DNA from: Chryseobacterium fluminis
GTDB lineage: Bacteria; Bacteroidota; Bacteroidia; Flavobacteriales; Weeksellaceae
Direction: 5' to 3'
Length of the DNA: 64,000 nt
NCBI RefSeq assembly: GCF_026314945.1
Contig: NZ_CP111121.1
Span: forward strand, 4,278,001-4,342,000
This document shows positions 1-64,000 of this stretch, in pieces (within the stretch, counting starts at the first letter, position 1; each line of letters opens with the position of its first letter). The position numbers and the translations under genes are program-made. Below the pieces are notes generated by a model. The model was not told where the DNA came from and ran no database searches. It saw only the letters and a program-made list of their open reading frames with translations.

Positions 1-91
1 AGGCGTTGAGGTAAACAGTCAGGGGAAAGTTGAACATCACGCAGAAAAAGAAGTTCAGAATAACAGTGGTGAGAAATCTAAAAATCACTAA
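1..91 (+). CDS. C-terminal end of an upstream gene (partial)
   Basis: An open frame runs in from the left edge and stops with TAA at 89-91. The roughly 29 visible residues are hydrophilic and rich in Lys, Glu, Asn and His, ending in SGEKSKNH. Only two bases separate this stop from the start codon of the next gene, so the two are very probably co-transcribed, and this gene is likely another part of the T6SS effector cluster. Nothing in the visible tail identifies a family. Confidence 0.6.
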   Translation, partial: GVEVNSQGKVEHHAEKEVQNNSGEKSKNH

Positions 92-93
92 AA

Positions 94-1764
94 ATGAGCA
101 TTGAATACTTTGTAGAAGGTAAAACCACCACTCAGACTGGTGGCAATTACAGAACCTATGCTAAAGAAGGTATTGACCATAATAGCGGAGTAGCGGTAGA
201 GCAAAAGGGAAAGAGCAATGGCGTAAGCTATAATAAAGCAGAAAAGGTAAATCCTAATGATAAACCGGTAAATACTATTGATGTAAACCTTAACCTGTTC
301 TTTGACGGAACACAAAATAATAAGACGAATACAGGTCTTGGCGGAAAAAACCCCACTTCCAACGGAAACGACAGTTATGCAAATGATTTCAGCAACGTGG
401 CACGAGGATATGATGCTATAAATACAAGTGCTCCAAAACAGGTTACCGTCTATATCGAAGGGATAGGTACGGTAGATGGCAGCAGGGACACCATGAAATG
501 GATGAATGACTATCCAAATAATGTAGGTTCTCCTTTAGGAAAGGGAGAAAGGGGTGTTGAAGCTAAAGCAACCAAAGGATGCAAAACCGGTGCCGAAGCC
601 ATCGCCAAAAAATTTAAGGGAAAAGAAATTGATACCTTAACAATCAATGTCTACGGATTCAGTCGTGGGGCTGCGGCAGCCAGACATTTTGTACATGTTG
701 CGACAACATCGTCGAGAGCAGTTTGGAATGAAGATAAAAATAAATATTATGTCTATGCCCACCGCTGGTTCGAACAGTCGAAACAGGAAGAGGATGCCGG
801 ATCGCATAATGAACAAAATATCGAAATCAGCGCGGAAGATAAAGAGCATATATATCTGCAGACTTTCGGGTACTTTGGAGCATGTCTTCTGAAAAATAAA
901 ATTAAGATTAAACGTGTGCTCTTTAATTTTATAGGACTTTACGATACGGTGGCATCATTTGGAATGAACCACCGAGGAGTGAAAGTGGGTCCGTTCAGTG
1001 TTATCGATAATGATTCTGAAGAATTGGGATTAAATGCAGTGAGACAGGCGAGATTTGTACTTCAGATTGCTTCAGACAATGAATACAGGGATAATTTCAG
1101 CCTTACTGATATCGGAAGTACGGGCATTAACGGGCTGGAATTTACACTGCCAGGAGTACACTCTGATATTGGAGGCTCTTATCCGGATAATGAAAAGGAA
1201 AATTCAAACCTTTTTAAAGGAAGCAGATCAGAATGTGAAGAGATGAAAAAGATTCTGGAAGAGGAAGGTTGGTTTACAACCGGAGAACTGACGATCCATG
1301 AAATAGAAAAAACATTTCTCGGGTACAATTACAGTACGGTGTATGAATTGAGAGGCGTAAGATTCTTATCTAATCATTATGATAAAATACCTTTGAAACA
1401 GATGTTTCATTACTCAAAATCATTTGAAGTGGAATATGTGGATAATTTGGTAAAAGATCATGAGATTATCGATCCCATTATTATGAATGCCTTTAATAAG
1501 TTGGTTGCTTATATGAACCAGTGTAATCAGATCAGAAACGGATATGTCGCTAAAAGCAACAGGGGGGAAAAGGTTTCGGTTTCACAATATATTAAAGAAG
1601 TAAAAGAACAATCTTACCTTTCTTATATCGATGAAGAATTATTAAAAAAATTAAGGAACGGTTTTTTCCACTGGTCAGTTAATCTTGGCTCTACAGGAAT
1701 GGGGCCGAACATTGCCAGTGTCGCGACTGCGGATAAAAGGAAAAGATACATCATTCCCGGATAG
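94..1764 (+). CDS. T6SS Tle1-like phospholipase effector (DUF2235)
   Basis: 556 residues. This is an alpha/beta hydrolase of the DUF2235/Tle1 family, whose members are T6SS-delivered lipases that attack phospholipids of target bacteria. Visible signatures are the opening strand FFDGT (residues 69-73), the nucleophile elbow GFSRG (188-192, Ser190), GLYDTVAS with candidate Asp284, and the family motif GVHSDIGGSY with candidate His356; together these make a plausible Ser-Asp-His triad. The first ~60 residues are polar and low-complexity and could be a delivery segment. There is no signal peptide, as expected for a T6SS cargo. It lies directly upstream of two lipoprotein genes and a TssD/VgrG pair, the usual setting for effector plus periplasmic immunity. 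Lipase activity is inferred from the motifs; the exact lipid specificity cannot be read from sequence. Confidence 0.88.
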   Translation: MSIEYFVEGKTTTQTGGNYRTYAKEGIDHNSGVAVEQKGKSNGVSYNKAEKVNPNDKPVNTIDVNLNLFFDGTQNNKTNTGLGGKNPTSNGNDSYANDFSNVARGYDAINTSAPKQVTVYIEGIGTVDGSRDTMKWMNDYPNNVGSPLGKGERGVEAKATKGCKTGAEAIAKKFKGKEIDTLTINVYGFSRGAAAARHFVHVATTSSRAVWNEDKNKYYVYAHRWFEQSKQEEDAGSHNEQNIEISAEDKEHIYLQTFGYFGACLLKNKIKIKRVLFNFIGLYDTVASFGMNHRGVKVGPFSVIDNDSEELGLNAVRQARFVLQIASDNEYRDNFSLTDIGSTGINGLEFTLPGVHSDIGGSYPDNEKENSNLFKGSRSECEEMKKILEEEGWFTTGELTIHEIEKTFLGYNYSTVYELRGVRFLSNHYDKIPLKQMFHYSKSFEVEYVDNLVKDHEIIDPIIMNAFNKLVAYMNQCNQIRNGYVAKSNRGEKVSVSQYIKEVKEQSYLSYIDEELLKKLRNGFFHWSVNLGSTGMGPNIASVATADKRKRYIIPG

Positions 1765-1769
1765 AAAAT

Positions 1770-2834
1770 ATGAATTTAAAAACTAAAATAATAACGTGCC
1801 TGCTGGGATTATCACAGCTCATCAGTTGTCAGCAAACAAAAAAAGAATCTATGTCTAAGAAAGAATCTGTACCCGTTTACAATGTAGAAATATCACATCC
1901 GGACAATTCTTATTTAATAACTCCTGTTGAGGATAAAATTATTACATTTGAAGGAAACGACTCCAGTCTGCCTTATGGAAGTTCATCAGGAAGCTGGGGA
2001 GATTCCGGGAAAACTTTTACAGAAAGAACAGGAACTCCGAAAGGGGTTGATATTGTTTATTTTTCAAGATACGAAGATACTTTTTACCATCTGAAGACCG
2101 ATTTTCCTGAACATGATATCAAAGATATGGTTCGCAGGGCCTACGCCGACGAAGAAGATAATGAGTGCGGCGTACTGAAAGAATTTGTGTATACCGATAA
2201 AGAAAACTACTGTGCTGCCTATAAAAAATTGGGCGATCTTGTTTTTGGCTTTGCACCGAAAGGAATGGTGGTAGTCTGGCTTCGTTTTGGTTATGTGCAG
2301 AAAGAATTAGGAAAATTTCAGGCTGAAGTTGTAAAAGATGATAAGAAATACGCAGATCAGCTTTTTTCTAAGATTTCTCAGACTAGAGAAGGTATTAAAA
2401 AAGATATGTTTATAGAAAACGCATCTCCGGAGCTCTGGGAGAAATACAGAACCCGCTACAATTGGTCTCCGGCCGTTCATTCGGATCATAAAGGTTTTAA
2501 GATTTTTAATATTCAGACCGAATATTATAACGGAGAACGTGAGGTTATGCTGCGTCCGTGGGTAGAAAATCCAGCTGCAAAAGAAAGGGCTGTCCCAAAA
2601 GAAATGACCTTTTTCTGGGAAACCGGGAAAGGAGAAGCTTTTGAAGGCAGGGCATTTTTTAACTGGGAAAAAGTAGATAATCAGTTCAAAAAAGCAGGTA
2701 AAGATTTCAAACTGGAGATAAAAATCGCACCAGATAATAATTCCTGTCAGGTACTTCTTAACGGTGATCCTGTAAAAGTGGACAGTACCAGGATTTATAA
2801 AAGCAATTTCACCTTTAAAGATTCTTACCAATAA
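1770..2834 (+). CDS. DUF2931-family lipoprotein, candidate Tle1 immunity
   Basis: 354 residues with a lipoprotein signal: a short hydrophobic N-terminus ending in LISC, Cys20 being the likely lipidated residue. The body matches my recollection of DUF2931, with a central FGFAPKGMVVVWLRFG core and a C-terminal NWEKV segment. The gene starts 5 bp after the lipase stop, so it is translated from the same mRNA. Known Tle lipase effectors are usually neutralised by periplasmic immunity proteins, often lipoproteins, so immunity against the adjacent lipase is the most economical role; this is inference from position and localisation. A paralogue follows at 3180-4241. The product should be anchored in a membrane facing the periplasm. 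Confidence 0.75.
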   Translation: MNLKTKIITCLLGLSQLISCQQTKKESMSKKESVPVYNVEISHPDNSYLITPVEDKIITFEGNDSSLPYGSSSGSWGDSGKTFTERTGTPKGVDIVYFSRYEDTFYHLKTDFPEHDIKDMVRRAYADEEDNECGVLKEFVYTDKENYCAAYKKLGDLVFGFAPKGMVVVWLRFGYVQKELGKFQAEVVKDDKKYADQLFSKISQTREGIKKDMFIENASPELWEKYRTRYNWSPAVHSDHKGFKIFNIQTEYYNGEREVMLRPWVENPAAKERAVPKEMTFFWETGKGEAFEGRAFFNWEKVDNQFKKAGKDFKLEIKIAPDNNSCQVLLNGDPVKVDSTRIYKSNFTFKDSYQ

Positions 2835-2853
2835 AGATTTAACTTAAAATAAT

Positions 2854-2882
2854 AATGACAGCAGAGATGTTGTCATTTTTTG
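2854..2882 (+). terminator. Intrinsic terminator after first DUF2931 gene
   Basis: Arms 2854-2863 and 2868-2877 form a 10-bp stem (one G-T pair) closed by a GAGA tetraloop, followed by a run of T. The same hairpin, identical over about 30 bases, recurs at 4264-4291 behind the paralogous gene. Confidence 0.8.
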
Positions 2883-3179
2883 TACCGTGCAATGAAATTG
2901 TCTTTTTGAGTACATTTGTATTAATAAGTCCTTGTTTTCGGGTTTAAGTAATAAATTTTATTTTAATGAGGTTTATTTTTATAATCAAATGTATTTCAGA
3001 TGATTATTTTAAATTCCATGTGTTTTTGTACGGCTTGAACTTAAATTTCATGATATGATGCCGTAATTTGCACGAATTGAATAACAAAATAACAGCTTCC
3101 TGTAAACGGTAGTTTGTAATAAGAAAAAGCCTGAGATAAAAATAAACTCTGGCTGCACAGTACTGAAAAAAAACACAGA
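2883..3179. other. Intergenic stretch between DUF2931 paralogues
   Basis: About 300 bases of AT-rich DNA without a convincing ORF. A TACATTTG sequence at 2911-2918 fits the flavobacterial -7 consensus TAnnTTTG but has no matching -33 element at the right distance. Otherwise nothing recognisable. Confidence 0.4.
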
Positions 3180-4241
3180 ATGGACAAAAAATTACTAAAA
3201 ATAGTATGCTTTTTTATACTTGTCACCCAAAATATGAGCTGTCAGAAACATAAGGAGGAAAAACTTCCTGAATTTACTGTAGAGATCAGCCACCCCACGA
3301 ATAAGCTTGATATCAGTCCAGTTGAAGATAAAATTATTACTTTGGAGGGAGTGTCCGCGAGCCTGCCTTATGGAAGTTCGTCCGGATCTTGGGGATGGTC
3401 GGGAAAAGGATGGACAGAACAATACGGAACTCCAATTGGTGCAGATATTATTTATTTTTCAAGATATGAAGACACTTTTTATCATTTAAAAACAGATTTT
3501 CCCCTTGATAAGATTAAAGATTATATGAAACGGGCTTATGCAGAAGGTGAAGCGTCTTTGTATACAAAACCAATTGAGGAATACAAAAATCTTGGCAGAT
3601 TCGAGCATTTCGGAAGTACAGAAAATCCTTACAGCAGCTTTTCGACATTGGTTTTTGGTTTTGCTCCGAAAGGAATGGTCGTTGTTTGGTTGCGTTTTGG
3701 TATCATTCAAATTGAATTAGGGAAATATCAGGCAGAAATCATAAAAGACGATAAAGAATTGGAAAAGAAATTTTTTTCAAAATTGTCTGTCACCCGTGAA
3801 GAGATGAAGAAAAGTAGATTTCTGGATATCTCTTCAAAGGAATGGGAAGATTACAGGACCCGATACAATTGGAAACCAATAATTTCATCTGAAAACGAGA
3901 AGTTAAGAAGATTTGAAATGAATGTGATGTACTTCAATGGTGAATCAGAAGTAATCTTGCGTCCCTGGATTGATAATATACCGCTTAAAGATAGAGCAAT
4001 TCCTAAGGAACTGAATTTTACATGGGAAACAGGACCAAATGAGCAATTTATAGGCAGAGCCTATTTTAATTGGGGGAAAGTAAACCAGGTATTTAAAAAG
4101 TCTGAAAATCAAGGGAATTTAGAATTTAAAATTTCGTCTGATAACAGCAGTTTTCAGATTCTGTTAAACGGAGAACTGTTACCTGCAGATAGTATAAGAG
4201 TTTTTAAATCAGAAAGAGACTTCCACGAATCTTATAAATAA
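3180..4241 (+). CDS. DUF2931-family lipoprotein, second paralogue
   Basis: 353 residues, clearly paralogous to the protein at 1770-2834. It shares the opening VEISHP, the VEDKIITLEG and SLPYGSSSGSWG blocks, the FGFAPKGMVVVWLRFG core, RTRYNW, and a very similar C-terminus. The lipobox ends QNMSC, placing the lipidated Cys at residue 21. The two copies differ most in the segment after KRAYAEGE, where this one has its own insertion. It has its own upstream spacer of 345 bp and its own copy of the terminator, so it looks like a gene-plus-terminator duplication that later diverged. Likely role: a second immunity lipoprotein, perhaps against a related lipase; this is inference. Confidence 0.75.
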   Translation: MDKKLLKIVCFFILVTQNMSCQKHKEEKLPEFTVEISHPTNKLDISPVEDKIITLEGVSASLPYGSSSGSWGWSGKGWTEQYGTPIGADIIYFSRYEDTFYHLKTDFPLDKIKDYMKRAYAEGEASLYTKPIEEYKNLGRFEHFGSTENPYSSFSTLVFGFAPKGMVVVWLRFGIIQIELGKYQAEIIKDDKELEKKFFSKLSVTREEMKKSRFLDISSKEWEDYRTRYNWKPIISSENEKLRRFEMNVMYFNGESEVILRPWIDNIPLKDRAIPKELNFTWETGPNEQFIGRAYFNWGKVNQVFKKSENQGNLEFKISSDNSSFQILLNGELLPADSIRVFKSERDFHESYK

Positions 4242-4263
4242 ATTCAAAGTTCATATAATTTAA

Positions 4264-4291
4264 AATGACAGCAGAGATGTTGTCATTTTTT
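4264..4291 (+). terminator. Intrinsic terminator after second DUF2931 gene
   Basis: Arms 4264-4273 and 4278-4287 with a GAGA loop, then a T tract. It is the duplicate of the hairpin at 2854-2882; the identity ends just after the GTACC that follows. Confidence 0.8.
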
Positions 4292-4443
4292 GTACCATAG
4301 AATGATTGGCCTTTAAGTTAACTGGTGTTAACAAATCTTAATATTTCCCTTACAGGTGTAAATATCTGATATTATTTTTATGTATTGAAGGATTATAATA
4401 ATCTGTTTTTCAATAAAATATTTAAGTGTATATATCCCTGGAT

Positions 4444-4479
4444 CGTAGAATTACTACACGAAGTCGTAGAATTACTACA
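4444..4479 (+). promoter_or_regulatory. 21-bp-period direct repeat upstream of tssD
   Basis: The 15-mer CGTAGAATTACTACA occurs twice without mismatch, at 4444-4458 and 4465-4479. The spacing of 21 bp puts both copies on the same face of the helix. Each copy also has internal dyad symmetry (GTAG/CTAC around AATTA). The pair ends about 25 bp before the putative -33 element of the tssD promoter, a typical place for an activator. The binding protein is unknown. Confidence 0.55.
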
Positions 4480-4504
4480 AAAGTTTAAATAGCGGTCAAA
4501 ATAC

Positions 4505-4535
4505 TTTCAGCTGAAATTAAAGTGGTCTATATTTG
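4505..4535 (+). promoter_or_regulatory. Candidate tssD promoter (flavobacterial type)
   Basis: TATATTTG at 4528-4535 matches the -7 consensus TAnnTTTG. A near-consensus -33 element TTTC lies at 4505-4508 with a 19-bp spacer. Predicted transcription start near 4542, giving a leader of about 45 nt before the start codon at 4587. Confidence 0.5.
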
Positions 4536-4586
4536 CTAAACACAATCACCAAGTCACAAAATATTAACGATTAAAATTTACAAATC

Positions 4587-5006
4587 ATGGCAGCAAATTC
4601 GAGAGGAATTTTAAAATTCAACGGAGGCGAAGATCAGAAACTGTTAAAGCTGAACTATAGTGTATCAAGATCTACAGATGTATCAGGCAGAGTAGCTTCG
4701 GATCCTTCCAATGCATTGGTTAAAGTTACAGTAGAAGCTACTGACAAATCGGACATTCTTGAAAGCTTATTAAACGGAAAATACAAACCGACATCAGGTT
4801 TAATCACCTTCAACAAATCTCATGAAGAAGGTACTTTAATTACTTTAAACTGGGAGAACGGGTACGTTATCCAGCACGAAGTAGATTTCGACGCTGTAGA
4901 CGAAAACAGCATGTTGATCAGTTTTATCGTAAGCGCTGAAACGATCAATTATGGTGATTCCGAGTACAAAGGATTATGGCCTGGCGACGGTGGTCAGAGA
5001 AACTAA
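4587..5006 (+). CDS. tssD: T6SS tube protein TssD (Hcp-like)
   Basis: 139 residues, the usual length for the Bacteroidota type (T6SSiii) Hcp-like tube subunit. Hexameric rings of TssD stack to form the inner tube that is fired into target cells. The sequence starts MAANSRGILKFNGG, alternates short beta strands, and ends ETINYGDSEYKGLWPGDGG, all as in flavobacterial TssD. It has its own promoter and a strong terminator, fitting the high expression needed for tube protein, and VgrG follows 253 bp downstream. Because these gene sets often lie away from the main T6SS structural operon, this may be a satellite tube/spike island with its own cargo. Confidence 0.85.
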   Translation: MAANSRGILKFNGGEDQKLLKLNYSVSRSTDVSGRVASDPSNALVKVTVEATDKSDILESLLNGKYKPTSGLITFNKSHEEGTLITLNWENGYVIQHEVDFDAVDENSMLISFIVSAETINYGDSEYKGLWPGDGGQRN

Positions 5007-5037
5007 AAAATCATCATCTTAGTAAAATAAAATTGGT

Positions 5038-5081
5038 ACAGAATAGTAAACTCATAAAGAGGAAACTATTCTGTTTTTTTC
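5038..5081 (+). terminator. Strong intrinsic terminator after tssD
   Basis: Perfect 10-bp stem between 5038-5047 (ACAGAATAGT) and 5065-5074 (ACTATTCTGT), followed directly by a run of T to about 5081. Confidence 0.85.
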
Positions 5082-5090
5082 TTTGTGGGA

Positions 5091-5147
5091 ACAAATGAAA
5101 TACAGATGAATATCCATCTGACAATAACGATATTCCATTTCATTTGT
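5091..5147. other. Nested inverted repeats between tssD and vgrG
   Basis: ACAAATGAAAT (5091-5101) pairs perfectly with ATTTCATTTGT (5137-5147). Inside lies a second hairpin, CAGATG (5103-5108) with CATCTG (5115-5120). A competing pairing, GAATAT (5108-5113) with ATATTC (5130-5135), is also possible. No ORF covers it. It could be a structured leader, a small RNA or chance in AT-rich DNA. Confidence 0.45.
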
Positions 5148-5157
5148 ATGACAGATA

Positions 5158-5187
5158 ATTTTCAATTGATACTCATTAATTGAAAAT
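5158..5187. promoter_or_regulatory. Perfect dyad upstream of vgrG
   Basis: ATTTTCAATT (5158-5167) and AATTGAAAAT (5178-5187) form a perfect 10-bp inverted repeat with a 10-base spacer, 72 bp before the vgrG start. There is no T tract on the plus strand, so an operator or leader structure is likelier than a terminator. Confidence 0.45.
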
Positions 5188-5259
5188 ATTTTGGTTCGAT
5201 ATATGCTGTAAGTATTTAATAGTGAATGTTATATCAAAATAAATAAAACACAAGATACC

Positions 5260-7446
5260 ATGTTTCAGGATAAGAAATCAACAAAACTACAGAGTCCGGA
5301 TACCGTAGATCATTCTACGATGAATATAAAGGATGAGGCTAAAGATGAAGCCGCGAAAGTGGCTGAAGAAAAATTGCAACCGCTGAACGAGTCCATACGG
5401 AAAACAACTCAAAAAGTAGCTGAAGCACAGCGGGTTTCCCCGGCAGTTACCGGCAATATTCCCCATATGTTTATGAACCAGCTGACCGGAGACAATGACC
5501 CCTCCGTCGTGGAAGATAAAGTATGGTCTAAACAGCCGACCTCCAGAATATATAACGCAGAGGCCATTCCGGAAAGCCAGGTGATGGGGATCAACCGGGT
5601 GGTAAAGCTTGACATTGTCATTGAAGGAAAAAATATACAGCATTTCAAACATTTTAAGCTGACCCAAAGTGCTGTAAGACATCACGAGTTCAGCCTTATG
5701 CTGGCATACGACAGTCTGGGGAATGCCGAAAATCATCAGCTTGAAGAAGCTCAGAACTTTCTGGGAAAACGCATTACCGTTGTTTTCAAATATAAAGATG
5801 TTGAAGACGGTCCTGAAAGAAATTTTGTCGGCGTTATCACAGAAGTAGGTTTCAGTCAGGAGAAAGGAAGTTTAGGGAATATTTTACTGACGGGTTTCAG
5901 TCCAACCGTTCTTTTAGACGCGGCTCCCCATATTCAGAGTTTTGGAGGAGCAAAAGAAATAAGTTTAAACAGCATTGCCCATCAGGTCATAAAGGAGGCC
6001 TTCGGACAAAATAAATTCGATTTTCGCGTAGATGCCCAGCATGGAAATGTCTCTTACAGTTCGCAGTATGAAGAGACCCACTACAATTATCTGGCAAGAA
6101 TAGCAGAAGCTTATGGCGAGCAGTTTTATTACGATGGTGAAGTTCTCCATTTCGGAAAGCTTCCCCCACAGGAAAAACCGGTCCGCCTTACCTATGGAAG
6201 CAGTGTGAATGATGTAAAGATCAAAATGAAGGCTCAGCATGTAAATCCTACCTTCTATGGCTATAACAGCAGTAAGAACGAAAAACTGACAACCGGAAAT
6301 TCAAAAATAAACCACACCTCCGATATCGCAAAAAGAGCATACGAAATTTCAGACAAAACATTTCAGACCCCATCCTTAAGAGTGGCACCCATTAAGGCTG
6401 CTTCATTCATGGATATCGACGCTTCCCAAAAAGGAACGGCAGGAAGTAAGGCTGCAGATGTATTTTTGACTTCCGCCACCACAACGGTTCCATTTTTATA
6501 CCCCGGATGTGTGGCAGATATTGAAATGCGTAAAAAAGAGACCAATGAGACCTCTTATTTTACCAAATTAATGATCATTGAAGTGACCCACGAAGTAGAT
6601 GCAAGAGGATACTACGACGGGACATTTGAAGCCATCGCTTCAGATACCGGATTTATTCCGCGTCCCGAGTTTGAACAGCCAAAAGCCGAACCGCAGTTTG
6701 CAAAAGTGGTCTCCAATACAGATCCGCTGAATCAGGGGCGTGTACAGGTCCAGTTTGACTGGCAGAGTGGAGCGGATACTACAGAATTTATCCGTGTGAT
6801 GTCTCCTGACGCGGGAAGCAGTGATAAAGTAAACAAAAACCGCGGCTTCATGTCTGTTCCCGAAGTAGGCGACCAGGTGATTACCAATTTTGTACACCAG
6901 CACCCGGACCGGCCGTTTGTGATGGGCGGAATGTTTCATGGAAGTATCGGCGCTGGCGGCGGTACAGGGAATAATATTAAAAGTTTAAGCAGCCGTAGCG
7001 GGAATAAGCTTGAATTAAATGATGGTGAAGGTTCCGTCTATCTAACCGATCAGGGAGGAGCTAATATGAAATTCGATGGGGCGGGAAATGCTACTACCAA
7101 TACCAACAATGATAAAATCGTCAATGTCGGAAACAACAATACAAAAACAGTTAAAAATAATAATACGACGAGTGTTGGTTGTAAGCATACTACAGATGTA
7201 GGAGAAGGGCAGAGTGTGCTGACTATGGGAAAAGATGGAGTGATAGACCTGAGCGGAGCAGAGAAAGTAACTTTGAAAGTAGGTGAAAGTTATATTGAGA
7301 TCACAGGAACTTCCATTACCATAAAATCTGATACGGTACACATAGAAGGAGTAACCACCACTAATGTAGGGAAAAAAGGCGGCAGCCCGGGAATGGTGGT
7401 GAACAGCAATGTAATCATTAAAGGTGGTCAGGTAGATATAAATTAG
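5260..7446 (+). CDS. vgrG: T6SS spike protein VgrG
   Basis: 728 residues. VgrG trimers form the spike at the tip of the T6SS tube and carry effectors. After a charged N-terminus (~1-100), a gp27-like base region runs to about residue 465. A gp5-type OB fold follows (about 485-560) with the motifs NQGRVQVQFDW, VPEVGDQVI and RPFVMGGMFHG. The C-terminus is a low-complexity beta-helical needle rich in Asn, Thr and Gly, ending near GGQVDIN. No extra C-terminal enzymatic domain is visible, so cargo must be recruited through neighbours or a PAAR tip. The next gene starts 5 bp downstream, and the following three genes are packed equally tightly, so 5260-10528 is one operon. Confidence 0.92.
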   Translation: MFQDKKSTKLQSPDTVDHSTMNIKDEAKDEAAKVAEEKLQPLNESIRKTTQKVAEAQRVSPAVTGNIPHMFMNQLTGDNDPSVVEDKVWSKQPTSRIYNAEAIPESQVMGINRVVKLDIVIEGKNIQHFKHFKLTQSAVRHHEFSLMLAYDSLGNAENHQLEEAQNFLGKRITVVFKYKDVEDGPERNFVGVITEVGFSQEKGSLGNILLTGFSPTVLLDAAPHIQSFGGAKEISLNSIAHQVIKEAFGQNKFDFRVDAQHGNVSYSSQYEETHYNYLARIAEAYGEQFYYDGEVLHFGKLPPQEKPVRLTYGSSVNDVKIKMKAQHVNPTFYGYNSSKNEKLTTGNSKINHTSDIAKRAYEISDKTFQTPSLRVAPIKAASFMDIDASQKGTAGSKAADVFLTSATTTVPFLYPGCVADIEMRKKETNETSYFTKLMIIEVTHEVDARGYYDGTFEAIASDTGFIPRPEFEQPKAEPQFAKVVSNTDPLNQGRVQVQFDWQSGADTTEFIRVMSPDAGSSDKVNKNRGFMSVPEVGDQVITNFVHQHPDRPFVMGGMFHGSIGAGGGTGNNIKSLSSRSGNKLELNDGEGSVYLTDQGGANMKFDGAGNATTNTNNDKIVNVGNNNTKTVKNNNTTSVGCKHTTDVGEGQSVLTMGKDGVIDLSGAEKVTLKVGESYIEITGTSITIKSDTVHIEGVTTTNVGKKGGSPGMVVNSNVIIKGGQVDIN

Positions 7447-7451
7447 AAAAA

Positions 7452-8498
7452 ATGGAAATAATTAAATACGAGATAAAAAAAGGAGATACATTAGAATCAA
7501 TAGCTATACAGCAGGGATTGCCTGTACGGGAACTTGTAAATTTTCATAATGAGAACTGTGGATTAACGAATATGATTATTGGAGATAAAGTTCCAATTCA
7601 GTTGACATTCATATTACTGGAAAAAGAAAAAAAAGATATAAATGAAGAAGATATATTTGCTGCCAGGTACAGATGTGAACAGATCAACACTTCAAAATTT
7701 AATGGAAATCTGGTTCATTATGTTGAACAGAATTTTCAATATCTGCTCAAAATTAATTTCCAGGAAAAAACAGGGCATGTAAAACTTGAAGATTACAAAA
7801 AAAATATGTCTCCTGCCCTGATTGCTGAAACTTTTGATTTTATTGAGGCTACCGAAAGGATAAAAAATAATGTCAGCTTTAAATTGAATTCTAAAGGTAA
7901 AATCAAAGAGATTACCAATAAGGAGGAAATTAATAAGAACTGGAATGATTTTAAGGAAAATACTTTTAATAATCTTGCTTTTATTAAGAAGCTTCAGGAG
8001 GTCAATCCGTCTGCCGTACATGAACTTAAGAATATAGGGGACAGGCAATTTTCTCTTTCTGCGAACAATGAAGAAGAATACTGGAGAAATTTCTTCTATT
8101 TCTGTTGTTTTGATCAATATCTATTCAATAATGATCATTGGGATGAAATGAAGTTTGATTTTGTATCTACTATTGTACCGCCCATTATTATACCTTTGTC
8201 AATACGGTATGATAAAGTAGATGAGAAAGACGGTATCATAACTGTTAGGAAAGTGGCTGAATATAAACTGACGGAAAACCTCGAAAAAGAAATAATCAAA
8301 AGATACGATGAACTTCACAAAAGTGTTGTTAAATATAACTTTACAGCATATAAACTCATCTTCAGATCTACCATTGAAATAGATAGCAGCAATAAAACCT
8401 TAAAAACAGGAAAAGTTGTCTTAAAAGAAGAAGTATCGGATAACATAGAAAATGAATGTACCTTCATTATTAAAAAATTAGAAAATTTCACACCATAA
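7452..8498 (+). CDS. LysM-domain protein of the VgrG operon
   Basis: 348 residues. An N-terminal LysM module (residues ~4-50) is recognisable from YEIKKGDTLESIA, the LVNFHNEN segment and the closing GDKVPI. The remaining ~300 residues are Lys/Glu/Asn-rich and match no family I recognise. There is no signal peptide, so the protein is cytoplasmic or carried by the secretion apparatus. LysM domains bind peptidoglycan in exported proteins, but in phage and contractile systems they also act as baseplate or spike adaptors. Sitting 5 bp after vgrG and ahead of the PAAR-like gene, it is best explained as a loading adaptor or chaperone. It could alternatively be an effector targeted to the wall. Confidence 0.65.
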   Translation: MEIIKYEIKKGDTLESIAIQQGLPVRELVNFHNENCGLTNMIIGDKVPIQLTFILLEKEKKDINEEDIFAARYRCEQINTSKFNGNLVHYVEQNFQYLLKINFQEKTGHVKLEDYKKNMSPALIAETFDFIEATERIKNNVSFKLNSKGKIKEITNKEEINKNWNDFKENTFNNLAFIKKLQEVNPSAVHELKNIGDRQFSLSANNEEEYWRNFFYFCCFDQYLFNNDHWDEMKFDFVSTIVPPIIIPLSIRYDKVDEKDGIITVRKVAEYKLTENLEKEIIKRYDELHKSVVKYNFTAYKLIFRSTIEIDSSNKTLKTGKVVLKEEVSDNIENECTFIIKKLENFTP

Positions 8499-8501
8499 TA
8501 T

Positions 8502-9191
8502 ATGGAGAAAAAAGAGTTTAGATTTCAGGGATTGGACGCGGAAACTGAATTAAGAATATCACTATTACTGATTATCCCTTCAGTAATTATTATGATCGTA
8601 ATTTTATATTTTTCACACGTAATATTTCCCGGAATATTTTTTCTGATACCGCTAATCTTAGCCGCGATACTTACTATTTCAGTAAGCATTATTTTGCTAA
8701 GACATCTCACTAAAAGAATTAATGACAAAGAATGGACTATCAAAGTTGATAACGGACAGAATGTATTTATAAAATTCAGAAATAAAGAATATAATTTCGG
8801 ATTAAAAGACATCCTGATGATTAAAAATATGGGGAATGTCAATATTCGTTATCTGACTCTCAAAACAACCCTGGACACCATTAAAATCCGGGTTGGAAAT
8901 ACAGGTTTTGCTCCTTTTTCTACACCAGAAGATATTCATGAATTGGATTCTTTTGTAGAGTTTCTGAAACCTTACATAGAAAAGAACTTTAATAAAAAGA
9001 TTTTAAAAAACGCAGCTAACCCCAATATTATTCCAAATTTTGGGGTATATATTGAAAAACAGCAGAAAATTCGCTACACCTTAATTAATAAGCTAAAACC
9101 TTGGCAGATAGCAACGCTTATTGTAGGAACCCTGATGCTGATTATGTTTACATTGATGAAAGTTTTATTTTATTATTTTGATAACCATTAA
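8502..9191 (+). CDS. Membrane protein of the VgrG operon, unknown function
   Basis: 229 residues. Two hydrophobic segments form an N-terminal hairpin (~18-38 and ~42-68), then about 130 residues of soluble domain, then a third segment near the C-terminus (~203-225). It begins 3 bp after the LysM gene and ends 11 bp before the PAAR-like gene, so it belongs to the same transcript. I recognise no family. Its place between spike and carrier genes, with membrane anchoring, fits an immunity protein for a membrane- or envelope-acting toxin, but the same layout would fit a membrane factor needed for effector loading. Confidence 0.6.
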   Translation: MEKKEFRFQGLDAETELRISLLLIIPSVIIMIVILYFSHVIFPGIFFLIPLILAAILTISVSIILLRHLTKRINDKEWTIKVDNGQNVFIKFRNKEYNFGLKDILMIKNMGNVNIRYLTLKTTLDTIKIRVGNTGFAPFSTPEDIHELDSFVEFLKPYIEKNFNKKILKNAANPNIIPNFGVYIEKQQKIRYTLINKLKPWQIATLIVGTLMLIMFTLMKVLFYYFDNH

Positions 9192-9202
9192 ATAAAATCT
9201 CA

Positions 9203-10528
9203 ATGGCAGTTTATTTACCACAAAGAGTTTATGCTGTATGTACAAGCCAATTGAGCTCTGGATACAAGCAATTTGAAATCAGTGATAAGAGACCCGGCAA
9301 AACAGTCCTGCTTGGCTCACAGAATCGTGTTTTTCTGGTTAAATTGGATAAAAAATTATCTGATGATTTTACTTGCAAAAGTGGATGGAGCTCTGGAGCC
9401 GGAACAGTTGCTTTTGGGGGAGGTGTCGTAGGAGGGATGTTACTTGTAGCCGCTACAGCAGCAACTGTTCCTGTAGCAGGATGGATTGTTGGAGGTATAA
9501 TAGCAGTTGCCGCTATTGGTTTCGGGATTTGGCAGATGATGCAAAGTCCTACCTGCAGTGAAATGATTGGTTATGATGAAAGCATGTGGAAGCTTTATCA
9601 TGAAAAAGTCAGTTTCGATAAGAATTGCATCAGAGAAGATTTATCCTTGGCCCTGACTAAAAAATCTATGCTGGCGTGCAAGGAGGGCGGAGTATTATTG
9701 CCTTTCATCAGCGAAACCCAGGCGAGTATAGCTGCAAGTAATATAGCTTCTAATAATAGGATGGAGATGGGAGTGAATATAGGATCAGGTTTAATAGCAG
9801 GTGTTTTGTTTGGTTTTAGTTTAGGGACTGCTCTGCCGGCTGGAGGCTTTCTGGGTGGTGCCCAAAGTCTGCATATCTTAACACAGACTGCTGTTTTCGG
9901 GGCATGGTTGCCAATAGGTTTTTTTATCATTAACCCCATCGCTTCGTCCTCGGGACAGATGCTGAATAGTGTACAAAGTGATGGAGCTTATCAGAATGTG
10001 AAAGGGAATTCAGCTGAATCATCAAGTCTCATACAGCCTACAGATAGCTGGGATCCGCTTTCTCCAAGAAATGATATGATGGCTATAAGAAACAGATTGA
10101 TTCAAAATAATGCTACAAGAAATGATATAGCGGCATTTGATGCAGGGGTGGCCGAAGCGGAAAGACAAGGCACTTATTCCCTGAGGGAAAATCCGCAGCT
10201 TAGGGAAATGATAACAAGGATGAGAAACGGCAATTTCGGCCCGGAGCTTCAGAATATGGTAACAAATAGAAATGGAAACCTCAGAGGAATGATTAACGAG
10301 CGGAACATCAACAATGTTGCTAACTCTCATTCGGAACGGGGAAATACTTCAATTATGGAGAACATGAGAGCAAATCGTGTTTCTTCTGCAACGGCTGTCG
10401 GAGGTATTATTACTCTTATTGCTCCATTCGTCAGTAATTATTTTGCTGAAGCTGCCATTAGAATTGCCGGAGAAAGCTTTGCTGCAGATACTGCAGAAAG
10501 CATAACCGTAAATGCAAATGAGGGATAA
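9203..10528 (+). CDS. PAAR-like (DUF4280) T6SS tip protein with membrane segments
   Basis: 441 residues. The two halves of a DUF4280/PAAR-like fold can be seen: an opening part around residues 5-60 with VCTS, and a closing part around 142-170 with LTKKSMLACKEGG. Between them is an inserted hydrophobic hairpin (~68-112). Cysteines at 13, 58, 118, 142 and 159 could bind metal. Further hydrophobic stretches lie at ~191-246 and ~400-425. Such proteins cap the VgrG spike and usually end in a toxin domain, with the membrane segments helping translocation. Here the last ~190 residues (polar, Asn/Arg-rich, then one hydrophobic segment) show no toxin motif, and the ORF stops right before decayed sequence and an orphan toxin tip. 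Truncation, or replacement of the toxin end, is likely. Confidence 0.68.
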   Translation: MAVYLPQRVYAVCTSQLSSGYKQFEISDKRPGKTVLLGSQNRVFLVKLDKKLSDDFTCKSGWSSGAGTVAFGGGVVGGMLLVAATAATVPVAGWIVGGIIAVAAIGFGIWQMMQSPTCSEMIGYDESMWKLYHEKVSFDKNCIREDLSLALTKKSMLACKEGGVLLPFISETQASIAASNIASNNRMEMGVNIGSGLIAGVLFGFSLGTALPAGGFLGGAQSLHILTQTAVFGAWLPIGFFIINPIASSSGQMLNSVQSDGAYQNVKGNSAESSSLIQPTDSWDPLSPRNDMMAIRNRLIQNNATRNDIAAFDAGVAEAERQGTYSLRENPQLREMITRMRNGNFGPELQNMVTNRNGNLRGMINERNINNVANSHSERGNTSIMENMRANRVSSATAVGGIITLIAPFVSNYFAEAAIRIAGESFAADTAESITVNANEG

Positions 10529-10812
10529 TTTTATTTAAAATAGGACGGTCAGAAATTTCTTGATCTGGGAATTGAATAGTATAACGGGAAAATATAGTGA
10601 AGCATCTGTTTATTTTGAAAAAGCAGAAACTTAATAATATAAAGGCTTTAAGGTACTCCGGGACAATTGATCTGGAATCTGGCAAACCATAAAAAACCAT
10701 TCCCAAGGTTTAAAGACTATATTCAGTCACTTGATCCTAAGTGAAGATGGTAAATTTGCGTACAGTGATTTGGGGTAGCCGGTTTTAAGACAGACTTTCG
10801 GTAATTGTATAA
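10529..10812 (+). pseudogene. Decayed coding debris upstream of orphan toxin tip
   Basis: No frame is open for long, yet fragments in different frames read like real protein. One frame gives DGQKFLDLGIE, interrupted by TAG, and shortly after another frame gives KYSEASVYFEKAE, reminiscent of a TPR helix. Further on come SEDGKFAYSDLG and DYIQSLDP. Several stops and frame shifts separate them. I interpret this as the eroded body of one or more genes between the carrier and the toxin tip; the parent family is not identifiable. Confidence 0.4.
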
Positions 10813-11100
10813 TACCATCTGAAAAAACCATCTGTAAAACCAGGGCAGACAAATACAATACCGATACAATATTCCGGAGATTATAAAATGGATTTTGAAG
10901 CTGCAAGTTTGGCAGCTTTAGGACAGAAGAGTACACCCAAAGGATATGTCTGGCATCATCTGGATGATTATGATCCGGTAACCAATACGGGTACCATGCA
11001 GCTGGTAAAGCAACAGGCTCATAACGGGATTTCGCATGTCGGGGGTTGTAGCCAGTATAAAACAGCTACTGGTAACTCATATACTTTTAAAACTTGGTAA
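10813..11100 (+). pseudogene. Orphan WHH (HNH/ENDO VII-type) nuclease toxin tip
   Basis: An open frame starts after a stop at 10810-10812; its first ATG is at 10888 (70 residues). The sequence holds the hallmark of WHH-type HNH/ENDO VII nuclease toxins: a lead-in YSGDYKMDFEAAS, then GYVWHH, GTMQLV, and closing His residues in AHNGISHVGG. In the ORF from 10888 the motif is W22-H23-H24, with His45 and His50. These domains normally sit at the C-terminal end of large polymorphic toxins. Here the carrier is missing, so this is a displaced tip. The nuclease fold itself may be complete, so expression from 10888 could still be toxic. An immunity gene follows 11 bp downstream. Confidence 0.72.
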
Positions 11101-11111
11101 ATATAATTATT

Positions 11112-11522
11112 ATGGAATTTGAGCAGACAGAAAAACAGCTAACTGAACTTGAGATTTCAGAATTTGAAAAAACAAACGGGATTAATCTTCCTGAGGATTT
11201 TATACAGCATTATCTGAATTATAATGGTGGATATCCCCCTTACGAATATGTAAAAGGGGTAAGAAATATCTTTACAATTAATGGTTTTAATTCATTGAAG
11301 TATGGCTCTTTGCCTATTGAACAAATTATTGCAGATTATAGAAAAAGCGGAATTATTTTCGAAAAAAAGATTCCGTTTGCCTATGATAATGGGGGCAATG
11401 TTTTCGTAATATCTGAAAATGGACAGGTACACATTATTGAAGCGGAATTCTTAGCTGACAAAAAATTTATTTTAGTTTCGGAAACTTTTACAGATTTTTT
11501 GAATTCTTTTTATAACGAGTAA
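11112..11522 (+). CDS. SMI1/KNR4 (SUKH) family immunity protein
   Basis: 136 residues from the ATG at 11112. A TTG start at 11094 is also in frame but would overlap the toxin stop. The SUKH superfamily is recognised from ISEFEKTNGINLPEDF, YLNYNGGYPP and PFAYDNGGNVFVI, the usual order in SMI1/KNR4 domains. SUKH proteins are cytoplasmic immunity proteins that pair with many nuclease toxins, WHH and HNH types included. Its position directly behind the WHH fragment makes it the cognate immunity. It is intact although the toxin carrier is lost, as expected where a defensive gene is kept against kin that still fire the toxin. Confidence 0.85.
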   Translation: MEFEQTEKQLTELEISEFEKTNGINLPEDFIQHYLNYNGGYPPYEYVKGVRNIFTINGFNSLKYGSLPIEQIIADYRKSGIIFEKKIPFAYDNGGNVFVISENGQVHIIEAEFLADKKFILVSETFTDFLNSFYNE

Positions 11523-11708
11523 ATATTTGAGGATGGACAATGAAATGATCATAGGTAAAGACGCTCATATAAGCATCATCTCATAAAATAATAAGGAAGA
11601 AATGACCTTTCCAATGATGAATTAAAACGTTAATATATGTTATAAAGATCTTTCCAAAAACAGAAATTTATTATCTTTAATATTCAATTTAATTTTAATA
11701 AAAACAGT

Positions 11709-12060
11709 ATGGAAGCCTACAATTTTGAAACAGCGATTAAACCCTTTTTCTGGGTGTCATCCGAAAAAACTTCTTCAGTTTGTTTAAATGCGGGAACGTA
11801 CAAAACCGGATATCTTTGAATGGAGAAAAGATGAAGGTTTTGAAGGGAATGGTTATGACTGGACTTCACTGGCAAAAGTTTTTATCAGCGAGAAAAAACC
11901 ACATCTTGCTGATGATATTAAATTCGATCCGGAAGCCGATATGTTCTGTGCCTACTCCGAAAAGCCGGAAAGCCTGAAAGAATTCATTTCAGATTTCAAA
12001 AAAACCTGTGATGACGATATGGTAATTCAGGATTTGTTTTCCAAAGCAGAATTAGATTAA
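11709..12060 (+). pseudogene. Frameshifted Imm51-type immunity gene
   Basis: The ATG at 11709 opens a frame reading MEAYNFETAIKPFFWVSSEK and then SVCLNAGTYKT before stopping just after 11810. The rest of the domain continues in another frame as IFEWRKDEGFEGNGYDW, then SLAKVF, FDPEADMFCAYS, and to the natural end at 12060. Removing one G from the GG at 11808-11809 joins both into a protein of about 116 residues with the Imm51 pattern (EGFEGNGYDW, FDPEADMFC). It is therefore an immunity gene broken by a one-base insertion, or a sequencing error. No partner toxin is present beside it. Confidence 0.75.
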
Positions 12061-12075
12061 AATCATTCTATATTG

Positions 12076-12106
12076 AAAGACCTCATTTTTTAAGAGGTCT
12101 TTTTAT
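12076..12106 (+). terminator. Intrinsic terminator closing the T6SS island
   Basis: Perfect 9-bp stem AAAGACCTC (12076-12084) with GAGGTCTTT (12094-12102), then a T-rich tail. Confidence 0.8.
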
Positions 12107-12199
12107 TTTAAATAGAAAAAGCGGTAAATAGAACAACTTATTTCACGAGACTTTCACCCGGACTCATTATCTTTCAGCACAAAAAAGAACTCTTTTTCT

Positions 12200-12207
12200 T
12201 ATCTTTG
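12200..12207 (+). promoter_or_regulatory. -7 box of polA, possibly a leaderless transcript
   Basis: TATCTTTG matches TAnnTTTG exactly and ends 5 bases before the polA ATG at 12213. Transcription would begin at or next to the start codon. No good -33 element is seen; a TTTC at 12172 is 24 bp away. Confidence 0.4.
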
Positions 12208-12212
12208 TAAAT

Positions 12213-15053
12213 ATGGACGCGACTCAAGATAAAAGATTATTTCTCATCGATGCTTATGCGATGATTTTCAGAGGATATTACGCACTGATCAGAAATCCGA
12301 GACTTACCAGCAAAGGAGTGGATACCTCCGCTATTTTTGGTTTTACAAATTCTCTGATCGAACTGATCCGACGAGAAAGACCTACCCATTTAGCCGTTGT
12401 ATTCGATGTAGGACAGGCCAGTGTAAGAACCGATGATTTTGCAGAGTATAAAGCCAACAGAAACGAAACCCCTGAAGCAATAAAGGTAGCGATTCCATAT
12501 ATTCAGAGGATTCTGGAAGCCATGCACATCCCCCATCTGGGAGTGGAAGGTTACGAAGCAGATGATGTGATCGGAACCATTGCCTGTAAAGCTGAAAAAG
12601 AAGGCTATACGACTTTTATGGTAACTCCCGATAAGGATTTTGCCCAATTGGTTACCGATAAAATTAAAATATATAAACCCGGTCTAAAAGGTGGAGACAT
12701 CGAAATTCTGGGAGTAGAAGAGGTAAAGGCAAAATATGAAATCGAAGATCCGAAACAGGTGATCGATTATCTGGCCATGATGGGCGATGCCGTAGACAAT
12801 ATCCCCGGACTGGAAGGGGTCGGAGAAAAAACGGCCATGAAATTCCTGAAAGAATTCGGAAGCATCGAAAATCTTCTGGCCAATACCGATCAGCTGAAGG
12901 GCAAGCTTAAAGAAAAAGTGGAAGCCTCGGCAGAACGTGGAATTTTATCTAAAAAATTAGCCACAATTATTTGCGACGCTCCCATCGAATTCCACCAGGA
13001 ACAGTACGATCTTGAAACCCCGGATTTTGAAAAAGTAAAAGAGGTTTTTGACGAAATAGAATTCAGAAGATTATACGAAAACCTTTACCGTGCCTTTGCT
13101 CCGGCTGCAACTTCAACAACGGTGGTTGCTGAGGTAGAAGTGACGGTTACAGAAACGTCGCCTCAGCAAAAAGTGGCGCAGGCGGTAGGTCAACTGGATC
13201 TTTTTGCGACTTATGAAGAGCTGGATCAGGCTACCTCAACCAAGTCAACCATTGATACCTACGATCATCTCTACCAGTTCGTAGATAATCCGAAAGCGCA
13301 GAAAGTTCTGGTCAATAACCTGTTAAAGCAGAAAGTAGTCTGCTTCGATACAGAGACAACTTCCCTGAATGAGCTGGAAGCAGAACTGGTCGGCATGAGC
13401 TTCTCTTATAAAAAAGGATTGGCTTACTATGTTCCCTTACCCGAAGATCAGGGTGAGGTTCTGCAGATCCTGGAGATTTTCAGACCGTTCTTTGAGAAAG
13501 AAGACCTGCTGAAAGTAGCTCACAATCTGAAATTTGACTACAAAATTCTTCAGAGATATAATATTACCGTAAAGGGAGCGATGTTTGATACCATGATTGC
13601 TCATTACCTTTTAAACCCGGACGGCAGGCACGGGATGGATTATCTTTCGGAGATTTATTTAAACTATAAACCGGTTTCTATTGAGACCATTATTGGTAAA
13701 AAAGGAAAAAATCAGGGTACTTTCAGAGATGCAGATCTCAGGACCCAGACCGACTACGCGGCGGAAGATGCAGACATCACTTTTCAACTGTATGAGCTGT
13801 TTGCCCCCCAGCTGAAAAAGGAAAAGCTTGAAGACTTATTTTTTACTATAGAAATGCCGTTGATGGAAGTTCTGGCTAAAATGGAGCTGGAAGGCATCTC
13901 TCTTGATGAAAAATGGCTGGCTCAGGAAAGTATAGATCTGGATAATGATTTAAGAAAACTGGAAGCTAAAATATTTGAAATTTCAGGAGAAGAATTCAAC
14001 ATGAACTCGCCAAGACAGCTGGGAGATATTCTGTTCGATAAAATGCAGCTGGATCCGAAGGCTAAAAAAACAAAAACGGGCCAATATGCCACTTCTGAAG
14101 ATGTCCTTCAGAAATTAGCCTCAAAACATGAGATCATTCAGCATATTCTGGAATACAGAACCTATCAGAAGCTAAAATCAACGTATGTTGATGCATTACC
14201 TTCACAGATTGAAAAAACGGATAACCGGGTACATACCAATTTTTCACAGACTACGGCGGCAACAGGTCGTCTGGCCAGTGTAAACCCAAATTTACAGAAC
14301 ATCCCGATAAGAACACTCAGAGGTCAGCAGATCCGTGGCGCTTTTGTTTCAGGAGAAGGGAAAAAGATTATTTCTGCCGATTATTCACAGATCGAACTTC
14401 GTTTGATTGCTGAAATTTCCGGTGAGGATAATATGATTAAGGCTTTCCAGGATGGAGAAGATATTCATGCTTCCACCGCGGCAAAATTATTTAAAATCCC
14501 GTTGGAAGAAGTGTCGAAAACCCAAAGGAGCCAGGCAAAAACAGTAAATTTCGGAATTATTTACGGACAGGGAGCTTTTGCCCTTGCAGAACAGACCGGA
14601 CTTTCGAGAGCGGAGGCCAAACAGATGATCGAAGCCTACTTTGAAACCTATCCCAAACTGAAGGAATATATGTCGGATCAGGTAAGAAAGGCCCGGGAAA
14701 TAGGGTATGTGGAGACTATTCTGGGAAGGAAGCGTCATTTAAAAGATATCAATTCCAATAATTTTGTGGTGAGAGGTCATGCCGAACGGAATGCAGTAAA
14801 CGCCCCGGTTCAGGGAAGCGCTGCTGATGTGGTAAAAATGGCGATGATTAAAATTCAGAAAGAACTTGAAAAAGAAAAGCTGAAGACAAAAATGTTGCTG
14901 CAGGTTCATGATGAATTAATTTTCGAAGCGCCGGTTGATGAGCTTGAAGTAGCTCAGAATATCATCAAAATGGAAATGGAAAATGCCATCGAAACGCAGG
15001 TTCCGCTATTGGTGGAAGTCGGAGTAGGGAACAACTGGCTGGAAGCGCATTAA
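12213..15053 (+). CDS. polA: DNA polymerase I
   Basis: 946 residues, the usual length for a three-domain enzyme. The N-terminal 5'-3' exonuclease (about 1-300) contains EGYEADDVIGT and GDAVDNIPG. A proofreading 3'-5' exonuclease (about 340-540) has FDTETT, AHNLKFDYK and YAAEDADIT, so its catalytic acidic residues look intact, unlike many Gram-positive PolA. The polymerase domain carries ADYSQIELR, the finger helix FGIIYGQGAF and VHDELIFE. It fills gaps and removes RNA primers in the cytoplasm. It stands alone, between the terminator of the T6SS island and an inverted-repeat element, and probably marks the edge of the conserved chromosome backbone. Confidence 0.97.
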   Translation: MDATQDKRLFLIDAYAMIFRGYYALIRNPRLTSKGVDTSAIFGFTNSLIELIRRERPTHLAVVFDVGQASVRTDDFAEYKANRNETPEAIKVAIPYIQRILEAMHIPHLGVEGYEADDVIGTIACKAEKEGYTTFMVTPDKDFAQLVTDKIKIYKPGLKGGDIEILGVEEVKAKYEIEDPKQVIDYLAMMGDAVDNIPGLEGVGEKTAMKFLKEFGSIENLLANTDQLKGKLKEKVEASAERGILSKKLATIICDAPIEFHQEQYDLETPDFEKVKEVFDEIEFRRLYENLYRAFAPAATSTTVVAEVEVTVTETSPQQKVAQAVGQLDLFATYEELDQATSTKSTIDTYDHLYQFVDNPKAQKVLVNNLLKQKVVCFDTETTSLNELEAELVGMSFSYKKGLAYYVPLPEDQGEVLQILEIFRPFFEKEDLLKVAHNLKFDYKILQRYNITVKGAMFDTMIAHYLLNPDGRHGMDYLSEIYLNYKPVSIETIIGKKGKNQGTFRDADLRTQTDYAAEDADITFQLYELFAPQLKKEKLEDLFFTIEMPLMEVLAKMELEGISLDEKWLAQESIDLDNDLRKLEAKIFEISGEEFNMNSPRQLGDILFDKMQLDPKAKKTKTGQYATSEDVLQKLASKHEIIQHILEYRTYQKLKSTYVDALPSQIEKTDNRVHTNFSQTTAATGRLASVNPNLQNIPIRTLRGQQIRGAFVSGEGKKIISADYSQIELRLIAEISGEDNMIKAFQDGEDIHASTAAKLFKIPLEEVSKTQRSQAKTVNFGIIYGQGAFALAEQTGLSRAEAKQMIEAYFETYPKLKEYMSDQVRKAREIGYVETILGRKRHLKDINSNNFVVRGHAERNAVNAPVQGSAADVVKMAMIKIQKELEKEKLKTKMLLQVHDELIFEAPVDELEVAQNIIKMEMENAIETQVPLLVEVGVGNNWLEAH

Positions 15054-15071
15054 GATTCAAAAAATAGAATG

Positions 15072-15165
15072 ATGCTTCGGCATGCTTAATATGACAGATT
15101 TAATACTAACTGTATTATTTAAACAGTGAGTTTGTAGCCATGTCATGCTGAGCCTGTCGAAGCAT
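15072..15165. repeat. Imperfect palindromic repeat, likely bidirectional terminator
   Basis: The 25-base left arm (15072-15096) begins ATGCTTCG and ends ATATGACA. The right arm (15141-15165) reads TGTCATGCTGAGCCTGTCGA then AGCAT. Outer 8 bp pair perfectly and most of the rest pair with mismatches. The right arm has the look of the dispersed intergenic palindromes common in Bacteroidota genomes. T runs follow on the plus side. It separates convergent genes. Confidence 0.6.
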
Positions 15166-15259
15166 TTTTTATACAATGATATTCTATGCATCTTCACCAT
15201 GATTAACATGATAGTCACCGATCTGTAATGCAGAATAAATATTCATTACTTTAAATTGT

Positions 15260-15918
15260 TTAAGAAAGCGCAAACATTAAAAACGCGGTGAACATTACAG
15301 CACTTAAAAACAGGATAAATAATGCTGCTTTTTTAATATCACTTAAGCCCCGCCCGTCTTTTAAGATCAATCGCCTGAAGCCTCCGGAAATAAGAGACAG
15401 TAGAGCGATGAAAAAGAGTAATCCCAGAGCGGTTGCAATCCCGAACCCAAACGGTTTTGATGTTGAACCTTCATGAAAGAGAGGTAAGAAATCATAGAGA
15501 AATAAAAGATTCCAGATGATAATAAAGACGATTGGCAAAAAAGGCTTCAGAGGAAAACCGCCCTGTTTTTGCCGGGAGACAATTCGGGAATCATTTTTTA
15601 TTTCCGGTGAATTTCTTTTTTCTAAAAACCGGTATTTTGAATCTCATTAATGACAGACTTCGGATTTTTCATGGTCCAGAAAATGATGTTTTCATGATAG
15701 CTCTCCACTTTATGAACGATTTTTATTCCCTGCCCAACTAATGCAAGTGAAGAATATGCCTTAATGGTAATAATATCCTGAGGCTGAAAAATAAGATTTC
15801 CAATCAGCGAAGCATTGATTTTCAGGATGTTTTCATCGACATATAAATCTGCAAAAGGATAGGTGGCGTTAGCACGTCCGATTCTGGCTCCCCCGGTAAT
15901 TTTGAAAGATCTGCTCAT
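15260..15918 (-). pseudogene. Frameshifted gene for a conserved-looking membrane protein
   Basis: Two minus-strand frames abut. The first (15918 to 15622) starts MSRSFKITGGARIGRANATY and stops right after NEIQNTGF at a run of five T (minus strand; 15624-15628). The second runs to 15260 and has no ATG of its own near its front, but it is open upstream through the same point and reads LEKRNSPEIKNDSR, then QKQGGFPLKP, then hydrophobic segments. One extra T in the run would join them as NTGFLEKRNS, giving a single protein of about 219 residues: a soluble N-terminal domain plus two to three membrane helices. I infer one gene broken by a homopolymer deletion. Function unknown. Confidence 0.7.
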
Positions 15919-15984
15919 CGAATAAATAAGTTCTGTTTTTTATTTAAGGAATAATTACTGGAATAAAAAGATGATCCTGAACTT

Positions 15985-16380
15985 TCAGACACTGTATTCA
16001 ATCCCGCCGATGTATACCAGAGAAAAGAAATCATTTTCTACGGAAACAGGTTTTGGGATTTGCTTATTCAGAAAAATAATCGAATTGATATCCATATCAA
16101 GATTCATCGCATTGATTCTGTTAATTAAAATAGGAAGCCATTGCTCTGCGAATGAATAGTCTGAAAACTTTTCATAAAGTCCGATATTTCTGTCATCAAA
16201 GCCGTATTCTACAAAATCATGATCAAGCCAGATGGTGTCCTGGGATTCTGCAAATTTTGAAATGTATTTCTCGTCTGATTCTTCTTCCAGATAAAAATTT
16301 TCATCCTCTTCTACAAAGTCATAAAAATCCTCCTCGCTGTTGAAATTTCCTACCCAGAAATCTAGTGTTTCTATTGTCAT
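15985..16380 (-). CDS. Imm22-family (DUF4284-like) immunity protein
   Basis: 131 residues, very acidic. The opening LDFWVGNFNSEEDFYDF, followed by ISKFAESQ and WLDHDFVEYGF, is the pattern I associate with DUF4284/Imm22, a cytoplasmic immunity family found beside polymorphic toxins. No toxin gene lies next to it. Its start is only 13 bp downstream of the stop of the DUF4435 gene on the same strand, so read-through from that cassette is possible, although its base composition is closer to the backbone than to the AT-rich cassette. It may be a stranded immunity gene like those at 11.1-12.0 kb. Confidence 0.72.
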   Translation of the reverse strand: MTIETLDFWVGNFNSEEDFYDFVEEDENFYLEEESDEKYISKFAESQDTIWLDHDFVEYGFDDRNIGLYEKFSDYSFAEQWLPILINRINAMNLDMDINSIIFLNKQIPKPVSVENDFFSLVYIGGIEYSV

Positions 16381-16393
16381 AATTGTTTTACTA

Positions 16394-17260
16394 TTAACTT
16401 TTTATATATGAATTTATTTCTGTTTTTAGATATAAAAGAGCTTTGTCATTAATGTCTTTTGATAATAAATAAGTGAATGATTCAAGTGTCATTTGGGATA
16501 TTAAATTTAAACTTTGTAAATATTCCTTGTAGAATAACAATAAATATTTACCCGGTATATTACTTAATGCTAATTGTTGTGTTTTAAAATATTTTTTAAA
16601 TTTTCGTAACTGATTTGAAAGTGAGAATCTTGAATTAATGTTCTTTAACAAAATTTGAATTTCATCATAATAATCTGTAATGAAATTCATTCTGTAACAA
16701 GGATACGGAGTTGAAAAATCAAAATCTCGAGCATTATTTATTTTATAATAAGGATGGTTTAATGATTTTTCTTGAATTATTATAAATACGCATGCCAATT
16801 CTTTTAAACATTGTACAGATTGTTTTTGCATAAATTTATAATTTAATAATAAGTCAATTTGGTGATTTTTTAATTTAGGATCTTTTATACGTATAATTTC
16901 ATAGATTGATTCCTTTTCAAATAAGTAATTTTCAATTGAATATTTTCTTAAATAAAAAAGATTATCAAGGATACTGACTCTAGAAAGTATTAAATCAAAA
17001 TCTAAATCAGCAATGTATATTTTCTTTTTATTCCCATGATTAATGCCTGCAGAACTTATAATATTAGATTTTCCATTTAAAGGAAAAATTTTTTCAAAGA
17101 CTAAATCAGGAAATAATTTTTTTAGAATATTAAAGTATAAATGTTCTTGATCAGTATCTTCAATGTAAAATTCTACTTCATTAAACTGTGTGTAAAGAAT
17201 ATCCTGTCCCAATAAAAATGAATCAGTAAATTCAGGAAAACCAATTTGAGTATTATTCAT
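16394..17260 (-). CDS. ariB: DUF4435 TOPRIM-type protein, PARIS AriB-like
   Basis: 288 residues. The order of motifs fits DUF4435: EFYIEDTDQEHLYF with candidate catalytic Glu34, LNGKSNI (about 62-68), IYIADLDFD with Asp85/87/89, and SIENYL (108-113). The Glu plus DxD arrangement is the TOPRIM metal centre. In PARIS the AriB protein is released by its ATPase partner on sensing a phage anti-restriction protein and acts as a nuclease that stops translation by cutting tRNA. It overlaps the upstream ATPase gene by 8 bp, so the two are translationally coupled. The gene is far more AT-rich than its surroundings, suggesting transfer. Assignment rests on gene pair, lengths and motifs. Confidence 0.78.
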   Translation of the reverse strand: MNNTQIGFPEFTDSFLLGQDILYTQFNEVEFYIEDTDQEHLYFNILKKLFPDLVFEKIFPLNGKSNIISSAGINHGNKKKIYIADLDFDLILSRVSILDNLFYLRKYSIENYLFEKESIYEIIRIKDPKLKNHQIDLLLNYKFMQKQSVQCLKELACVFIIIQEKSLNHPYYKINNARDFDFSTPYPCYRMNFITDYYDEIQILLKNINSRFSLSNQLRKFKKYFKTQQLALSNIPGKYLLLFYKEYLQSLNLISQMTLESFTYLLSKDINDKALLYLKTEINSYIKS

Positions 17261-18611
17261 TATAAGGTAATAAAATTTTAGTTTTTATTCTTTTTTTATT
17301 TGCTAATATAGGAGAGTGTGTTGCTAATATTAATTGTATACCACTAGGTGTTATTCTTTCCAACTGATCTAAAAAATCTTCTTGCCATTTAATATGTAAA
17401 GAAAGTTCAGGCTCGTCAATTATAAAAATTTTACCATCTTGACTGTTAAAGGCAATATATGAGAAAAGTATTAAAAGCTGCTGCTCTCCAGATGATAAAA
17501 ATCTAAGATCTCGATATGGATTTAAAATTTCACCTCTTCTATCAAGAGTATGAAAACATAGTTCAGCAGTATCATCTTTAAACAATATTTTTTTTGAAGA
17601 ATCTTTCAAAAAAAAATTCAAAGTATCTATAAAATTAATAATTTTCTCTAATTTCTTATTTGATTCGGTATCAAATTGTTCAAACTCTTTTAGTAATTTA
17701 TTAACCTTAACAAATTGACTTGAATTTAAATTATATAATAATTTAAATGTTGGATCTGTTGAATTTTCATCATATTTAATAATAACTTCTTTTAAGTTGG
17801 TGAAAAAATTAGATATAATTTTTTTTGCAGTATTGTCTAATACACTTTTTTCGATATTTATAAAATAGTCATTTACTCTTTTTTCAGCTTTTTCTATTTG
17901 ATTAATTGTAAGCTTATTCCTACTAGTTACTGATATAGAATCTAATGTTATACTACCTTCAAATGAGGATAACATTAGGTGATTTTTTAGATTATTAGTT
18001 AGTTTTAATATTTCATTTTTTTTTCTTCTATATTCTTTGTTCAATATATCTTTAACTCTATCTAATGGAGAATATTTAGATATTGATTTCCTGTTAGCTA
18101 TAGATTCATGACTGCTTTCATAATATAAATATTCAGATTCTTCTGCATATAAATTCCTATCGAGACCGATAACAGTGGGGCTTGGAAATGTAGAAATTAG
18201 CTCCCAAGTTTCTTGTTCTTCAGAGTCAGGTTTTAAACGAGCATATTGAGTTATTAAACTATCTCTAAGTGATTCGTTTTCATTTAGTTCTGAGGGTGGC
18301 GTGATAATTTTGACAATTAAGGGATGAAATTTAACTTTATTACGTTTAATGTTATAAGCAAATTTTATTTTATCATGTTGGCATTTAATTTCGTAATCAT
18401 CATTGTTAAATGTGAAAAATAATTGAATATAGTCAAATTGAGTTATACAAAGGTTTTCAATTGATGGTTTTAATACCCAATTTATAATATTAAGTATACT
18501 GGTTTTACCTGAACCATTTATTCCCACAAGCAATGTTAAATCGTCATTGAATTCAATTGATTTATCTATATAACCATATAAATTTTTTATAATAATTTTA
18601 TTGATTTGCAT
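17253..18611 (-). CDS. ariA: AAA/ABC-type ATPase, PARIS AriA-like
   Basis: 452 residues from the ATG at 18611; an in-frame TTG at 18629 is less likely because a promoter box would fall next to it. The Walker A is GINGSGKTS (30-38, Lys36) right after an N-terminal strand of the SMC/AAA15 type. Near the C-terminus come the ABC signature LSSGEQQLL, Walker B KIFIIDEPELSLH and the switch ATHS. Between them is a long helical, Lys/Glu-rich insert, probably coiled coil. This is the architecture of AriA, the scaffold and sensor of PARIS, and the size matches as I remember it. Its partner DUF4435 gene overlaps the stop. OLD-family or other SMC-like defence ATPases are the alternative, but those pair with different nucleases. 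Confidence 0.78.
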   Translation of the reverse strand: MQINKIIIKNLYGYIDKSIEFNDDLTLLVGINGSGKTSILNIINWVLKPSIENLCITQFDYIQLFFTFNNDDYEIKCQHDKIKFAYNIKRNKVKFHPLIVKIITPPSELNENESLRDSLITQYARLKPDSEEQETWELISTFPSPTVIGLDRNLYAEESEYLYYESSHESIANRKSISKYSPLDRVKDILNKEYRRKKNEILKLTNNLKNHLMLSSFEGSITLDSISVTSRNKLTINQIEKAEKRVNDYFINIEKSVLDNTAKKIISNFFTNLKEVIIKYDENSTDPTFKLLYNLNSSQFVKVNKLLKEFEQFDTESNKKLEKIINFIDTLNFFLKDSSKKILFKDDTAELCFHTLDRRGEILNPYRDLRFLSSGEQQLLILFSYIAFNSQDGKIFIIDEPELSLHIKWQEDFLDQLERITPSGIQLILATHSPILANKKRIKTKILLPYNE

Positions 18612-18626
18612 ATATATTACTTTTAA

Positions 18627-18656
18627 CAAATATATATATAATTACATAAATGTAAT
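18627..18656 (-). promoter_or_regulatory. Promoter and operator-like palindrome of the ATPase/DUF4435 cassette
   Basis: On the minus strand TATATTTG (18634-18627) fits the -7 box, 16 bases upstream of the ATG. Just upstream of it, 18641-18656 is a perfect palindrome, ATTACAT-AA-ATGTAAT. It would sit between the -7 and -33 regions, where a bound protein would block the polymerase. Confidence 0.5.
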
Positions 18657-18690
18657 AAGGAAACCCGTAAACCTACTTTTATCATATAAT

Positions 18691-19248
18691 TTACAAAACT
18701 CTTTTCTCCAATTCACTTTCTCTGATGGTCTTTTCCAGTCGCGACAACCTCGTTTTCTCCTGCTTTGCCCGCATGATCCAATGCAGCATTACTTTTTGGT
18801 AAGAAGGAGCCTGACTGTTAAAAAATTCCCAGGCTTTTTTATGGGCTTTAAAAATCTTTTCAAATTCAGGATCCAGCGTTGCCGGTTCTTTTTCGTGAGA
18901 ATAAATGGCTGATTTTTCTTCCTTTCGGAGCTCAAAAGCTTTTAATCCTTCAGGTTTCATTAATCCGGCTTCTGAAAGCACTTCAACTTTTTTAATATTG
19001 ATGGCACTCCAGATGCTGGTAGATTTTCGGGGAGTAAAACGGATGCTGTAACTTTCATGATCAATCGATTTTCTCACTCCGTCGATCCATCCGAAACACA
19101 GTGCCTGATCTACAGACTGTGACCAGGTAAGAGAAGGTTTTTTCGTTCCGACTTTATAGAATCCGACCACCAGCTCTTTCGCAGTGATATGGTTTTTCTC
19201 CAGCCATTCCCGGAACTCTTCCTGTGTTGTAAAAAATGTGGCAGTCAT
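18691..19248 (-). CDS. YdeI/OmpD-associated family protein
   Basis: 185 residues. The family is recognised from WLEKNHITAKELVVGFYKVG, SLTWSQSVDQALCFGWIDG, SIRFTPRKSTSIWSAIN and the Lys/Arg-rich tail. Some related proteins are annotated as bacteriocin-protection proteins, but the biochemical role is unsettled. It has no signal peptide. It begins 2 bp after the stop of the HD-hydrolase gene, so the two form a unit, which in turn may start with the membrane protein at 19799-20647. Confidence 0.85.
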   Translation of the reverse strand: MTATFFTTQEEFREWLEKNHITAKELVVGFYKVGTKKPSLTWSQSVDQALCFGWIDGVRKSIDHESYSIRFTPRKSTSIWSAINIKKVEVLSEAGLMKPEGLKAFELRKEEKSAIYSHEKEPATLDPEFEKIFKAHKKAWEFFNSQAPSYQKVMLHWIMRAKQEKTRLSRLEKTIRESELEKRVL

Positions 19249-19250
19249 TT

Positions 19251-19784
19251 TTATAAATTATAAATTTCTATTTTTTCTTTCAGTCTGTTTCCAAGATACT
19301 CATTTCCGTGATGAAGCTCTTGCAGAATAACTTCGGCTTCTTTCTTATATTTTCGGATCTTTTCTTCGGTCCAGAAATGAGGCGGGCGTTGCAGATTGGT
19401 AATTCTGTCGGCTAATTTTACAGCCCAGACTTCTTTTGGCTGCTGCTTAATTCTTTTCAGGCTGTCACCCATTCTCTGGCATTTTTCGAGATCAGGATTT
19501 TTAGTTAGTGCCAGAACACCCTTGGCAACAGCATTTCCAAACCCGCTTTCCAGCTGTTCAAAAGTCAGATCCGTATCTTCCAAGGTATCATGCAGCAGGG
19601 CCATCTGAAGAGCAAATGCCGTGTCAAAATTTTCAGTATTTGCTGCTGCTACGAGTATTTCCATAGCGACATTGCTGAGATGGACCACATACGGAAGATC
19701 TGTCCCCGGAATGGTCTGATTTTTATCGGTATGCTTTCTGGCAGCAAATTGTATGGTTTTCTGGTAAATATCCTGAATATTCAT
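19251..19784 (-). CDS. Small HD-domain hydrolase (MESH1/SpoT-hydrolase-like)
   Basis: 177 residues. HD-superfamily metal ligands are visible: RKHTDK (His18), PYVVHLSNVA (His35), LLHDTLEDTD (His65-Asp66) and VKLADRITNL (Asp126). This layout and length fit stand-alone hydrolases of the SpoT/MESH1 group, which remove the 3'-pyrophosphate from (p)ppGpp. No synthetase, TGS or ACT domain is present. The acidic pair Glu69-Asp70 behind the HD motif is typical of the hydrolase group. It is translated just ahead of the YdeI-like gene. A different nucleotide substrate cannot be excluded. Confidence 0.8.
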   Translation of the reverse strand: MNIQDIYQKTIQFAARKHTDKNQTIPGTDLPYVVHLSNVAMEILVAAANTENFDTAFALQMALLHDTLEDTDLTFEQLESGFGNAVAKGVLALTKNPDLEKCQRMGDSLKRIKQQPKEVWAVKLADRITNLQRPPHFWTEEKIRKYKKEAEVILQELHHGNEYLGNRLKEKIEIYNL

Positions 19785-19798
19785 AAATCAAGTGATTA

Positions 19799-20647
19799 TT
19801 ATTTCTTCAATGGGTCCGAAATTCGCCCCAGAATGAGAGATTTATAGTATTTTTTTATTTTTCTGTACAGTTGATCATGTGAAGTTGTACGATTAATATC
19901 CATTCCGTTAAAATAAATCGTGGTTTTAGTATCACTGATGCTTCTCATGGAAAAATCAAGATTTCGTAACGTATCCTGACCGATAACCATGGTATTAATC
20001 TTGTAAAAATGAATATCCTGGCTTCTTAAACCGGGAATTCTCTGATGGGTAAATTCACTCATAGGATAGATGCTGTCGAAAACCATATTCGCCTGTCTCA
20101 GTTTTTCAATAACTTCCTCCTGGGTGTGTTTTACGGTGATATTACATTTGTAACACCGGAAATTACCATCGCTGTAGGTGTAGTAGAAGCTGGGCGGAGG
20201 AGAGGTTGACATCAGGACCAGGACGGTTGGAAATAATACCAAAAAAGGTTGGATATTCTTAATTTTAAAAGTATTCCATTCCTTTATTGTATGCATTAAA
20301 AAGTAAGGGACGGGCAGCAGAATAAGAACAGACAGATCAGAATAATCTACAACCCTTGTGATCTGAATAAAGGTCAGTTGATTATAAAAATCGATAAGGC
20401 TTTGTGAGTACGGAGATTTCCAAAACGTAAACAACAGAGCACTGATCCATATCGATTTTGTTTTAAGCTTCGGGAAAATATAAGTCAGCAGCAAAGGCAG
20501 TATAACAATCCCAACGATATCGGAAAGCTTTCCGGTAAGGCCATTGGAAAACTGAGCTTTCAAAAAATGATCGTTTACAAATAAGACCACCAGGCAAATA
20601 ATAAAAATATAATTGAGAATTAAATATTTATTTCTTTCTGTTTTCAT
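19799..20647 (-). CDS. Polytopic membrane protein, unknown function
   Basis: 282 residues. The first ~150 hold about five hydrophobic segments with the conserved-looking loop NDHFLKAQFSNGLTGKLSDI between the first two. After these follows a soluble domain with a CYKC pair, presumably on one side of the membrane. I do not recognise a family. Its stop lies 14 bp before the HD-hydrolase start, so the three minus-strand genes 20647 to 18691 may be one operon. A regulatory role cannot be read from sequence. Confidence 0.65.
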   Translation of the reverse strand: MKTERNKYLILNYIFIICLVVLFVNDHFLKAQFSNGLTGKLSDIVGIVILPLLLTYIFPKLKTKSIWISALLFTFWKSPYSQSLIDFYNQLTFIQITRVVDYSDLSVLILLPVPYFLMHTIKEWNTFKIKNIQPFLVLFPTVLVLMSTSPPPSFYYTYSDGNFRCYKCNITVKHTQEEVIEKLRQANMVFDSIYPMSEFTHQRIPGLRSQDIHFYKINTMVIGQDTLRNLDFSMRSISDTKTTIYFNGMDINRTTSHDQLYRKIKKYYKSLILGRISDPLKK

Positions 20648-20793
20648 AAATGGAGTAAAGAGTACCGAATTTACTTATTTTCTGAGAAAAATAAGTAAAA
20701 ATACTCTTCCGGATTAGCAAATGTTTTGAGGCGGGAGCAAAGCTCCCGCCCGAAAACAGATCTCATCAGACTCAGGTCTGAATCCCCCGAACA

Positions 20794-21948
20794 TCATACC
20801 TCTTCTCCCCGGAATATTTTAAGAAGATTGTCTATGGCATCGGGAGCATGCAGCATCCCGGTACTGGATAATGTAATTTCTGTAACTGCAGAGGCACGTT
20901 TCAGCATAGCCCGTTCATAAGATGAGATGGCAGATTTTATATCCCTGAAAGTATCGCCCGTAAGACATTCTGCTAATTCATAAGCATCCTGCATCGCCAT
21001 GTTGACCCCTTCCCCGGCATAGGGCGGCATCCTGTGGGCGGCATCACCCAGCAAAGTGAGATCTGGTCTGCTTTCCCAGTTCTGATCTGAAGGATAGTGG
21101 TATTGGGGGCGAGGAACAAAAGATATCTCATCACTTCCGAATATTTCCTGCCAGGTTTCATCCCATGTGCCAAATTCTTTTTTAAACCAGTCTGAAACCT
21201 GTTGCTTATTATTAAAATCGATTCCGGAACTGTAGATCCAGTTTTCATCTGTTTTACAACCTGTGTAGAAGGTTAAGGTTCCGTCTCCTTTTGTGCTGAA
21301 AAGCAGTGAACGGGCATTATCCAGTGCGAAAATTTTCCCGCCATTCACGAGTTTCCAAAGCTTCGGAGCGTTGATTTCAGCATGGTGAATATTCCCTTCG
21401 ACTATGGTAATTCCGGAATAAACAGGCTTGATATCGGTAAGATAAGGCCGGATCTTTGAATGGGCTCCGTCTGCAGCAATAACAATATCCGCATAATGAG
21501 ATGAGTTGTTTTTAAAGTATAACCTCCAACCTTCACCTTCTTTTTCCATGGAAACCAACTGACAGTCCCAAATCACGGTACCAGGATCTAAAGATTCCAG
21601 TAATATTTTCCTGAGCGGTGCCCTGTCAATTTCGGGGCGGCCTTCGGAATGAGATCCTGCTTCGGAATGTTCATCTAAATAAATATGTAAATCCTTATCT
21701 AAAACCTTTAGTTTTCCGGCACCGGGACGGTAATTTTCTTTGAATTTTTCCATTAAACCCGCTCTGCGAAGCGCTTCCAGTCCGGATTCTTCGTGGAGGT
21801 CCAGTGTAGCACCCTGAACTCTTATCTCCTGATGTTCATCCCTTTCATAAACTCTTACATCAGCATTTTTCAACTGTAAGAGTCTGGCTAGAGTCAATCC
21901 GCCGGGGCCTCCGCCAACGATGGCGATTTTCTTGTTTTTTATGACCAT
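20794..21948 (-). CDS. Tet(X)-like FAD-dependent monooxygenase
   Basis: 384 residues. Class A flavoprotein monooxygenase: GGGPGG (12-17) for FAD, the DG-type motif ADIVIAADGAHSKIR and GDAAHRMPPYAGEGVN near residue 303. Blocks such as YERD, TLDLHEESG, PEIDR and TVIWD resemble Tet(X), which hydroxylates tetracyclines. Compared with Tet(X2) as I remember it, the substrate-contact positions Gln192, Arg213 and His234 line up with Glu, Lys and Thr here, so tetracycline inactivation is uncertain; another aromatic substrate is possible. An AraC-family gene lies 23 bp upstream on the same strand and probably controls it. Confidence 0.8.
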   Translation of the reverse strand: MVIKNKKIAIVGGGPGGLTLARLLQLKNADVRVYERDEHQEIRVQGATLDLHEESGLEALRRAGLMEKFKENYRPGAGKLKVLDKDLHIYLDEHSEAGSHSEGRPEIDRAPLRKILLESLDPGTVIWDCQLVSMEKEGEGWRLYFKNNSSHYADIVIAADGAHSKIRPYLTDIKPVYSGITIVEGNIHHAEINAPKLWKLVNGGKIFALDNARSLLFSTKGDGTLTFYTGCKTDENWIYSSGIDFNNKQQVSDWFKKEFGTWDETWQEIFGSDEISFVPRPQYHYPSDQNWESRPDLTLLGDAAHRMPPYAGEGVNMAMQDAYELAECLTGDTFRDIKSAISSYERAMLKRASAVTEITLSSTGMLHAPDAIDNLLKIFRGEEV

Positions 21949-21971
21949 AACTTAATTTTTATGATACAAAA

Positions 21972-22724
21972 TTACTTTTTGGGCAGAACAGAAAATTGTA
22001 TAAATCGGTCGTTTTTGTTTAGGCTCAATTGTTTGGGAAGAAATCCGGAAAGTTTTTTGACTTCTCTAATAAAATGGGACTGATCAGAAAAATTTTCTTC
22101 GGGAAATAGTTTTCCTTCTTTAATATGCTGGAAAGAAGCTCTGAAACGTAATATACCGCAATAAGCCTTCAGGGAAATTCCAAATTGCTGATTGAAATAG
22201 CGGTTGATCTGTCTTTCACTCCAAACCACTTTTTCTGACAGTACTTTTACGGATAATGAACCTTTGGAAGAATAAATCAAGTCGAACAGTCTTACTTTTC
22301 TCTCATCAATTTTCTGAGTGGGGAGTTCCTCTTTTATTTTAACAGAGATTTTTTTGCAGAATTTTTCAAAATCATTGAAATCATCAGCATTGAAATTCCA
22401 GAAGTCACAGGATAAAATTTCAGCAGTATTTAATAATCCTGAAATACTCTGATGCAGAATATATTCAGACGCCAATAAATTAAAGCTGACCGCAAAAATT
22501 TTGGTTTTTTCTGCAATGGTGACCTGCTCGGGAAGGGTTCCGATTCCTAATAAAACCACATGAAAAGCTTCTGTCGAAGATTCTGAAAAGATGAGATCAA
22601 TCCTGCCATCGGGCAAAAGAACGGCTTCCTTATTTTCCGACGGATTGTCCAGCATCCAGAAACTCTCGACAAAATCCGAAAGGGAAGAATCTGGTGGCTG
22701 GGATTGATATATCAAACTGCTCAT
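21972..22724 (-). CDS. AraC-family transcriptional regulator
   Basis: 250 residues. The N-terminal part (FVESFWMLDNP, LLPDGRIDLIF, FAVSFNLLASEYIL) is like the ligand or sensing domains of flavobacterial AraC proteins of the DUF6597 kind. The C-terminal AraC DNA-binding domain is seen in LSVKVLSEKVVWSERQINRY, FNQQFGISLKAY and a second helix-turn-helix region with SDQSHFIREVKKLSG. It is upstream of and co-oriented with the Tet(X)-like gene with a 23-bp gap, so it likely senses a compound that the monooxygenase handles. Cytoplasmic. Confidence 0.88.
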   Translation of the reverse strand: MSSLIYQSQPPDSSLSDFVESFWMLDNPSENKEAVLLPDGRIDLIFSESSTEAFHVVLLGIGTLPEQVTIAEKTKIFAVSFNLLASEYILHQSISGLLNTAEILSCDFWNFNADDFNDFEKFCKKISVKIKEELPTQKIDERKVRLFDLIYSSKGSLSVKVLSEKVVWSERQINRYFNQQFGISLKAYCGILRFRASFQHIKEGKLFPEENFSDQSHFIREVKKLSGFLPKQLSLNKNDRFIQFSVLPKK

Positions 22725-22939
22725 GAGGCAAATTTACTTAAAAACTAAAATAGGGTATGGGTTTGAAAATCAATTTGGTTTAAATTTTAACATGATCTCA
22801 TTACCATTTAAAAGATCATGGAATTATGCGATGCTGTAATCCAGTAAAATAAAGAAATATGTTATCAAAAGTTTTTTAATTTATGATTTAAAATTTTTAA
22901 CAAATAATAAAAAAGTTTCAGTTAATTAATGTCAGTTCG

Positions 22940-23476
22940 TTATTCGAATCTCGATTCATTTTCAAATACCTTCATCATTTTGTCTGCTTCTTCATCAGTG
23001 CCGGCAATAATATTAAAGACTACATAACGCTGCCCAATCTGCGCAAAATAAAATATGAAGTACTGCTTCGTATCATTTCCGCCTTCGAATTTAAAAGCGG
23101 ATTTGTGAAAATCCAATCCCTGAAATTTTTCTTCAGAAATTGTTTTTTCGGTGTAAATATCAGAAGCTTTTTTTTTGATCTCCTGAATAAAATTTTGTTC
23201 GAAAATTTCTATATGTTCTTTAAATGTACTTTCATCCTGCGGAGAGTTGATATACAATATCGAAAGTGAAGTTTGTCTGTCATTTTTGAAAATCATTTTT
23301 TCAACTCTGCCACTGGGAGATTTTTTGACAGGTTTCTTAGGCTCGGGAATTATTTTAAAGCCGTCCGGAACAGTGAGTTGCCAGCCAATTTCATCAATGG
23401 TATATATTTTTTGTTGTGCATTCATGTGGAATATCCCTGAAAACAGGAACAGGATAACGAAGATTTTCAACTTCAT
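22940..23476 (-). CDS. Secreted protein of unknown function
   Basis: 178 residues with a clear signal peptide (MKLKIFVILFLFSG, cleavage probably after MNA). The mature part begins QQKIYTIDEIGWQLTVPDGF, has FKIIPEPKKP and later DFHKSAFKFEGG. This resembles small envelope proteins with a PsbP/DUF1795-like fold, but the match is only impressionistic. It is flanked by 215 bp upstream and 47 bp downstream before the histidine kinase, on the same strand. No function is assigned. Confidence 0.65.
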   Translation of the reverse strand: MKLKIFVILFLFSGIFHMNAQQKIYTIDEIGWQLTVPDGFKIIPEPKKPVKKSPSGRVEKMIFKNDRQTSLSILYINSPQDESTFKEHIEIFEQNFIQEIKKKASDIYTEKTISEEKFQGLDFHKSAFKFEGGNDTKQYFIFYFAQIGQRYVVFNIIAGTDEEADKMMKVFENESRFE

Positions 23477-23523
23477 CTTGTTTTTTAATTTTCGCTAATT
23501 TAATTAAAAGTCCTGTGAAACCT

Positions 23524-25242
23524 TTACGACGGTGTATTTAATGTGAAATAAAATGTGCTTCCCTGGTTTAATGAGCTTTTCACCCCAATTTTACCATTCT
23601 GTTTTTCGATGAAATTTTTAGAAATGGCCAAACCGAGACCCGTGCCGTTCTGATGCTCTCCGGGAACCTGAAAATAACGGTCAAAGATCTGGCGGAGATA
23701 TTTTTCATCGATTCCTTTTCCGGTATCGGTGATGCTGAACTGTATTTCCGAATCTGTTTTTTCAACTGAGATTTCAATTTTTTCATCCTGGAAAGAATGC
23801 TTTATGGCATTGCTCAGGAAATTATTCATCACCCAGACCGTCTTATCAAAATCTGCGGAGACAAGAGCATCATCAGGCAGTAAAAATTGGGTATGGATGG
23901 TAATATTTTTCTGCTCAGCCAGTTTTTCAATATTTTTTATAGCGGTCTGAACGATTTCCTTTGGTGAACAATTTTCAATATTCAAACGGATATTTCCGCT
24001 TTCCACCTGCGATAAGTTTAACAGCTCTCCCGTAATATTCAGTAAACGCTGGCCATCTTCATTAATGCCTTTCAACAATTCCTGCTGCTGATCATTCAGG
24101 GCTCCGAATTTCTGATTTCCAAGCAGCTGAACCCCCATTTTTATGGCCGAAATCGGTGTTTTTAATTCATGCGAAATGGTCGCGATGAAATTGGTTTTTG
24201 CAAAATCCAGCTCTTTAAAAGGCGTAATGTTCCGCAATAAGATAACCTTCCCGATGTACTTTTTTTCTTTCTCTCCGGTCCGGACAATATTAATAGGAAC
24301 AATATCCTGTTCGAAATAATTTTCTTTATGATCGGAAACAATTTTAATGGGTTCTTTTACGGGATGATCTATATTTTTCAACAATTCCCGTATCAGGTCA
24401 TTATTAACAGCCACCTCATGAACTGTTTTCCCGATGATTTCCTCTTTATTTAAGTTCGTGATTTTTAATGCTTCATCGTTGATCATGTAGATAAAATGAT
24501 TTTCATCCAGGCCGATCACCGCATCATGCATATTATTCACCAGCGTTTCAATACGCTTTTTATCCATCAGTTGTTCAGATAGGGTACTGCTTTCATATTC
24601 CTGCAGTTTTTCGGCCATGATATTGAATGAATTCGCAAGATCACCGAACTCTTCACTGCCTTTGAAATGAACTCTTTCGTTGTAATTTTTATTGGCGATC
24701 TGGCGGATACTGAATGTTAATTGATTAATGGGTTCTGCAATCGCCTGAGGAAGATTAAACAGCAGAATGAAAGCGATTAAAAAACAGACCGTGCCCAGGC
24801 TCACAATCCAGAAAGTAGCATTTTCTGCTGTAATGATCGCAATGTCGCTTTTTCTCTCAATCCCTTTCATGTTTAGAGACATAATCGTTACCAGATCTTC
24901 GCGGATCAGTTTTTCTTTCTCTTCGGTAGGCTGGCTCAGATAACTTTTAAAATGTAAATTAAGGTTCTGAGTGGCTTCTTTCTCACCAAATTCAGTTAAA
25001 TTTTTTTCCTGTAAAATGCTGTTTTTGCGGAAATCTTTAATGGCAATGCTGCTGTCAGTTTTCATCTTATCTAAAGCAAGAAGCATGTTTTTGGAGAATT
25101 CTATACTGTTGTAATTGGCGGTAAGAATTTTCTCTGTATCAGATTTCAGTTTGTTGATATACACAGATCCGATCACCGACAGCAAAACAATCAGAAGAAA
25201 CAGAAGACCGACTCCTAAGGTGAGTTTTGTTTTTAATTTCAT
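23524..25242 (-). CDS. Sensor histidine kinase of the kdp locus
   Basis: 572 residues. A first membrane helix (~7-29), an extracytoplasmic helical domain (~30-145), a second helix (~147-166), then HAMP, a PAS domain (about 230-330), HisKA with FIATISHELKTP (His358) and an HATPase_c domain with NNFLSNAIKHS, DTGKGI and GTGLGLAISKN. It follows the KdpD sensor gene by 5 bp at the end of the kdp operon. In enteric bacteria KdpD carries both parts in one protein; here the kinase is separate. It most likely phosphorylates the NtrC-type regulator at 32692-34017. What its periplasmic domain senses is unknown. Confidence 0.9.
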   Translation of the reverse strand: MKLKTKLTLGVGLLFLLIVLLSVIGSVYINKLKSDTEKILTANYNSIEFSKNMLLALDKMKTDSSIAIKDFRKNSILQEKNLTEFGEKEATQNLNLHFKSYLSQPTEEKEKLIREDLVTIMSLNMKGIERKSDIAIITAENATFWIVSLGTVCFLIAFILLFNLPQAIAEPINQLTFSIRQIANKNYNERVHFKGSEEFGDLANSFNIMAEKLQEYESSTLSEQLMDKKRIETLVNNMHDAVIGLDENHFIYMINDEALKITNLNKEEIIGKTVHEVAVNNDLIRELLKNIDHPVKEPIKIVSDHKENYFEQDIVPINIVRTGEKEKKYIGKVILLRNITPFKELDFAKTNFIATISHELKTPISAIKMGVQLLGNQKFGALNDQQQELLKGINEDGQRLLNITGELLNLSQVESGNIRLNIENCSPKEIVQTAIKNIEKLAEQKNITIHTQFLLPDDALVSADFDKTVWVMNNFLSNAIKHSFQDEKIEISVEKTDSEIQFSITDTGKGIDEKYLRQIFDRYFQVPGEHQNGTGLGLAISKNFIEKQNGKIGVKSSLNQGSTFYFTLNTPS

Positions 25243-25247
25243 TGTTT

Positions 25248-26357
25248 TTAAGATAAAATAATAATGTCAATCTGTCTCTCATTCAGCCGGTTCATCAGTG
25301 GGTAAATCCAGCTGTAGCCAAAAATCCTTTGCCAGAAATGAACGTGGGGTTTTCCGATACATACGGTGGTGATATTATGCTCGATAACATAATCTAAAAT
25401 TCCTGTGTGAACCCTGTTTTCCCGTACCCGAATCACTTTTGCTCCCAATTCCTGTGCTAAATTAAAATTATTAATTAAATAACGCTGTTTGTTTAAGGCT
25501 ATTTTTTCAGGATTTTCTGCGGGCCTCTGGATGTATAAAACGGTCCATGGACTGTTGTAATAACTTGCCAGTCTCGATGTTTTCCGAATGATGTTTTTGG
25601 CGATCTTATCATTACTGCTGATACAGGCAAGAAATTTTACAGGCTTGAAATTTTCAGTTTTGATTTCGGTTTCTACCTTTCTTTCCACATGAGTGGCCAC
25701 CTCTTTCAGAGCCAGTTCACGAAGCTGCAGAATAGGCCCGCTCCGGAAAAAATTATTCAGGGCCGTCTGTATTTTTTCCTTTTTATAAATTTTCCCTTCT
25801 TTAAGCCGGGTTAAGAGTTCATCCGCCGTCAGGTCAATATTCACAACCTCGTCTGCAAGCGCTAAAATTTTGTCAGGAATACGTTCGGAAACTTCTATAC
25901 CTGTTATTTTTTTGACTTCTTCATTTAAACTTTCAATATGCTGAATATTCATCGCGCTGATCACATTGATGCCGTTATCCAGTATTTCCAGTACGTCCTG
26001 CCATCTTTTTTTATTTTTGGAACCTTCGATATTCGAGTGTGCCAGTTCGTCTACTAAAACTACTTCGGGATGGGTATTGATGATGGCCTGCAAATCCATC
26101 TCCTCCAGGTTTTTCCCTTTATAAAAGGAAGATCTCCTCGGAATTTCCGGAATTCCTTCTACCAAAGCCTCCGTTTCTGGTCTGCCATGGGTTTCGATAT
26201 ACCCGATCTTAACATCAATGCCGTTCCGTAATAAAGAATGGGCTTCCTGAAGCATACGGAAAGTCTTTCCCACACCGGCGCTCATTCCAATGTAAATTTT
26301 AAATTTCCCTTTCCGGGATTTTTGAATCAGTTCTAAAAAATCGGTGGCTGATGACAT
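25248..26357 (-). CDS. kdpD: Stand-alone KdpD sensor domain (KdpD N-terminus plus Usp)
   Basis: 369 residues from the ATG at 26357. An upstream in-frame ATG at 26441 would add a poorly conserved-looking leader, so the shorter form is preferred. The N-terminal KdpD domain has Walker A GMSAGVGKT (24-32) and the block VVLVDELAHSN; after about residue 225 a universal-stress-like domain follows (FLACISSND onward). The four membrane helices and kinase of classical KdpD are absent, leaving a soluble cytoplasmic sensor. Its gene is 5 bp before the kinase gene, suggesting a two-protein K+ sensor. Related split KdpD proteins are known in Bacteroidota and cyanobacteria. Confidence 0.88.
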   Translation of the reverse strand: MSSATDFLELIQKSRKGKFKIYIGMSAGVGKTFRMLQEAHSLLRNGIDVKIGYIETHGRPETEALVEGIPEIPRRSSFYKGKNLEEMDLQAIINTHPEVVLVDELAHSNIEGSKNKKRWQDVLEILDNGINVISAMNIQHIESLNEEVKKITGIEVSERIPDKILALADEVVNIDLTADELLTRLKEGKIYKKEKIQTALNNFFRSGPILQLRELALKEVATHVERKVETEIKTENFKPVKFLACISSNDKIAKNIIRKTSRLASYYNSPWTVLYIQRPAENPEKIALNKQRYLINNFNLAQELGAKVIRVRENRVHTGILDYVIEHNITTVCIGKPHVHFWQRIFGYSWIYPLMNRLNERQIDIIILS

Positions 26358-26478
26358 TGATTTTATTCTTTTTAATTTTATTTTCTGAAACATAATGTTG
26401 CCGGAACTAGGAAGCCGTAGGCCGGAAGTGATCATCACCATTTTTTATTCCCGATCTCCGGCTCCGTTTTCCGTTTAA

Positions 26479-27564
26479 TTAAAACCAGGCCGCAAGACTT
26501 GTGGTAATGAAGAAATTTCCCTGTCGATATTCATTGTTTTTCATAAAAATGGCATCTTTGGAAGAGAAACCTCTCGCTTCTGTACGGAAAACGACATTTT
26601 TCAGGATAGCATAGTCCACATTCACGGAATATCCGAAAGTCTGGAAGCCATTGGGGGTTTCCGTTTTGATAATCACGCCGTTTTTATCACTGTAATATTC
26701 CAGTCTGCCGGCTAAGGCCCACTTGTTATTCAGCTGATATTTCATTAAAATATTAGGGGAATACCAGATATTGTAACTTTCACTTTGCTTTTCTTTCTGT
26801 TCAGCTCCGATATCAAAACCAAGCAGGGCCGAAAATTGTTCCGTCAGCTGGAAATTTCCATATAAATCATGGAAATAACGCATCTTTTTCTCTTCCTTCG
26901 GTTGATCATTGCCCACGAACGAACTGCTGTTCAGGGTAATTTTTTCGTTGGGTTTATACATAAGCTGATGTCCGAAAGAGAGGCTTTGGTTGCCCGGTGT
27001 TTTAGCAATTCTCTGCCAGCCGTTTAAAATAAGCCCACTGAGAAACCATTTTCCGTTATCCGAAGTATAGGAAATTTTAGCTCCCGTCTCAAAGTAGGGC
27101 GAATTTTCCGCTGCAAAACTTCTGGTAAGGTTCATATTATCTTTCCCGATCGCACTTTCCCAACCGATATGGGAAGGCATAATCCCGGCATCGATCCACA
27201 GGTTCTTTGTTTCTGAGATTTTGATCCCGATATTGGCTTCGTTGACATATCGAAGTGCTTCCTGTTCCGCACTCATATTGTCCTGGGCATACGTTCCCGC
27301 CATGAAAGCCAGATTTGCCCGGAGATTATCATTTTGATAAGAACCCTTAATAAGCCCGAGATTCAGGTTAAGCTCGTTGTGGCGGTTGTACGAATATAAA
27401 AAATCCTGGCGGCGGTGATTGGCCGGTTCGTTAAAATCATAGGTGTAAAACAATTCTGCATACGCGGAAAATGTTACTTTATTTTCGGCCTTTAGAGAAT
27501 CCGATGACTGAGCTTTCGGAAAAAATATTCCTAAAAGCAGGGTGTTAATTATATATTTTTTCAT
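26479..27564 (-). CDS. Outer-membrane porin of the kdp operon
   Basis: 361 residues. A signal peptide (MKKYIINTLLLGIFFPKAQS) is followed by alternating amphipathic strands ending in an aromatic residue (ITTSLAAWF), the mark of an outer-membrane beta-barrel. Features such as SAYAELFYTYDFN, an NSPYFETGAKISYT stretch and barrel strands of the OmpL-like porin-2 type fit this. It lies 14 bp after kdpC and precedes the kdpD sensor, so it is part of the K+ uptake operon. I infer it lets potassium cross the outer membrane to the high-affinity pump when external K+ is scarce. Confidence 0.82.
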   Translation of the reverse strand: MKKYIINTLLLGIFFPKAQSSDSLKAENKVTFSAYAELFYTYDFNEPANHRRQDFLYSYNRHNELNLNLGLIKGSYQNDNLRANLAFMAGTYAQDNMSAEQEALRYVNEANIGIKISETKNLWIDAGIMPSHIGWESAIGKDNMNLTRSFAAENSPYFETGAKISYTSDNGKWFLSGLILNGWQRIAKTPGNQSLSFGHQLMYKPNEKITLNSSSFVGNDQPKEEKKMRYFHDLYGNFQLTEQFSALLGFDIGAEQKEKQSESYNIWYSPNILMKYQLNNKWALAGRLEYYSDKNGVIIKTETPNGFQTFGYSVNVDYAILKNVVFRTEARGFSSKDAIFMKNNEYRQGNFFITTSLAAWF

Positions 27565-27578
27565 GACTGTAGTAAAGC

Positions 27579-28127
27579 TTACTTCAATTTGTTTAAAGCG
27601 ATATTCAATTTTAAAACATTGACTTTAGAAGGACCGAAAAGCGATGTTTCCGTTTGATTTTTAATCAGATTTTCAACTTTATCAGGAGAAATATTTCTCG
27701 CTTTTGCAATTCTCCCGGCCTGATAGAAGGCGCCTTCCGGAGAGATATCGGGATCCAGGCCGCTTCCGCTTGCCGTCACCAGTTCTACCGGGATCTTTAC
27801 ATTTTGCATCTCCGGATTCTGCATTTTTAAGGTGTCAATTCTTTTCTGAACCGTTTGCAGATATTCTTCATTGCTTGGTCCCTTGTTGCTTCCCGCACTT
27901 CCTGCTGCATTGTAATCTACTGCAGACGGGCGGCCGTGGAAGTATTTCGGAGATGAAAAGTTCTGCCCGATATTAACATAGAATTTTTGTCCCTGATCAT
28001 GGATGATTTCCGCATTTCCCTGAGTTGGTAAAATTTTAGAACCCGCATAAACGATTCCTAAATAAAGACCGACGATAATGAGCATAACCAGGGATAATCT
28101 TAATGCGGATAGAATATGATTTTTCAT
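27579..28127 (-). CDS. kdpC: Potassium-transporting ATPase subunit C
   Basis: 182 residues. One N-terminal membrane helix (about 9-31), then the conserved periplasmic domain with YFHGRPSAVDYN, GSNKGPSNEEYL and VTASGSGLDPDISPEGA, all typical of KdpC. It stabilises the KdpFABC complex and is needed for high-affinity transport. It is placed 95 bp after kdpB and 14 bp before the porin gene. Confidence 0.95.
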   Translation of the reverse strand: MKNHILSALRLSLVMLIIVGLYLGIVYAGSKILPTQGNAEIIHDQGQKFYVNIGQNFSSPKYFHGRPSAVDYNAAGSAGSNKGPSNEEYLQTVQKRIDTLKMQNPEMQNVKIPVELVTASGSGLDPDISPEGAFYQAGRIAKARNISPDKVENLIKNQTETSLFGPSKVNVLKLNIALNKLK

Positions 28128-28222
28128 TGTAATTAAATTTTTATATAATGATAGAAAGTAGGAGCGGGATGATGAAAGTTAAAAGCCACGTGTCTGGACT
28201 TCCATTATCATGCTCCCGGTTT

Positions 28223-30262
28223 TTAGAAGAATAAACTGATCAGCAGATCGATAAGTTTTATCCCGATAAACGGAACAATGATCCCGCCAAGACCGTAGAT
28301 GAAAAGGTTTCTTCTTAACAAGGCACTTGCCCCGATCGGTTTATAGGCAACTCCTTTCAATGCCAGTGGAATCAGGAAAGGAATAATGATGGCATTGAAA
28401 ATAATAGCAGACAGAATCGCTGATTCGGGGCTGTGAAGATTCATAATATTCAGCTTCTGGAGGGCCGGAATAAATGTGATGAACAATGCCGGAATGATTG
28501 CAAAATATTTAGCAACATCATTCGCAATACTAAAGGTGGTCAGTGTGCCGCGGGTCATCAGCAGCTGCTTCCCGATTTCCACGATTTCGATGAGTTTCGT
28601 CGGGTCATTATCCAGATCCACCATATTTCCGGCCTCTTTGGCGGCCTGGGTTCCACTGTTCATGGCAACGCCTACATCAGCCTGTGCAAGGGCGGGAGCA
28701 TCATTGGTTCCGTCACCCATCATGGCGACCAGTTTTCCTTCCTGCTGTTCTTTCTTAATGTAATTCATTTTATCTTCAGGCTTGGCTTCAGCGATAAAAT
28801 CATCCACGCCGGCTTTTTCAGCAATGAATTTTGCCGTTAAAGGATTGTCACCGGTCACCATTACGGTTTTTACCCCCATTTTTCTCAGGCGTTGGAAACG
28901 TTCCTGGATTCCTGTTTTAATGATATCCTGAAGCTCGATCACGCCCCAGACTTTTTCATTCACCGATACCACAAGCGGCGTTCCTCCGTTTTCGGAAATT
29001 TTTGTCGTGGCTTCCTGCGTTTCCTGAGGGAAAATATTCCCTGCCTTTTCTGTCAGCTTTTTAATCGTGTCATAAGCTCCTTTTCTGATTCTTGTGTTTT
29101 CAAAATCGATACCTGAAGTTCTGGTTTCAGCCGTAAAATCGATATAAACCGGGCTGCTCACCAACAGATCTTCGGATTTTAACTGGCTTAGTTCTATAAT
29201 GGATTTTCCTTCCGGGGTTTCGTCGGCCACAGAACTCAAGGCCGACGCTTTTATAAATTCATCAAGCTGAATTCCGTTTGAAGGATGAAACTGGGTAGCC
29301 TTCCGGTTGCCGATGGTAATGGTTCCTGTTTTGTCAAGGAGCAAAACATCGATGTCTCCGGCTGTTTCAACGGCTTTACCGCTTTTTGTGATGACATTGG
29401 CTCTCAGTGCTCTATCCATTCCGGCAATTCCGATGGCAGAAAGCAGACCGCCGATCGTTGTGGGAATCAGACAAACGAAAAGGGATATCAGTGCTGCGAT
29501 TGTAATCGGGGTCTGCGAATAATCTGCAAATGGTTTGAGGGTAACCGTAACAATGATGAAAGTGAGGGTAAACCCTGCCAACAATATGGTTAATGCAATT
29601 TCGTTAGGTGTTTTCTGCCTCGAAGCACCCTCTACGAGGGCAATCATCTTATCAAGGAAGGATTCTCCCGGTTTTGTGGTGACTTTTACCTTGATTCTGT
29701 CAGATAATACTTTGGTACCGCCCGTCACAGAACTTTTATCACCGCCCGCTTCCCGGATGACCGGGGCACTTTCTCCGGTGATGGCCGATTCGTCAATGGT
29801 AGCCAGACCTTCAATAATTTCTCCGTCCATAGGAATCTGGTCTCCGGCTTCACAAAGGAAGATATCGCCCATTTTCATCTCCGCAGATTTCTTTAAAACC
29901 GTTTCCACCCCGAATCCCGGCTTATTGTCTTCAACTACTTTTGCGGGCGTTTCTTCACGGGTTTTTCTCAGGGTGTCAGCCTGGGCTTTTCCTCTGGCTT
30001 CAGCAATGGCTTCAGCGAAATTGGCAAATAAGACCGTGAAAAATAAGATGATAAAAACCAGGAAATTATAAGTGAAACTGCCTTGAGACTGATCTCCTGT
30101 TAAGCTGAATATGCTTACTGCCAGCATGACCACAGTTCCGATTTCCACCAGGAACATGACAGGGTTTTTAAACATGATTTTTGGATTCAGCTTCACGAAA
30201 GACTGTTTAACAGCTTCGTTGACCAGATCTTTTTGAAACAATGTCTGTGATTGATTTTTCAT
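28223..30262 (-). CDS. kdpB: Potassium-transporting ATPase subunit B (P-type ATPase)
   Basis: 679 residues, normal for KdpB. It is the energising subunit of the K+ pump. Visible are the actuator motif TGESAPV, the phosphorylation site DKTGTIT with Asp310, [18 protein letters not shown], and the hinge [11 protein letters not shown], with membrane helices before and after. The gene follows kdpA after an unusually long 250-bp gap that contains an inverted repeat. Confidence 0.97.
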
Positions 30263-30297
30263 TTTTTTGAAAGAGTTATGTCATTGTAAACCAATAT

Positions 30298-30400
30298 AAA
30301 CCATTAAGACCAATCAAATAAAGTAACGTTAAAATGGATAATTATTTAAAGTGTATGAAAAGTGAGACTGGTTTTAATTATTCGATTCACTTAATGGTTT
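30298..30400. repeat. Inverted repeat in the kdpA-kdpB gap
   Basis: AAACCATTAAG (30298-30308) and CTTAATGGTTT (30390-30400) are perfect reverse complements in the 250-bp non-coding spacer inside the kdp operon. The rest of the spacer is AT-rich with no ORF. It could fold in the mRNA and set the kdpA:kdpB ratio, or be leftover repeat DNA. Confidence 0.45.
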
Positions 30401-30512
30401 GCTATTGATTTTTAATTATTAAGATGTTTTTTTTAGCCATTAAGAATGATGTAAGAAGTAAAGTTCAGTTAAAAATACCTTACATCCCTCTTCATGGTTT
30501 AGTGATCTGTTT

Positions 30513-32210
30513 TTATTTTGAAAAATACTGAAGCTGTTCCGAGATCGGTCCTAAAGTCAGGGCCGGGAAGAAAGACAGGGCGGCAATCAGAAGAATTACG
30601 GCTAATGTCATAAATCCGAAGGTGGCCGTATCCGTTTTTAATGTACCGGAACTTTCAGGGATGTATTTTTTCTGTGCCAGCAACCCTGCAATCGCGACCG
30701 GACCGATGATCGGGATGAATCTTGACAGCAACAGAACAATGCCTGTTGAAATATTCCACCACGGGGTATTGTCGCCCAGTCCTTCAAATCCGGAACCGTT
30801 GTTGGCTGAAGATGAGGTAAATTCATACAGCATCTCGCTGAATCCATGAAAATCGGGATTATTTAAGGTCTTCGCTCCGAATTCCGGCAGATAGGCTGTC
30901 AAAGCTGTTCCTACAAGGATTAAAAACGGGTGAAACAAGGCAACGATCATCGCAATTTTCATTTCTTTGGCTTCAATCTTTTTCCCTAAAAACTCGGGTG
31001 TTCTTCCTACCATCAGACCGCTGATGAATACGGCGAGAATGATGAATATAAAGTAATTCAGAATCCCGACTCCGCATCCGCCGTAGAAGCAGTTGATCAT
31101 CATGGCCAGCAGCTGATTCATTCCTGAAAGAGGCATGGTACTGTCGTGCATCGCATTCACCGAACCGGTTGAAATAACCGTGGTTGCAATGCTCCAGTAG
31201 GCAGAAGCAGCGCTTCCAAACCGGATCTCTTTTCCCTCCATGGCTCCCAGGTGCGAATCTGTTCCCATTTGGGTAATTAAAGGATTTCCATGGGTCTCGT
31301 TAATAACATTCGGAATCGTTAACGCAAGAAAACCGATGGTCATTACCGTGAAAATGGTCCACGACAGTTTTCTTTTCTTCAGATAAAATCCGAGAGCAAA
31401 AACGAGGGCAAACGGAATGATCATCTGGGTCACCATTTCGGTCATATTGGTCAGGTAATTGGGATTTTCCAGGGGATGTGCAGAGTTGGCTCCGAAAAAA
31501 CCGCCGCCGTTTGTTCCTAAATGTTTAATGGCGATAAAAGCGGCAGCCGGGCCTCGTGAAACATCAGTTTTCTGCCCTTCCAGCGTAGTGATCTGATCTT
31601 TGCCTTCAAAAGTCATGGGACTTCCGTTCGCAGAAAGAATGAACGCGACTACAATACTGATCGGCACCAGAATTCTGATCACCGATTTGGTGAAAAAATC
31701 ATAGAAATTCCCCAATTCAGTGGTTGTTTTGTCTCTGAAAGCTTTAAAAAGGACGGCCATGGCTGCCATGCCCGTCGCTGCCGTAACAAACTGCAGAAAC
31801 ATTAAATACAGCTGACTCAGGTAACTTACTCCGGTTTCCCCCGAATAGTGCTGGAGATTACAGTTTACGAGGAAAGAAATTGCCGTATTGAAGGCGAGGT
31901 CCGGGGACATATTCGGATTTCCATCAGGATTTAAAGGGAGCCATGACTGGTTTAATAAAAGTAAAAATCCGATGATAAACCAAACCATATTGATGGTCAG
32001 CATGGCGAACATATTTTGCTTCCACGTCATAGGTTTATTCGGGTTGATGCCTGAGATTTTATAAATTAAATTTTCAGCAGGCTGAAAAACGGTATCTAAA
32101 AAAGTTTTTTTATAACCATAGACATCAGCAATATATTTTCCTAAAAAAATACCGATCACCAATGTGATGATAAACATTACGATAATGCCCAAAATTTCTG
32201 TATTCATCAT
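30513..32210 (-). CDS. kdpA: Potassium-transporting ATPase subunit A (channel subunit)
   Basis: 565 residues, full length. KdpA binds and conducts K+ through four filter loops of the Trk/Ktr channel type. Seen here are FLVNCNLQHYSGE, LGTNGGGFFGANSAHP, SVNAMHDSTMPLSGM and SANNGSGFEGLGDN, all in order between about ten membrane helices. The start is a double Met five bases after the KdpF stop, so translation is probably coupled. Inner-membrane protein. Confidence 0.97.
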   Translation of the reverse strand: MMNTEILGIIVMFIITLVIGIFLGKYIADVYGYKKTFLDTVFQPAENLIYKISGINPNKPMTWKQNMFAMLTINMVWFIIGFLLLLNQSWLPLNPDGNPNMSPDLAFNTAISFLVNCNLQHYSGETGVSYLSQLYLMFLQFVTAATGMAAMAVLFKAFRDKTTTELGNFYDFFTKSVIRILVPISIVVAFILSANGSPMTFEGKDQITTLEGQKTDVSRGPAAAFIAIKHLGTNGGGFFGANSAHPLENPNYLTNMTEMVTQMIIPFALVFALGFYLKKRKLSWTIFTVMTIGFLALTIPNVINETHGNPLITQMGTDSHLGAMEGKEIRFGSAASAYWSIATTVISTGSVNAMHDSTMPLSGMNQLLAMMINCFYGGCGVGILNYFIFIILAVFISGLMVGRTPEFLGKKIEAKEMKIAMIVALFHPFLILVGTALTAYLPEFGAKTLNNPDFHGFSEMLYEFTSSSANNGSGFEGLGDNTPWWNISTGIVLLLSRFIPIIGPVAIAGLLAQKKYIPESSGTLKTDTATFGFMTLAVILLIAALSFFPALTLGPISEQLQYFSK

Positions 32211-32215
32211 TTTTA

Positions 32216-32293
32216 TTAAAATTTTTCAGGTTTTATCAGGACATAACAGATGTATACAAAAGCTGCTATTGAAAGAAAAAATAAAGTCCACAT
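32216..32293 (-). CDS. kdpF: KdpF, small subunit of the potassium pump
   Basis: A 25-residue membrane peptide, MWTLFFLSIAAFVYICYVLI followed by KPEKF. One hydrophobic helix with the C-terminal KPEKF or RPEKF is the signature of KdpF, which sits between KdpA and KdpB and stabilises the complex. It ends 5 bp before kdpA and starts 4 bp after the tiny ORF at 32298-32378. Genes this short are easily missed. Confidence 0.88.
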   Translation of the reverse strand: MWTLFFLSIAAFVYICYVLIKPEKF

Positions 32294-32297
32294 AATT

Positions 32298-32378
32298 TTA
32301 TATTTTATCAAAGAATTCAACAGATTGATATAACATCCAGAACAGTACTACGCATAGTACAAGTAAACATACCAACAT
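32298..32378 (-). CDS. Micro-ORF, 26-residue membrane peptide before kdpF
   Basis: The ATG overlaps the stop of the preceding micro-ORF (TGATG at 32380-32376). The peptide begins MLVCLLVLCVVLFWMLYQ and ends SVEFFDKI, a single hydrophobic helix with an acidic amphipathic tail. The tight overlap and helix-tail layout like KdpF argue for a translated peptide. I recognise no named family. It could be an extra small subunit of the pump or a membrane regulator. Confidence 0.55.
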   Translation of the reverse strand: MLVCLLVLCVVLFWMLYQSVEFFDKI

Positions 32379-32485
32379 CATATCGCTGCTACCAGAATTA
32401 AAATTGTGAGCAATACATATGATACCATCAATTCACTCCATTCTGAGTGTTCCTTTTTTTTGAATGTTTTTCTTGAAATTGTCAT
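32378..32485 (-). CDS. Micro-ORF, 35-residue membrane peptide opening the kdp operon
   Basis: Starts ATG at 32485 with a basic segment (MTISRKTFKKKEHSEW) followed by one hydrophobic helix (VSYVLLTILILVAAI). The positive-inside rule predicts the basic end in the cytoplasm. It shares one base with the next ORF and is the first gene of the kdp transcript. No family recognised. Confidence 0.55.
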   Translation of the reverse strand: MTISRKTFKKKEHSEWSELMVSYVLLTILILVAAI

Positions 32486-32594
32486 TTTTTAAATATTTTT
32501 ATTCTAAACCGTAATGCCAAAAAAAAGTCCAATCAGAAGAATGGTGAGTTAATTTATTGATTGGTAATAGTTTGTGGGTTTATGAAGCAGTTAC

Positions 32595-32627
32595 AAAAAA
32601 CAGAAAAGCCTATCAGAATGATAGGCT
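32595..32627 (-). terminator. Terminator of the response-regulator gene
   Basis: Perfect 9-bp stem AGCCTATCA (32607-32615) with TGATAGGCT (32619-32627) and a 3-base loop. On the minus strand it is followed by T-rich sequence. It lies between the regulator gene and the first kdp micro-ORF, so kdp needs its own promoter between about 32594 and 32486. Confidence 0.75.
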
Positions 32628-32691
32628 CGTTATTAAAATGATAGGATGCTTTAAAAAGAAGTAAGCTATAAGCACTCATTACTCATTACTC

Positions 32692-34017
32692 TCAACGTAA
32701 TTCATATTCCTCAAGCTTCCGGTACAGCGTTGCAATCCCGATTTCAAGCAGTCTTGCGGCTTCTGCTTTATTGCCTTTGGTATATTGTAAAACTTTCAGA
32801 ATATGTTCTTTTTCCAGAGATCTGATACTTAATGAATCTCTTTCTGCAGAAACGGTTTTGGAATATAAAGGCAGAGTATCGACGTCCAGCGTGTTGTCAT
32901 TCATTAAAATTAAACTCCTTTCAATGGTATTTCTCAGCTCGCGGATGTTGCCTTTCCAATCATTTTTTTCTAATGCTTTGTAATATTCAGGAGTTACCTG
33001 AACAGCTGTTAAATGTAATTTCTGGGAAAATACGGCGATAAAATTTTTAGCCAGAGCTTTCAGATCTTCTTTTCTTTCACGAAGTGCGGGAAGGGTAATC
33101 TCAAAAACATTTAGCCTGAAATATAAATCTTCACGGAAATGGCCCTGTTTTATTTCGTCTTCCAAATGCCTGTTGGTAGCAGCAATCAGTCTGAAATCAG
33201 ATTTTGAAACTCTCGTTTCTCCCATTTTAATAAATTCTTTGGTTTCGAGAACACGGAGTAGTTTAGCCTGAAGTTCGATGGGCATTTCTCCAATCTCGTC
33301 GAGGAATAAAGTTCCGCCGTTGGCTTCTTCAATCAGTCCTTTTTTATCCTTTATGGCTCCTGTGAAGGCTCCTGCTTTATGCCCAAACAGCTCACTTTCC
33401 AAAATTTCTTTACTGAAAGCCGAACAGTTGATGGCCACAAAACTGTTTTTCTTCCTGTCACTGCCTTCGTGAATGGCGTTGGCAAAAACCTCTTTTCCCG
33501 TTCCTGTTTCACCGGTAAGAAGAACTGTTGCGTCCGTTAAGGCTACTCTTTCTGCCAGTTTTTTCGCCTGAAGAATCAGTGGCGAACTCCCGATAATTGT
33601 TTCAAATCCTTTTTGATGGTGGTTTTTCTGTACCATTGCAGATCGGTTGTCTTTTCCCTTTTCCAGTGCTTTATAAACCAGCGGAATAATTTTTTCGTTG
33701 TCGTCACCTTTCACCAGGTAATCATACGCTCCGTTTTTCATGGCCTGAACAGCATCCGTAATATTTCCGAAAGCAGTCATTAAAATGATTTCCAGGTGAG
33801 GGTATTTTGCCCTGATGGATTTTATCAGGTCAATCCCAAAAGCATCAGGAAGCCGTACGTCGCTTAAAACAACATCAAATTCGTACTGTTCGAGCATCGT
33901 CATGGCTGAACGTGCTGTTGAGGCTTGTTTTACGTTAAAATTTTCTTGAGAAAGGATCATTCCCAGTAATTTCAGGAGTTTGATCTCATCATCGATGATC
34001 AGAATGTTTCCGGACAT
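32692..34017 (-). CDS. Sigma-54-dependent response regulator (NtrC family)
   Basis: 441 residues. A receiver domain with [11 protein letters not shown] (Asp53 the phosphate acceptor), a central AAA+ domain with Walker A GETGTGKE (169-176) and the sigma-54 contact loop GAFTGA (216-221), then a Fis-type helix-turn-helix ([20 protein letters not shown]). It activates promoters read by RpoN. The gene is directly upstream of the kdp genes on the same strand, separated by a terminator. It takes the place of the OmpR-type KdpE of enteric bacteria; the partner kinase is probably the one at 23524-25242. Confidence 0.92.
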
Positions 34018-34128
34018 GGTTGTAATTTTTGGAAAACCACTGCAAACTTATCGAATTTATTTTGAAAAGGTAAAGAAAAAAATGAACGTATAGGCTGATA
34101 GTATGTTGCCCTACCAGTGTTTTAAATC

Positions 34129-34614
34129 TTAATCTGGCTCATATCTCATGACAAGAGCAGAATCATCTTTATTCTGTAAATCACCGTTAATTTCAACAAA
34201 CCCTAGCTTTTTATAAAGACCATATGCCTTAAGATTCGTCTTTTTCACTTCAAGACAGATTTCCATATCTCCGAACCGGGTAGATGCTTCGTCAATGAGT
34301 TTACCGATCAGGCGGGCGCCGGCATTATTTCCCTGGAATGCTTCTTTAACGTACAGCTGATAGATATTTCCATGCCCATCTTCATTTTTCACAAAAGTGC
34401 AGATACCGATTAGCCGATCTTCAGCAAAGGCTCCTACCACAAATCGGTCAGCAGATTGATTTTCAATATCATATTCTATTCTCAGTTTCTCATTTTTTAT
34501 GGCTTCTTCATAGGTGATTCCGAAAGATTCAGGAAACTTTTGCAGACTTTCAAGTCTTATGTGTCTGTACATCTGACTTTCTTCGGGCAGAAGCGGTCGG
34601 TATTCAATATTCAT
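34129..34614 (-). CDS. GNAT-family N-acetyltransferase
   Basis: 161 residues, a single GNAT domain. It starts NIEYRPLLPEESQMYRHIRL, and the acetyl-CoA binding loop is LYVKEAFQGNNAGARLIGKL with the Q-G-N-N-A-G pattern. The C-terminal half has LEVKKTNLKAYGLYKKLGF, as usual. It transfers an acetyl group from acetyl-CoA to an amine, but the substrate cannot be predicted. Monocistronic, divergent from the M16 peptidase gene. Confidence 0.9.
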   Translation of the reverse strand: MNIEYRPLLPEESQMYRHIRLESLQKFPESFGITYEEAIKNEKLRIEYDIENQSADRFVVGAFAEDRLIGICTFVKNEDGHGNIYQLYVKEAFQGNNAGARLIGKLIDEASTRFGDMEICLEVKKTNLKAYGLYKKLGFVEINGDLQNKDDSALVMRYEPD

Positions 34615-34711
34615 TGGCTGGATATTTGACTTAAAACAGGTTAAATTTTATTACAAATCAAAACGATAGATGGAATGATAGGGAAATGATCATATGTTCC
34701 TTTTGATTGCT

Positions 34712-34719
34712 TACATTTG
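34712..34719 (+). promoter_or_regulatory. -7 box upstream of the M16 peptidase gene
   Basis: TACATTTG fits TAnnTTTG, 20 bases before the ATG at 34740. No clear -33 element is visible. Confidence 0.35.
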
Positions 34720-34739
34720 TATACATTCAGATTTAAAGA

Positions 34740-37625
34740 ATGAAAATGAATTTATTTATGACGAATAAAAGATACATCGAGACTACGTATAAAGATAACA
34801 ATAATAACGAATATATCACAATTTCCAATGATGAAAATAAAGTAAGGATTTACACGCTTAAAAACGGTTTAAAGATCTTTCTTGCCCAGAATTTTGATGC
34901 TCCGAGAATCCAGACTTATATTCCTGTAAGAACCGGTAGCAATAATGATCCTTCTGATAATACAGGACTGGCCCATTACCTTGAGCATATGATGTTTAAA
35001 GGAACATCCAAAATAGGGACTCAGAACTGGGAACAGGAAAAAGTACTCTTAGACAGGATTTCAGATCTGTATGAGCAGCATAAAGCTGAAGCTGATGCGA
35101 GTCGGAAAAAAGAAATCTATAAAAAAATAGATGAAATTTCCCAGGAAGCAAGCCAGTTTGCGATTCCTAATGAATATGATAAGATCATTTCTTCACTAGG
35201 CGCGACGGGTACTAACGCACATACCTGGTTTGATGAGACCGTTTACAAAAATAATATTCCTAACAACGAGCTTGAAAAATGGCTGAAAGTTGAAAAAGAA
35301 AGATTTTCAGAGATTGTTCTAAGACTCTTCCATACGGAGTTGGAGTCCGTTTATGAAGAATTCAACAGAGCGCAGGATAATGATTCAAGACTGGTGAATT
35401 ATGAACTGATGGACGCCCTTTTTCCAACGCATCCCAACGGACAGCAAACCACATTAGGAAAACCGGAACACCTGAAAAATCCTTCGATGAAGGCCATTCA
35501 TAAATATTTTGATGAATATTATGTGCCTAATAATTATGCCATGGTTCTGGTGGGTGACCTGGATTTTGAAAATACCATACAACTGATCGATCAGTATTTC
35601 GGTACAATTCCTTACCGGGAGCTTCCTGAGAAAACAGCAATTGTAGAGAAACCGCTGACTGGGATTATCAAACGAACCGTCAACAGTCCTACAACCCCGC
35701 GGGTTCAGCTGGCCTGGCGAACTGATGATTATGGGTCCAGAGAAGCGATGCTGGCCGATATTGTTGCCAATATCCTGAGCAACAGGGGAGAAGCAGGACT
35801 ATTGGATCTTAATATCAACCAGACGCAAAAGATGCTCTGGGCACAGGCTTTTTCGGTGGGATTAAGGCAGTATGGATATTTTTCTATTGTGGCAGTTCCG
35901 AAAGAAAACCAGACCCTGGATGAAGCCAGAGACATGATACTTGAGCAGATTGAATTGCTTAAAAGGGGAGAATTTCCGGACTGGATGCTTCCCGCTATTA
36001 TCAATGATTTCAAACTGCAGAGGATGAAAGGGCTGGAGACGGCTGATGGTCTGGCCACCAACCTGTATGATACCTATATCAAAGGGAGAACCTGGGAAGA
36101 AGAACTGAACGAGATGGATCAGTATGCTGCCATTACCAGAGAAGATGTTATCGCTTTTTCCAATGCGTTCTTTCAGGAAAACTATGTTATTGTATATAAA
36201 GAGAAGGGAATCAATGATAAATTGCTGAGAGTGGATAATCCGGGAATTACCCCTGTAAAAATTAACCGTGACGCTCAGTCAGATTTTTTAAAACAGATTC
36301 TGGCAGAAAAAACGACAGATATCAGACCTGAATTTATTGATTACGGGAAAGAAATCCAGACCGGTCTCGTTAAAGATAAAAAAATCAGTTTTGTTAAAAA
36401 TAAACATAACGAAATTGCTCAGGTACACTTTATTTTTCCTTTTGGAGCAGACAACGACAGGGATCTGGGTGTTTCTGCACAGGTGCTCCAATATATGGGG
36501 ACGGATGCATTTTCTCCGGAAGATCTTAAAAAGGAATTTTTCAAGATCGGGGTAAGCAATGATTTTAAAACAACCAGTAACCAGCTGACCATTTCTTTAA
36601 GCGGGCTGGAGGAAAATATCGAAAAAGGAATTGCGCTGCTTCAGCACTGGATGCATGAAGTACGCCCTGATCAGGAAATTTATAACCAGTTTGTAGAAAC
36701 CGTACTTGAAAACCGGGCAGCTGCTAAAAAAGATAAAAACCGGATCATGACGGCCTTGACAAATTATACGAAGTTTGGAAAGTTCTCGCGTTTTACGGAT
36801 ATTATTTCAGAAGAAGAACTGAAGTCCAGCAGGGTAGAAGTGTTTACGGACAGGATAAAAAACCTGTTCAGATATCCGTATCAGATATTTTTCTATGGGA
36901 AGAATATCGGAAGTTTTAATGGGTATATCCAGAAATATGTGGAAGAAACGAGTTTAGAAATTCCTGAGGCTAAAGACTATCCTGAACCTGAAACCAATGG
37001 CAGCGTATATTTTACAGACTATGATATGGTGCAGATGGAAATGACCAAAGTTGGCAAAGGACGTCCGGTGAATACGGATAATTTCGGTAAGGTAAATGTC
37101 TTTAACGAATATTTTGGAAGAGGATTATCATCCATTGTATTCCAGGAAATCCGTGAGAGTAAGAGTCTGGCCTATTCTGCTTACGTTTCCTATGCTGCCA
37201 ACGCAGAATTGGGGCATCCCGATTATGTGACGACTTATATTGGAACACAGCCAGACAAACTTCAGTTAGCTGTAGATACGATGTCTGAGTTAATGGCTGA
37301 ACTTCCGGAGGTTCCGATTCAGTTTGAAAACGCTAAAAATTCAGCTTTAAAGCAGATAGCTTCAACACGGGTAACCAGAACCAATACGTTCTTCAACACG
37401 TTAAGATTAAAAAAACTGGGGGTTTATCATGATTTCAGGAAGGATATTTACGAACAGATCCAGAATCTTAGTTTTGAAGATTTAAAACAGTTTTATCAGA
37501 CGGAGATCAAACCCGTTCATTTTAATACCGCTATCATCGGGAAAAAAGAAAACCTGAACAGAGAGACTGTAGATCAGATGGGCAGCTTTACAGAGGTGAG
37601 TTTAGAAGATATTTTCGGGCATTAA
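34740..37625 (+). CDS. M16-family zinc metallopeptidase (insulinase-like, two-domain)
   Basis: 961 residues carrying both halves of the M16 clamshell in one chain. The catalytic half has the inverted zinc motif HYLEH (His79, Glu82, His83) and a downstream ELESVYEEFNR, where Glu207 is the likely third ligand. About 70 residues, many charged, separate GTSKIG from the next conserved block. The second half (from about residue 530) lacks the zinc motif and has RGLSSIVFQEIRESKSLAYS, the substrate-anchoring part. No signal peptide is visible, so it may be cytoplasmic, and peptide degradation is the probable role. Strong hairpin terminator at 37655. Confidence 0.92.
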   Translation: MKMNLFMTNKRYIETTYKDNNNNEYITISNDENKVRIYTLKNGLKIFLAQNFDAPRIQTYIPVRTGSNNDPSDNTGLAHYLEHMMFKGTSKIGTQNWEQEKVLLDRISDLYEQHKAEADASRKKEIYKKIDEISQEASQFAIPNEYDKIISSLGATGTNAHTWFDETVYKNNIPNNELEKWLKVEKERFSEIVLRLFHTELESVYEEFNRAQDNDSRLVNYELMDALFPTHPNGQQTTLGKPEHLKNPSMKAIHKYFDEYYVPNNYAMVLVGDLDFENTIQLIDQYFGTIPYRELPEKTAIVEKPLTGIIKRTVNSPTTPRVQLAWRTDDYGSREAMLADIVANILSNRGEAGLLDLNINQTQKMLWAQAFSVGLRQYGYFSIVAVPKENQTLDEARDMILEQIELLKRGEFPDWMLPAIINDFKLQRMKGLETADGLATNLYDTYIKGRTWEEELNEMDQYAAITREDVIAFSNAFFQENYVIVYKEKGINDKLLRVDNPGITPVKINRDAQSDFLKQILAEKTTDIRPEFIDYGKEIQTGLVKDKKISFVKNKHNEIAQVHFIFPFGADNDRDLGVSAQVLQYMGTDAFSPEDLKKEFFKIGVSNDFKTTSNQLTISLSGLEENIEKGIALLQHWMHEVRPDQEIYNQFVETVLENRAAAKKDKNRIMTALTNYTKFGKFSRFTDIISEEELKSSRVEVFTDRIKNLFRYPYQIFFYGKNIGSFNGYIQKYVEETSLEIPEAKDYPEPETNGSVYFTDYDMVQMEMTKVGKGRPVNTDNFGKVNVFNEYFGRGLSSIVFQEIRESKSLAYSAYVSYAANAELGHPDYVTTYIGTQPDKLQLAVDTMSELMAELPEVPIQFENAKNSALKQIASTRVTRTNTFFNTLRLKKLGVYHDFRKDIYEQIQNLSFEDLKQFYQTEIKPVHFNTAIIGKKENLNRETVDQMGSFTEVSLEDIFGH

Positions 37626-37654
37626 AATAAATCAAAAGAAAAACATTGAAGGAA

Positions 37655-37698
37655 AAGCCGGAAATTGATCAGCACCTATGCGGATCAATTTCCGGCTT
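37655..37698. terminator. Long hairpin between convergent genes
   Basis: Perfect 16-bp stem between 37655-37670 (AAGCCGGAAATTGATC) and 37683-37698, loop of 12. T-rich tails on both sides, better on the minus strand, so it probably ends both the M16 gene and the converging GNAT gene. Confidence 0.8.
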
Positions 37699-37724
37699 CC
37701 CTTTACCTCAATATTCTAAAAAAA

Positions 37725-38803
37725 TCAGGTCATGGCGCAGTCACCGTCACCGTCTTGAAATTTCGGAGAAAAATCAGCGGGAAGATGTTGGATCATCTGT
37801 TCGTGGAACATGTATCGCCTTTCTATATCTCTTTGGTGAATTTTTGGGAATTCAGGAGAAGTTTCCAGCTTTTCATTAAGTTCGGAATGGTAGCTCACCA
37901 ATACTTTAATTTTATTTCTGACAATAAAATAACTCAAAAGGCCGATGAATTCATCAAAACCTGATTCAGAGAAGAAGTAGGGGATTTTAAGATAACCATC
38001 TCTTACGAGGAGGAGTGCGCAACTCGTCACTTTATCTTCAGCATCAAAAATTTTGATCCAGAAATATCTGAAACTTTCTGAGGCGCTTGAAAATAAATAA
38101 TTTTTTTCTTTATCATGTCCCTCAAGGATCCACGGGTTGCGTATGATCCAGTTTATATCATCACCCGTACGGTTGCTGTGAAACCGTGAAATAAAATCTG
38201 AACTTTCAGGATCTGCAGTATCGAGGATTTCAAACTTAAAATCAGGTTTTCTGACGAAGCTGTTTTTTAAACTTACGAATGAATTCAGCAGACGGTCTCC
38301 GATGGAAAACAAAGGCTGGAATGGCTTCATTGATGGTTTTTTCGAAGGAATAATCGCAGCCAGTTCGGTTCTGAAGTAAAATCTCTTTCCGGCTTTAGGC
38401 TGAATATACCGGAATACTCCGATTTTGTTGTAAAGGCTTTCGGCTTCCGGAGTGAATTCGGTGATGGCAATATTTCCGTTGTATTCTTCAAATGCCTTTT
38501 TTAAAAGACTCTGGGCGATTCTTTTCCCCGGAATTTATGACTTACATACAAGGTACTCAGCCAGGCATACGAAAACCTTTCACCATTCAGATCAAAGTCA
38601 TCCGGGAGACATCCGAGATAACCTGCCAGCTGCTCATCATCATAAGCCAGAATCAGTAACGTCTGGTGATGATCTGCTTTAGGGTTTTTGATCTGTGATT
38701 TAGCCCTGTGCTCACTGATCGGTAAAAAATCGTGTTTTTTGAAATCACCGGATGACACCAATTCTTCAAGCTGTTTTTTATTCAAAGTTCGTAAGTGGAT
38801 CAT
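37725..38803 (-). pseudogene. Frameshifted GNAT-family acetyltransferase gene
   Basis: The frame starting at 38803 reads a GNAT N-terminal half (MIHLRTLNKKQLEEL, LLILAYDDEQLAGYLGCL, STLYVSHKFRGK) and then hits a stop near 38501. One more A in the A4 run (minus strand; forward T4 at 38522-38525) restores FRGKRIAQSLLKKAFEEYNG, the classical acetyl-CoA loop, and the frame stays open to 37725. The repaired protein would be about 359 residues, with a second unrecognised C-terminal domain. Its first codon overlaps the stop of the deacetylase gene upstream by 4 bp. Single-base deletion in a homopolymer: young pseudogene or sequence error. Confidence 0.8.
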
Positions 38804-39786
38804 CTTCTGATAATTTTATTTTTGTTTAAAAATTTTTTTACCTTAAAATAAGCAATTTCTTTATTTATAATGGCGGCGGCACTTTCGCCGGTTTCCATTG
38901 GGATTCTCTGGAAATTTTTCTCCACACTGTCGAGTTTGAGTCCAGCGCTTCCGAAAGTACAGAATATTTCATTATTTTTAAAAACCTCATTAAAAAAAGC
39001 TTCGCTCACTCCAAAGTCAGTAAATGGAAATGCAAAGCTTTCGTACAGGAAATGGTGCTCTTTTAAGTATTCTGACGTCCTGAAGGTGGTGTCTAACTGC
39101 TGTTGCAGAGAAAGCTCGTGATAACGCGGATGATCCCAGCTGTGAGAAGAAATCCCGAATCCTTTTTCTGTTAAAGTATTTAATTGGTCGAAGCTTAAAT
39201 AGGGCTTTTGCCCGTTTAAAAAAGCATTGAAATTTATGTCCAGTATATCTGCCGCCCTGTCCAGTTTTTCTCTTTCGGCATATCTGATTTTAAGAAGCTG
39301 CGTTTTAAGATCTTCCTGAGAGTGAAAAATTCTCTGAATTTCGGGATTGAGGGCAGGCATTTTTTCTAATCGGTCAACGATCAGGCTAGCTTTGCAGCGG
39401 AACATCAGATCCCGGTTATCAATAAAGGCAGGATTGATGAAATTGATGGCATAAATTCCTTTTCTTTCCAAAATAGGGGCAACGACATCATAAAATTCGC
39501 GGAATCCGTCATCGAAGGTTAGTAAGGCGACTGTTTTTTCAGATCTGAAATTTCCCCTGATGAATTGTTTAAACTCATCCCAGGTAATGAATTGAAAATA
39601 CTTTGAAAACTCATCCAGATCATTTTCAAACTGCCTTACATTTTTATACTGGATCACATTCCTGATGTGCGGCAGGTTTTCATCAGAAACACAATGATAC
39701 ACGGGCAGGCAATACGGCAAAGGAAATGATTTCCCGATATTTTCTTTTCCGAATCCTGATAAAAAATTAATAATGCTATCTTTCAT
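38800..39786 (-). CDS. Polysaccharide deacetylase family protein
   Basis: 328 residues with a NodB fold. The metal and catalytic motifs are LTFDDGFREFYD (Asp92, Asp93) and ISSHSWDHPRYH (His215, His219). The N-terminal YHCVSDENLPHI is typical of flavobacterial xylanase/chitin deacetylase-like proteins. No signal peptide is visible, so it is probably cytoplasmic or membrane-associated and acts on a lipid-linked or intracellular glycan. It overlaps the GNAT gene by 4 bp. A deacetylase coupled with an acetyltransferase suggests modification of the same sugar, e.g. a surface polysaccharide; inference from layout only. Confidence 0.85.
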   Translation of the reverse strand: MKDSIINFLSGFGKENIGKSFPLPYCLPVYHCVSDENLPHIRNVIQYKNVRQFENDLDEFSKYFQFITWDEFKQFIRGNFRSEKTVALLTFDDGFREFYDVVAPILERKGIYAINFINPAFIDNRDLMFRCKASLIVDRLEKMPALNPEIQRIFHSQEDLKTQLLKIRYAEREKLDRAADILDINFNAFLNGQKPYLSFDQLNTLTEKGFGISSHSWDHPRYHELSLQQQLDTTFRTSEYLKEHHFLYESFAFPFTDFGVSEAFFNEVFKNNEIFCTFGSAGLKLDSVEKNFQRIPMETGESAAAIINKEIAYFKVKKFLNKNKIIRR

Positions 39787-39800
39787 TGCAGATCAAAAAT

Positions 39801-39843
39801 AAAAAAAGAATCTATTTAAATTAAGGTCAATTTAAATAGATTC
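39801..39843 (-). terminator. Intrinsic terminator of the S46 peptidase gene
   Basis: Perfect 15-bp stem between 39808-39822 and 39829-39843 with loop AAGGTC, followed on the minus strand by TTCTTTTTTTATTT. Confidence 0.88.
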
Positions 39844-39865
39844 AGATATTTTAAAACGTAACCGT

Positions 39866-42004
39866 TTACTTAATTACTTTCATTTCATCGATCAGCCATT
39901 TGGAATCGGCAAATTTATCAATGATGAAAAGGATATATTTGGTGTCAACCATAATGTTACGGCTGAAACGCGGATCATAATTGATGTCACTCATGGTTCC
40001 TTCCCACTGTCTGTCGAAATTCAGTCCTACCAGGTTCCCGTAAGCATCCAGGGCCGGACTTCCGGAATTTCCTCCTGTCGTATGATTGGTAGCCGTAAAT
40101 CCTACAGGAACATCGCCTGTTTTGTCTTTATAGTTTCCGAAATCCTTTTTGCTGTAAAGGTCGATCAGCTTTTTAGGAACGTCAAATTCATAATCTCCGG
40201 GAATATATTTTTCCATAACTCCTGCCAGGTGGGTCTGATAGCTGTAGGAAACGGCATCTCTAGGCGAGGATCCTTTTACTTTTCCATACGTAACCCTTAA
40301 AGTTGAATTGGCATCAGGGAAGAATTTACGGTCTTTATCCGTCGACATCTGCTGGGCCATAAATGTTTTCTGCAACGCATCGATTTTGGTCTGCATAGCC
40401 GTAAACTGAGGATCGGCCTTCGTCATATAGGTTTCTCTCATGACCACGTAAAGCTGATAAACAGGATCCTTCTTCAGTGTTTTGATCAGTTTGTCCTGAT
40501 TGGAGAATGCTTTTTCAATATCTCTGTTTAAAGCCGTTCCATTGACCTCAGCTCTACCTGAGATAATGGAGTTTTTAGACATCTCTTCAATCGCCTGAAT
40601 ATTCTGGGCTTCATTTTTATACTTTTCAAATCCGGCCGGCAAAAACTGCGGAGCCGTTTTGTTGGCATACAATGCTAATAACTTGGCCGTTACTTTTGCA
40701 TCCAGTTCTCCGCTGTAATCTTTGTAGAATGAAGAAAGCCTGCTTTTTAATTTGGCCAGCTCATTGTCATTCATTCTTCCTGCTTCCACAGAGGCAATGT
40801 ATGTATAATAATCTCCTGCCAGTTTTAAGGTTTCCGCATTTCTGATCACCTCAGTGTAATAGGCATTATTTAGAGCATAAGGAGCCTGGTCATTGTATAA
40901 TTTGTTAAGCTGATCCAAAGTAGATTTAATCTCATGATTTTTAGCAACCAGAGAACCTTCATACATTACTTTTTTCTCAACGGCATTGGATTTTTTCAGA
41001 CCTTCCACTTCACCGATCCATTTTTTCCAGTAATTGGCTACCGAGGCATATTTTGAAGCATATTTAATCCGCGTGGCATCGTCGGCACGCATTTTTTCGT
41101 CAAGCGTTTTTAAAGCTACATCTCTCACAGCGATTCTTGCCGGATCGATCTCCTTCATGATCTTTTCCACAGCAACAGCCGGAAGATATTCTGTTGTTTT
41201 TCCCGGGAAACCAAAGACAAAAGTGAAATCATTTTCATTTTTATCCTTTATGGAAACCGGAAGATAATGCTTCGGAACATACGGGACGTTGTCTTTGGAG
41301 TATTCTGCAGGCCTGTTGTCTTTATCAGCATAAATTCTGAACATCGAAAAATCTCCCGTATGTCTCGGCCAAACCCAGTTATCCGTATCAGAACCGAATT
41401 TGCCTATACTCTGAGGCGGTGCTCCCACAAGACGGATATCTTTGAAAGTCTCGATGGTATAAGCATAGTATTTATTTCCGTAATACATAGGTTTTACAGA
41501 AACAGACTGAAACGGTTCCGTTTTTTGAGAATTTTTATAAATCTCAATATTATTGGCGATTTTTTTTGAAAGTTCAGGTTCTGTAAGGTTATCGGTGCCT
41601 TCTAAAATCCGGGTCGATACTTCTTTGATGTCTACAATGAAATCTACGGTCACTCCGGGATTCGCAAGTTCTCCACTCATATTTTTAGCCCAGAATCCAT
41701 TGGATAATAAATCGTTTTGAACCGTAGAGTGGGCCTGAATCTGTCCGTAACCACAGTGGTGATTGGTCAGTAATAAACCTTTCGGGGAAATGATTTCGGC
41801 AGTACACCCGCCGTTGAACTGAACGACAGCATCTTTTATACTTGCTTTTTGAGGATTGAAGATGTCTTTAGCAGAGATTTTCATTCCCAAATCTTTCATT
41901 TCCTTCTCATTAAGCTCTGTTGGAATCCACATTCCTCCATACTGCTGTGCAAAAGCCATAGCAGCCGGCAAAAGAAATACAGATAATAGTATCTTTTTTG
42001 TCAT
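39866..42004 (-). CDS. S46-family dipeptidyl-peptidase, DPP11-type
   Basis: 712 residues from the ATG at 42004; an in-frame TTG two codons earlier is ignored. Signal peptide MTKKILLSVFLLPAAMAFA. Catalytic elements: TNHHCGYG (His83 the likely base), SDTDNWVWPRHTGDF (Asp) and TTGGNSGSP (Ser). S46 enzymes remove dipeptides from the N-terminus of peptides in the periplasm. Eighteen residues after the catalytic Ser the sequence reads LNFDRQWEG, that is Arg, which in DPP11 gives preference for Asp/Glu at P1; DPP7 has Gly there. Acidic specificity is inferred from this residue. It fits peptide-based growth of flavobacteria. Confidence 0.93.
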   Translation of the reverse strand: MTKKILLSVFLLPAAMAFAQQYGGMWIPTELNEKEMKDLGMKISAKDIFNPQKASIKDAVVQFNGGCTAEIISPKGLLLTNHHCGYGQIQAHSTVQNDLLSNGFWAKNMSGELANPGVTVDFIVDIKEVSTRILEGTDNLTEPELSKKIANNIEIYKNSQKTEPFQSVSVKPMYYGNKYYAYTIETFKDIRLVGAPPQSIGKFGSDTDNWVWPRHTGDFSMFRIYADKDNRPAEYSKDNVPYVPKHYLPVSIKDKNENDFTFVFGFPGKTTEYLPAVAVEKIMKEIDPARIAVRDVALKTLDEKMRADDATRIKYASKYASVANYWKKWIGEVEGLKKSNAVEKKVMYEGSLVAKNHEIKSTLDQLNKLYNDQAPYALNNAYYTEVIRNAETLKLAGDYYTYIASVEAGRMNDNELAKLKSRLSSFYKDYSGELDAKVTAKLLALYANKTAPQFLPAGFEKYKNEAQNIQAIEEMSKNSIISGRAEVNGTALNRDIEKAFSNQDKLIKTLKKDPVYQLYVVMRETYMTKADPQFTAMQTKIDALQKTFMAQQMSTDKDRKFFPDANSTLRVTYGKVKGSSPRDAVSYSYQTHLAGVMEKYIPGDYEFDVPKKLIDLYSKKDFGNYKDKTGDVPVGFTATNHTTGGNSGSPALDAYGNLVGLNFDRQWEGTMSDINYDPRFSRNIMVDTKYILFIIDKFADSKWLIDEMKVIK

Positions 42005-42358
42005 AATCAAAATTTTGCCCTAATTTACAAAGAAAATAGGAATTCTGACTGATGAGTTTTTAACTGATAATAAAGAACCTGTTGAAAATTTTTCAATAGA
42101 TTTTCTATAACGGATATTTTAGTATGACAAAAATAAAAAGGTACATAGATTTTTATGATTTAAATTTTGAACAGTCTCTTACAATTGGGCAGTGGTACTC
42201 AATGGTTGTATAATTAAGGTTTTTTATATATCCTTCTGATTATCCATCTTCTGTAATATCATATTAAATTTCGATCTGTATGTAAATTATACCACCTGTA
42301 ATGTTTTGATTTTTAAATAGAAAAAACTGTATATTTAATTAATTAATTAAAAAATAGT
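42005..42358. other. AT-rich intergenic spacer, nothing recognised
   Basis: About 350 bases between the start of the S46 gene and the DUF5808 gene. No ORF, long hairpin or convincing promoter box was seen. Confidence 0.5.
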
Positions 42359-42553
42359 ATGGAAAAAGATGATGAAAGCCACTGGAAATGGGGCGTTTTT
42401 TATTACAATAAAGATGACAGGAGACTTTTTCCGCCGAAAAGAAATAAATTCTTAGGTTGGACGGTTAATTTTGCAAATCCTTATTCTGTTTTAGCCATGT
42501 TCTTAGCCATTGCTTTACTTGTATTCATCGTAGAATCTATTAAAAAGATGTGA
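42359..42553 (+). CDS. Small DUF5808-like membrane protein
   Basis: 64 residues. The sequence runs HWKWGVFYYNKDDRRLFPPK, GWTVNFANPYS, then one hydrophobic helix (about 44-60) and ends IKKM. The order FYYNKDD, PPKR, GWTVNFANP fits DUF5808, a short family of unknown role. The N-terminus is probably cytoplasmic and the helix anchors it in the inner membrane. It stands alone between AT-rich spacers. Confidence 0.75.
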   Translation: MEKDDESHWKWGVFYYNKDDRRLFPPKRNKFLGWTVNFANPYSVLAMFLAIALLVFIVESIKKM

Positions 42554-42679
42554 CTGTCTTAAGTTTTTATCAGTAACTGCAGGAATAGCGTCGGTCAGCC
42601 TACCGATGCTACAACTAAAGATCTGTATGTTTTCAAAAAGAATAAGGCTGATCCCAGAAGTTTTTCAAAAACTCTGATT

Positions 42680-43324
42680 TTAAAACTGGTAGGCTATTAT
42701 TTTATCATCCGTCATGAGATTTTTCATTAATGCTTCGTGACGTGTATTTTTGCCGGTAACGATCCACGTTGTGGAAAGATTTCCCTGAGTATACTGTTGT
42801 TTTGACAACGAAAATTTCAGTTGATGATTCTTAAAGAGCGCTTCGCAGTGCGAAATATCATGATAATCCGTAACGGCTATTTTATACTCTCTTATTTTGT
42901 GCACCTTATCAATAAACCTCTCAAAAAAGGTGAGTGAATTTAATACCAGAAGCACCAGAACGGTTCCCAGTAAGGATAAATACACGTAGCCTGAACCGAC
43001 TGCCATTCCGATGGATGCGGTGGCCCAAATGGTCGTTGCAGTGGTGATCCCGTCAATCTTATTATCTCCTTTAAAGATTACGCCCGCCCCCAGAAACCCT
43101 ATTCCTGTAATAATATTGGCAGCAATACGATCGTGATCATTGGCTCCGATTTTAATAGAAAGTATGGTGAACAGGCAGGATCCGAAACATATCAGAATAA
43201 AAGTTCGCAGTCCCGCAGATTTATTGCGGTATTCTCTTTCTGTACCAATAAATAAACCCAGAATAACCGAAATAAATATCAGCAGTAACTTATTTTGAAT
43301 TGAATGATCCTGTAAAAATTCCAT
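42680..43324 (-). CDS. MgtC/SapB family membrane protein
   Basis: 214 residues. The N-terminal half has four hydrophobic segments with the family motif GTEREYRNKSAGLRTFILICFG and GIGFLGAGVIFK, which identify MgtC/SapB. The soluble C-terminal part (about 145-214) is ACT-like. Enteric MgtC lets cells live at low Mg2+ by acting on the F-ATPase; in other bacteria the role is often unclear. No Mg2+ transporter gene lies next to it. Inner membrane. Confidence 0.9.
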   Translation of the reverse strand: MEFLQDHSIQNKLLLIFISVILGLFIGTEREYRNKSAGLRTFILICFGSCLFTILSIKIGANDHDRIAANIITGIGFLGAGVIFKGDNKIDGITTATTIWATASIGMAVGSGYVYLSLLGTVLVLLVLNSLTFFERFIDKVHKIREYKIAVTDYHDISHCEALFKNHQLKFSLSKQQYTQGNLSTTWIVTGKNTRHEALMKNLMTDDKIIAYQF

Positions 43325-43403
43325 GTTTTGTACTTTAAACTTACCGATTAAAATTACGATAAAAACTTTTTATAATTTATGATTCAGGTTATCTTAAAAA
43401 TAA

Positions 43404-43429
43404 AAAGACTGCCTAAAAAGACAGTCTTT
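43404..43429 (-). terminator. Terminator of the first LRR/T9SS gene
   Basis: AAAGACTG (43404-43411) pairs with CAGTCTTT (43422-43429); T-rich on the minus strand downstream. Very similar in sequence to the hairpin behind the paralogous gene at 46088. Confidence 0.78.
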
Positions 43430-43451
43430 ATTGGGTAATACTATTTCAAAT

Positions 43452-45908
43452 TTATTTTTTAATAAACTTTTCTGTGATTGTCTTATCTTTTGTCGATAAT
43501 CTGATCATATAATTTCCTTTGGGAAGTTCAGAAACATTCACCGAGTAATCTTGTACACTTACAGATTTTAAAACCCTTCCCGCTGCATCATAGATTTCAG
43601 CTTTTATCACAGGATCTTTCGATTTGATGAATAAAACATCCTGTACAGGATTAGGATAAACAGAAATTATATTGTTTTGTATTGTTGCTTCTGCTGTTGC
43701 CAGTACATTTTGGATCGTAGTCGTATACGTATTGGTAATGATCGGGAAATTGTAATCAAAATAAATTTTAGCGGTATTGCTGAAACTGTCGCCGGTATTC
43801 AGCGTAGATTTTGTTTTGATTTTAAACGAAATATAACCGTCATTATCTGCATCATTAAAAGGAAGCTGTATGTTTTCAAAAATAAACTCTGCTGTATTTC
43901 CTGAAATTTTCGTGTTAAATTGATGACTGGCAGTAAGAGGAACCAGGGTTGATACATCAAATTTTGCAGCATCAATTTCGTCTTTTACCACAATATTCTG
44001 CGCATTTGCTGTTCCCGTATTTTCAAACCTGATCAGGTAATGAACATAATCACCGACTTTAGCCTGTGAGATTGAAGCTCCTTCAAGACAGGTTTTATCA
44101 TTCGGATCAAAAGAATTAACCACGGTCTGGTTCAGTGTGAAAATATTATCGGCAGGGGTTTCATCGGCAGCACCCGTGATCTGGGCAGTGTACTGAAGAA
44201 GATCTCCACCATTTAGGGAAGGCGTGGCAGTGGGAGTATTGAGTTTGAACGTCACCATGATTTCTTTGGATTCCAGAGGGAGAAGATTGGCAAAACTCCA
44301 GTTCAGTACTCCGGTTGACTGAGAGCCCGGAGATAAAGTGGATGTCATATAGTTCATGACATCATCATTATAATTAAATGCAATTGTTCCCGACTGGGCA
44401 TTTGTTCCTTTGTTTCTGTATACAATCTTGTATTTCGCGTCAAATCCCGGACTTGCCACTGTTACCGGAATGATAACAGCTTCAAGATCGTTATGTAATC
44501 CGTTGGCCGTAAGGCAGAAATTCTGATTCAGCGGGCTCGCCTGCGTTGGGAAATTGGCAATCACCTGGGCTGGTGAAACCGTAAAATAAGCAGGATTCTC
44601 GATGACAGGTTTTATCGTATGTGTTCCTGCCTGTAACGGAATCGAATAATTTCCGGAACTGTTGGCAATCACACTGCCGGAATTGTTTCCGCTGGTAATA
44701 CTGAATTTTTGAAATGCCTTATTAAGATCATTCGTATCACAGCCATTATTGTTACTGTCATACTTAGTATTTCCAAGAACAGTGTAGAACGTTCCGCCTG
44801 GAGTAAATGAACAGTAGGTCGTAGCCTGATAAGTAGAATAAAAAAACGGAGCATTGGTAATCATATTCTGGAAAGTCGCCAGTTCACTGTCATCACAGCA
44901 GATTACCAGGTTGGGATTATACGCTACATTGGTAGAGGTACTTAGTTTACCGTTCTTCAGATTCAGGAAACTCATTCCATTTGTAGCGCAGTTGATGCTG
45001 TAAAACTCCGGGTTTTGAGACAAATCCAGCGACTGAATCGAATTATTATGACAATCCAGTAGTATTAACTGAGGATATATAGAAAGATTAAGATGGGTCA
45101 GAAGATTATTGTTACAATAGATCATTCTCATATCCGGACATCCCGGGGCACTCAGGCTTGTCAAATGATTTTCACCGCAATACAGAACCCGCAGATTGGT
45201 CTGATTCTGAATATTCAGTGTAGACAGGTTATTTTTGGTGACGTCAATGATCTGCATATTCGCATTGGTAAAATTAATAGACGAAAGCAGAGGATTGTTT
45301 TTAAGATAAAAAACAAAAATATTCTGAAGATTGGAAGCATCGAACGTTGTAAGCTGAGTATTCTCAATATCCAGTTCTTCAATTTGGGTGGATCCGGAAA
45401 TATTGACACTGGTCAGAGGGCTGTTAAAAAGATACAGTGTCTTTAAGTTCGGTCTGTTCTGTAAGTCAAGTGTGGTGATGGCTGTATTCGTAAAATGAAC
45501 TCTGTTTAACTGGTTACAGTTGGTAATATTAAGAGCACTCAGCTGAGTCGTTCCGTCAAGCATCAATTGTCCCAGTTTTGTATTAGAACTTAGATTAAGT
45601 GAGGTGAGACTGTTCCCCGAAATCTCCAGTGCTCCTAAATTTGTAAAGCCCGCGATTCCGGTAAGGTCAGCGATCCCGCCTCCGTAAAGCCTCAGTATCC
45701 CGACCTGTAAAGCTTCCGATACTTCAATTTCGCCATTATTATTGGTGTCAATCTTGATATTAAAATTACCCGAACTGGTAGAAGCAATACCGTTTGTGGT
45801 GTCCGCAGCGAGAAGCTTGGCTTTGAAGTTGGCATCAGGAATATTGATGATTTGCGACTGAAACACCGCAAAGATCATCAAAGAGACGATGAAGTAGATT
45901 TTTTTCAT
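43452..45908 (-). CDS. Leucine-rich-repeat T9SS cargo protein, copy 1
   Basis: 818 residues. Signal peptide (MKKIYFIVSLMIFAVFQSQ), then roughly 300 residues of irregular leucine-rich repeats (LTSLNLSSNTKLGQLML-like units), a CCDD motif, a DSNNNGCD stretch, beta-sandwich modules with a conserved NSFDPNDKTC and VHYLIRFENTGTA, and at the end a type A sorting domain (SVYPNPVQDVLFIKS to EKFIKK). Such proteins pass the inner membrane by Sec and leave through the type 9 secretion system, being anchored or released outside. LRR parts usually bind other molecules; adhesion is possible. A paralogue lies directly upstream at 46135-48744. Confidence 0.85.
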   Translation of the reverse strand: MKKIYFIVSLMIFAVFQSQIINIPDANFKAKLLAADTTNGIASTSSGNFNIKIDTNNNGEIEVSEALQVGILRLYGGGIADLTGIAGFTNLGALEISGNSLTSLNLSSNTKLGQLMLDGTTQLSALNITNCNQLNRVHFTNTAITTLDLQNRPNLKTLYLFNSPLTSVNISGSTQIEELDIENTQLTTFDASNLQNIFVFYLKNNPLLSSINFTNANMQIIDVTKNNLSTLNIQNQTNLRVLYCGENHLTSLSAPGCPDMRMIYCNNNLLTHLNLSIYPQLILLDCHNNSIQSLDLSQNPEFYSINCATNGMSFLNLKNGKLSTSTNVAYNPNLVICCDDSELATFQNMITNAPFFYSTYQATTYCSFTPGGTFYTVLGNTKYDSNNNGCDTNDLNKAFQKFSITSGNNSGSVIANSSGNYSIPLQAGTHTIKPVIENPAYFTVSPAQVIANFPTQASPLNQNFCLTANGLHNDLEAVIIPVTVASPGFDAKYKIVYRNKGTNAQSGTIAFNYNDDVMNYMTSTLSPGSQSTGVLNWSFANLLPLESKEIMVTFKLNTPTATPSLNGGDLLQYTAQITGAADETPADNIFTLNQTVVNSFDPNDKTCLEGASISQAKVGDYVHYLIRFENTGTANAQNIVVKDEIDAAKFDVSTLVPLTASHQFNTKISGNTAEFIFENIQLPFNDADNDGYISFKIKTKSTLNTGDSFSNTAKIYFDYNFPIITNTYTTTIQNVLATAEATIQNNIISVYPNPVQDVLFIKSKDPVIKAEIYDAAGRVLKSVSVQDYSVNVSELPKGNYMIRLSTKDKTITEKFIKK

Positions 45909-46084
45909 GTAGTTATTAGTTGAATTATTTCAATGAGCAAAAATAAATTAATAAATGTATACTTCAATACATAATTTACTAAATATTCATCATAGTGGAA
46001 TAATGTTAATCTCATCTTCAAATAATGCCCGTCTGTACTCATATTTTACGAATAATGCCTGTCGATTGTTATACAATCTGAAAT

Positions 46085-46111
46085 AAAAAGACTGCCTTTG
46101 CAGACAGTCTT
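46085..46111 (-). terminator. Terminator of the second LRR/T9SS gene
   Basis: AAGACTG (46088-46094) pairs with CAGTCTT (46105-46111), followed by T-rich sequence on the minus strand. Confidence 0.72.
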
Positions 46112-46134
46112 AATTTTGGTAATATTATTCAAAT

Positions 46135-48744
46135 TTATTTTTTTATAAACTTTTCAATGATTGTCTGATCTTTCGTGGATAATCTGATTATATAATTTCC
46201 TTTAGCAAGTTCAGAAACATTTACCGAGTGATCTTTTACGCTTACAGATTTTAAAATTCTTCCTGCTGCATCGTAAATTTCAGCTTTGATTACCGGGTCT
46301 TTTGATTTGATGAATAAAATATCCTGTACCGGGTTCGGATAAACAGAAACTGCATTGGCTTTGCTGTTTATTTCAGCTGTTGCCAATACATTCTGAACAT
46401 TTGTCGTATAGGTATTGGTGATAATCGGAGCATTGTAATCGAAATAAATGTTGGCTGTATTGCTGAAGCTGTCGCCGACAGCTAAAGTAGATTTTGTCTT
46501 CATCTTAAATGAAACATAGCCGTCATTATCTGCATCATTAAATGGAAGCTGAATGTTTTCAAAGATAAATTCTACCGTATTCGGATTTGTAATTCTTGTG
46601 ACAAAATTGTGACTTCCGTGTAATGCAACCAAACTCGAGATATCAAATTTTGACGTGTCAATCACATCTTTCACAACGATATTTCTGGCGTTGGCAGTTC
46701 CTGTATTTTCAAATCGGATTAAATAATGAACATAATCTCCCACCTTTGTCTGGGTAATGAAGGTTCCTTCCAGACAGGTTTTGTCATTCGGGTCGAAGGA
46801 ATTGACTACAGTCTGGTTCAAAGTAAAAATATCATCCGAAGGAGTTTCATCCGTTGCCCCGTTTACCTGTGCCGTATAATGAAGAACATCGTTACCGTTT
46901 AAAGGCGGCGTAGCAGTAGGCGTATTTAATTTGAACGTTGTGATGATCTCTTTTTGTTCAAAAGGAAGCAGATTGACAAAATTCCAGGTTAAAATTCCGG
47001 TAGATTGTGTATTAGGAGCTACGGTAGCGGTCAGGAAATTCATCAGGTCGTCGTTAAAATTCAAAACAATACTTCCAGATTGCAGACCCGTTCCTTTATT
47101 TTTGTAAATGATTTTATATTCTGCATCAAAACCTGGGGCTGCAGCAGTCACCGGAATGATCATAACTTCCAGATCATTATGGTTCCCGTTGGCTGAGATA
47201 CAGAAATTCTGTGACAGCGGACTGCTTTGTGCCGGAAAATCTGCGGTCACGCTCACTGGTGAAACCGTAAAATAAGCAGGATTCTCAAGGATCGGGGTTA
47301 CGGTATGAGAACCTGCTCCCACAGCAATAGAATGATTTCCTGAACTATTGGCAATTAAACCCGCAGACACTGTCCCGTTATCAATACTGAACTTCTGAAA
47401 AGCTTTATTCATGTCATTAACATCACAGCCATTGTTATTGCTGTCATATTTTGTGTTTCCCTGGATCGTATAGAAAGTTCCGCCCGGTACAAAAGAACAG
47501 TAAGAATTAATCACCAGGTTATTATAACCATAGGTATTGGCCATGCTTGATATATAACTTACTTTGTCATCATCACAACAGATAAACTTCAATTGAGGAA
47601 GATTGTTGATGCTGATATTTCCCGGAGGATTTGGAGTGCCGCTTTTTATGTTAATATTTTGTAAATTAGGGTTGTAACCACAGTCTAAATTCCAGAGTAG
47701 GGGATTATGACTGACGTCCAGCGACTGAAGCAGGTTTTTGGTGCACTGCAGTTGGGTAAGGGCCGTATTTTGGCTCAGATCTAACGTCTGAAGCTTGTTC
47801 TCGTCACATCTCAGTAGCTGTAATGAACCTAAAGACGAAGTATTTATTGTACTGAAATTATTCTTAAACAGATCTAAAATTACCAGGCTTGGAAGATTAT
47901 TGGCAGTTAAGCCCGTAAGAATATTGTTGTAATTCAGGACCAGTCTCTGGAGAGCCGCGCAATTAGTGGCACTTACCGCACTTAAGCCAGGATTATTGGA
48001 ACATTCAAGTTTCCAGAGTTCAGGAAGGTTCGCTACATTTATACTTGAAATACCACAACTGGATACCGAAATCGAATAAAGCTTAGTAGAACCCTGAAAA
48101 TTGATATTCTGCAGCTGACTATTGCTCAAAAGATTTACATTCTTAAGATTTGCTAGGTTTGATAAATTAAGATTGGTAATCTTTGTGGCCTGTATAGAAA
48201 GGCCTACCAGGGCAGGACAATTCGTAACATCCAGCTGATTGAGGTTTCCACCGAATAAAGTTATATTTTTCAGTGAAGGGGAAGCCAGATTTAAAGAAGT
48301 AAGCGCTGAACCACTGGAGATGCTTAAATTCTCAAGAATCGAACAATTGGTAATATCCAGTGTTGTTAAATTATTCATGGCCTGAATCGTCAGATAATTC
48401 AGAGCGCTCATTCCGCTTACATTGACAGTGTTCGCTCCGATACCGAATAAGGTAAGGCTGCTGAGATTGGAAAAACTCTGAATTCCTGTAAGATCATTGA
48501 TCATTGTAGAAGATCCTGAAATGGTAAGGAATTTAACATTGGCCGCTTCCGACACTTCTATTTCTCCATTGCTGTTGGCGTCAATTTTGATGTACTGCCC
48601 GGCGCTGTTTGAAGCGATCTGGTTATTGGTAGTGGTGTTGGCAGATAAAAGTTTCGCCTTAAAGGTAGGATCAGGAATATTCACAATCTGCGCCTGATAC
48701 ACAGCAAAGATCACCAGGAAGATGACGAAGTAGATTTTTTTCAT
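46135..48744 (-). CDS. Leucine-rich-repeat T9SS cargo protein, copy 2
   Basis: 869 residues, the same layout as its neighbour: signal peptide, EVSEAANVKFLTI, LRR region (longer, about 350 residues), FICCDDDKV, DSNNNGCDVNDMNKAFQKFS, NSFDPNDKTCLEG and the type A sorting tail. The C-terminal 450 residues are nearly identical between the two copies, while the LRR parts differ in number and sequence. This looks like duplication with the binding part diversified. Secreted by T9SS; ligand unknown. Confidence 0.85.
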   Translation of the reverse strand: MKKIYFVIFLVIFAVYQAQIVNIPDPTFKAKLLSANTTTNNQIASNSAGQYIKIDANSNGEIEVSEAANVKFLTISGSSTMINDLTGIQSFSNLSSLTLFGIGANTVNVSGMSALNYLTIQAMNNLTTLDITNCSILENLSISSGSALTSLNLASPSLKNITLFGGNLNQLDVTNCPALVGLSIQATKITNLNLSNLANLKNVNLLSNSQLQNINFQGSTKLYSISVSSCGISSINVANLPELWKLECSNNPGLSAVSATNCAALQRLVLNYNNILTGLTANNLPSLVILDLFKNNFSTINTSSLGSLQLLRCDENKLQTLDLSQNTALTQLQCTKNLLQSLDVSHNPLLWNLDCGYNPNLQNINIKSGTPNPPGNISINNLPQLKFICCDDDKVSYISSMANTYGYNNLVINSYCSFVPGGTFYTIQGNTKYDSNNNGCDVNDMNKAFQKFSIDNGTVSAGLIANSSGNHSIAVGAGSHTVTPILENPAYFTVSPVSVTADFPAQSSPLSQNFCISANGNHNDLEVMIIPVTAAAPGFDAEYKIIYKNKGTGLQSGSIVLNFNDDLMNFLTATVAPNTQSTGILTWNFVNLLPFEQKEIITTFKLNTPTATPPLNGNDVLHYTAQVNGATDETPSDDIFTLNQTVVNSFDPNDKTCLEGTFITQTKVGDYVHYLIRFENTGTANARNIVVKDVIDTSKFDISSLVALHGSHNFVTRITNPNTVEFIFENIQLPFNDADNDGYVSFKMKTKSTLAVGDSFSNTANIYFDYNAPIITNTYTTNVQNVLATAEINSKANAVSVYPNPVQDILFIKSKDPVIKAEIYDAAGRILKSVSVKDHSVNVSELAKGNYIIRLSTKDQTIIEKFIKK

Positions 48745-48842
48745 GTATTATTAGTTGAGTTATTGTTTTTTTATCAATGAGCAAAAATAAGCCATTGAAA
48801 TGCAATTCCAATGGCTTAATGTGTTAAATATTTTCAGAAATT

Positions 48843-50882
<2,040 letters not shown>

Positions 50883-51014
50883 CTAATGTCATTTAAAAAA
50901 TATGGGAATTAAATATTTTGAGAATATTAAAAACACGTAACATATTCCAATAAACTGATTATCCATAGGATAAATCACGTGTTTAAATTTATTTAACATA
51001 ATGTTATAATTTAA

Positions 51015-51071
51015 TTTAAAAAATGTTAAAATTCACGTAAACGGGAACGGTAGGAAGTAGCGATACCTTTG
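51015..51071 (+). promoter_or_regulatory. Promoter of the TonB receptor with 28-bp shared operator
   Basis: TACCTTTG at 51064-51071 is the -7 box. At 51015-51042 lies TTTAAAAAATGTTAAAAT followed by five bases and TAAAC. The same pattern (TTTAA-A/T-AAATGTTAAAAT-N5-TAAAC) occurs at 55691-55718 before the susC -7 box. The gap between operator and -7 box is 21 and 20 bp. TTAA-like elements recur with 10-11 bp spacing, as in direct-repeat sites of OmpR/PhoB-type regulators. Confidence 0.6.
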
Positions 51072-51091
51072 CGCTCAGCTAATTTGAAGAT

Positions 51092-54000
51092 ATGAGAAAA
51101 GTAAAGATTGTACTGGGATTGTTATTTCTGAGTTTTGGAACCCTGGCGTATGCACAGACGACGCAGGCTTCGATCACAGGAAGAGTGACAAGCGCTGGGA
51201 ATGCAGCCCGGGAAAAGGTTAAAGTAACGATTATCAATGAATCGACAGGTTTTAAAACCGAAACCGAGACCAACTCCAAAGGAGAATATATTTTTAAAGA
51301 AATCCCTTTGGGCGGTCCCTATACCGTGATCGCGAATGACGAACGAAAAGAAGGCTATAACGTTAACTTCGGAGATCAGGTTACCGTAAACATGAATTTG
51401 GGGGACGGCAAAGAAAAAGCCATTGAAGAAGTCGTGGTCACCGGAAATCTGAAAAATAAAATCGGAAACCTCGGTGCCGCAACTGCTATTACTGCAAAAA
51501 ATATCGGAATTCTGCCGGTCAACGGAAGAAATTTCACCAACCTTACAGAACTTTCACCTTTAAGCGGTAAAGGGGGAAACCTGTCGGGACAGCTGGGTTC
51601 TTCCACCAACTTTACCATTGATGGGATGACAGCGAAAAATCCTACTTCAGCAGGATCTACAACAAGCCGGAGCGGTGCGCCGTATTCCATCTCGATTGAA
51701 GCGGTGCGCGAATTTAAAATTACCACCAATCAGTATGACGTGACGCTGGGAAGAAGCGGGGGAGGAACCATAAGCGCCGTAACCAAATCGGGAACCAACA
51801 AATTCTCCGGAAGTGCCTGGGAATATTTGAGAACCAACTGGCTTTCGAGTCCCTACGATATCCGTGGAAATAAAAGAACCAATGATTTCTCAACTTCGCA
51901 GTTCGGATTTTCATTAGGCGGGCCGGTCATCAAAAATAAATTACACTTTTTTGTTGCCTGGGATCATCAGCTGGATTCAAGACCATTGCTGATTGCGGAT
52001 ATCAAGTCAAAAGAAGATGAGCTGAGACTCAATACCACTACTGAAACGCTAAACCAGTTCCTGAATATTGCAAGAGCAAAATATGGAGTCGGAAATACCC
52101 CGCAGTTCGGTGCATTTGACAAAGTGAGAAATTCTGATGCAGCCTTTTTACGTTTAGACTGGCAGATTAACGACAAACATTTACTGACTTTAAGGAACAA
52201 CTTTACCTACGACCTGAATAAAAACGGACTGGGAGACAATACTTCCATCAATTTCTTCGAATCGTATGGAACCGACAAAAACATGGATAACAGCCTGTTG
52301 CTGACCCTGAGATCGAATATAAAACCGAATATCACCAATGAACTAAAAGCCCAGTATCTGTATACCTTTCAGGACAGTTATCAGAACAGCGAACTGGGGC
52401 ATCCCGTGCCGAGAGCGATCGTGGAAAATGTGATTTCGAGTGTCGGAGCAACGAATATTCAGATCGGGGGACACCGTTTCGCGCAGGAAAGTTTCAGAAA
52501 TAATGTATTACAGCTGGTAGATAATTTATATTATAATACAGATAAGGTAAAATATACTTTCGGAGCAGATATCATGTATACCAAAGCCAGATCGGTATAT
52601 GGAAGTGAGGTAAACGGAAGGTTCCATTTCAGGGAAAATGCAACCAATCCCAGCCCTTTTTTCAATTTCGAAAATCTGACGCCCTACAGGTTTTACCGAG
52701 AAGTTCCTCTTATGGATGATCCTTCTGTAAAATCCAATATCTGGAATGTCGGTTTCTATGGACAGTTTCAGACAAAAATCGCCAGAGGACTGGATTTAAT
52801 GGCGGGGCTGCGACTGGACTACGGAGGATATCCGAAAGCGCAGTTTAATCAGAAATTATATGATGAAATGGGAATCCGGACGGATAATCAGATCAAATCA
52901 TTTGTGATTCAGCCAAGATTCCAGTTCGAATGGAATATGAATGAAGGCAACAAAGATTTCCTGAAATTCGGAGCCGGAATCTTCTCTTCCGATATCAATA
53001 ATTATATGGTGATCAATAACCTGGTCTTTGACGGAAACCACTTGGCGACAGTGGATGTCAATCCTACCCAGATCGGTCTTACGCCGGACTTCAACAGCTA
53101 CAGAGATGATTACGGAACAGTGCCGACGCTTCCCCAATATCAGCTTCCGACCATTAACTATACCGGAAAAGATGCGAAAATCCCGATTGTCTACAAAGCC
53201 AATATTTCCTATACCCATTTCTTCAACGAGAGATTCAGGGCAGGAATTGCAGGTTATATGGCATTAGGAAGAAACAATTATTTCTATTACGACAGAAATA
53301 TGAAAGCAGATCCTTTCTTTACCCTTGCCAATGAAGGAGGAAGAGGTGTTTTTGTTCCGGTGACTGCTATAAATGCCAACGGAACGCTGGACTGGAAAGC
53401 AGGAAGAATCAATCCGAATTTCGGTAGGGTTCTTGAGCTGGTGAGTGATGGCAAAGTAAATCAGTTCTCCTTCGTGGTAGATACCAGTTACCGTTATTGG
53501 AAAGACGGTGAAATTACGGCAAGTTATACCTGGTCCGATATCAGGGATAATACTTCTTACAACGGAAACGTAGCCAACTCGGCAACATTATCGACTTTGG
53601 TGCAGAGTGACCCGAGAGACCTGAGGATGTCCTACTCAGACAACCAGTTCAGAAATAAAGTAGTGCTTTACGGAAATTCGCCTACCATTGCAGGATTTAC
53701 GGTAGGAATAAGATATTCGGGAATCGGAGGCACGCGCTTCTCATTAACTGCAGGAGGAAATGTAAACGGCGATTTTGTTGATTCTAATGACCTGGCCTAC
53801 ATCTTCCCGAATCTTACCCAGACCTTACTTGATAATCCGGAAGCAGGGCAGGCCCTGAAAGATTATATTACCGAAAATAATAACAGAGTGGCAGAGCGTA
53901 ATGGCGGTAAAAACGCATTTTATGGCGTCTGGGATGTCCGTGTAGCCAAAAAAATCAAGTTTGAAAAGATCGGGGCTTTTGAATTGTCTGTTGATATTTT

Positions 54001-54187
54001 CAACGTCGCCAACTTACTGAATAAGGAATGGGGCGTTAATAAATCGTATAACAATGCGTCACTGTACAGGATTACAGGATTTGATCCGGTAGCCAAAGAA
54101 TTTAAATACAATCTCAATAACAGTGGTTTACAGCCATTGGGAGGAAATCCGTATCAGATTCAGATCGGGGCGAAGTACAGTTTTTAA
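51092..54187 (+). CDS. TonB-dependent receptor with carboxypeptidase-like N-domain
   Basis: 1031 residues. Signal peptide to YAQ, then a CarboxypepD_reg-like domain (about 25-105: ASITGRVTSAGN, NSKGEYIFKEIPLGGPYTV), a plug with EEVVVTG and VNGRNFTNLTELSP, and a large beta-barrel ending in an aromatic residue (IGAKYSF). The plug resembles Oar-type receptors (NFTIDGM, SGSAWEYLRT, FGFSLGGPVIKNKLHFFVAWD). It moves a substrate across the outer membrane using TonB. A GDPD gene follows 62 bp downstream without a clear terminator, suggesting a phosphodiester substrate; inference. Confidence 0.88.
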   Translation: MRKVKIVLGLLFLSFGTLAYAQTTQASITGRVTSAGNAAREKVKVTIINESTGFKTETETNSKGEYIFKEIPLGGPYTVIANDERKEGYNVNFGDQVTVNMNLGDGKEKAIEEVVVTGNLKNKIGNLGAATAITAKNIGILPVNGRNFTNLTELSPLSGKGGNLSGQLGSSTNFTIDGMTAKNPTSAGSTTSRSGAPYSISIEAVREFKITTNQYDVTLGRSGGGTISAVTKSGTNKFSGSAWEYLRTNWLSSPYDIRGNKRTNDFSTSQFGFSLGGPVIKNKLHFFVAWDHQLDSRPLLIADIKSKEDELRLNTTTETLNQFLNIARAKYGVGNTPQFGAFDKVRNSDAAFLRLDWQINDKHLLTLRNNFTYDLNKNGLGDNTSINFFESYGTDKNMDNSLLLTLRSNIKPNITNELKAQYLYTFQDSYQNSELGHPVPRAIVENVISSVGATNIQIGGHRFAQESFRNNVLQLVDNLYYNTDKVKYTFGADIMYTKARSVYGSEVNGRFHFRENATNPSPFFNFENLTPYRFYREVPLMDDPSVKSNIWNVGFYGQFQTKIARGLDLMAGLRLDYGGYPKAQFNQKLYDEMGIRTDNQIKSFVIQPRFQFEWNMNEGNKDFLKFGAGIFSSDINNYMVINNLVFDGNHLATVDVNPTQIGLTPDFNSYRDDYGTVPTLPQYQLPTINYTGKDAKIPIVYKANISYTHFFNERFRAGIAGYMALGRNNYFYYDRNMKADPFFTLANEGGRGVFVPVTAINANGTLDWKAGRINPNFGRVLELVSDGKVNQFSFVVDTSYRYWKDGEITASYTWSDIRDNTSYNGNVANSATLSTLVQSDPRDLRMSYSDNQFRNKVVLYGNSPTIAGFTVGIRYSGIGGTRFSLTAGGNVNGDFVDSNDLAYIFPNLTQTLLDNPEAGQALKDYITENNNRVAERNGGKNAFYGVWDVRVAKKIKFEKIGAFELSVDIFNVANLLNKEWGVNKSYNNASLYRITGFDPVAKEFKYNLNNSGLQPLGGNPYQIQIGAKYSF

Positions 54188-54249
54188 CAATTAAATATTA
54201 TCTTTATCTAAAAGTTTCACGGCTTTTATATTAATTATCTAATTATATT

Positions 54250-54996
54250 ATGAAAAATTTTATCTTAGGGTTAGCAGTTTTAAGTACAGTTGCAATGAAG
54301 GCACAAACCCAGATTGTTGCGCACAGGGGATACTTCCAGTCGCAGCCTCCGACAACGGAAAATTCAATTAAATCATTAGAAAATGCCCAGAAATTAAAGA
54401 TTTATGGGGCGGAATTTGATGTAAGAATGACAAAAGACGACGTCTTAGTAATTAACCACGATGAGCATCACGGGAAAATGGAAATTTCAGAAACCGATTT
54501 TAAAGAACTCGAAAAGCTGAAATTATCCAACGGAGAAAAATTTCCTACCCTGAAAGATTACCTGAAGCAGGGCAAAAATGATGCTGATCTGGCATTGATT
54601 ATTGAGATCAAACCGGCAAAGACAAAAGAAAAAGAAGATGAACTGGTCGCAAAAACCATTAAAATGGTGAAGGATATGAAGCTTGATTCTAAAAGTCAGT
54701 TTATTTCTTTCAGTCTGAATATCTGCAAAGAAATCAAAAAAACAGAGCCGAAATTCAAAGTGCAGTACCTAAAAGGAGAATTGTCGCCGGAGCAGATCAA
54801 AAACGAAGGTCTGGACGGGTTAGACTATCACTACAGTATTTATCAGAAAAATCCAACCTGGATTGCAGAAGGAAATGCGCTGGGTCTCATAACCAATGCC
54901 TGGACGGTGAATGACCCTGAAGTATTTGATGAGCTGAAGAAACAGAAAATCGGTTTTGTGACCACCAATATTCCGGATCAGCTGAAAAACAGATAA
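54250..54996 (+). CDS. Secreted glycerophosphodiester phosphodiesterase
   Basis: 248 residues. Signal peptide (MKNFILGLAVLSTVAMKAQ). The TIM-barrel GDPD motifs are IVAHRGY (His25), then ENSIKSLENA, GAEFDVRMTKDDVLVINHD with further metal ligands, and IIEIKP. It splits glycerophosphodiesters into glycerol 3-phosphate and an alcohol in the periplasm. It is behind the TonB receptor gene and ends in a hairpin terminator. With the metallophosphoesterase at 60223 it could recover phosphate from lipid-derived or teichoic-acid-like material. Confidence 0.92.
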   Translation: MKNFILGLAVLSTVAMKAQTQIVAHRGYFQSQPPTTENSIKSLENAQKLKIYGAEFDVRMTKDDVLVINHDEHHGKMEISETDFKELEKLKLSNGEKFPTLKDYLKQGKNDADLALIIEIKPAKTKEKEDELVAKTIKMVKDMKLDSKSQFISFSLNICKEIKKTEPKFKVQYLKGELSPEQIKNEGLDGLDYHYSIYQKNPTWIAEGNALGLITNAWTVNDPEVFDELKKQKIGFVTTNIPDQLKNR

Positions 54997-55029
54997 TTGT
55001 ATGATTATTTAGGTCTTTATATATTATTT

Positions 55030-55058
55030 AACCTGTCTCATTGGAGGCAGGTTTTTAT
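55030..55058 (+). terminator. Terminator after the GDPD gene
   Basis: 8-bp stem 55030-55037 with 55046-55053 (AACCTG with CAGGTT plus two inner pairs, one G-T), followed by a T tract. Confidence 0.75.
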
Positions 55059-55152
55059 TTGAGTTAACCGGAGCAATATCGGTTTTATGCAGGGAGAAGA
55101 TGAATAGGTTCCCAATTATCACATACCGACTTATTTTGAGCAAAGAAACTTC

Positions 55153-55560
55153 CCGTCAGTTCGATTTTTCGCAGCAAAACGAAGAAAAATGGTATCGAGA
55201 ACCGGTGAGCGACAAACAGCTAGTATTACTCCACTCAAAACTTCTCGATACGGTTTTTCAAACCTACCCGAAGTGACGAATGTAAAATAATACCCTATAA
55301 ATTCACTCCGTCGGTTCGAGTGATTTTTCGCAGCAAAACGAAGAAAAATGGTATCGAGAACCGGTGAGCGACAAACAGCTAGTATTACTCCACTCACAAC
55401 TTCTCGATACGGTTTTTCAAACCTACTCGAAATGACGAAAGTGAAATTGCAAAACCCACTCCGTCAGTTCGAGTGATTTTTCGGAGCAAAGCGTAGAAAA
55501 ATTGTATCGAGAACCGGTGAGCGACAAACAACTATTATTACTCCATTCAAAACTTTTCAG
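55153..55560. repeat. Tandem array of ~154-bp repeat units
   Basis: Units begin with CCGTC-GTTCGA at 55153, 55308 and 55461, i.e. periods of 155 and 153 bp; the third copy is cut short at about 55560. Each unit contains GTATCGAGAA and, about 45 bases later, its reverse complement TTCTCGATAC; the flanks CGTCAGTTCGAG and CTCGAAATGACG also pair. So each unit is itself a nested palindrome, like dispersed intergenic repeats of flavobacteria. No gene inside; the ORF that reads through it on the minus strand is an artefact of the repeats. Confidence 0.85.
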
Positions 55561-55690
55561 CGAAAGACAATAAAGGTACACAAATATGATATGCTGTCCA
55601 TATTAAAAAGTGTTCATTATTTTAAACGGTTACTAATCAAACGAGTGTGTATATTCGTTAAAATTAAATTAATACGGCGTTTAATATTTC

Positions 55691-55746
55691 TTTAATAAAT
55701 GTTAAAATAGTATTAAACCATCAGTCATAATGTCGTTTTAATTTTG
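55691..55746 (+). promoter_or_regulatory. susC promoter with 28-bp shared operator
   Basis: -7 box TAATTTTG at 55739-55746. Operator-like element 55691-55718: TTTAATAAATGTTAAAAT, five bases, TAAAC, 22 of 28 positions identical to 51015-51042. The TTAA cores start at 55692, 55702 and 55713, i.e. spacing 10 and 11. The region between 55560 and 55690 shows no gene. Confidence 0.6.
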
Positions 55747-55763
55747 CGCAAACAAAAAAGGAT

Positions 55764-58739
55764 ATGCGTAAAGAGACACAGAAACTGTTGATCTTGTCAC
55801 TTATGGGATTGGTCAGTGTTAATCTGACAGCCCAGGAAAAAGCTAAAAGAGATACAATAAAATCCATTGATGAGGTCGTCGTGACTGCTTTGGGTATCAA
55901 AAGGCAGGATAGGTCTTTAGGGTATGTTGCCGAAACTATTAAATCCGATGAATTACTGAAAACCCAAAACAATAACTGGTCGCAGGCATTGGAAGGTAAG
56001 GTGGCAGGTCTGAAAATTCAGACTGCGGGAGCCGGGCCTCTGGGCAGTTCGGTTATTAAATTGAGGGGAGACATTTCTATGAATGCCGATCAGAACAATG
56101 CCCTTATTGTGGTAGACGGCGTTCCGATGAACAATAATACGACCGGAACCGGTTTTTCCGCTTACGGTGCAGGATCAAAAGCAGATTTGCCCATCGATTA
56201 CGGAAATGGGATCAACACCATTAATCCTGATGATATTGAATCCATTACGGTTTTAAAAGGATCTACCGCTTCAGCACTGTACGGTTCCAGAGGAGCAGGC
56301 GGGGCGATTATGATCACCACAAAATCCGGAAAAACCAAAAAAGGAAAGGTACAGGTTACCTTAAACTCCTATTCCAGTTACGATACCGTTCTGAAATGGC
56401 CGGATTATCAGTACCAGTATGGTCAGGGAACCATGCAGAAAGATACTTCCGGAAATTATTTCTATTCTTATCAGGCTTCAGCAGATGGAGTAAATACAGG
56501 AAGTACAAGCAGCGCTTTCGGACCGAAATTCGAAGGACAGTATTATTTCCAGTATGATCCTGCAACGGAAGGGCAGAGTGCAACAAGACAGTTGTGGCGT
56601 CCTTACAAAGACAATATCAAAGGGTTCTGGGAGACCGGAACGACTTTCTCCAACAATATTGCCCTGGAGGCTTCCAATGAGAGTACCTCGTTCAGATCAT
56701 CTTTAACATATCTGAAAAACGAATGGATGATGCCGAATACAGGCTTCGACAGATTTAATGCTGCTTTTTCAGTAGACCATAAAATCAATGAGAAACTGAA
56801 AGTAGGAATTAAATTCAATTATAATAAAACGAAAAGTGACAATTTACCGGCTACGGGTTACAGCAACCAGTCGATCTCTTACTTCATGATCTTCCAGAAT
56901 CCGAATGTTGATTTAGCCTGGTACGCACCGATCTGGAAAGCCGGAAAAGAGCAGGTGGATCAGATCCACCCGTTCAGTTCGTTTATCGACAATCCTTATC
57001 TGATTGCCTACGAAATGCTGAACGGTGTTGATAAGAACTTCATCACCGGAAATGTAAACCTTAATTATAAAATCACCAAAAATCTGGATGTCATGGTAAG
57101 ATCAGGAATGGAGTTAACCAATGAACTCCGTACCCAGAAAAGACCCTGGAGCTCTGCGAACTACCTTCAGGGGATGTACCGGGAGCAATACATCAGATTA
57201 ATGGATCTGAATAACGATGTTTTATTCACTTACAGAAATAAATTCAGTGATTTTGATTTCAGTGCGTCAGTAGGGGGTAATATCCGTTATACAGAATATA
57301 CCATGAATGATTATCTGGCGGAAGGGCTTTTAAAGCCGGGAGTATATACGATGCCCAACGGGATCTCCACGATCATGAAATTTGCAAAACCTAATGATAA
57401 GCAGGTGAACAGTACCTACGCTTTAGCTACTTTAGGCTATAAAAATAAATTTTTCTTAGACCTTACGGCAAGAAATGACTGGAGCAGTACCCTTCCCAAA
57501 GCCAACCGTTCGTATTTCTATCCATCGGTAGCAACATCATTTATCCTTTCAGATATTTTCAAACTGACAACGGATAAGTTTAATTACTGGAAACTGAGGG
57601 CATCCTGGTCGAAAGTCGGAAACGATACCGATCCGTATCAACTGATCAAATACTATAACAACAGCGATTTCAACGGATCTATAGAAATACCTTCGATGTA
57701 TCCCAATCCGAACCTGAGACCCAATATGATCACGAATATAGAAGCAGGGATGGATTTCAGTATTCTTAAAAACAGGATTAACTACACCATTACCGCCTAT
57801 CAGAACAATTCCAAAGATCAGATCGTGAAAATTCCGACCTTATGGGAAACGGGTTACAGCACCCGCGTGATTAATGCCGGAGAGGTAAGAAACAGAGGTA
57901 TTGAAATGACATTGAATACCTACCCTGTTAAAAATAAAAATTTCTCATGGAGCGTCAATGCCAACTGGTCGCTGAACAGAAATAAAATACTTTCGCTTCC
58001 GGAAGAGTTCAACGGTGAGCCTTACACAATGGCCAGCGTGGGAGGAGTAGTGTATTATAATGCATTCGTAGGAGGCTCACTGGGCGATATGTACGGATAC
58101 GGACTGATGTATTCTCCTGACGGACAGGTGATCTTTAATGCGACAGACGGGCTTACGGCAAAGCCTACCCAGATGAAAAAAATAGGAAATGCCTATCCGG
58201 AATGGAGAGCAGGTCTTCAGAATGAGTTCAGGTATAAAAACATTACAGTGAGTTTCTCATTCGACGGCCAGTATAAAGGAATGGCGTATTCGCAGTCTCA
58301 TCATAAAATGACGGAGCAGGGGAAACTGGGGCATACTTTAATCGGAAGAGACAACCCGGGCGGCCTGATCATCGGCGAAGGAGTCGTTCAGAATCCCGAC
58401 GGTTCTTTTTCTCCCAATACCAAAGGAGTACTCGCATCCGCTTATTATTCCGATTATTACAGAAGAGCCAATGTAGAGACCAATACATTCGATACCTCTT
58501 TCATTAAATTAAGAGATGCCCGGATTTCATATTCTTTCCCGAGAAGTGTTACCGAACAGCTTAAAGTGACAGACCTGACACTGGCTTTATTCGGAAGAAA
58601 CCTCTGGATGTGGACGAAATTCCCGTTATTCGATCCCGAAGCAGCCACCCTGAATGATAACCAGATTACACCGGGAGTGGAAATGGGACAGCTGCCGACA
58701 GCACGAACGGTAGGTATTCAGCTTAATGTAAAATTCTAA
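55764..58739 (+). CDS. SusC/RagA-family TonB-linked outer-membrane transporter
   Basis: 991 residues. Signal peptide to TAQ, then a TonB-box-like IDEVVVTALG almost at once: the usual N-terminal carboxypeptidase-like domain is missing, making this a short SusC. The plug has ALEGKVAGLKIQTAG, DGVPMNN and a typical STASALYGSRGAGGAIMITTKSG. The barrel ends GIQLNVKF. It forms a lidded transporter with SusD, whose gene begins 11 bp downstream. SusC/D pairs are best known for glycans, but they also import peptides and other polymers; the downstream phosphoesterase argues for a phosphate-containing substrate here. Confidence 0.93.
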   Translation: MRKETQKLLILSLMGLVSVNLTAQEKAKRDTIKSIDEVVVTALGIKRQDRSLGYVAETIKSDELLKTQNNNWSQALEGKVAGLKIQTAGAGPLGSSVIKLRGDISMNADQNNALIVVDGVPMNNNTTGTGFSAYGAGSKADLPIDYGNGINTINPDDIESITVLKGSTASALYGSRGAGGAIMITTKSGKTKKGKVQVTLNSYSSYDTVLKWPDYQYQYGQGTMQKDTSGNYFYSYQASADGVNTGSTSSAFGPKFEGQYYFQYDPATEGQSATRQLWRPYKDNIKGFWETGTTFSNNIALEASNESTSFRSSLTYLKNEWMMPNTGFDRFNAAFSVDHKINEKLKVGIKFNYNKTKSDNLPATGYSNQSISYFMIFQNPNVDLAWYAPIWKAGKEQVDQIHPFSSFIDNPYLIAYEMLNGVDKNFITGNVNLNYKITKNLDVMVRSGMELTNELRTQKRPWSSANYLQGMYREQYIRLMDLNNDVLFTYRNKFSDFDFSASVGGNIRYTEYTMNDYLAEGLLKPGVYTMPNGISTIMKFAKPNDKQVNSTYALATLGYKNKFFLDLTARNDWSSTLPKANRSYFYPSVATSFILSDIFKLTTDKFNYWKLRASWSKVGNDTDPYQLIKYYNNSDFNGSIEIPSMYPNPNLRPNMITNIEAGMDFSILKNRINYTITAYQNNSKDQIVKIPTLWETGYSTRVINAGEVRNRGIEMTLNTYPVKNKNFSWSVNANWSLNRNKILSLPEEFNGEPYTMASVGGVVYYNAFVGGSLGDMYGYGLMYSPDGQVIFNATDGLTAKPTQMKKIGNAYPEWRAGLQNEFRYKNITVSFSFDGQYKGMAYSQSHHKMTEQGKLGHTLIGRDNPGGLIIGEGVVQNPDGSFSPNTKGVLASAYYSDYYRRANVETNTFDTSFIKLRDARISYSFPRSVTEQLKVTDLTLALFGRNLWMWTKFPLFDPEAATLNDNQITPGVEMGQLPTARTVGIQLNVKF

Positions 58740-58750
58740 AATGTAAAATC

Positions 58751-60202
58751 ATGAAAAAATTACTTTTAAATATCGTATTAATCGCAGGAATTGGATTAGT
58801 TTCAGTTTCTTGCGACAGAAGCCTGGATGAGGTGAATGTTGACGAAAGCAGAATCAGTGAACCTGTGGCTTCAAAATTATTAGTACCGGCTCAGTATAAT
58901 ATTTCTGCCATCAATTATATGAGAGCCAATGATTTCACATTCGATATTATGCAGGTTTCCCTGGATTTTCCAAATGAAGGAAATTCATTGAGCCGGTATT
59001 ATCTAACCGAAAACACAGGTGCCGGTTTCTGGAATAACAGCTATAAATGGATCATGCAGATCCAGGACATGAAGAGAGCTGCGATACGGGATAATGATGC
59101 GAATTATCAGGCTATTGCGTTAGTTTTAAATGCTTTGATGTATTCGAATCTTACCGATACGTACGGTGATGTACCATTTAATGAAGCGTCAAGATTGGAT
59201 GAAGGAATTTCCCAGCCGAAATTTGACAGGCAGAAGAATATTTATCTTCAGCTGCTTGATGATCTGAAAACAGCCAACTCACTCTTCGTCACAACAAAAC
59301 TTCTTACCGGGCCGGATCTGTTTTATAAAGCAGAAAGTGATGTTAATGGAATTACCAATTGGAAAAAATTCTGTAATTCTCTGTCGTTAAGACTTCTGAC
59401 AAGAATTTTAAAGAAAAACGGGGAAGTCAATGTTCATGAAAGAATTCAGGAGATTATCAATAATCCAACTCTATATCCTGTTTTTCAGAATAATAACGAT
59501 ACGGCAAAACTAAACGTAACCGGCGTGGCACCGCTTCTCCCACCGATCGCAAGACCACAGGATTTCACAACCGGAAGAGCGGCTTCAGCATTTTTTGTTG
59601 AAACCCTGAAAGCCAATAATGATCCGAGAATGGCCCTGTTTTTCGGTCAGGCAAAAAGTATTCCCGGTAATGCCAACATTGGTTATAAAGGCGTTCCTTC
59701 AGGCTATGCTTACGGGACCACTTTTGATTATCAGCCTTCCAATATGAATCAGAATCTGGCAAAAGCCCCTCTGAACATTTTAATTTACCCTTATGCTGAG
59801 CTGCAGTTTACATTGTCCGAGCTGGCTCTTAAAGGAATTATCCCGGGAAGTGCGCAGGCTTTTTATGAAAATGGTGTAAAAGCTACCATAGAGCAATGGG
59901 GTGCTGTAATGCCTGCGAATTATTTTACTAATGCCAATGTTGCCTACAACGGAACCTTGGAAAGAATTATGCTGCAGAAGTATGTAGCCCTGTTCTTTGT
60001 GGATCAGCAGCAGTGGTTTGAAAAAAGAAGGACAGGTTTTCCCGTGCTTCCTAATAACGGAGGGCTGTTGAACAACGGAAATATGCCCCAGAGACTCATG
60101 TATCCCCCTAATCCTAAAGTTTTAAATACAACGAATTACCAGGCAGCAGTTCAGCAGATGGGAGGAGATGATATCAACATCAAGACCTGGTGGAATCAAT
60201 AA
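58751..60202 (+). CDS. SusD/RagB-family substrate-binding lipoprotein
   Basis: 483 residues. Lipoprotein signal MKKLLLNIVLIAGIGLVSVS followed by Cys21. The family is of the SusD-like-2 kind: an early LVPAQYNIS region, ALMYSNLTDTYGDVPFNEA (the conserved helix pair), and late LMLQKYVALFFVDQQQWFE-like and RLMYPPNP motifs. It is exposed on the cell surface, caps the SusC barrel and catches the ligand. It is co-transcribed with susC and with the metallophosphoesterase gene 20 bp downstream. Confidence 0.92.
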   Translation: MKKLLLNIVLIAGIGLVSVSCDRSLDEVNVDESRISEPVASKLLVPAQYNISAINYMRANDFTFDIMQVSLDFPNEGNSLSRYYLTENTGAGFWNNSYKWIMQIQDMKRAAIRDNDANYQAIALVLNALMYSNLTDTYGDVPFNEASRLDEGISQPKFDRQKNIYLQLLDDLKTANSLFVTTKLLTGPDLFYKAESDVNGITNWKKFCNSLSLRLLTRILKKNGEVNVHERIQEIINNPTLYPVFQNNNDTAKLNVTGVAPLLPPIARPQDFTTGRAASAFFVETLKANNDPRMALFFGQAKSIPGNANIGYKGVPSGYAYGTTFDYQPSNMNQNLAKAPLNILIYPYAELQFTLSELALKGIIPGSAQAFYENGVKATIEQWGAVMPANYFTNANVAYNGTLERIMLQKYVALFFVDQQQWFEKRRTGFPVLPNNGGLLNNGNMPQRLMYPPNPKVLNTTNYQAAVQQMGGDDINIKTWWNQ

Positions 60203-60222
60203 TAAATTAAAATAGAAATAAA

Positions 60223-61806
60223 ATGAATATAAAATTTGTAGTACCGTGTCTGCTGGTTTCAGCAATGGCATTTTCTCAGGCTTCCGTTTCAGGATATGTG
60301 TTTGAGGATATCAACAAAAATCAGAAAAAAGAGAGCAGGGAAAAAGGAATCGAAGGAGTGGCTGTTTCCAATGGAGTACAGGTGATCCTTACCGACAAGA
60401 ACGGAAGGTACAGCCTGCCGGTTCAGGAAGGACAGACGGTTTTTGTCATTAAACCTTCAGGCTACATGACGCCGGTAAACCAGAATAACCTTCCGCAGTA
60501 TTATTATCAGTACAAACCAAAGGGCTCACCGGCTGATTTTAAATATAAAGGAACGGCACCTACCGGAGCACTTCCGAAAGAGATTAATTTTGCTTTAAAC
60601 AAACAGAACGAAGCCAGGAATTTTGATATTCTGGTGTTCGGAGATCCCCAGCCTTACACCGAAAAACAATTGGATTATTTTAAAAGAGCCATTGTCAGTG
60701 AGGTGAAAAATACCAAAAAAAATGCGGTTTTGGGAATCAGCCTGGGAGATCTGGTCGGGGACAATTTAAGCCTGCAGAAGCCTTATGCTGATGTGATGAA
60801 GGAGATCGGACTGCCCTGGTATAATGTCATGGGTAACCACGACATGAATTATGATGCAAAAGAAGATATGCTTTCAGACGAAACTTTCGAATCCAATTTC
60901 GGGCCTGCCAACTACTCCTTTAATTATGGAAACGTTCATTTCATTGTATTGGATGATATCCTTTATCCGGATCCCAGAGATGGCAAAGGATATTGGGGCG
61001 GCTTCCGTGAAGATCAGCTAAAATTTGTCGAGAATGATCTGAAATGGGTGGATAAAAACAAACTGATTGTTGTGTCTTTCCACATTCCGCTGGAGCATAC
61101 CAATGAAGATAATTTCAGAAACTCAGACCGTCAGAAATTATTTGATTACCTGGCTCCTTTTCAGAATGCCCTGATGTTATCAGCACATACGCACATTCAG
61201 CAACAGCTTTTCTACGGAAAAACGGCAGGTTGGAACGGGTCAAAAGACCTGCATGAATATAATGTCGGAACGACCTGTGGTGACTGGTGGTCCGGAACAT
61301 CTGATGAAGCGGGATTGCCTACTTCTACCATGAGAGACGGTACCGCGAAAGGGTATTCGTTCATCAGTTTTAGGGATAATCAATATAAAATTAAATATAA
61401 AACTGCCGGCAAACCGGAAGATTACCAGATCAGCTTATATGTTCCGAAAGCTGTTCCGCATCCCGGAAAAACGTCTGCCAAAATTATGGCTAACTTTTTC
61501 ATGGGTAGTAAGAAAGATAAGGTGGAATACAGAATAGACGGGGCAAAGTGGGAAGAAATGCAGTATGACGAAACAGTAGATCCGGCCTTTGCCATGTCTG
61601 TATTTAAATGGGATTCTACACAAAATCTATTTCCGGGAAGAAGACCTTCAAATCCGGAAATGTCAAAACATATCTGGACCGGAGATTTCTCCAAAAAACT
61701 CTCTCTGGGAAAACACAAAGTTGAGGTGAGAGCCACAGATATGTATGGCCATCAGTTTTCAGCGTCAGAAGAATTTGACGTTCAGGAACCTGTCCTTATT
61801 CCTTAG
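60223..61806 (+). CDS. Secreted calcineurin-like metallophosphoesterase
   Basis: 527 residues. Signal peptide to FSQ, an N-terminal SdrD-like beta-sandwich (about 20-85: SGYVFEDINKN, NGRYSLPV), then the metallophosphoesterase core: FGDPQPY (Asp141, Gln143), ISLGDLVGDN (Asp176), MGNHDMNYD, FHIPLEH and LSAHTHIQ. A C-terminal beta domain (about 400-527) follows. It is the three-domain kind common in Bacteroidota Sus-like loci and acts on phospho-mono- or diesters outside the inner membrane. It is the last gene of the susCD operon. Confidence 0.92.
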   Translation: MNIKFVVPCLLVSAMAFSQASVSGYVFEDINKNQKKESREKGIEGVAVSNGVQVILTDKNGRYSLPVQEGQTVFVIKPSGYMTPVNQNNLPQYYYQYKPKGSPADFKYKGTAPTGALPKEINFALNKQNEARNFDILVFGDPQPYTEKQLDYFKRAIVSEVKNTKKNAVLGISLGDLVGDNLSLQKPYADVMKEIGLPWYNVMGNHDMNYDAKEDMLSDETFESNFGPANYSFNYGNVHFIVLDDILYPDPRDGKGYWGGFREDQLKFVENDLKWVDKNKLIVVSFHIPLEHTNEDNFRNSDRQKLFDYLAPFQNALMLSAHTHIQQQLFYGKTAGWNGSKDLHEYNVGTTCGDWWSGTSDEAGLPTSTMRDGTAKGYSFISFRDNQYKIKYKTAGKPEDYQISLYVPKAVPHPGKTSAKIMANFFMGSKKDKVEYRIDGAKWEEMQYDETVDPAFAMSVFKWDSTQNLFPGRRPSNPEMSKHIWTGDFSKKLSLGKHKVEVRATDMYGHQFSASEEFDVQEPVLIP

Positions 61807-61836
61807 TTTTTCATTTTTTACTATACTTTCAATAGA

Positions 61837-61870
61837 AACCGGCCTCATGTGAGGTCGGTTTTGTTTTGAT
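61837..61870 (+). terminator. Terminator of the susCD operon
   Basis: AACCGGCCTCA (61837-61847) pairs with TGAGGTCGGTT (61850-61860), tight loop, then TTTTGTTTTG. Confidence 0.83.
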
Positions 61871-61898
61871 GCAGTGGTATGTACATCAGTAATCATAA

Positions 61899-61930
61899 AA
61901 GAGGCGGCCTCACTTTTGAGGCCGCCTCTT
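61899..61930 (-). terminator. Terminator of the SH3-like protein gene
   Basis: 14-bp perfect stem 61899-61912 with 61917-61930 and loop CTTT. On the minus strand TTTT follows. With the hairpin at 61837 it separates convergent operons. Confidence 0.83.
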
Positions 61931-61950
61931 CTACGACTATTTTTAAAAAC

Positions 61951-62796
61951 CTACTTCAATTGATAGGTATTTCCGTTCCATAGATAGGTTTTTGAACCTT
62001 TTTTCTTCTTTTCCCGATCATGATCGTCTCTTTCCATTTCCTCCATTTTTAAAATAAAGGCATTCGGAATCCCGCCTTTATCATTAGGGAAAATAAATTC
62101 TTCAGAATGATAGTATACATCAGCATCGCCGACATCCATCAGCTGTGGCAGGGCAATTAACTTCCTGTCCTTGAATAGGACATACTGGTCATAACCCGGA
62201 ATTCCGCAGGCTTCCCCTGAAACCCCGGCCTTTAAAGTGAATTCGACATTCTGTAGTTGATGATTGCTTTCAATGGCGAACGTTGCGTAACTTAAGCTTT
62301 CGCCGGATCCTGTCTCAAAAGCAACCTCATCAACGAGTGTATTTCCTTCAATGACTTTAATGGCTGCCATATTTTGCCGGATGATGCTTTCCGGATACTG
62401 CTTGTCTTTTTTATTGATCGTCTTTGTAAGACCAAACAGGAAGTCATAGCCATTTTTATTTCTGTACCCGACACAGAGATTTCCACCCCAAATATAACCC
62501 TCGGAAGTTTTATCATCTTTCCGGTATGATACGCTGTACCAGTTTGCCCCTCTTTCGCCAAGTTTTAAAATCGCGGTATCCTGTTTAATAATCAGAACCT
62601 GCTGATTGGTCGGCAGCGAGTCCAGGATCGGAGCGTCAACTTTTGGTGAAAGCCGTACCCTGGTGTGTTGTGTAAAAATTTTCTGGGGCTTATTTTCTTC
62701 GAAATTAAAAATTCCGTTGCCATACACCATATCTTCTTCCTGTGCGGAGAAAACCTGAATGACAAATAAAAGCAAAGCCGTTACCAAAGATTTCAT
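61951..62796 (-). CDS. Secreted protein with an SH3-like domain
   Basis: 281 residues. Signal peptide MKSLVTALLLFVIQVFSAQ. Residues about 40-110 look like a bacterial SH3 domain: TRVRLSPKVDAPILDSLPTN, VLIIKQDT and GANWYSVSYRKDDKTSEGYI followed by WGG. The C-terminal half (about 130-281) is unrecognised and mentions a possible metal- or sugar-binding acidic tail with MEEMERDDHDREKKKKG. Periplasmic or surface. It starts 21 bp after the prmA stop on the same strand, so it may be read from the prmA transcript. Confidence 0.72.
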   Translation of the reverse strand: MKSLVTALLLFVIQVFSAQEEDMVYGNGIFNFEENKPQKIFTQHTRVRLSPKVDAPILDSLPTNQQVLIIKQDTAILKLGERGANWYSVSYRKDDKTSEGYIWGGNLCVGYRNKNGYDFLFGLTKTINKKDKQYPESIIRQNMAAIKVIEGNTLVDEVAFETGSGESLSYATFAIESNHQLQNVEFTLKAGVSGEACGIPGYDQYVLFKDRKLIALPQLMDVGDADVYYHSEEFIFPNDKGGIPNAFILKMEEMERDDHDREKKKKGSKTYLWNGNTYQLK

Positions 62797-62816
62797 ATTA
62801 ATATTTTGCAGTGTTT

Positions 62817-63644
62817 TTATCTTTCAAGTAATAAGCTTACCCATTCTTCCCGCTGAAGTTTCTTTTTGAGTTCAAGTCTGTTTTCTTTGCAGACTTCCAG
62901 GATATCGTCTACATCAAAGAAACATAAACCTGAAAGCAACAATTTACCCCCTTCATTCAAAACAGAAACATAGGTAGGAATATCGGACATCAGAATATTT
63001 CTGTTGATGTTGGCCAGAATAATATCGTATTTTTCTTTTCCTAAATTCTCGGCGGTTCCCTGCTCTATATCCAGTTCAACGCTGTTTCTTTCAGCATTTT
63101 CCTTTGAGTTTTCTACCGACCATTCATCAATATCGATGGCTTTTGTATTGCCGGCTCCCTGCTGTTTTGCATAAATCGCCAGTACGGAAGTTCCGCATCC
63201 CATATCCAGAACTTTCTTCCCGTTAAAATCAATATCCATCATCTGCTGAATCATCAGGTGTGTCGTCGGGTGATGTCCCGTTCCAAAAGACATTTTAGGC
63301 TGAATGACGATCTCATGCATTCCCGGCACAGAATCATGAAATTCTGCGCGGATTAATACTTTGTCATCAATATTGATCGGTTCGAAATTTTTTTCCCATT
63401 CCTCATTCCAGTTGATATTAGGCATTTCCTTAAACGTATATTCTATTTTCACTTCCTGATTCCGGAAAAGCGGAAGTGATTGTAATGCTTCTTCATTAAA
63501 CAAATCTTTCTGAATATATCCTAAAATGCCCTCCAGCTCTTCCGTAAAGCTATCGAAACCTATTTCAATAAGTTCTGCCATTAATATATCACCCCACGGC
63601 TGAAGAGGAGAAATTTTGAAATCGAATTCTAAATAATTTTGCAT
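62817..63644 (-). CDS. prmA: Ribosomal protein L11 methyltransferase
   Basis: 275 residues from the ATG at 63644; a TTG 18 bases earlier would add six residues and is less likely. The N-terminal substrate-binding domain (about 1-110) is followed by the class I methyltransferase fold: KMSFGTGHHPTTHLM, KVLDMGCGTSVLAIYA for S-adenosylmethionine, AIDIDEWSVENS, and DIILANINRNIL. It trimethylates Lys and the N-terminus of ribosomal protein L11. Cytoplasmic. Confidence 0.95.
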   Translation of the reverse strand: MQNYLEFDFKISPLQPWGDILMAELIEIGFDSFTEELEGILGYIQKDLFNEEALQSLPLFRNQEVKIEYTFKEMPNINWNEEWEKNFEPINIDDKVLIRAEFHDSVPGMHEIVIQPKMSFGTGHHPTTHLMIQQMMDIDFNGKKVLDMGCGTSVLAIYAKQQGAGNTKAIDIDEWSVENSKENAERNSVELDIEQGTAENLGKEKYDIILANINRNILMSDIPTYVSVLNEGGKLLLSGLCFFDVDDILEVCKENRLELKKKLQREEWVSLLLER

Positions 63645-63863
63645 GTGAATAATTTGTTGCAAAAATAAAACTTGTTTTTTGATTTACCGGAATATTGTTC
63701 CTTTGTTTTTAGGGTTTGGGAATTATGCATTTTTGTATAAAAAAGGATCTCCCGTCTTATTGTATTATTCAACATCGCCGTTAATAATTTAATGACTTCG
63801 GTCGTTCATCGTTTCGTTTTGCTTTTTGATACTAAATCTGTACATCACTGAAAGGATACAGAA

Positions 63864-63885
63864 ATAGCGGACCGGGGCCCGCTAT
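63864..63885. other. Short GC-rich hairpin
   Basis: ATAGCGG (63864-63870) pairs with CCGCTAT (63879-63885). T tracts are not adjacent on the minus strand; on the plus strand TTTTTT comes 7 bases later. It may end the minus-strand gene that stops at 63911. The rest of 63645-63910 shows nothing recognisable. Confidence 0.4.
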
Positions 63886-63910
63886 CATAAGTTTTTTGAA
63901 CACTAAAATA

Positions 63911-64000
63911 CTATGGATTCGTAGAAAAGATTGAACCGTTCGCGATCAGTGCTCTTCGGTTCATCTTCAGGATATCCCTTACCCATTCTGCAAAATCTTC
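63911..64000 (-). CDS. C-terminal end of a gene entering from the right (partial)
   Basis: Read on the minus strand, the frame is open from the right edge to a TAG at 63913-63911. The visible 29 residues are EDFAEWVRDILKMNRR followed by ALIANGSIFSTNP. The helix-like pattern and codon use look coding, but the fragment is too short to name a family. Confidence 0.5.
   Translation of the reverse strand, partial: EDFAEWVRDILKMNRRALIANGSIFSTNP

Follow-up and report, generated by a model that had tools for sequence, protein, structure and literature searches.

Two overlapping genes in the chromosome of Chryseobacterium fluminis raise the question whether they form a PARIS anti-phage system, as was originally predicted, or another pair of ATPase and nuclease. 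The genes lie in a stretch of 64,000 nucleotides, which was analysed as a whole and is called the window below; their coordinates and those of their neighbors are given in Table 1. Judged by architecture, subunit homology, predicted folds, conserved candidate residues, pairing and cassette-free relatives, all determined here, the pair is very probably an intact two-gene PARIS of a Bacteroidota clade, in which an ATPase sensor would restrain a tRNA-cutting AriB. The label "flavobacterial" in the original prediction fits the host genus.

Table 1. The gene pair and its flanking genes (positions in the window).
Feature	Position	Strand	Length	Remarks
Left flanking backbone gene, DUF4284/Immunity protein 22	15985..16380	(-)	131 aa	Outside cassette; PF14112, 33.3 bits
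ariB	16394..17260	(-)	288 aa	DUF4435-type TOPRIM nuclease; predicted tRNA-cleaving effector
ariA	17253..18611	(-)	452 aa	AAA_15/ABC-type ATPase; predicted to act as sensor and inhibitor
Right flanking backbone gene, OmdA/YdeI family	18691..19248	(-)	185 aa	Outside cassette; PF13376, 64.7 bits

When the two minus-strand open reading frames were re-read, the motifs originally named were present: in AriA the P-loop GINGSGKT, the signature LSSGEQQLL and the Walker B motif IIDEPELSLH, and in AriB the candidate acidic residues Glu34 and D85-L-D87-F-D89. The overlap of 8 bp noted originally was confirmed (17253–17260). The ariA frame is listed as 17253–18629 with a TTG start (458 aa) and is taken here as starting from the ATG at 18611 because the aligned homologues begin at this position, a few of them with extra N-terminal residues. 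The upper end of the span first proposed, 16394–18656, is 45 bp past the likely start codon. That the pair is far more AT-rich than its surroundings was confirmed: its G+C content is 0.237 versus 0.391 in the remaining window (minimum of 1147 equal-sized stretches outside the pair, 0.32), and GC3 is 0.14 in both ariA and ariB versus 0.36–0.43 in six other genes.

The ATPase is an ABC-type protein of the AAA_15/AAA_21 kind (AAA_15 in Pfam, 95 bits) and homologous to AriA. In PADLOC its best matches are three AriA models (top 2.6e-30, 104.5 bits), with lower scores for MAD3 (68.4 bits), PtuA (67.1 bits) and OLD (56.8 bits). It should be noted that 120 PADLOC families match it at E ≤ 0.1 and that the ATPase by itself is therefore not diagnostic. 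Two findings count against PARIS at this point. The leading NCBIfam model is PtuA, with 47.6 bits versus a cut-off of 500, and in an alignment of 44 AriA relatives, chosen from 120 listed of 1297 matches, all 44 are matched not only by the AriA models but, with weaker best E-values, also by those for PtuA, MAD3, AbiLi and OLD. The predicted model shares 20% structural identity with solved AriA, and the Walker B neighborhood is the same as in the E. coli protein. Both sequence and fold comparison make AriA a closer relative of the ATPase than PtuA, Rad50 or OLD, as had been expected; Septu/PtuA, MAD3, AbiLi and OLD were discarded as its identity on their lower profile and fold scores. The PtuA proteins of Septu and of retron Ec78 have a related ABC ATPase fold, but their sequence and structure scores are lower than those of AriA.

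The partner is matched over residues 31–248 by the AriB profile of PADLOC (1.2e-15), so that in this search, which had been suggested as a check, AriA and AriB were the top matches of the two proteins; the second match of the partner, PD-Lambda-2_C, is far weaker (0.0052). Its original description as a DUF4435 protein needs qualification. The protein has no Pfam match at E ≤ 0.1, DUF4435 (PF14491) included, nor a match in NCBIfam, and it therefore fails the first published PARIS detection rule, given as a DUF4435 score of 27 (PMC9122126). The label is nevertheless upheld by its relatives: among 51 AriB relatives aligned, out of 120 listed from 209 matches, 44 are matched by PF14491 at E ≤ 0.001 and 50 by the AriB profile. 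Window AriB is thus a member of the DUF4435 family by its relatives and its fold rather than by the Pfam threshold. The structure prediction, in which each subunit was modeled alone, yielded for AriB a fold of the TOPRIM type that is closest to solved AriB, as the original prediction required. Against PARIS it may be held that structural identity with E. coli AriB is only 11% and that none of the AriB chains in the PDB was reached by sequence, nor by searches with profiles built from 51 and from 23 sequences. The solved E. coli chain has 306 residues, compared with 288 here.

Eight residues are invariant in 16 AriBs, namely Glu34, Lys64, Asp85, Asp87, Asn100, Ile109, Glu110 and Asn111. The set consists of window AriB and 15 others with identities from 62% down to 19%, which come from Bacteroidota, Proteobacteria and one Lactococcus plasmid. 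Glu34, Asp85 and Asp87 among them form a candidate active-site set that may correspond to Glu26 and the Asp pair of the TOPRIM site in E. coli PARIS. For AriB of E. coli it is reported that the E26A mutant gives no cleavage products, and a two-metal TOPRIM site is argued for (Belukhina et al., PMC12409363). We infer that Glu34 would be the positional counterpart of E26 if the structural alignment is right at its end points. The match is indirect, since searches of PDB sequences for a residue-by-residue mapping (Glu26, Lys60 and Lys64 in the E. coli protein) reached no AriB that could be aligned.

The two genes also occur together elsewhere. In one scan of named genomes ariA was found directly upstream of ariB in 22 of 22 loci with AriB relatives, although in two of these (L005 and L008) the contig ends within ariA, and in a third (L018) ariA is split. 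Three further loci of the same genus include two with AriA upstream (L002 and L003) and one without AriA (L004), which is a point against PARIS; the AriB-like match in L004 is 52 residues long. A conserved third gene was sought and rejected, none besides ariA and ariB being found in more than two of 23 loci. The relatives in Bacteroidota are like the window pair in that ariA adjoins ariB in the loci read, and unlike it in their chromosomal neighbors. Among the matches listed, those with 50–59% identity to AriB include proteins from Niabella beijingensis, Aequorivita soesokkakensis and Chryseobacterium sp. W4I1. The only names that such AriAB relatives carry in the databases are AAA family ATPase, DUF4435 or hypothetical protein, and our literature search found no paper that links DUF4435 and PARIS with Bacteroidota-type names.

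When 172 other genomes of the genus were searched with the AriB sequence, a single close relative (50% identity) came up, along with two weak matches, and the AriB profile matches 11 of 173 genomes (host included) and 2 of 14 control genomes. For prokaryotes as a whole, PARIS is stated to be present in 5.2% of genomes (PMC9122126). Chryseobacterium sp. legu1 from the named collection (L018) has an AriB relative at 42% identity; here the ariA relative is split into two open reading frames (6601–7997) beside an intact ariB, so that the cassette is possibly defective or its sequence in error. Genome G018 of the same genus carries a second, very different ariAB pair (L083, 3–2169) with another gene directly after it; the start of the protein encoded there resembles what we take to be a DUF262-type protein.

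The claim that the pair is inserted between backbone genes is backed by relatives that lack it at the same site. In the 23 same-genus relatives searched, the left flanking gene is matched in 22, and the two flanking genes are adjacent in 14 and not found adjacent in the other 9. Nowhere in these 14 genomes is there an AriB relative at E ≤ 0.001. The gap between the flanking genes, calculated by subtraction of match coordinates, is 25–237 bp in ten of them, 844 bp in G154 and 1461–1645 bp in G059, G141 and G111, the longer gaps holding other short open reading frames (≤ 249 aa). The cassette has apparently been acquired. A tRNA gene was not found within the window, nor a pair of direct repeats bracketing the cassette in 16200–18900, nor an integrase among the ten window frames scanned with Pfam, and PADLOC and Pfam recognized no other defence genes in the immediate flanks. 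That the site is a defence hotspot is unproven, the gap in relatives being short or occupied by other short frames. Genes of the immunity-protein type (SMI1/KNR4, Imm51 and Imm22) flank polA on both sides (window 11094–12060 and 15985–16380) and may belong to polymorphic toxin immunity.

How the system would work can be modeled on PARIS of E. coli (solved structures 8ux9 and 8v45-8v49), likewise composed of an AAA_15-type ATPase and a TOPRIM AriB and having the closest folds; assembly, trigger, release and tRNA cleavage are carried over from it. Phage anti-restriction proteins, among them Ocr and Arn, act as triggers of PARIS, whose complex comprises an AriA hexamer and no more than three AriB. 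In E. coli, according to the reports, a ring of AriA restrains AriB until an anti-restriction protein of the Ocr type binds AriA, whereupon freed AriB dimerises, cuts tRNA and translation halts (PMC11455837, PMC12409363, PMC12409349). By analogy, AriA of C. fluminis would assemble as an ATP-binding ring that keeps AriB inactive, and a phage protein, probably also an anti-restriction protein, would bind AriA and thereby release AriB. The freed AriB would dimerise and cut specific host tRNAs via its putative TOPRIM site (Glu34, Asp85 and Asp87), so that translation would stop and the infection abort. The host genome encodes an N6 DNA methyltransferase (PF02384 family). This would fit a restriction system that phages have to overcome, but it says little because 13 of the 14 control genomes also carry one. 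The sites differ: chromosomal backbone here versus a P4-satellite hotspot described for E. coli PARIS (PMC9122126).

Two other explanations have to be weighed. The pair could be a different ATPase-nuclease defence, for example Septu (PtuAB) or a two-gene DNA nuclease like OLD/Gabija, with DNA and not tRNA as the substrate of the TOPRIM protein. OLD and Gabija GajA likewise combine an ATPase with TOPRIM. The partner nuclease of Septu, PtuB, is however an HNH protein, whereas that of the window pair is of the TOPRIM type, matches AriB and weakly PD-Lambda-2_C, and has no PtuB profile match at E ≤ 0.1. We consider this explanation very improbable, the profiles and folds of both proteins being closest to AriA and AriB.

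It is hardly credible, in our opinion, that the pair is simply a toxin-antitoxin or addiction module, or a decayed remnant that plays no part in defence, even though the cassette is small and AT-rich, no other defence gene is recognized next to it, and a commentary classes PARIS itself as toxin-antitoxin (PMC11455837). Both frames are open with their motifs intact, and relatives at 43–68% identity, among the matches listed, retain the active residues. Moreover, deletion of either gene of E. coli PARIS is described as non-toxic with loss of defence (PMC9122126).

For PARIS of C. fluminis, host tRNAs can be compared with the E. coli targets, Lys UUU, Thr UGU and Asn GUU, which are reported to share UAAU at 36–39 and to be cut after position 40 (PMC12409363), the site for comparison being UAAUC|A. 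The 28 stretches analyzed cover 63 of 77 host tRNA matches, the other 14 being pairs that score equal to the analyzed pair on contig 1. ARAGORN gave 64 predictions on them, at least one of which must therefore be extra. The motifs of the Lys, Thr and Asn tRNAs were read directly from the sequences, the other rows from a script. Host tRNA-Lys(UUU) has UAAUGU at 36–41 in three of three predictions and thus lacks UAAUC|A, a point against PARIS; tRNA-Thr(UGU) has UAAUCU and tRNA-Asn(GUU) UAAUCA, each in two of three, and UAAUCA is present in one of seven CAU tRNAs. Were the specificity the same as that of E. coli AriB, tRNA-Asn and one CAU tRNA would be the best motif fit. This is a lead only, since E. 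coli AriB additionally depends on contacts beyond the anticodon arm and is very distantly related to window AriB. It is possible, if rather doubtful, that Bacteroidota PARIS has shifted to tRNA-Asn(GUU) and a CAU tRNA rather than Lys(UUU), and that its AriA is triggered by a protein of flavobacterial phages unrelated to Ocr.

PARIS is already well understood, and the pair adds to it a clearly delimited cassette far from the E. coli systems studied. Members like this one can be missed with a strict Pfam threshold for DUF4435. Because a single genus provides this site both occupied by the cassette and free of it, a ready comparison is at hand for testing which phages and tRNA targets are important beyond enterobacteria.

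In the phage and plasmid collections only distant matches were found, in one phage (44% query coverage) and two Lactococcus plasmids. A hypothetical protein of Sinorhizobium phage Aussie (OR786373.1, 1930–2313) matches AriB residues 4–130 (E 8e-11). Plasmid p001F of Lactococcus lactis (L081, 3638–5828) carries a pair of AAA ATPase and DUF4435 genes that is flanked upstream by a transposase of the IS4 type and downstream by an IS30 transposase, and this pair is likely a mobile relative of PARIS.
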